Source of the DNA: Bacteroidales bacterium
GTDB lineage: Bacteria; Bacteroidota; Bacteroidia; Bacteroidales; UBA12077
Reading direction: 5' to 3'
DNA length: 21,613 nt
NCBI GenBank assembly: GCA_030600865.1
Contig: JAUVUS010000002.1
Span: 1-21,613, forward strand
Part shown: positions 1-21,613 of the stretch, one piece after another
Position numbering within the stretch: position 1 is the stretch's first letter
How the letters are laid out: the number at the start of each line of letters is the position of its first letter
Notes under the pieces: model-generated
Databases searched by the model: none
The model's input: only the letters and a program-made list of their open reading frames with translations
Told to the model about the DNA's origin: nothing
Made by a program: the position numbers and the translations under genes

Positions 1-807
1 GAATATTTGAACAAAAAAGGATTATCTACCTCTGATACTGTTACCTTACAGAAAAAAACCTTTTACGGAAAAGAGAAAAAATCATTGGCATATATTATTG
101 GCATAATGAATATGATTTTACACGGAGTAGAAGCTCCAAATATTGTGCATGCCAATACACTTGCTGAAAACTTGGCAGACATACAAGAAAAAGACCGCTA
201 CAATGTTGTTTTGGCAAATCCCCCATTTGGAGGGAAAGAGAGAGCCGAAGTGCAACAAAATTTCCCAATTAAAACGGGCGAAACTGCAAGTCTATTTTTA
301 CAGCATTTTATAAAAATATTGAAGGCTGGCGGAAAAGCAGGCATTGTAATTAAAAACACATTTTTAAGCAATACCGATAACGCTTCTATTGCCCTAAGAA
401 AAGAACTTTTAAGCAATTGCGATTTACATACCGTTTTAGATTTGCCAGGCGGAACATTTACCGGTGCCGGAGTAAAAACAGTGGTACTCTTTTTTGAAAA
501 AGGAAAACCAACCCAAAAAACCTGGTTTTACCAACTGAACTTGGATAGAAATTTAGGCAAAACAAACCCACTTAACGAAAAGGATTTAACCGAATTTGTA
601 GAATTACAAAAAACAAAAGCAGAAAGCGAAAACTCCTGGATTGTAAACATTGCGGACCTTAACCAAAGCACGCTTGACCTAAGTGCTAAAAACCCCAATA
701 CACCCGAAGAAGCACCTTTGCGTGAGCCAAAAGAGATTTTGAAAAATATTGCTGAATTGGACAAAGAAAGTGCTAAAATTTTAAACTCAATCTCGGAACT
801 AATATGA
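1..807 (+). CDS. hsdM: Type I restriction-modification DNA methyltransferase subunit HsdM, 3' part
   Basis: This is the C-terminal part of an N6-adenine DNA methyltransferase, the modification subunit of a type I restriction-modification complex. The reading frame is open to the left edge, so the true start lies outside the window; the loss is a window effect and not a truncation. The catalytic motif NPPF (motif IV) is at 217-228. It follows a region (SLAYIIGIMNMILHG) typical of the HsdM AdoMet-binding core, and a conserved LPGGTF segment comes later. In the complex HsdM uses AdoMet to methylate adenine at the site chosen by HsdS. Its stop overlaps the hsdS start (ATGA at 804-807), so the two are probably translationally coupled. 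The AdoMet-binding motif I is not seen and should lie upstream. Confidence 0.95.
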   Translation, partial: EYLNKKGLSTSDTVTLQKKTFYGKEKKSLAYIIGIMNMILHGVEAPNIVHANTLAENLADIQEKDRYNVVLANPPFGGKERAEVQQNFPIKTGETASLFLQHFIKILKAGGKAGIVIKNTFLSNTDNASIALRKELLSNCDLHTVLDLPGGTFTGAGVKTVVLFFEKGKPTQKTWFYQLNLDRNLGKTNPLNEKDLTEFVELQKTKAESENSWIVNIADLNQSTLDLSAKNPNTPEEAPLREPKEILKNIAELDKESAKILNSISELI

Positions 808-1949
808 AAAAGGATTGGGAAATAAAAAAGCTTGTGGAAGTATGTGAAATTCTAACATGTGGCGTAGCTTCAACGCCAAAGTATGTTGATGAAAATGAAG
901 GAATCCCTTTTTTATCAGCACAAAATGTAAGAAATGGGAAAGTTGTTCTTGATAAATATAAATTTATTTCTGTAGAATTTCATAAAAAACTTACAACAAA
1001 AAATAAGCCTACGAAAGGTGATGTTTTATATTCAAGGGTTGGTGCAAAATACGGTGAAGCAGGTGTTGTTGAGCATGATTTTGAATTTAGTGTATATGTT
1101 AGCCTAACTTTAATTCGTCCTAAAAAAAACTATCTCGAAAGTTATTTTTTGAAAAACTATCTCAATTCAACTGTGATTAAAGATTTAGCAAAGAAAAGCA
1201 TAAGTAGTTCTGGTGTCCCAAATTTAAATGTCAAAGATGTAAGAGAATTTCCTATTTTAATTCCCCCACTACCCGAACAAAAACGCAGAGTATCCATTCT
1301 CGACAGAGCCTTTGCCGAAATTGACACAGCAAAAGCCAATGCCGAACAAAACCTTAAAAATGCCAAAGAACTTTTTGAGAGCGTACTTAATGGTGAATTT
1401 TCAATGGTTAATGGTAAATTGAAAGATGGCTGGGTGGAGAAAAGTTTTGAAGATGTATGTGTTCTTCAAAGAGGATTTGATTTACCAACAAGATTAAGAA
1501 AAGAAGGTATTTATCCGTTAGTGAGTTCTAATGGGATAACAGATTATATAGATGTTTGGAAAATTAAATCACCAGGGGTTGCAACTGGTCGCTCAGGAAC
1601 AATTGGGAAAGTTCATTTCATTGAAAAAGACTATTGGCCATTAAATACATCTCTTTTTATTAAAGAATTTCATGGAAATTATGAAAGATGTATATACTAT
1701 TTTCTAAAACAAATTGATTTAAGTAAATATGCGTCTGGTGCAGGAGTCCCGACATTGAATAGAAACAATGTTCATGGTGAAAAAGTTTGGTTTCCTAAAT
1801 CAATTGAAGAACAAAAACAAATAGTGCAGAAATTAGATACACTATCAGCCGAAACCAAGAATTTAGAAAACATTTATCAGCAAAAGTTGGAGGATTTGGA
1901 AGAATTTAAAAAGAGTATTTTACAAAAAGCGTTTAACGGAGAATTATAG
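804..1949 (+). CDS. hsdS: Type I restriction-modification specificity subunit HsdS
   Basis: This 381-residue protein has the classic HsdS layout of two target-recognition domains, each followed by a helical spacer. The first half (about residues 1-150) ends in PPLPEQKRRV and a long Ala/Glu-rich helix ending ESVLNGEF. The second half (about 205-330) ends in IEEQKQIVQKLDTL and a helix ending LQKAFNGEL. The paired, similar half-ends are the hallmark of the family. HsdS sets the bipartite DNA sequence that the complex methylates or cuts. It starts in the ATGA overlap with hsdM and is followed three bases later by the GHKL ATPase gene, so it belongs to one operon. The target sequence cannot be read from the protein. 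Confidence 0.96.
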   Translation: MKKDWEIKKLVEVCEILTCGVASTPKYVDENEGIPFLSAQNVRNGKVVLDKYKFISVEFHKKLTTKNKPTKGDVLYSRVGAKYGEAGVVEHDFEFSVYVSLTLIRPKKNYLESYFLKNYLNSTVIKDLAKKSISSSGVPNLNVKDVREFPILIPPLPEQKRRVSILDRAFAEIDTAKANAEQNLKNAKELFESVLNGEFSMVNGKLKDGWVEKSFEDVCVLQRGFDLPTRLRKEGIYPLVSSNGITDYIDVWKIKSPGVATGRSGTIGKVHFIEKDYWPLNTSLFIKEFHGNYERCIYYFLKQIDLSKYASGAGVPTLNRNNVHGEKVWFPKSIEEQKQIVQKLDTLSAETKNLENIYQQKLEDLEEFKKSILQKAFNGEL

Positions 1950-1952
1950 TAT

Positions 1953-4094
1953 ATGGCAGAAACAGGATTTATAAAAGGTATAGGAATTTGGTATCAACGA
2001 GAATTGAATACTATAAAAAAGAAAGATGATTTTTACCTTCAACCTATTTTTGAAGCTTTCACCAATGCTTTAGAGTCTATTGCTATACAGAAAGAAAGAT
2101 ACAACTCAGAAGAACAAGGTGAAATTACTATCAGTGTTTATCTAACCAAAAACCTATTCTCAAAGGATACAACAACTTATGATTTTCAAAAGGTTGTAGT
2201 AGAAGATACTGGTCTTGGATTTGAAGATAGCGAGTTTGAAAGATTTATCAATTTAAGAGATGATAGAAAGGGCTTTTCAAACAAAGGAACTGGAAGGGTG
2301 CAATTTCTTCATGCTTTTGATAAAACAACATTTGAAAGCATTTACAAAGATGAAAATTCATCTACTGGATTTAAACAGCGTAAAATTACTTTATCGAAAT
2401 GCGAGGCATTTATTGTGCAAAATGCAATTATTCGTTTGGATGAAGAAAAAGAAATTAAAGCTGATGCCCCTAGAACTATTGTAATCTTTGAAACTTTATT
2501 GAATCAAAAAGATAAAGAGTTGTTTAAAACAATAACCGCGAGTGAAATTAAAGAAGAATTGATAAGGCATTATCTGGCTGGTTTTTGCGAAAAAAGAAAC
2601 CACCTTCCTTTCATTAAAATTATACTTTTCATTGATAATGTGATTAAAAATGAATTGGAAATTATTACAGCAGATATTCCTGTACCACACCAAGAAAAAG
2701 AAATTGACATCCATTTTAGTAGAATAGATGGAAACAACATTGTTAAATTATCGAATAAAGAATCTTTTAACCTAAAATCATTTATTGTACCTGGATCAGA
2801 ATTAGATAAGAACGGTTTGAAGCTTGTTAGCAAAGGTGAAATTGCAAAAAATATTAAGCTCGATAATCTATTGCCAACTGACCAAATAAACGGTAATCGA
2901 TATTTATTTCTTTTGTCTGGAAAATACATTGATGAAAGGGATAGCGATACAAGAGGTAATATAAACCTTTATAAAAAGAAGGACTTTAAGATAAATGATG
3001 AATTTGTTTTATTCAGCGAGGAAGAAATTCTTCTAGAAGATATTGAAGAAAAGTCTAATCAGGTAATTGTTTCTTTATATAAGGAAATTGAGGAAAAAAG
3101 CAAAGAAAAGGAAAAAAGTATCGAAGAACTTCAAAAAATGTTCTTGCTAAACCCTAAAACAATTAAATCTCTTCAAAATAAAATACATATTGGTGATACT
3201 GATGATATCATTCTTAGAAAGGTTTATGAAGCAGATGCTAAAATTGTAGCATCAAAGGATGCTGAAATAAAGCAGAAAATAAAGTACCTTGATACTCTTG
3301 ATACAACAGAAGAAAATTATCAGGAAAAACTTTCTCAGTATGTTGATGAGTTTGTTAAAGTTATACCTATTCAGAACAGAACGGCACTTACACAATACAT
3401 AGCAAGACGTAAAATGGTGTTGGACCTATTTTATAAAATATTAAGGAAAGAAATTGAGAAGCTACAAAACAATGAACGGATTGATGAAGATTTAATGCAC
3501 AATCTTATTTTTCAGCAAAGTAAATCAGAACCTGAAAATAGTGATTTGTGGTTAATTAATGAGGAGTTCATTTATTTTAAAGGAACTTCGGAAAGTCAGC
3601 TTGGAAACTTAGAGTTAGAAGGAGAAAAGATATTAAAAGAAAAATTATCTAAAGAAGAAGAAGCTTATAGACTAAAACAAAAGGGAGATGCTAAGCAAAA
3701 AAGAACTGATATATTGCTTTTTCCCAAGGAGGGCAAATGCATTATAATTGAATTAAAAGCCCCTGATGTAAATGTCTCTGAGCACCTTAACCAAATAAAC
3801 AGATATGCTTCGCTTATAAATAATCTGTCTAAAGATAAATTCAACTTTACAACTTATTATGGTTACTTAATTGGTGAAAATATAGATATAGATGATATAG
3901 AAGATAATGATACTGACTTTAAATCAGCTCATAGTTTAAATTTTATCTTCCGGCCATTTAAAAGGATTGCAGGTAAATTTGGTAATATGGATGGTGCATT
4001 GTATACAGAAATAATTAAATATTCAACTCTTTTGGAGAGAGCAACACAACGAAATAAGATATTCATTGATAAACTGGAAGGTACGCAACAATGA
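1953..4094 (+). CDS. GHKL ATPase fused to a PD-(D/E)XK-like nuclease, embedded in the type I R-M operon
   Basis: This 713-residue protein carries the three nucleotide-binding motifs of the GHKL (gyrase/Hsp90/histidine kinase/MutL) fold: an N box EAFTNAL with E34 and N38, DTGLG at 85-89, and a glycine lid around KGTGR at 111-115. The middle (about 350-480) is rich in Lys/Glu and probably coiled-coil. The C-terminus has D586 followed 14 residues later by E600-L-K602 in a strand context (RTDIL, then CIIIELKAP), which fits a PD-(D/E)XK nuclease core. Prokaryotic MORC/paraMORC-type GHKL ATPases linked to restriction operons and nucleases are a described class, and this protein resembles it. It sits between hsdS and hsdR and overlaps hsdR by ATGA, which implies coupled synthesis. 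Its role as an accessory effector or DNA-remodelling partner of the R-M complex is inference. Confidence 0.85.
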   Translation: MAETGFIKGIGIWYQRELNTIKKKDDFYLQPIFEAFTNALESIAIQKERYNSEEQGEITISVYLTKNLFSKDTTTYDFQKVVVEDTGLGFEDSEFERFINLRDDRKGFSNKGTGRVQFLHAFDKTTFESIYKDENSSTGFKQRKITLSKCEAFIVQNAIIRLDEEKEIKADAPRTIVIFETLLNQKDKELFKTITASEIKEELIRHYLAGFCEKRNHLPFIKIILFIDNVIKNELEIITADIPVPHQEKEIDIHFSRIDGNNIVKLSNKESFNLKSFIVPGSELDKNGLKLVSKGEIAKNIKLDNLLPTDQINGNRYLFLLSGKYIDERDSDTRGNINLYKKKDFKINDEFVLFSEEEILLEDIEEKSNQVIVSLYKEIEEKSKEKEKSIEELQKMFLLNPKTIKSLQNKIHIGDTDDIILRKVYEADAKIVASKDAEIKQKIKYLDTLDTTEENYQEKLSQYVDEFVKVIPIQNRTALTQYIARRKMVLDLFYKILRKEIEKLQNNERIDEDLMHNLIFQQSKSEPENSDLWLINEEFIYFKGTSESQLGNLELEGEKILKEKLSKEEEAYRLKQKGDAKQKRTDILLFPKEGKCIIIELKAPDVNVSEHLNQINRYASLINNLSKDKFNFTTYYGYLIGENIDIDDIEDNDTDFKSAHSLNFIFRPFKRIAGKFGNMDGALYTEIIKYSTLLERATQRNKIFIDKLEGTQQ

Positions 4095-6448
4095 ACGAAG
4101 CCGAAACCAGAGCAGAATTAATAGACCCAAAACTAAAAGCTTGTGGTTGGGGTGTAGTTGAAGGTTCTAAAATCCTTCGTGAATACAATATTACCGCAGG
4201 GAGAATCCAAACAGGTGGTGTAAGGTCAAAAAAATTAACTGCCGATTATGTGTTGGTTTACAAAGGTATTAAACTGGCTGTTGTAGAAGCTAAAAGAAAT
4301 GAATTAGAAGTTGGTGAAGGTGTGGCACAAGCAAAACTCTACGCACAAAAACTAAACTTAGAAACTACTTATTCCACTAACGGAAAAGAGATTTATAACA
4401 TCTGTATGAAAACAGGTGTTGAAGGTTTGGTTGCTAATTACCTTACTCCTGAAGAACTTTGGACTAAAACCTACCCAAAAGGAACGGTTAGCGAACAAGC
4501 CGAACAATGGAGAGGTACATTTTCAAGCGTTCCTTTTGAAGATAAATCCGGTACCTGGCAATTACGCTACTATCAGGAAATAGCAGTAAAAAACACCTTA
4601 GAAGCAGTTGCACAAAACAAAAACCGCATCTTGCTTACGCTTGCCACGGGAACAGGTAAAACAGCTATTGCTTTTCAAATTGCCTGGAAACTGTTTCAAA
4701 CCCGATGGACGGTTCGACAAGCTCACCGCCCCAACGCACCAGCTAGAAGACCAAGAATTTTGTTTTTGGCAGATCGAAACATTTTAGCCGACCAGGCTTT
4801 CAATGCTTTCTCTGCATTTCCCGATGATGCAATGGTTAGAATTAAACCAAAAGAGATAAGAAAGAAAGGAAGTGTACCTACCAACGGTAGTATCTTTTTT
4901 ACCATTTTCCAATCCTTTATGTCCGGCACAGACAAAGATGGAAATTCTGAACCATATTTTGGCGAATATCCGGCAGACTATTTTGATTTTATTGTTATAG
5001 ACGAGTGCCACCGGGGCGGAGCAAATGACGAAGGAAATTGGAGAGGAATTTTAGATTACTTCTCGCCTGCCGTTCAGTTGGGCTTAACAGCTACACCAAA
5101 GCGAAAAGACAATATAGATACATACGCATATTTTGGTGAGCCTGTTTATATCTATTCGCTCAAAGAAGGTATTAATGATGGTTTTCTAACACCATTTAAG
5201 GTAAAACGTATCAAAACAACACTTGATGATTATATCTACACAAGCGATGATCAAATTATTGAAGGTGAAATAGAAGAAGGCAAACTATACGAAGAGGCAG
5301 ATTTCAATAGAATTATTGAAATAAAAGTAAGAGAGGCTAAACGAGTTCAGATTTATATGGACGAAGCCAATCAGAGCGAAAAGGCAATTATTTTTTGTGC
5401 CATTCAAGACCATGCTGCAGCAGTTCGTGATTTGGTTAATCAATACAAAAAAAGCAAAGACCCAAATTATTGTGTTCGTGTTACCGCCAACGATGGCGAA
5501 ATAGGTGAACAGTTTTTGCGGGAATTTCAAGACAACGAAAAAACAATTCCTACAATTTTAACTACTTCGCAGAAACTCTCTACAGGTGTAGATGCAAGAA
5601 ACATTCGTAACATTGTTTTAATGCGCCCGGTAAATTCGATGATTGAGTTTAAACAGATCGTAGGTAGAGGAACACGCTTATTTGACGGTAAAGAGTTTTT
5701 TACTATTTATGATTTTGTAGATGCATATCATCATTTTGCTGATCCCGAATGGGACGGTGAACCATTAGAGCCTGAAACAAGAGAAGTAAATGATACGCAA
5801 GAAACCTACAAACCAAAAGAGCCACAAGATGGTGATGAAGAAGGAAAGGAAAGACGAAAAAGAATTAAAATAAAATTGAGGGACGGAAAAGAAAGAGAAA
5901 TTCAACACATGATGTCCACATCGTTTTGGAGTGCTGATGGAACACCAATTTCGGCAGAAGAGTTTTTAAATAATCTGTTTGGGGCATTACCGAGCTTCTT
6001 TAAAAGCGAAGAAGAATTGCGTACTCTTTGGAGCAATCCAATGACAAGAAAAACATTGCTTGAAAAATTAGATGAAGCAGGTTTCGGAAAAGAAGAACTT
6101 AACACACTTAAAAAACTAATTGATGCCGAAAAAAGCGATCTATTCGATGTGCTAGAATATGTATTTAACAGCGACATAAAACCGATAACTAGAGAAGCAA
6201 GAGTTGCAGCAGCCCAAGCAACCATTTTTGCATTGCTTAACGATAAACAAAAAGAGTTTATTGAATTTGTATTGAGTAAATATATTGAAACAGGCGTAGA
6301 AGAACTTGACCAGGAGAAATTACCAATCTTGCTAACAAATAAATATCAATCGCTTGAAGATGCTAAAGAAATACTGGGTGATGTAGCAAATATAAGTTCG
6401 TTATTTATTGAGTTTCAGAAATATTTGTATGAAGCAAGAATTGCTTAA
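4091..6448 (+). CDS. hsdR: Type I restriction endonuclease subunit HsdR
   Basis: This 785-residue restriction subunit couples ATP-driven DNA translocation to cleavage. The N-terminal nuclease domain shows D52 and E66-A-K68 (PD-(D/E)XK). The superfamily 2 helicase follows: motif I TGTGKT at 186-191, motif II DECH at 304-307, motif III TATP near 333, and the motif VI-like QIVGRGTRLFDGK near 525. The length fits the shorter EcoEI-like HsdR group rather than the roughly 1100-residue EcoKI type. The start is fixed by the ATGA overlap with the GHKL gene. Residues about 206-219, between motif I and the ILFLADRN strand, hold an extra basic stretch encoded by a GC-rich repeat-like insert (listed separately). 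All key residues are present, so the enzyme is probably active. It converges on the AbiEii remnant three bases past its stop. Confidence 0.96.
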   Translation: MNEAETRAELIDPKLKACGWGVVEGSKILREYNITAGRIQTGGVRSKKLTADYVLVYKGIKLAVVEAKRNELEVGEGVAQAKLYAQKLNLETTYSTNGKEIYNICMKTGVEGLVANYLTPEELWTKTYPKGTVSEQAEQWRGTFSSVPFEDKSGTWQLRYYQEIAVKNTLEAVAQNKNRILLTLATGTGKTAIAFQIAWKLFQTRWTVRQAHRPNAPARRPRILFLADRNILADQAFNAFSAFPDDAMVRIKPKEIRKKGSVPTNGSIFFTIFQSFMSGTDKDGNSEPYFGEYPADYFDFIVIDECHRGGANDEGNWRGILDYFSPAVQLGLTATPKRKDNIDTYAYFGEPVYIYSLKEGINDGFLTPFKVKRIKTTLDDYIYTSDDQIIEGEIEEGKLYEEADFNRIIEIKVREAKRVQIYMDEANQSEKAIIFCAIQDHAAAVRDLVNQYKKSKDPNYCVRVTANDGEIGEQFLREFQDNEKTIPTILTTSQKLSTGVDARNIRNIVLMRPVNSMIEFKQIVGRGTRLFDGKEFFTIYDFVDAYHHFADPEWDGEPLEPETREVNDTQETYKPKEPQDGDEEGKERRKRIKIKLRDGKEREIQHMMSTSFWSADGTPISAEEFLNNLFGALPSFFKSEEELRTLWSNPMTRKTLLEKLDEAGFGKEELNTLKKLIDAEKSDLFDVLEYVFNSDIKPITREARVAAAQATIFALLNDKQKEFIEFVLSKYIETGVEELDQEKLPILLTNKYQSLEDAKEILGDVANISSLFIEFQKYLYEARIA
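4710..4728. repeat. REP-like palindromic insert inside hsdR
   Basis: CGGTTCGACAAGCTCACCG has arms CGGT/ACCG and lies in a stretch that is clearly richer in G+C than the rest of hsdR. It reads in frame as VRQAHR. The core GTTCGACAAGCTCACC matches a dispersed short repeat I remember from many bacterial genomes; this is memory and was not searched. It falls in a loop just after helicase motif I, where a short linker is expected. It is most likely a repeat insertion tolerated in frame. Confidence 0.55.
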
Positions 6449-6451
6449 ATA

Positions 6452-6625
6452 TTAATCAATATTCAATTTGAAATTACTTAGAAACTGATTAAATAATTCA
6501 TTAACATCCATTCCAGGAATACCTGCTTCTTCAAGTATAATATCACAAGCTGTTCCGCCGATAATTATATAACTGTTAGCAAAGTCTTTAAAGAATTCTC
6601 TAAATTTATCAAGTCCAACTACCAT
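6452..6625 (-). pseudogene. Remnant of an AbiEii/AbiGii-type nucleotidyltransferase toxin gene
   Basis: A 57-codon frame starts at the ATG overlapping the stop of the upstream 336-residue gene and reads MVVGLDKFREFFKDFANSY followed by IIIGGTACDIILEEAG. That is the N-terminal signature (GG[ST]-type motif in a strand-turn-helix) of the AbiEii/DUF1814-like nucleotidyltransferases, which normally run to 200 residues or more with an acidic catalytic pair after this point. Here the frame passes straight into a tail (MDVNELFNQFLSNF) resembling a C-terminus, so the middle with the catalytic acids appears to be deleted in frame. Overlap with the regulator indicates a former two-gene operon. Alternatively it is an intact short protein with only the GG motif. 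The family match is from memory of the motif. Confidence 0.6.
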
Positions 6626-7629
6626 ATGTATTTTTTTATAATTTGTTCTAATGCCATTTCTGTTCGCTCATCCTGATTATCAGTAAAACTTATGTATAAT
6701 GATAATGGATCAACGACTGCTTCTTTAGCAATATTTTGCATAAGCAAATTAGGATCATATTTCCAAATTTCCAGACAATACTTTCCTTCAAATTGATTCA
6801 ATCTTTTTAATTTATTTTCTTTTTCAAGTTTATAATATTGATTTTTCCCTATTGCAAAGAACTGTTGTTTACTTGGATTCATGTCTGTGTATTCAGGTAA
6901 AGCAGATGTATTTGAATCAAATAAAAGTTCATTTTCAGGATAATTTTCAATATATACTTGTTTTAATACAGGGCTTGTCATTAAAGGTAATGCCTTGTAC
7001 CATAATTCAGAAATATCTTTATTAAAACGAAGATACTTTTCCCTATTACCTTCTATCTCGCATAATTCGTGTATAACTAAATTTTTTACTGCCTTGGTTA
7101 CTGCCATAGCAGAATAACCTAACTTTTCAGCTAAATCCTTTAGGCTATACTTTTCCAATGTATCATTCCTTTGAAGTATTTGATATAAAATTATAAATTG
7201 AGCAGAAGGAATAAGAGTATCTGTTTTTTCTTCTCTTACATACTTTTTTTCTTTTATATCAACGCGTATGTTAGGCATAAACATTTGCCTACCTGGTACA
7301 ATAAAATTTATTTGTTTTTGAATTAATCGATTTCGTATATAAGATGGGATTGTATTGTAAACTAAAACAGTTTTTCGATGAAACAAATCTTCTATTGTTT
7401 CCATGTTTTTCTTTAGCTGACTAACCTTAGGAAGCGTTTCATGTTTAGGGATTATCAAGGTAAACTCATTCCCAAAAAAGAAATCTCCGAAATAAAACCA
7501 ATAGGTTTCTTTCAGGTAAAATGGCACAATTTTTTGTTCGGTTTGATCAATTTCCCAGAGGCTCGGACAAACACCTACCATTTCGTGTAAGTATTCATAT
7601 AATTGTTTATATATTATAATGTCTTTCAT
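6619..7629 (-). CDS. Winged-helix regulator, probable antitoxin-like partner of the AbiEii remnant
   Basis: This 336-residue protein has a recognisable winged helix-turn-helix in the middle (about residues 145-200). AQFIILYQILQ leads into YSLKDLAEKLGYSAMAVTKAVKNL, then a wing ending in EKYLRF. The flanking N- and C-terminal regions are not recognised in detail. There is no signal peptide or membrane segment. Its last codons overlap the start of the AbiEii-type remnant, an arrangement seen in AbiE-like toxin-antitoxin operons in which the first gene is an autorepressing winged-helix antitoxin. A perfect 11-bp inverted repeat sits 23 bases upstream of its ATG, over the promoter, consistent with self-regulation. 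If its toxin partner is dead, the protein may survive as an orphan regulator or antitoxin. A general MarR-like regulator is the alternative. Confidence 0.7.
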   Translation of the reverse strand: MKDIIIYKQLYEYLHEMVGVCPSLWEIDQTEQKIVPFYLKETYWFYFGDFFFGNEFTLIIPKHETLPKVSQLKKNMETIEDLFHRKTVLVYNTIPSYIRNRLIQKQINFIVPGRQMFMPNIRVDIKEKKYVREEKTDTLIPSAQFIILYQILQRNDTLEKYSLKDLAEKLGYSAMAVTKAVKNLVIHELCEIEGNREKYLRFNKDISELWYKALPLMTSPVLKQVYIENYPENELLFDSNTSALPEYTDMNPSKQQFFAIGKNQYYKLEKENKLKRLNQFEGKYCLEIWKYDPNLLMQNIAKEAVVDPLSLYISFTDNQDERTEMALEQIIKKYIW

Positions 7630-7651
7630 ATCAGTACACTAAATCAGAAAA

Positions 7652-7688
7652 TGCACAATAAACTTAATAGATTTATTGTGCAAATATA
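7652..7688 (-). promoter_or_regulatory. Promoter with overlapping inverted-repeat operator for the winged-helix gene
   Basis: TGCACAATAAA (7652-7662) and TTTATTGTGCA (7672-7682) form a perfect 11-bp inverted repeat with a 9-bp spacer. On the - strand TATATTTG (7681-7688) matches the Bacteroidota -7 box TAnnTTTG and shares two bases with the distal arm. A TTG lies roughly 20 bases further upstream. Binding of a dimer here would block initiation, and the adjacent winged-helix protein is the obvious candidate. Confidence 0.7.
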
Positions 7689-7734
7689 GGTTTATTATAT
7701 TGAAAAACAAGGTATTAAGATAAAGGACAGATTT

Positions 7735-8493
7735 TTATACCTGAAATATGGCATCAGATCTAAATAATTCGTGTTCATTATCGCTTAAATATCCTAACTG
7801 ATTTGTAAGTAGTTTAGTTTTTCCAATTGTGAATCCATCAATATTTTGGTGGTGATGTCCAAAAATCCAGTAGTTTATTTTCGATTTTTCGATAAGATCG
7901 AAAAGTTCAACTCCAAATCCTTCATTTAAAACATCTCCTTTATAAATTTCGGGGTAATTAAGAAATGTTGGAACATGATGTGATACTACGACCTTTTTTT
8001 CTGGTCCAGCTTTTTTAAACTCCTGTTTTAAAAACTTTAAACTTTCTCTATGTAATTGGTTATAATGAAATGTAGTAAAAAGCTCTTCTTTGTGCTTTAT
8101 GACTTGAAAATCCGACATGCTTCTTTGAATCGTCAATTGATTTGCCGGATTAATCTTGGTCCAAAGAGTAGTAAAAATGAACTTTAAATTTTCTTGTTCA
8201 ACGGATAAATTATTTACCAGGAAGACATTGTTTCTAATTTTTTCATTAATACAACCATCTTTTTGAGTTATATCAAAGTAATAATATTCATGGTTACCCG
8301 GTACCCAATAGGTGTATTTAAAATTATCAGAAAGATAGTCAAAGAAGTCACTATGGTTCAGCATAACAATAAAGGGAACTATATCACCTGCTAAAATCAA
8401 AATTTCTCCTACTGGTTTAATAGGATTTGATTTTAGGTATTCCTTGTTTTCTGGGAATTCTATGTGAAGATCAGAACAATATTGAACTTTCAT
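7735..8493 (-). CDS. Calcineurin-like metallophosphoesterase
   Basis: This 252-residue protein shows the full metal-binding motif set of the calcineurin-like phosphoesterase superfamily in order: SDLH near the N-terminus, LAGD, GNHEYY, SHH and GHHHQ near the C-terminus. These residues hold the two metal ions that hydrolyse phosphomono- or diesters. The substrate cannot be told from the sequence; cytosolic location is expected because no signal peptide or membrane segment is seen. The gene lies upstream of, and in the same direction as, the winged-helix gene but is separated from it by 105 bp with a separate promoter, so it is probably a single-gene unit. Whether it takes part in defence or is just cargo is unknown. 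Confidence 0.9.
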   Translation of the reverse strand: MKVQYCSDLHIEFPENKEYLKSNPIKPVGEILILAGDIVPFIVMLNHSDFFDYLSDNFKYTYWVPGNHEYYYFDITQKDGCINEKIRNNVFLVNNLSVEQENLKFIFTTLWTKINPANQLTIQRSMSDFQVIKHKEELFTTFHYNQLHRESLKFLKQEFKKAGPEKKVVVSHHVPTFLNYPEIYKGDVLNEGFGVELFDLIEKSKINYWIFGHHHQNIDGFTIGKTKLLTNQLGYLSDNEHELFRSDAIFQV

Positions 8494-8590
8494 GAGATAA
8501 AATTACATTTTTTTATATAAAAGCATATTGTCTAAAGGTTTTATAATGAATGTTTCAAAAAACGAATGTAGAAATTTTTAGCGATGAAAT

Positions 8591-8702
8591 AAGGTCTTTT
8601 ATTTTTATTTGGGAGTGGGAGAGTTCTAGTTTTAAAAATGAAAGTCCTTAAATGATTGACAAAAGGCTCTTTACAAAATTTATTTTGGAATGTGCCTGTT
8701 TT
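8591..8702 (+). repeat. R1, first copy of a two-hairpin repeated element
   Basis: The first hairpin pairs 8591-8607 with 8633-8649 (17 positions, one T/T mismatch, one G/T wobble). Its loop contains the invariant GGGAGTGGGAGAG-like core. After a 14-base spacer, a second hairpin runs 8664-8697 with AGGC/GCCT at its base and AAAA/TTTT near the tip. It shares its whole length with R2 and R3. It lies in the gap between the phosphoesterase and the zinc-ribbon gene, and is part of no reading frame. It is described on the + strand by convention; the functional strand is not known. Confidence 0.85.
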
Positions 8703-8799
8703 AAAATTTTATTACGAATAATTAACATAAGAAGAAAATGTGTCTGTAATGTGTTATTTTTGTAATGGACTGATTTAGATGTGTTAGTGCAAGAAACTA

Positions 8800-8815
8800 A
8801 TTAACAATTGTTAAT
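8800..8815. repeat. Perfect 16-bp palindrome
   Basis: ATTAACAATTGTTAAT is a perfect 16-bp palindrome in AT-rich DNA between R1 and the zinc-ribbon gene. It is a possible dimer binding site, but nothing else supports it. A related TTAACATTGTTAA core occurs at 10861-10877, upstream of higA. Confidence 0.35.
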
Positions 8816-8894
8816 AACTATAGTTGAAAAAAAGTCCGAAAAGATTATATGATTAGTCAGAAAATCAGATAATTACTAATTATCTTTGAAGAAA

Positions 8895-8933
8895 TAAAAA
8901 AAGCCAGGCGGAAAAGAGTAGTTAGCCTGACTT
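8895..8933 (-). terminator. Rho-independent terminator, possible end of a small RNA
   Basis: On the - strand AAGTCAGGC (8933-8925) pairs with GCCTGGCTT (8909-8901), one wobble, and a run of seven T follows. No - strand gene ends here. Just upstream on the same strand, ATCGT/ACGAT can form a small hairpin (about 8938-8953). A roughly 60-base small RNA starting near 8965 is therefore possible; its promoter (TATATTTA) is a poor match. Confidence 0.5.
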
Positions 8934-9058
8934 AAAGTATCGTTGTTCACGATTTATTTTTGACAATGTAAATATACAACTTCGAGACCTTAGAAACAAA
9001 ATAGATACTACCTGCTGGAAGTCAGCCACTTCGAAGTTTAATGTAAAAGCTTATGTGT

Positions 9059-9193
9059 ATGTCAAGTACAGGAGAAAAGCCTGGCAAAGGTGTATATGTA
9101 TGTAAGCATTGCGGACAAACGGTTGTATTAGATGATGATACTGATACTTTACCACCTTGCCCAAAATGTAATCATACTGAATATCATCCGTAA
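9059..9193 (+). CDS. Small zinc-ribbon protein (44 aa)
   Basis: The frame encodes MSSTGEKPGKGVYVCKHCGQ, then an acidic linker, then CPKCNHTEYHP. Two CxxC knuckles 18 residues apart make a rubredoxin-like zinc ribbon. An in-frame ATG at 9053 would add two residues (MC); the later start is chosen because similar small proteins begin MSxxGxKPGxG, as I recall. There is no clear Shine-Dalgarno site, which is common in this phylum. It is followed 36 bases later by another 44-residue frame in the same direction and then a strong terminator, so the two probably form a small operon. Possible roles are metal binding or protein contact; no specific function is known to me. Confidence 0.75.
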   Translation: MSSTGEKPGKGVYVCKHCGQTVVLDDDTDTLPPCPKCNHTEYHP

Positions 9194-9229
9194 CCAGTAG
9201 ACAGAAGTTTAACTTAAACACCATTACAG

Positions 9230-9364
9230 ATGGCAAAGAAAGTTACAAGTAAAAAAGCTGCTTCTGCTGCTTCAAAAGTTCTTCGAGATAAAAGAACAAG
9301 TAAGGCAAGCAAAACAGCAGCCGGTAGTGCTTTATCGCAAAGGGAGAAAAGGCGAAAGAAGTAA
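9230..9364 (+). CDS. Small Lys/Ala-rich basic protein (44 aa)
   Basis: The frame starts MAKKVTSKKAASAASKVLRD and ends LSQREKRRKK, with no acidic patch and about one third Lys/Arg. It resembles short, widespread basic proteins of unknown function (the ASKxLRxxxTSKxxKxxAGSALSQ pattern), which are recalled and not searched. The composition suggests nucleic-acid binding. It starts 36 bases after the zinc-ribbon stop and ends 19 bases before a strong hairpin with a T-run, so it closes the operon. The complete frame, the precise terminator and the recognisable pattern argue that it is real despite its size. Confidence 0.7.
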   Translation: MAKKVTSKKAASAASKVLRDKRTSKASKTAAGSALSQREKRRKK

Positions 9365-9383
9365 ACTAACCTAAACTAAAAGA

Positions 9384-9423
9384 AGCTCCAATTGATAAAA
9401 TTTATCAACTTGGGGCTTTTTTT
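9384..9423 (+). terminator. Rho-independent terminator after the two small genes
   Basis: AGCTCCAA and TTGATAAA pair with TTTATCAA and TTGGGGCT around a short AT loop, with a small bulge between the two helix segments. Seven T follow the stem (9417-9423). The - strand side has a weaker TTCTTTT, so it may also stop transcription of the opposing membrane-protein gene. Confidence 0.85.
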
Positions 9424-9431
9424 ATGGATTG

Positions 9432-9782
9432 TTAAGACTTAAGCTGTTTTAGTTCAATCTCAAATTTTATAACCCAGAAGGATGTTGCAACAAATGTGTA
9501 TATAACGTACCAAGCCAATACTTGAGATATCCAAAAATAAATACCACTCCAATCAGAGAATGATTTAATTAATACAAAAACAGGTGATATTAATCCACAT
9601 AAAACAAATAGTAATAAGATAAATGCAAGTCTTAATCTATTATGAGTTTTAACTTTCTTGAGTCTGTTTTTTGCAAACTTAAATAAGCGAAGTATGTTAG
9701 AAACAGCAAAACTTATAGTAGCAATAAGGCTTATAGTTGCTATTATCGGATTATTAGTTAATTTATAAATATATTCTATCAT
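9432..9782 (-). CDS. Small predicted inner-membrane protein (116 aa)
   Basis: I do not recognise a family. The protein has hydrophobic stretches at about residues 12-32 (IIATISLIATISFAVSNIL), 52-73 (LAFILLLFVLCGLISPVFVLI) and 81-105 (IYFWISQVLAWYVIYTFVATSF). A Lys/Arg-rich loop (FAKNRLKKVKTHNRLR) lies between the first two, which by the positive-inside rule places that loop in the cytoplasm. It ends in a charged tail. It stands alone, convergent with the zinc-ribbon operon across the terminator. Small three-helix membrane proteins are common effectors in phage-defence loci, but no sensor partner adjoins it, so that reading is only a possibility. Confidence 0.6.
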   Translation of the reverse strand: MIEYIYKLTNNPIIATISLIATISFAVSNILRLFKFAKNRLKKVKTHNRLRLAFILLLFVLCGLISPVFVLIKSFSDWSGIYFWISQVLAWYVIYTFVATSFWVIKFEIELKQLKS

Positions 9783-10222
9783 CTTTTAAATAAATGTTAA
9801 TCAAATGTATAAAAGCTGATTTTATTTTTAAAGGGAAACCGAAAAAATCTTTTTAAAGTGTCCAACCGTTATACAAAACTGTCCAAGTTTTACATGCATT
9901 CTTGATTTATCAGATTTACGTTTATGAAAAATTTACTAGCATTTTATATATTGATAAAAAGGCTTTGAAAAAATAAGCGAAAAATAGGGAAGTAGCCTGT
10001 AAGTTATATTTAATAGGTGATGTAGAAACTACGTTTTTTTGTCCTTTACTAATTTAACTCCATTTAATACCTTTCGGAAAGTCTATAAAATCTACTGTCC
10101 TTTTTTTTAAAGGAGAGTGAAAATATTTTTACTGAAAATGAAAACTTTTATGGTATGACTTTCTAAAAGTATTAGAAGAAAAAAATTAAGGAGTATTTAT
10201 ATATTGAAATAAATTATGAGAT
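9783..10222. other. Gene-free AT-rich stretch
   Basis: No convincing gene is seen on either strand. It holds short features of low weight: a weak GTAG/CTAC hairpin before seven T near 10025-10043, and AGGC...GCCTGT at 9960-10000, which loosely recalls the second hairpin of the R element but lacks the first hairpin and the GTGGGAGAG core. Confidence 0.5.
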
Positions 10223-10330
10223 ATGAAAAAATTAGTTTTTAAGTTTAGAGAGTTTTTAAAGGATTATGAAAGAGAAATTATTATTATTTTAATGATAATA
10301 AGTGTCCTTATTCCATTAATTTGGGGTTAA
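10223..10330 (+). CDS. Possible 35-residue single-pass membrane peptide
   Basis: An ATG frame gives a basic start (MKKLVFKFREFLKDYER) followed by one hydrophobic helix (EIIIILMIISVLIPLIWG) and a stop. The layout fits a small membrane peptide of the kind found in type I toxins or stress peptides. No good ribosome-binding site is seen at the right distance, and it could be a chance frame in AT-rich DNA. It ends 20 bases before the higB operator and promoter, so it is not co-transcribed from that promoter. Confidence 0.3.
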   Translation: MKKLVFKFREFLKDYEREIIIILMIISVLIPLIWG

Positions 10331-10349
10331 GAACAAATTTTCTTTAAAT

Positions 10350-10383
10350 AAAGTTGTCAGTATGACAACTTTTCGTACCTTTG
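10350..10383 (+). promoter_or_regulatory. higB promoter with embedded operator palindrome
   Basis: TACCTTTG (10376-10383) is an exact TAnnTTTG -7 box, and TTG at 10354-10356, 19 bases upstream, fits the -33 element. Between and over them lies a perfect inverted repeat of 10-bp arms, AAAGTTGTCA and TGACAACTTT (10350-10372), with a 3-bp centre. This is the expected layout for autorepression by the HigA antitoxin. Transcription would begin near 10390, leaving a leader of about 78 bases before higB. Confidence 0.75.
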
Positions 10384-10467
10384 TAGCGTATAAGTTTATA
10401 CAAAGTATAACGTAAAAAGTCTAACGTAAATTAAAATTTAGTATGCAAACAGTTTAATTTTGTCAGA

Positions 10468-10761
10468 ATGAGAGTAATAACGAGTAGGCGATTCGTTGAA
10501 TTTGCTGAGGCGTACCCCGATTGCAAGGGGCAGCTGGAATTAATAAACAAAGAATTGAAAAATGCGCTCTTTGAAAATTTGAACCAGGTTAAAGATACTT
10601 ATCCAAATGTAAGTATTCTTAAGAATAACAGAGTTGTTCTTAATGTACATGGAAATAAGTATCGTTTAATTCTAAAGTTCAATTTTGGAGCAGGAATTGC
10701 ATTTGTGCGATTTATTGGCACTCATGCAGAGTATGACAAGATAGATGCTAATTCTATCTAA
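10468..10761 (+). CDS. higB: HigB-family toxin, ribosome-dependent mRNA interferase type
   Basis: This 97-residue protein matches the HigB_toxin family in length and in its C-terminal signature, where YRLILKFNFGAGIAFVRFIG is followed by THAEYDKID. Family members cut mRNA in the ribosomal A site and are neutralised by an XRE-type antitoxin encoded downstream. The start is the only sensible ATG, and the N-terminal MRVITSRR is typical. The gene has its own promoter and operator at 10350-10383. The antitoxin gene follows only after 215 bp, whereas such pairs normally overlap or lie within a few bases. Confidence 0.9.
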   Translation: MRVITSRRFVEFAEAYPDCKGQLELINKELKNALFENLNQVKDTYPNVSILKNNRVVLNVHGNKYRLILKFNFGAGIAFVRFIGTHAEYDKIDANSI

Positions 10762-10976
10762 AACAACTAAAATAAGTGGATATGTTTTATTTATAGCGTT
10801 TCATTAGGGTCTCATTAATCAGATGAGAGATGAATCGTTATGCCTAAAAACGTTAAAAAAACTTAACATTGTTAAGTAAACAAAAATGTATACTAAACCT
10901 TTTATTATATAGCCATGTACAAAATTATACACTTTGTAAAATGTGAAATTTTAAGCTTGGCACACAAAAACAAACT
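10762..10976 (+). promoter_or_regulatory. Unusual gap between toxin and antitoxin genes with a second palindrome
   Basis: This stretch encodes nothing evident. It contains ACTTAACA-T-TGTTAAGT (10861-10877, perfect 8-bp arms) and a hairpin TCTCAT/ATGAGA (about 10810-10828). An element resembling a -7 box lies upstream of higA (TACACTTTG, one base too long). It may carry a separate higA promoter and operator, allowing antitoxin to be made without toxin. Confidence 0.45.
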
Positions 10977-11351
10977 ATGAAAAAATTACAAGACATGAAA
11001 CCTAAACTTTTAAAGTCTGAAGCAGAATACAATGAAGCTTTAGAACGCATTGAAGTTTTGCAGGATGCAAAAGTTGGCACTCTTGAAGGTGATGAATTGG
11101 AATTACTTGCATTATTAATAGAAAATTACGAAGAAGAACACTTTTCATTACCTGAACCTGATCCAATTGATGTAATACAATATTACATTGAACAACGTGG
11201 TTTAAAGGCGAAAGATTTAGTTGGTATTATTGGCGACAAAGCTTTAGTATCAAAAATATTAAATAGAGAAAGAAAATTAAATCTTCGCATGGTAAGGAGC
11301 TTACATAATAAATTACAAATTCCTTTTAAAGCTTTAATAGCAGAGTATTAA
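10977..11351 (+). CDS. higA: HigA-type XRE-family antitoxin
   Basis: This 124-residue protein has an N-terminal helical region typical of HigA (SEAEYNEALERIEVL, then GDELELLALLIENYE). A C-terminal helix-turn-helix of the XRE/Cro kind follows (about residues 70-120: DVIQYYIEQRGLKAKDLVGI, ALVSKILNRERKL, then the last helix). It would bind HigB and repress the operon through the palindromes upstream. It ends 92 bp from the stop of the convergent AlbA_2 gene. The N-terminal MKKLQDM is accepted as the start because an AT-rich untranslated stretch and no better start precede it. Confidence 0.88.
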   Translation: MKKLQDMKPKLLKSEAEYNEALERIEVLQDAKVGTLEGDELELLALLIENYEEEHFSLPEPDPIDVIQYYIEQRGLKAKDLVGIIGDKALVSKILNRERKLNLRMVRSLHNKLQIPFKALIAEY

Positions 11352-11443
11352 TCTTATTTAGCTTTTTTGAATTTAGGTTAGTGTGGATAAAAAGGAGCAG
11401 GTGCTTTTTATAGCTTAAAATGAATTGCACAATGACAAAAAAA

Positions 11444-12781
11444 TTAATTTGTAATTTTCCAATAACCACCTTTGTCAGGACCAACCCTGTTTAAAACACC
11501 TTCTTTTTTAAGTTTATCAATGTTATATTCTACACCACGCCTTGTTAAGCCCGTTTCTTTCTGTATTTCTTTTATGGTTATTTTAGGGTTTTGACTTATT
11601 AATTCGATTATTTTCTCCACAGTTTTCTCCACAGTTTTCTCCACAGTTTTCTCCACAGTTTCACCGACCTTTGATCTGTTAAATATGATAGTGAAAAATC
11701 CTGTAAACTCATATTGTGGCTCTGCTAATCCTGCCTGTAATACTTCTTTTTTCATTCGGTTAATACCTGTACCCAATTTTTCAATAAATCGTGCACGTTG
11801 AAAAAGATTTGCTATTAACGGATTTCGTCGGATACTTTTTTTCCCAAAATCTTTTTGATCAAGAGCTTTAGGTAATCCCCCAGGATTAGAAATTTCAACC
11901 CTGTCGTCGAAAATTTCAATCATTACATTTGCTCCATCTTCAAAATAATTTCGGTGCATAACTGCATTTATTACAGCTTCGCGTAGTGCCACTTCTGGTA
12001 TTTCAAGAATATCCTGCCTTTGTATGCTTTCAATTTTATAGCTTACATTTAGGTGTTTTGTTAAAAATATAATCGATTCATTAATTGTATTAATAAAATC
12101 AGTATTAATGTCTTTCCTATCGAGAATATTTATCTTTTCCGTTCCCTTGTATAAAACACAGGTAACGATACACTGATTGATATAATCGCCTGGTTTTTCT
12201 GTAAAAAACAAAATCCCTGCATTATTTAAACAAAAAATATTTTCATTAAGCACACCAAGATTTCTTAAAATATCTTCATCTTCCATGATTTGTGGAATAC
12301 CTGCAATTTTAAGAAAGGTTCGCAACAATTCAGGACTATATGCTTTTTTATAATTGGTTTTAATTTTAGATTGTTCATCAAACTTTATTCTGCCTTCTTG
12401 CTGTAAAAAGTCAACAATCTGGTTTGTATTCATCTTTTGTGTACTGGCACCATTTCGTATGAAAAATCCTTTATTACAGCGATAAGGTTTCTCATTGCCT
12501 TCGGGAATATGAACAATTAAAATGTTTTGAAAAGTTTCAAGATTGATATTAACAGACGGGTCACAATCTCTGGCAATAGTTTGAATTCTCGATTTTAAAT
12601 CATTATTGATAGTTACACCTTTTTGATTGTTATCATCATCAATTCCAATAAAAATTCTTCCACCCGAAGAGTTTGCAAATGCAATCATTTCTTTGGCTAA
12701 ATCGGAATTAACATTTTCTTTAAATTCAAGATAGTAACCTTCTCCTTCTTGCAATATGGTGTCTAATTCAGCTTGTGTCAT
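11444..12781 (-). CDS. Schlafen-like AlbA_2 domain protein with GHKL-like ATPase and winged helix
   Basis: This 445-residue protein has three parts. Residues about 10-125 form an AlbA_2 (Schlafen-type, divergent AAA_4) domain with YYLEFKE, FANSSGGRIFIGIDD and GFFIRNGAST. Residues about 260-345 match the HATPase_c_4 type, with the N box REAVINAVMHRNY, DDRVEISNPGGLP and EKLGTGINRM. Residues about 390-442 form a winged helix (ITIKEIQKETGLTRRGVEYN). Between the last two lie four tandem TVEK units. Such proteins are usually labelled putative transcriptional regulators or ATP-dependent helicases; Schlafen-type AlbA_2 domains can be RNases in other settings. The gene is alone, with its own promoter at 12811-12841. 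Its function in this organism is not known. Confidence 0.85.
   Translation of the reverse strand: MTQAELDTILQEGEGYYLEFKENVNSDLAKEMIAFANSSGGRIFIGIDDDNNQKGVTINNDLKSRIQTIARDCDPSVNINLETFQNILIVHIPEGNEKPYRCNKGFFIRNGASTQKMNTNQIVDFLQQEGRIKFDEQSKIKTNYKKAYSPELLRTFLKIAGIPQIMEDEDILRNLGVLNENIFCLNNAGILFFTEKPGDYINQCIVTCVLYKGTEKINILDRKDINTDFINTINESIIFLTKHLNVSYKIESIQRQDILEIPEVALREAVINAVMHRNYFEDGANVMIEIFDDRVEISNPGGLPKALDQKDFGKKSIRRNPLIANLFQRARFIEKLGTGINRMKKEVLQAGLAEPQYEFTGFFTIIFNRSKVGETVEKTVEKTVEKTVEKIIELISQNPKITIKEIQKETGLTRRGVEYNIDKLKKEGVLNRVGPDKGGYWKITN
11611..11658. repeat. Four perfect copies of a 12-bp tandem repeat
   Basis: TTTTCTCCACAG occurs four times without a mismatch, in frame in the AlbA_2 gene, and encodes the TVEK repeats between the ATPase and the winged helix. 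Twelve-base units keep the frame whatever the copy number, so slippage would lengthen or shorten a charged linker without killing the gene. Confidence 0.95.
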
Positions 12782-12810
12782 TTGTTTGGTCGTTTTTTGT
12801 AATTGTTTTT

Positions 12811-12841
12811 CAAAGATATTCTAAACTTTTTTTAAACACAA
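12811..12841 (-). promoter_or_regulatory. Promoter of the AlbA_2 gene
   Basis: On the - strand TATCTTTG (12818-12811) is an exact TAnnTTTG box, and TTG (12841-12839) lies 20 bases upstream. The start of transcription would fall near 12804, about 23 bases before the ATG. Confidence 0.65.
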
Positions 12842-13036
12842 TATTCAATTTAAGCAGAATCGTTAAATCAATAGTATTTTTCAGTGACTTTCGTTTTACT
12901 TTGTTACAAAGTAAGGGTAATTATTCACTCATTTTGTAATAGAATTAGGGTAATATTTTATTGTTTAGTGGCTGAAAAAATCAAAATATTTATTTATACT
13001 TATCCTTAGTTCAATCTGTTAAGCCACTAATTCAGC

Positions 13037-13119
13037 CAGATTAAAGGTTCAGTCAAGACTGTTCTGTGTTGCGCCTGCGGCAGAACACTTGCTCTGGTCT
13101 TTACGGGTTCTTTAATCTG
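13037..13119. repeat. Nested imperfect palindrome upstream of R2
   Basis: CAGATTAAAG (13037-13046) is inverted as CTTTAATCTG (13110-13119). Inside are AGAC/GTCT and a GC-rich core GTTCTG/CAGAAC enclosing GCCTGCGGC. The whole 83-bp unit folds on itself with internal loops. Its G+C content is far above the surroundings. It could be a miniature inverted-repeat element, a recombination site or an RNA structure. It directly precedes the putative NACHT promoter. Confidence 0.6.
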
Positions 13120-13122
13120 ATG

Positions 13123-13130
13123 TACCTTTG
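13123..13130 (+). promoter_or_regulatory. Possible promoter of the NACHT transcription unit (-7 box)
   Basis: TACCTTTG matches TAnnTTTG exactly and is identical to the higB -7 box. There is no clear TTG at -33, though TTTA lies near. If used, transcription starts near 13137, and the whole R2 element becomes part of a leader of about 340 bases in front of the NACHT gene. Confidence 0.45.
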
Positions 13131-13165
13131 CTTTCATGATTGAAATAAATATTTAATAGCAAAAC

Positions 13166-13274
13166 AAGGTCTTTCATTTTTAATAGGTAGTGGGAGAGAT
13201 CATGTGTAAAAATGAAAGTCCTTTTGTGTGTAAAAGCAGGCTCTTTTCAAAATTCATTTTGGAATGTGCCTGTT
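13166..13274 (+). repeat. R2, second copy of the two-hairpin element
   Basis: The first hairpin pairs 13166-13182 with 13207-13223, with a T/T mismatch at the fifth position and otherwise Watson-Crick pairs. The loop holds AGGTAGTGGGAGAGATC. The second hairpin is 13237-13272, with base CAGGC/GCCTG and tip CAAAA-TTCA-TTTTG. It is located 200 bp before the NACHT start. The 17th-from-left arm base C restores a C-G pair where R1 and R3 have a T-G wobble. Confidence 0.85.
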
Positions 13275-13474
13275 CTTTGGATTAGTCAAGAGTTCTGGAA
13301 AAGAATTTATCTGCCCTTGACAGGTTCTTATTTGTGTTTCAAATTTGTGGAAAGGGGAAAGTTATTTATAAGTTAGAAATCCTAGGTTTAAAATTCGCTT
13401 TTGTTTATTTATTTAAGTAATTTCATAAAACGAATGTTTAGTTGATCATTTTAAGAAATTTAAAGATTTAACAT

Positions 13475-15724
13475 ATGAGAAGTATATCTTGGAAATCACT
13501 TGAAAAGAATGTGAAATTAATTGCAAGTTATATATGGAATTGCAATGCTTCAAAAGAAACAATAAAAGGCGTGAATTATGATTGTGTCTTAAAACCCAAG
13601 TTAGGTTATTGGGTCATAGTTGAAGTTACTGAGCAAATGAAACTTGAAAAGGTTAGAATGGATATTGCAAAATTTGCTAGTAGCCGTTTGTCTTTAATTT
13701 CAGATGGTATATTTCCTGAATGTTATCTTGTCATGAAAGATGAACCTTCAAATTCAATGATAGAAACTGGTAAAGAAAATATGGTAAATGTACTTTCGTA
13801 TTTATCTTTTTCTAGCTTATTTATAAATTATGAATCATATTTTCATGTTAGGGCTAAGAAAATATTTGGAAGTTCTGTAAATCCCTTGTCTGGGAAACCT
13901 GATCAGTTAAGATACACACCTGTTTTTTATAAAGATCATAAAACTAATGCTAATCTAGACCTTAACGCAATAGTAAAACTAATAAATGAGGGCAAAAGAA
14001 TTATATTATTGGGTAATTATGGTACCGGAAAAAGTAGGTGTATAAGAGAACTTTTTATGAATTTAGGTTCAAAACAATCAGCAACTTTAAAATATCCAAT
14101 TGCAATAAACCTAAAAGATAATTGGGGCACAAGAAAAGCTGAAGAGATTATAAGACGTCATTTTGATAATGTTGGTTTAAGTGATGTGGCTGATTCAATT
14201 CTTAAAATAATTGATAATGAGAAATTACTGCTTTTATTGGATGGATTCGATGAGATAGGATCTCAGGCATGGAGTCATGATCCCCAAAAATTAAAGCAGA
14301 TAAGAGCTGCAGCTTTAAGTGGCACAAAAGATCTAATTCAAAAAAGTAAGGGTGCAGTAATAATTACGGGTCGAGAACATTATTTTAACAATGATAATGA
14401 GATGTATTCTTTATTAGGTTTGAAACAAGAAGACACTATACTAATTAAATGTAAAGATGAATTTACTAATGAAGAAATGGAAGATTATTTAAAGAGTTTA
14501 TCTAATATAATTGATTTACCATTATGGCTTCCAAGACGTCCTATAATATGTCAAATAATTAATTCTCTTGACGTAAATGACATCGAAAAAATTTTTGTTG
14601 ATTCAAATAGTGCTGTAGAATTTTGGAAAACTCTAATATATAATTTATGTGTAAGAGAAGCACGGATAAATCCTGTTCTTGATAGCGATACAATCTTAAA
14701 GATATTCATAAAGATTGGACAAATGACTAGAAACAAGATTGGTAATGTTGGGCCAATAACTGTTTCCGAAATTAATAAAGCTTTTGAACTTGTCGTTGGA
14801 AGTTCTCCTGTTGATGATTCTGCCGTTATGTTACAACGCTTGCCTGCTTTAGGTCGCATTTCAGCAGAGAGTAACGACAGACAATTTATAGATAATTATA
14901 TACTTGATGGATTAAGAGCTGAAAACTTAGTGCAAATTATTAACGAGAATTTAGAAAAAGTTAAAAATGAAAAGTGGATAAATCCATTAGATAAACTTGG
15001 AATAGAGATTGTTTCGATATATATAAGAGAAAGCCATTCTGCAAATGGTTTCATAAGCTATTTATTTGATAACATAGATATTGATAATAAAGTCTTACTA
15101 GGAGATATTATAGCTTCACTTACATTCTATGCTTCGAAAAATCCTATGGATTTAGGTGGAATTACATTATCAGATTCATATATCTCAACTCTTAGTTTGT
15201 CCAATACTTTAATTGATAATTTTGTTATTAAGGATACCATAATTGAAGAGATTGATATTACAAATTACTGTTGTTCTAGGATTTCATTTAAAGATTGTAT
15301 TTTTAAGAAAGTTTATGGACTAGAATCAATAGAAAAGGCGCCATCTTTCATAAGTTCTAATCATATTGAATCTTGTGAAAAAGAGTCAATTAGTTTTTAT
15401 AATAATCAAATGAAACTTCAACCAATGCAGTTGATTTTTATATCATTAATCAAAAAACTATTTTTTTTGGGTAGTGGAAGTAAGTCTGAAAGGGAACTAT
15501 TAAGCAGTTATGGGAATGATGATGACAAAAAGTTGGTATTAGAAGTAGTAAAAATATTGCATAAAGAAAAAGTTATTAAAAAGAGCAATTCGCAAAAGGA
15601 TGTTACCTATATAGCGAAGAGTTTTAATAAACCCAGGATGAAGAATATTTTAACAGAGTTAAATCATTCCAAAGATAAACTTTGGTTAGAAATAGAAAAA
15701 ATCTCTTCGAATAATGACCAATAA
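13475..15724 (+). CDS. NACHT-type STAND ATPase with nuclease-like N-terminus, probable anti-phage sensor
   Basis: This 749-residue protein has a STAND nucleotide-binding core. Walker A is GNYGTGKS near 180-187. Walker B is LLLLLDGFDE at 251-260, the DGFDE form characteristic of NACHT domains. A sensor-like strand VIITGRE follows. The N-terminus (about 30-90) resembles a small PD-(D/E)XK fold: YD (D36), then VIVEVTEQ, where the usual ExK lysine is T52. It may therefore be inactive or use another residue. The C-terminus (about 555-620) shows pentapeptide-like strands (LSLSNTLIDN, FVIKDTIIEE, ISFKDCIFKK) before a final helical region. Bacterial NACHT proteins are known phage-defence NTPases that oligomerise on sensing infection; this protein's trigger is unknown. 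The gene stands alone between R2 and R3. Confidence 0.85.
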   Translation: MRSISWKSLEKNVKLIASYIWNCNASKETIKGVNYDCVLKPKLGYWVIVEVTEQMKLEKVRMDIAKFASSRLSLISDGIFPECYLVMKDEPSNSMIETGKENMVNVLSYLSFSSLFINYESYFHVRAKKIFGSSVNPLSGKPDQLRYTPVFYKDHKTNANLDLNAIVKLINEGKRIILLGNYGTGKSRCIRELFMNLGSKQSATLKYPIAINLKDNWGTRKAEEIIRRHFDNVGLSDVADSILKIIDNEKLLLLLDGFDEIGSQAWSHDPQKLKQIRAAALSGTKDLIQKSKGAVIITGREHYFNNDNEMYSLLGLKQEDTILIKCKDEFTNEEMEDYLKSLSNIIDLPLWLPRRPIICQIINSLDVNDIEKIFVDSNSAVEFWKTLIYNLCVREARINPVLDSDTILKIFIKIGQMTRNKIGNVGPITVSEINKAFELVVGSSPVDDSAVMLQRLPALGRISAESNDRQFIDNYILDGLRAENLVQIINENLEKVKNEKWINPLDKLGIEIVSIYIRESHSANGFISYLFDNIDIDNKVLLGDIIASLTFYASKNPMDLGGITLSDSYISTLSLSNTLIDNFVIKDTIIEEIDITNYCCSRISFKDCIFKKVYGLESIEKAPSFISSNHIESCEKESISFYNNQMKLQPMQLIFISLIKKLFFLGSGSKSERELLSSYGNDDDKKLVLEVVKILHKEKVIKKSNSQKDVTYIAKSFNKPRMKNILTELNHSKDKLWLEIEKISSNNDQ

Positions 15725-15756
15725 TTTTTCCAACTAAACCAGTTTTAGTAACTAAA

Positions 15757-15863
15757 AAGGTCTTTTATTTTTAATAGGTAGTGGGAGAGATCTAGTGTAA
15801 AAATGAAAGTCCTTAGTGTGGAGAAAAAGGCTTTTCCCGATTTTTCTTCGGGATGTGCCTGTT
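15757..15863 (+). repeat. R3, third copy of the two-hairpin element
   Basis: The first hairpin pairs 15757-15773 with 15798-15814 and has almost the same sequence as R2. The second hairpin (15828-15860) keeps AGGC/GCCT and the TTT/TGT internal loop. Its upper helix is a different, GC-rich one: TCCCGA (15835-15840) with TCGGGA (15848-15853). R3 begins 33 bases after the NACHT stop and ends 10 bases before the stop of the convergent membrane-protein gene. No T-run follows either hairpin, so it is not a standard terminator. Confidence 0.85.
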
Positions 15864-15872
15864 TCGGTGGAT

Positions 15873-16427
15873 TTACTTCGAAAAGACTAAAGGATTAGAA
15901 GATTCTTCTCGTAATTTTCTGGTTTTATTTTTTAAGGTTTTCTTTCTTTTTTTATCATCAAAATCAAGAATTAATTCTTGTAAAAAATCCTGTGAGTCTT
16001 CGTTGTTGTAATATAAAAACTCGTAAGCGTTTTTGTATTTTAAATTCTCATTTATGGTTGGCATTATATACTTACCAAATAGTAAGACTATTAATAAAAT
16101 TGTTGCACCAATAATTGAAAGCTTTAAAAAGGAAATTAAAGCTTCTTTCCATTGTGTAATAGTCTTTATAATTGCTTTTCTTTCATTTGATAATTCTACT
16201 ATAGCTGATTTTACATAGGTTTGATGCCTGTCAGTTTTTTCTTCCATTAATTGTTTTAATCCTGATAAATCAATATCGACTTTAAAGTTCTTTAAATGCT
16301 CAAGAGCTTCCTGTTCTTGAGAAACAAATTTTTCAAGAGCTGTTTTTAAAAATTGTTGTTCTTCTCTAATTTCCTTATTATCGTTAAGGATCTCTTGTAA
16401 AAGTTCGGTTAATATTTCATCTTTCAT
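15873..16427 (-). CDS. Coiled-coil membrane protein of the mobilisation operon
   Basis: This 184-residue protein has a long acidic and basic helical N-terminal half (about 1-95), probably coiled-coil. One strong membrane segment (about 98-120: FLKLSIIGATILLIVLLFG) follows, and then a Lys/Arg-rich C-terminal tail. It overlaps the relaxase gene by 11 bases and so is translated with it. Proteins of this form commonly follow mobA in Bacteroidota mobilisable elements, and may help to bring the relaxosome to the membrane or to the coupling protein. That role is inference; I recognise no named family. Confidence 0.7.
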   Translation of the reverse strand: MKDEILTELLQEILNDNKEIREEQQFLKTALEKFVSQEQEALEHLKNFKVDIDLSGLKQLMEEKTDRHQTYVKSAIVELSNERKAIIKTITQWKEALISFLKLSIIGATILLIVLLFGKYIMPTINENLKYKNAYEFLYYNNEDSQDFLQELILDFDDKKRKKTLKNKTRKLREESSNPLVFSK

Positions 16428-17196
16428 AATCTAAGGTTTTACTTATTACTTTTTTTAATATTACTTCAGGTCTATAAATTTTTGTCATGGATAGTATATT
16501 TTGGATCTTTTTAAGAGAAAAACCAATCTGGCTACCTTTTAATCTTACTCCTTTATTGTCTATAAACGCTATGCCGCGACCTATTTCAGTTTTGAGGTTC
16601 TTCTTTTCAATGATTGATTTAAAATCATCCAATGATTTGGATTTTGATAATGCTTCATTGATTATTCCTTTTATTTGATCTTTTCGTTTATCTAGTCTTG
16701 GAGTTTGTTTTTTGTCTTTATCAAGAAATTTCTCAGGAGATAGTACTTGTTCCAGATTATATTCTTTTTCTATACTTCTGCTGAATTCAGAAACTTTTTG
16801 GTAGTTTTTACTTGTACTAATTGCTTTACTATCAAATCCTACTCTATTGCAAACTATGTGTATATGTTGGTGTTTCGTGTCGTGATGCTGAACTACTAAG
16901 TATTGATTCTTATCAAAACCGAATTTCTTTGCAAGCTTTTCCGATATTTCCATTAATTGTTTCTTGGATACTTTGTCGTTATGAGTAAAACTTAGAGAAG
17001 TATGCCAGACAGGTTTTTCTATTTTTCGGTTTAATGCTTTTACGTCTCTAAATTGTTGGGTTAACTCATTTTTATCACCATAGCAATTATTATAATGTAA
17101 AACTTCGGCAAGCTCTTTTTTTTCGCCATTTCTTCCTTCTAGTATATATCGGATGCAACTACCAAAATCTTTACCTATTGATATTTTTCCAATCAT
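16417..17196 (-). CDS. mobA: MobA-type relaxase
   Basis: This 259-residue protein carries the relaxase three-histidine motif in HHDTKHQHIHIV (H104, H109, H111, H113 region), which holds the catalytic metal. Candidate nucleophile tyrosines are Y17 (IRYILEG) or Y35/Y39 upstream. The opening MIGKISIGKDFGSCIRYILE is typical of Bacteroidota MobA proteins. It would nick oriT, stay bound to the 5' end and lead the strand into the recipient using a helper element's secretion system. At 259 residues it is shorter than many relatives but has the whole catalytic domain. Its start overlaps the end of mobC by four bases (17193-17196), and the probable oriT lies just upstream of mobC. Confidence 0.92.
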   Translation of the reverse strand: MIGKISIGKDFGSCIRYILEGRNGEKKELAEVLHYNNCYGDKNELTQQFRDVKALNRKIEKPVWHTSLSFTHNDKVSKKQLMEISEKLAKKFGFDKNQYLVVQHHDTKHQHIHIVCNRVGFDSKAISTSKNYQKVSEFSRSIEKEYNLEQVLSPEKFLDKDKKQTPRLDKRKDQIKGIINEALSKSKSLDDFKSIIEKKNLKTEIGRGIAFIDNKGVRLKGSQIGFSLKKIQNILSMTKIYRPEVILKKVISKTLDYER

Positions 17197-17558
17197 TTGA
17201 TATAAGTTTTTATATTCTCCGCTAACTGCTTTATTTCTTCCGACAATAATTTTAATTCAGCTCTTTCAATTGGAGAGAGCTGCTCATTGATATTTCTTTT
17301 TTTTGCTATTTGGTTGATGTTAGCTGATAAGTGATTTAGTTTTCCTGTAAATTCAAGAATTTGTGGGGGATAGGTTCTAATAGTTAACTTTCCATTCAAC
17401 CCAATTCCCCTTAAATATTCAGAAATGGTTAATCCTGCTTTTTTTGCCTTGCTCAAAATAATTTTTCGTTCAATAATATTACACATAACGGCAAGTTGTT
17501 CTTGTCGTTTGACCTTTTTTTTAGGCCGTCCACCTTTATTTTTAGCAGGATTCTCCAT
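17193..17558 (-). CDS. mobC: MobC-like mobilisation accessory protein
   Basis: From the ATG at 17558 this gives a 121-residue basic protein. It starts MENPAKNKGGRPKKKVKRQE, a DNA-contacting tail, and continues into a ribbon-helix-helix-like region (ERKIILSKAKKAGLTISEYL). A C-terminal helix of the MobC type follows (LNHLSANINQIAKKRN). In-frame TTG codons upstream (17573) would add five residues, but ATG with GAGAAAAG before it is preferred. MobC proteins bind oriT, help open the strands and position the relaxase. It overlaps mobA by ATGA and immediately follows the candidate oriT hairpins, the standard arrangement. Confidence 0.88.
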   Translation of the reverse strand: MENPAKNKGGRPKKKVKRQEQLAVMCNIIERKIILSKAKKAGLTISEYLRGIGLNGKLTIRTYPPQILEFTGKLNHLSANINQIAKKRNINEQLSPIERAELKLLSEEIKQLAENIKTYIK

Positions 17559-17578
17559 TTCTTTTCTCAACAAATGCG

Positions 17579-17678
17579 AAGCATGAAGTTGAGCCAGTTA
17601 GTTTTGACGAAGTCAAAACATAGCTGGCTCCATAGTGCGCAGACAGATTCTCTACAGATATTACAATTCTTCATGCTT
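17579..17678. other. Probable origin of transfer (oriT)
   Basis: The 140-bp gap between the primase stop and mobC holds a nested set of inverted repeats. The outer arms are AAGCATGAAG (17579-17588) and CTTCATGCTT (17669-17678). Within them GAGCCAG (17591-17597) pairs with CTGGCTC (17624-17630), and GTTTTGAC (17601-17608) pairs with GTCAAAAC (17612-17619) around GAA. An unpaired stretch (17631-17668, including GTGCGCAGACAG) could hold the nick. Position upstream of mobC/mobA and this structure are typical of oriT; the nick site itself is not identified. Confidence 0.65.
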
Positions 17679-17700
17679 TTAAATATTCGTGCGATAAGTT

Positions 17701-18591
17701 TTAAAGGGATAATGAACGATCTTCTTCAATTTCCTTTTTTTCTATATAAGAGTTAATTAAGAAGCTATTCAAGTCCTTATATTCGCTGTATTGTTGGCTA
17801 ACATCTTCGATAGAAGATAATCCTAACTGTAATATTCTGTTCTTAGCATTATTCCCTGTTGTATCATTATCCAGGAATAAATACACTTTCTCGTAATTTT
17901 TAAAGTACATAGTAGCTTTATCAAGAAAAGCCAAGGAATTAAGTATTAAAAAATCACTTGGACCAGGTTTTTCTTTAAGTTGAAAAAAGGATAAAAAATC
18001 AAAAAAGCCTTCAAATACACAAAGTATGTTATGATTGAAAGTTATATAAGTCAAATCTTTTGGTGATGTACAGGATTTGAAATGTTTATTTCTTAGCTCA
18101 TATCCCCCCGAATTGTTTGGAAAACCAATAGAATAATATTGCTTTCCTTTAAGTCTAAAATGTACTTCCTTGCAGTATTTTTGAGCATTTTTAACATGAA
18201 CTTTTCGTTCTTTGATATAGTTAATCAGATTAGTATTAGATAGGGTTTTGATTTCTGTTATTTCTATTTTAGAATCTCTTTTAGCTTCCTGTGTAATAAG
18301 AGGCTGGTGAAAAAAAAAATTATTGTCTGAAAGTCTTACCAATAGGTCAGATATTGAACAATTGTACAATTTAATTCCAAGATCAATAATAGTTCCACCT
18401 TCTCCAATTCCATGATCATACCAAATATTTAAAATTTTATTTATTTTAAAAGAAGGTGTTTTTTCCTTCCTAAATGGTGATAGATACCAATAATCATTTC
18501 CATTAACCTTTTGAGGAAATAAGCCGTTTTTGTCTAGTAATTCTATTATTGAAATTTGCTTGGCTTCTGTTATATTTATTTTTCTTTTCAT
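17701..18591 (-). CDS. TOPRIM-domain primase-like protein
   Basis: This 296-residue protein begins with a CHC2-finger-like fold: WYLSPFRKEKTPSFKI matches the DnaG finger pattern CPFHxEKTPSF, but the zinc-binding cysteines are absent (about residues 35-50). A TOPRIM domain follows, with the conserved glutamate in FEGFFDF (E194) and the acidic pair in LDNDTTG (D241, D243). Primase-like proteins of this size are standard in Bacteroidota mobilisable and conjugative elements, where they are thought to prime the complementary strand after transfer or support element replication. It is preceded, after a gap with inverted iterons, by the DUF3987 gene and followed by the oriT region. The lost cysteines suggest a finger that does not bind zinc. 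Confidence 0.88.
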   Translation of the reverse strand: MKRKINITEAKQISIIELLDKNGLFPQKVNGNDYWYLSPFRKEKTPSFKINKILNIWYDHGIGEGGTIIDLGIKLYNCSISDLLVRLSDNNFFFHQPLITQEAKRDSKIEITEIKTLSNTNLINYIKERKVHVKNAQKYCKEVHFRLKGKQYYSIGFPNNSGGYELRNKHFKSCTSPKDLTYITFNHNILCVFEGFFDFLSFFQLKEKPGPSDFLILNSLAFLDKATMYFKNYEKVYLFLDNDTTGNNAKNRILQLGLSSIEDVSQQYSEYKDLNSFLINSYIEKKEIEEDRSLSL

Positions 18592-18623
18592 AGTATTTTT
18601 TGATTATAATTTCTACTTAATAT

Positions 18624-18700
18624 TGATTGCATTTTCTACACTTTCTGCACTATTGTATTAAAATTACAGTGAAAGTGCAGAAAGTGCGAAAAGTGCATTG
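18624..18700. repeat. Inverted repeat with iteron-like units between primase and DUF3987 genes
   Basis: CACTTTCTGCACT (18639-18651) is perfectly inverted as AGTGCAGAAAGTG (18674-18686), a 13-bp arm with a 22-bp spacer. On the right side AAAGTGC recurs at 18672, 18681 and 18690, a strict 9-bp period. The left arm extends with a partly matching unit on the opposite strand. Iterons beside replication genes can be a replication origin or a binding site for autoregulation; the spot also precedes the primase start by about 30 bp. Confidence 0.6.
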
Positions 18701-18704
18701 CTAT

Positions 18705-20060
18705 TTACACCTTCTTTAAGTATTGACCATGCTTGGTTCTTTCGAACAAAACTTCATCCTTAAAAAAGTCAAAAATGCTCCTTCTTGGTATATTTAACTT
18801 TAGAGCAATCTTTTCTGCTTCTTTTGTTGAGAATTCAGGTGGTAATGCTCTATAAAAGTCTCTTTTATCATTAGGATAGTTATTTAACGGGTCGTTGTAT
18901 TTGGAAATCTGTTTATATACTTTAATGGCAGTATATTCAAAATAGCTAATCAGTTTTATAGAAGATTCAAACGCATTTTTATTTATTTGGGAGTTTTCCT
19001 TTTCTAAAAGACTATCTTCAAGAATTTGCAGAATTAGTGCAATTCTCGGCAAATAAATTTCAAGTTTGGAGTATATACCTGTTAAATCATCATTTAATTC
19101 ATTATTTATCCTTTCGTTATTCATATCTCTCCAAGTCTTAAAAGCCTTTTTTGCATCATCATCAAATTCATATATTTTAGGATTATCACTATCATGATTT
19201 AAGCTAAGCTTAAGCAAAGCTTCGATTATTTTATGATAAGCCATTTCAACTGATTCTGATATTTCATTATCAGAAAATGCTTTTCTAATAACTTTGTCAG
19301 GATAAGCAAATAGAAATCTATGAGTAAACCCACTCTTATTTCTACCTTTACCAAAGGCTTCAGGAAATTTTGCAGGTTGTATAGTTCCACAAACACCTAT
19401 AAAAGGATTCGAAATATAAATATCAATTTTATTTATTCTGTTAATTGATATTTCCTGGCCACTCCAGCAACTTATGTAGAATTGCTCTTCTCCGCCGCTA
19501 TTATAACGATTGAAATTTTTAAGCCAGGTTAAAATTTCATCGGTATATATTACAACGCCATGCGGATTTTTTTCATGCACAAAACATAGGGATTCTGGGG
19601 TGAAGTCAGTTAAAAGGAGCTGTTTCCGTACAGGTGCTATTTTGATTGCAGATTTAGATTCTTCTTCATTATTAGACTTTTTCTTTTTCTGTTTAGAATT
19701 TAATTCATATTCCAAAAGTTCCTTTTTATATATTTTATAAAAATGATTGTCTCTTTTCTTAAATGGTTGCAAAAAGATGTCCAGGGGACTGGACTTGTTT
19801 ATTCCTGCCTTACCTACTAATACAATCCATAGAATAGGCGATTCAATCCAACCATTTTTAATTTTGATTTTAGCATGATTCCCGCAAGCAAGCGAGAGTG
19901 CTATTAAAATAGCTGAGCCTACATAATCCATGTTTAGATTGAGGATTCTGTTGTATTTATCCATAATTTCCTGAATAACAAGGGGTAGGGCGTGCTTTGG
20001 AAAGGAGTTAGAATTATCATTAAAATCGGTTTTATCATCTGAATTTTGTATATTTGACAT
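18705..20060 (-). CDS. DUF3987 family ATPase-like protein
   Basis: From the ATG at 20060 (MSNIQNSDDKTDF) this gives 451 residues; an upstream TTG at 20111 would add 17 and is less likely. The central region has a Walker A-like GKAGINKSSP preceded by hydrophobic strand WIVLVG, then VVIYTDEILTW (acidic Walker B-like) and GVCGTIQP. This is the pattern of DUF3987, a family found in Bacteroidota integrative and mobilisable elements beside TOPRIM primases and thought to be helicase-like or replication-related. A Lys/Glu-rich insert lies near 135-155. A C-terminal winged-helix-like end (FSTKEAEKIALKLNIPRRSI) is likely to bind DNA. It is co-directional with the HTH gene upstream and probably in its operon. 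Confidence 0.88.
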   Translation of the reverse strand: MSNIQNSDDKTDFNDNSNSFPKHALPLVIQEIMDKYNRILNLNMDYVGSAILIALSLACGNHAKIKIKNGWIESPILWIVLVGKAGINKSSPLDIFLQPFKKRDNHFYKIYKKELLEYELNSKQKKKKSNNEEESKSAIKIAPVRKQLLLTDFTPESLCFVHEKNPHGVVIYTDEILTWLKNFNRYNSGGEEQFYISCWSGQEISINRINKIDIYISNPFIGVCGTIQPAKFPEAFGKGRNKSGFTHRFLFAYPDKVIRKAFSDNEISESVEMAYHKIIEALLKLSLNHDSDNPKIYEFDDDAKKAFKTWRDMNNERINNELNDDLTGIYSKLEIYLPRIALILQILEDSLLEKENSQINKNAFESSIKLISYFEYTAIKVYKQISKYNDPLNNYPNDKRDFYRALPPEFSTKEAEKIALKLNIPRRSIFDFFKDEVLFERTKHGQYLKKV

Positions 20061-20123
20061 ATTAAATGTTTTTAATTTAAACAATAGGAATTTACTAAGT
20101 AGTTGCTGCAATCAACGACTTTC

Positions 20124-20399
20124 TTATTTTTGGGATTTTAAGAAGTCTAATATTTCCTCTTTGTTGAAATACGTCCTTGAATTGAATTTGTATTTAATAA
20201 TGAATTTTTTGCTAACCCAATGATATACAGTAGGTTTCGAAACTTGAAGTAGTTTACATACTTCTTCTATTTTAATAAAAGGGGATTTTTTTTCTGAAGG
20301 CTTTTCATTTTTATTTTCTGAAAGCTCTTCTTTAATGATTCTTCTAAATTCATTTAAAAGATCATCTGAATCTTTAATTGCATAAAGTTGATTTGTCAT
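20124..20399 (-). CDS. Excisionase-like helix-turn-helix protein (HTH_17 type)
   Basis: This 91-residue protein has a charged N-terminal helix, then a compact MerR/excisionase-type winged helix: FIKIEEVCKLLQVSKPTVYH followed by WVSKKFIIKYKFNSRTYFNK and EEILDFLKSQ. This small form regularly stands at the head of the DUF3987-primase-mob gene order in Bacteroidota mobile elements and can act in excision or as a regulator. It ends 63 bp before the DUF3987 start. An exact TAnnTTTG box lies 29 bp upstream, making it the probable first gene of the element's operon. Confidence 0.88.
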   Translation of the reverse strand: MTNQLYAIKDSDDLLNEFRRIIKEELSENKNEKPSEKKSPFIKIEEVCKLLQVSKPTVYHWVSKKFIIKYKFNSRTYFNKEEILDFLKSQK

Positions 20400-20427
20400 A
20401 AGCTTGATTTATTAGTTAAACTTTATG

Positions 20428-20435
20428 CAAACTTA
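20428..20435 (-). promoter_or_regulatory. Promoter -7 box of the HTH-DUF3987 operon
   Basis: On the - strand TAAGTTTG (20435-20428) matches TAnnTTTG. No clear -33 TTG is seen. AACTTTATGCAAACTTATG nearby contains the direct repeat AACTTAT/AACTTTAT, possibly a binding site. Confidence 0.45.
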
Positions 20436-20484
20436 TGGCACTTAAAAAGCGGTTGTAGTGAATTGTAGAGTCTAGTAGTAAATT

Positions 20485-21411
20485 TTAGCTGCTTTTCTTC
20501 GCAGATTCATATATTTCTTTTATTTTATCTTCTTTTTTCTTTTTATCTTTTGCCTTTGTTGTTTCGATTATATCTTTTATTGTACTAATTTCTTCTTCAA
20601 TGATTTCTAAAGCTCTATAGAATTTTATTCTTTTAAAGAAATACTTGATTATGATAAGGTTTGTCAATACACCTTCAGGTTTGTCTATTTCTTCTCTGTA
20701 ATATGAAGGATACATAATATGTTTAGATTGGGTCAATGACTCTCCAATCAATTTTGATAAATATTTAGTTCTATCAATTTGAGATAATGTATCATCAAGT
20801 AAACCAGTGGCATATAGGAAGGAGCCAATAATTTTAACTTTAATCTTACCATCATCCTTAGAAGCAAATCTTTTTGCTTGTTTTATGCATTCATTATAAA
20901 TAAAATCATTATCAGTGGATAATATTTCTTTTGTATTTTCTTTAATTGATTTTATTTCATTAATGATTTCATCTAGGATATCATTTGTTGTTAAAGAGTT
21001 ACTTGTTAAGAATTCTAAATCATCAAAAATCTCATCATTATCAGAATTAATGTTTGCATATCTTAATTCATAAAATTCGTCTAATAGTTCTTTTTTATTT
21101 TTTTGATTAAAATTAGTTTTGTTGAAGTGTTTTATTAGTATATCTGGACCATGAATGAAAAGTTTATTTAGCTTTTGATAAATGGCTAGTTTATGTTGTA
21201 ATTGATTAGGATTTGTTTTCTCTGTATTCCAAGTAGGACTACTATAACGATTGATACATTCCTCTAAAAATTCAATTACGTGCTTTGTTGTTTTACTTTT
21301 ATGATAGTATTCGTAATTATCCCTTAACAGATGATATTCCAGATCAGTTAAATAATGATACCTTTCTATAAAAGATTCTTTAATGATAATAAGTACTTCA
21401 CGAAAATTCAT
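20485..21411 (-). CDS. Hypothetical helical protein at the element end
   Basis: I do not recognise a family in this 308-residue protein. It is soluble, Lys/Glu/Asn-rich and predicted mostly helical, with no signal peptide or membrane segment. It ends in a highly charged helix rich in Lys (TTKAKDKKKKEDKIKEIYES). It was compared by eye with RteC-type regulators, which often sit here, and lacks their features. It is placed between the excisionase-like gene and the tRNA end, where an integrase or regulator is usual; the 73 bp before the HTH gene contain a separate promoter. It may be a regulator or cargo protein. Codon use looks like that of its neighbours. Confidence 0.7.
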   Translation of the reverse strand: MNFREVLIIIKESFIERYHYLTDLEYHLLRDNYEYYHKSKTTKHVIEFLEECINRYSSPTWNTEKTNPNQLQHKLAIYQKLNKLFIHGPDILIKHFNKTNFNQKNKKELLDEFYELRYANINSDNDEIFDDLEFLTSNSLTTNDILDEIINEIKSIKENTKEILSTDNDFIYNECIKQAKRFASKDDGKIKVKIIGSFLYATGLLDDTLSQIDRTKYLSKLIGESLTQSKHIMYPSYYREEIDKPEGVLTNLIIIKYFFKRIKFYRALEIIEEEISTIKDIIETTKAKDKKKKEDKIKEIYESAKKSS

Positions 21412-21504
21412 AATTAGTAAATTAAAGTTTAAGTGAAATAAAGTTAAATAAAAAAGATTGAAGATTGGCTAATAAGAAGTAAGAAAATGTTGCTTTAAAT
21501 TAAG

Positions 21505-21526
21505 TGCAACACAAATGCAACACAGA
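21505..21526. repeat. 11-bp tandem repeat near the tRNA, possible integrase arm-binding site
   Basis: TGCAACACAAA (21505-21515) is followed directly by TGCAACACAGA (21516-21526), 10 of 11 identical. Such short direct repeats beside a tRNA-end attachment site are the usual form of tyrosine-integrase arm sites. The role is inferred from position. Confidence 0.45.
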
Positions 21527-21555
21527 AATAAAAAAGCCCTTGAAAATCAAGGACT
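21527..21555 (-). terminator. Terminator of the tRNA-Asp transcript
   Basis: On the - strand AGTCCTTGA (21555-21547) pairs with TCAAGGGCT (21543-21535) around TTT, with one G/T wobble. It is followed by a T-rich run (TTTTTATTT). It lies 15 bases past the tRNA 3' end. Confidence 0.8.
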
Positions 21556-21569
21556 TAAGTGTAAAAAAG

Positions 21570-21613
21570 CGGTCTGGACGAGACTCGAACTCGCGACCTC
21601 CTGCGTGACAGGC
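21570..21613 (-). tRNA. tRNA-Asp (GTC), 3' part, cut by the window edge
   Basis: Read on the - strand, the anticodon loop CTGTCAC (21611-21605) has anticodon GTC (21609-21607). The 3' anticodon-stem strand GCAGG, the variable loop, the T arm GCGAG-TTCGAGT-CTCGT and the acceptor strand CCAGACC with discriminator G (21570) all follow in order. This is the aspartate tRNA pattern. The 5' half is beyond the edge, so I cannot tell a whole gene from a duplicated 3' fragment left by an integration event. Confidence 0.9.

Follow-up and report, generated by a model that had tools for sequence, protein, structure and literature searches.

The 21,613-nt stretch of Bacteroidales DNA analysed here (the window) carries three copies of an intergenic repeat, R1, R2 and R3, for which a first, sequence-only reading had proposed either a structured RNA or a recombination site, and we asked which of the two it is. 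R, about 110 nt long, consists of two hairpins in tandem, whose mismatch cores are conserved on the + strand. It is a conserved structure without an Rfam entry, it has relatives in several Bacteroidota classes, and it often lies at the edges of exchangeable gene blocks, defence modules among them. The conserved fold in the proposal therefore stands; on the choice between RNA and DNA site there is evidence on both sides, which is weighed below.

Features of the window in and around the R copies
Feature	Position	Strand	Basis or remark
Calcineurin-like phosphoesterase gene	7735..8493	-	divergent from R1
R1, two-hairpin element	8591..8702	+	repeat/alignment, folds, covariance-model match
R1 hairpins	hairpin 1 8591-8649; hairpin 2 8664-8697	+	
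Schlafen/AlbA_2 + ATPase + winged-helix gene	11444..12781	-	domain search, homology
LF I, left-flank unit: repeated, ~165 bp, long palindrome, promoter-like right end	12984..13148	+	recurrence in relatives
TACCTTTG, match to the Bacteroidota -7 box TAnnTTTG	13123..13130	+	35 nt upstream of R2
R2, two-hairpin element	13166..13274	+	repeat/alignment, folds, covariance-model match
R2 hairpins	hairpin 1 13166-13223; hairpin 2 13238-13271	+	
STAND/NACHT-type NTPase gene	13475..15724	+	PF05729, 26.7 bits, exactly at cut-off
R3, two-hairpin element	15757..15863	+	repeat/alignment, folds, covariance-model match
R3 hairpins	hairpin 1 15757-15814; hairpin 2 15828-15860	+	
End gene (family not assigned) + MobA/VirD2 relaxase + NikA/MobC genes	15873..17573	-	mobilisable-element backbone; end gene abuts R3

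The three copies run in the same direction between open reading frames at the positions first given, share 80-82% pairwise identity (blastn) and are the sole R copies in the host assembly examined. They scored 99.5 bits (R1, match 8584-8705), 119.7 bits (R2) and 126.8 bits (R3) against a covariance model of which each is one of the building sequences. Folded as single-stranded DNA they gave z-scores of -3.2, -5.7 and -5.1, each equalled by none of 200 shuffles; folded as RNA, -3.1, -4.9 and -3.8, equalled by 1, 0 and 0 of 200. The alignment agrees with the earlier description of hairpin 1 as a 17-position stem with a T/T mismatch, of a stem-1 position that is T-G in R1 and R3 and C-G in R2, and of an AT-rich and a TCCCGA/TCGGGA form of hairpin 2. 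In the core of hairpin 1 a U-U mismatch beside a C-G pair is kept, and that of hairpin 2 is usually U-U, C-G or U-G, U-U. The loop core GGGAGAG, described as conserved, is dispensable: only 9 nt separate the conserved hairpin-1 arms in G010d (C92) and G010e (C122), against 25-27 nt in the other 15 of 17 strong copies, and the loops differ in three copies at a secretion locus. The idea that a conserved loop is the active part was rejected, since G010d and G010e lack it. By eye, the 3' arm of hairpin 1 could instead pair with the 5' arm of hairpin 2, but this alternative helix is broken in two copies. A short ORF begins in hairpin 1 of several copies, but by eye its frames and stops vary among copies; moreover, the spacer between the hairpins differs in length by numbers that are not multiples of three, which argues against a coding role.

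A covariance-model search of 19 other genomes of the genus found 14 further strong copies in five of them (11 of the 14 had been model-building sequences), giving 17 strong copies in six genomes, with at most five per genome. Of the weak matches in the genus, G010:C11, G002:C30:59456, minus-strand G002:C13 and G006:C9 are outside these 17, and G006:C9 was counted instead as member L027 of the wider family described below; two matches were removed from the list, one that reads as coding sequence (G009) and one of 26 T-rich bases (G042). Covariation over 14 R copies scored 0.275 versus 0.173 in shuffles, and hairpin 1 alone together with five wider-family hairpins scored 0.312 versus 0.110; none of 500 shuffles was as high in either case. 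The count of double-change pairs in the R copies was unremarkable (114 of 500 shuffles). Pairing thus outlasts base changes, in support of the suggested selection on a fold, although the three copies from which covariation had originally been argued show little of it by themselves and it is the 14 that show it. Searched against the 4227 Rfam families, the whole window gave no match at the gathering threshold, and seven loci, among them R1-R3 and four wider-family hairpins, gave none at E ≤ 1. No description of it was found in the literature searched, and among the matches listed for four sequence strings in papers, none was on Bacteroidota by title.

In the genus, most copies have accessory genes as neighbours (Schlafen-AlbA, Fic, GIY-YIG, Mrr-NACHT, HsdM, metallophosphatase, STAND), whereas one lineage of three copies adjoins a gene for T2SS protein F. 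The STAND/NACHT NTPase gene and R3 form a module that is found here and in G018 and is missing between matching flanks in G015. A homologue of the Schlafen/AlbA_2 gene adjoins LF I-R units in G015, and the metallophosphatase-R pair recurs in G010:C92. The end gene is present in 3 of 59 genomes (host, G015 and G018) and abuts R in all three. LF I precedes R in G015 and G010 and, once in G015, a truncated R-like stretch; in G018 and four further genomes it is not immediately followed by R. The RNA fold of positions 13030-13135, within LF I, has a z-score of -2.2 (4 of 200 shuffles as good). A Pfam scan of 18 of the 31 window ORFs of at least 70 aa found the MobA/VirD2 relaxase and the NikA/MobC gene and, in keeping with the first reading, no transposase, reverse transcriptase or integrase.

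Beyond the genus, a single-hairpin relative with a T-T / C-G / T-T core is found in other Bacteroidales families and in Flammeovirga, Arenibacter and Chryseobacterium plasmids (F. kamogawensis, A. algicola and C. oryzae). Hairpin 1 of R retains the first two steps of this core, and in 10 of 14 copies hairpin 2 shows the full set of three. A -7 box lies within 150 nt upstream in 1 of 16 members of the wider family, the left neighbouring ORF is on the opposite strand in 12 of 16, G-U and A-C cells stand at 2:2 (13 members), and some members are beside restriction systems. L143, L144 and L048, found after the alignments were made, enter only the 16-member counts. Left out were L049 (a plain hairpin without the core), L145-L148 (inside ORFs) and a Treponema match within a methyltransferase gene; pattern matches in Pelagibacteraceae (2), Helicobacter and Clostridia are likewise outside the family counts. 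The covariance model had no match in the viral contig L065.

Tentatively and by a small margin we favour, over a hairpin exchange site, the reading that R in its genus acts as an RNA. Two routes are proposed for transcription of the + strand: a sigma-A promoter of R's own, with a start that the box position would put about 27-31 nt ahead of hairpin 1, or an mRNA of which R would form the 3' end. The compensatory base changes count for this reading. TAnnTTTG is given as the Bacteroidota -7 box consensus in an excerpt of PMC7366714. An exact match lies 31-35 nt upstream of 8 of the 17 copies, set against a background of 348 in 459,404 positions; LF I carries five of these boxes and LF II two, while the eighth, of G010c, is on a partial stretch that looks like a diverged LF I. 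Since LF I and LF II have no real similarity, the box represents two independent placements, not eight. Five more copies, R3, G018b, G015d, G002a and G016 (two gene contexts), lie 12-32 nt after the stop codon of a + gene. These positions support the putative promoter spacing and the predicted strand of transcription. Against the reading, four of the 17 (R1, G010d, G010e and G002b) show no exact -7 box within 160 nt upstream and no + gene immediately ahead. Wobble pairs also favour the + strand, which we count for RNA: in 14 R copies, the ratio of G-U to A-C cells on this strand is 12:1 for hairpin 1 and 11:0 for hairpin 2, counts that are not independent events because the copies are related. 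The product would be a stable two-hairpin RNA, which a protein or RNase may recognise by its mismatch cores, and accessory gene modules would carry R and multiply it along with themselves, which would bring its copies to module junctions. The RNA role itself does not predict the junction behaviour, and the scarce -7 box, antisense left neighbours and 2:2 wobble count of the wider hairpin speak against it. A multi-copy sRNA family with sigma-ABfr promoters, FopS, is known in the phylum; its sequence is present in a phage, and phage spread has been suggested (PMC11697453, in excerpt). The FopS/GibS sRNAs of Bacteroides resemble R in being multi-copy with Bacteroidota sigma-A promoters (promoter-like boxes in R), whereas FopS, compared here by description only, is described as conserved in Bacteroidaceae and as acting by an mRNA-pairing seed and R is conserved in its stems. 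If R is an RNA, it could represent a new family of small RNAs carried along with mobile genes.

It is only somewhat less probable, in our view, that R works as DNA in the manner of an attC site: a recombinase from elsewhere would read the folded + strand with its T-T mismatches, and direct R copies would recombine, moving or excising the module between them. Homology does switch at the edges of R, and 17 of 136 copy pairs share a homologous flank, 13 on the left only, two on the right only and two on both sides; however, most left-only pairs are accounted for by repetition of the LF I-R unit as a whole, and three of the 13 are secretion-locus copies whose identity of 0.63-0.68 is barely above the shuffled maximum of 0.61. 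In the window the order is LF I-R2-NACHT-R3-backbone and in G015:C151 it is LF I-R-backbone, as excision of a NACHT-R unit would leave, but C151 begins within LF I, which leaves its left side out of view, and ordinary homologous recombination can also join direct repeats. The metallophosphatase-R pair has differing right-hand contexts in the two genomes that carry it, whereas in G018 a GIY-YIG block sits between LF I and R, not between two R. The wider family fits an exchange site in being single-hairpin, often antisense to its neighbours, on plasmids and sometimes beside restriction systems; against one, strong copies are few (17 in six genomes) and the 18 window ORFs scanned include no recombinase.

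attC sites are imperfect hairpins at module boundaries, with a variable loop and selection of the folded strand, and carry the boxes RYYYAAC ... GTTRRRY. R resembles them in the hairpin, its place, the loop and the strand, lacks the boxes and differs further in having two hairpins. Membership of an integron was rejected: neither box occurs in the 17 R copies with 15 nt on each side, and no integron integrase exceeds the 265-bit cut-off of TIGR02249 in 19 genus genomes, 12 of which encode a related recombinase of 366-474 aa at about 108-122 bits. A broader proposal is rather unlikely: across Bacteroidota classes, the T-T / C-G / T-T hairpin with its covarying stems would be the site at which a so far undescribed cassette-exchange system acts, shuffling defence and other accessory genes; R would be the tandem version, with two hairpins, that one genus carries, and STAND NTPase-R3 would be one cassette. 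As a DNA site, R could be what a cassette system other than integrons recognises; integrons are, to our knowledge, rarely detected in Bacteroidota. The RNA and DNA-site readings make opposite predictions on strand-specific transcription and recA-independent excision, and either would provide a search handle for mobile defence modules in Bacteroidota.

We consider it improbable that R is a tandem, partly bidirectional intrinsic terminator insulating the island genes. Hairpin 2 of the secretion-locus copies does resemble a plain terminator between convergent genes, and 8 of the 16 wider-family hairpins have a 5'-side A-run, i.e., a T-run on the other strand. The statement that no T-run follows holds for the + strand and not for the - strand, where short T-runs follow several hairpins. 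However, the stems are weakened by their conserved mismatches, T-runs do not occur consistently (0 of 16 wider-family hairpins have one on the 3' side), and by eye the wobble-tolerant strand of R is the one without a clean T-run. A strict scan of both strands of 8400-16000 found no terminator, and none in R1-R3, with 3.0 expected from shuffles, under a loop limit of 3-8 that excludes hairpin 1 by rule.

REP/BIME repeats with RAYT are likewise small intergenic hairpins with a stem mismatch, and R is short, structured, intergenic and multi-copy in genomes where Y1_Tnp proteins are common (present in 17 of the 19 genus genomes searched, among them each of the seven that have an R match), but spread of R as a REP/MITE-like repeat by a Y1 or other transposase is very improbable, given at most five strong copies per genome, only 90% identity in the most alike within-genome pair without a shared right flank (G015a-G015c, among the pairs compared), no R match in 10 of the 17 genomes with Y1 matches and no model match (E up to 0.1), hence no linkage, at ten of the Y1/RAYT loci (L101-L110). 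IS91-family (HUH/Y2) ends have terminal hairpins as well, and on a Chryseobacterium plasmid a wider-family hairpin sits some 280 bp past an IS91 transposase gene, which prompted the idea of an IS91 origin. It failed: the Y2 transposase PF04986 occurs in 1 of 19 genus genomes (G018), where the R model finds nothing at the locus (L138), and four further IS91 copies from Bacteroidota lack the hairpin on their 3' sides. One of these four, L141, has a weak model match on its 5' side (23.1 bits, E 0.006). By eye, the hairpin in L137 lies outside the stretch that resembles three of the other IS91 3' sides.

The sequence-only reading had described three same-direction copies of a two-hairpin element, R, in the window (R1, R2 and R3). 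This is borne out by the repeat listing, in which they form the first entry among the direct-repeat families, by their alignment (mean column identity 87%) and by their + strand DNA folds, which yield two hairpins each and beat 200/200 dinucleotide shuffles. The host assembly (2.8 Mb, 467 contigs, ~72% complete) contains these three R copies only. The region is an accessory island. Its left part carries a type I restriction-modification operon of HsdM (incomplete at the window edge), HsdS and HsdR; a gene between HsdS and HsdR has weak GHKL ATPase and HSDR_N matches, and PADLOC gave no match for it. The R1-R2 interval encodes a HigB-like toxin, a Schlafen/AlbA gene, smaller ORFs and a small gene with a weak HTH match below cut-off, while the R2-R3 interval encodes a NACHT/STAND-type NTPase with a Pfam score exactly at the cut-off. 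The stretch beyond R3 on the right is the backbone of a mobilisable element, with relaxase, MobC, Toprim primase, DUF3987 and HTH_17.

Coordinates of R copies, the left-flank unit and neighbouring features (L, loci of other genomes)
Feature	Location	Strand	Description
R1	window:8591-8702	+	two hairpins; direct-repeat family
R2	window:13166-13274	+	two hairpins; direct-repeat family
R3	window:15757-15863	+	two hairpins; direct-repeat family
LF I	window:12984-13148	+	~165-bp repeated unit, long palindrome, promoter-like end
Gene between HsdS and HsdR	window:1953-4094		weak GHKL/HSDR_N matches
GIY-YIG ORFs	L069:10093-10470; L074:7130-7504; L076:9372-9722		small nucleases adjoining LF II before R
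ORF at secretion locus	L077:8983-9951		between R and T2SSF gene (G016)
Palindrome	L083:9851-9981		long, imperfect; GCCCAAC start, GTTGGGC end

A blastn search of 98 genomes gave R matches in 8, host counted; the matches in G009 and G042 were short and unrelated, and were dropped. A covariance model, a check that had been proposed for the three copies, was built from 14 aligned R copies. Searched against 20 genus genomes, it matched in seven, with 17 strong copies (at least 61 bits) in six of them (host 3, G015 4, G010 5, G018 2, G002 2, G016 1) and a weaker match in the seventh, G006. Fourteen of the 17 are members of the alignment and matched by construction; G010a, G010d and G010e lie outside it. 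Among named genomes, searching by pattern assigned the R contigs to Bacteroidales/Bacteroidetes MAGs, e.g. UBA12171, GH36, CSMAG_2501, MAG82 and GWF2_33_16.

The claim that pairing is kept through base changes stood in the 14 aligned copies. Under the RNAalifold structure 96.7% of cells are paired, 25 cells are changed on both sides (10.6 after shuffling), and covariation scores 0.275 vs 0.173 (0/500 shuffles as high). This shuffle control (a) is lenient when sequences are related; slid controls were much lower. The count of pairs with a double change, taken alone, is ordinary (6 vs 4.8 shuffled; 114/500). The conserved hairpin 1 of the sequence-only reading stood in part: the T-T mismatch of its stem is kept in 14/14 aligned copies, but only 9 nt separate the conserved arms in 2/17 copies, both outside the alignment, so the conserved loop is dispensable. 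The hairpin 1 core has the first T-T in 14 copies, C-G in 13, and at the third step T-A in 11 and T-T in 3. Hairpin 2 reads T-T, C-G or T-G, T-T in 10/14 copies; T-G replaces one T-T in G002b, and all three core steps are paired in the three secretion-locus copies.

Counted over 14 copies, the ratio of G-U to A-C cells on the + strand is 12:1 for hairpin 1 and 11:0 for hairpin 2, an excess that marks + as the folded strand. An exact TAnnTTTG lies 31-35 nt upstream in 8/17 copies. This motif is given as the Bacteroidota -7 box in PMC7366714, and its position as -12 to -5 in PMC9723704. Five of the eight boxes are in LF I, two in a second repeated unit, LF II, and that of G010c in a partial LF I-like stretch; since LF I is unlike LF II, the boxes count as two independent placements. 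Five other R copies sit 12-32 nt after a stop codon, in two gene contexts. On sequence grounds R may act as RNA, a tentative and narrowly favoured reading for which the box-to-R spacing is the best evidence. The nearest biological parallel met is the FopS sRNA family (PMC11697453), likened by description; no published account of R was found among the papers listed by the literature searches.

LF I also occurs without R in G018 (ahead of a GIY-YIG block), G003, G004, G007 and G012, and LF II once, in G002. The four R-less LF I copies of G003, G004, G007 and G012 (L115-L118) lie roughly 55-590 bp from tRNA-Asp, tRNA-Asp, tRNA-Met and tRNA-Arg genes, and two of these match the left half only. This proximity hints that LF I may mark island ends. 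Small GIY-YIG nuclease ORFs adjoin LF II before R at three loci.

Searched against 295 sampled genomes of the order, the covariance model matched 11, three of them genus members. Nine of ten loci from the remaining eight genomes carry a single hairpin, AGC-TCT-TTTG ... CAAA-TGT-GCT, with variants; the tenth, L049, lacks that form and was set aside. With one such hairpin, blastn matched Flammeovirga and Arenibacter plasmids and, at E 0.1, a Chryseobacterium plasmid; an exact pattern gave one hairpin, in 1/296 genomes sampled over the phylum. Among 13 aligned members the first T-T and C-G are kept in 13/13 and the second T-T in 12/13 (T-A in L136), and pairs around this core change with compensation (score 0.356 vs 0.094). 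A joint alignment of hairpin 1 from the 14 R copies with 5/13 wider hairpins scores 0.312 vs 0.110. R and the wider family are only likely to be homologous, as the search model already included part of the core.

The wider family counts against a purely RNA function: in 12/16 hairpins the ORF to the left is antisense (in 8/16 both flanking ORFs are; mechanical ORFs), and TAnnTTTG lies upstream in 1/16. A single factor reading both R and the wider form would more readily be pictured as acting on DNA. R as a DNA hairpin exchange site is therefore kept close to the RNA reading, as a somewhat less likely alternative.

Junctions were compared over 120-nt flanks for all 136 copy pairs, with the shuffled maximum, 0.61, as threshold. 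Seventeen pairs exceeded it, 13 on the left only, 2 on the right only and 2 on both; the repeated LF I-R unit accounts for 9 of the left-only pairs, and 3 are weak. The relaxase-backbone locus takes three forms, LF I-R2-NACHT-R3 in the window, LF I-R in G015:C151 and LF I-GIY-YIG-LF II-R-NACHT-R in G018:C175, and its backbone end gene, found in 3/59 genomes, abuts R in 3/3. The three forms imply that the NACHT-R block behaves as a present/absent unit, an outcome that ordinary recombination between repeats would also give. At a secretion locus in G015, G016 and G002, an R copy comes after a 113-codon ORF and is oriented towards the gene for T2SS protein F (T2SSF). This gene is also present in G010, G012 and G017, where inspection of its 3' side by eye found neither R nor the ORF; their joint absence indicates that here R and the adjacent gene come and go together.

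No Rfam family matches R. An IS91 end was ruled out by IS91 tests, and attC by the occurrence of its boxes in 0/17 R copies; no integron integrase scored above cut-off in 19 genomes, and no Y1 linkage to R was seen in ten loci checked. One weak covariance-model match (L141, 23.1 bits) lies 5' of an IS91 operon.

Between R and the T2SSF gene, G016 carries an ORF whose exo/endonuclease/phosphatase match is weak and under the cut-off; G015:C60 has no such insert. A metallophosphatase-R pair in G010:C92 (L071) lies beside a ParA-like gene, a homologue of which shares contig G015:C60 with the T2SSF locus. Restriction-modification genes directly adjoin the wider-family hairpins of L082 (HsdM_N) and L083 (Eco57I-type), the L135 hairpin adjoins HTH-N6 methylase-HsdS and the L137 hairpin a helicase-methyltransferase; further members adjoin unrelated genes. 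The L083 palindrome lies beside the hairpin and an HTH + Eco57I-type restriction operon, and its ends fit the attC box pattern.
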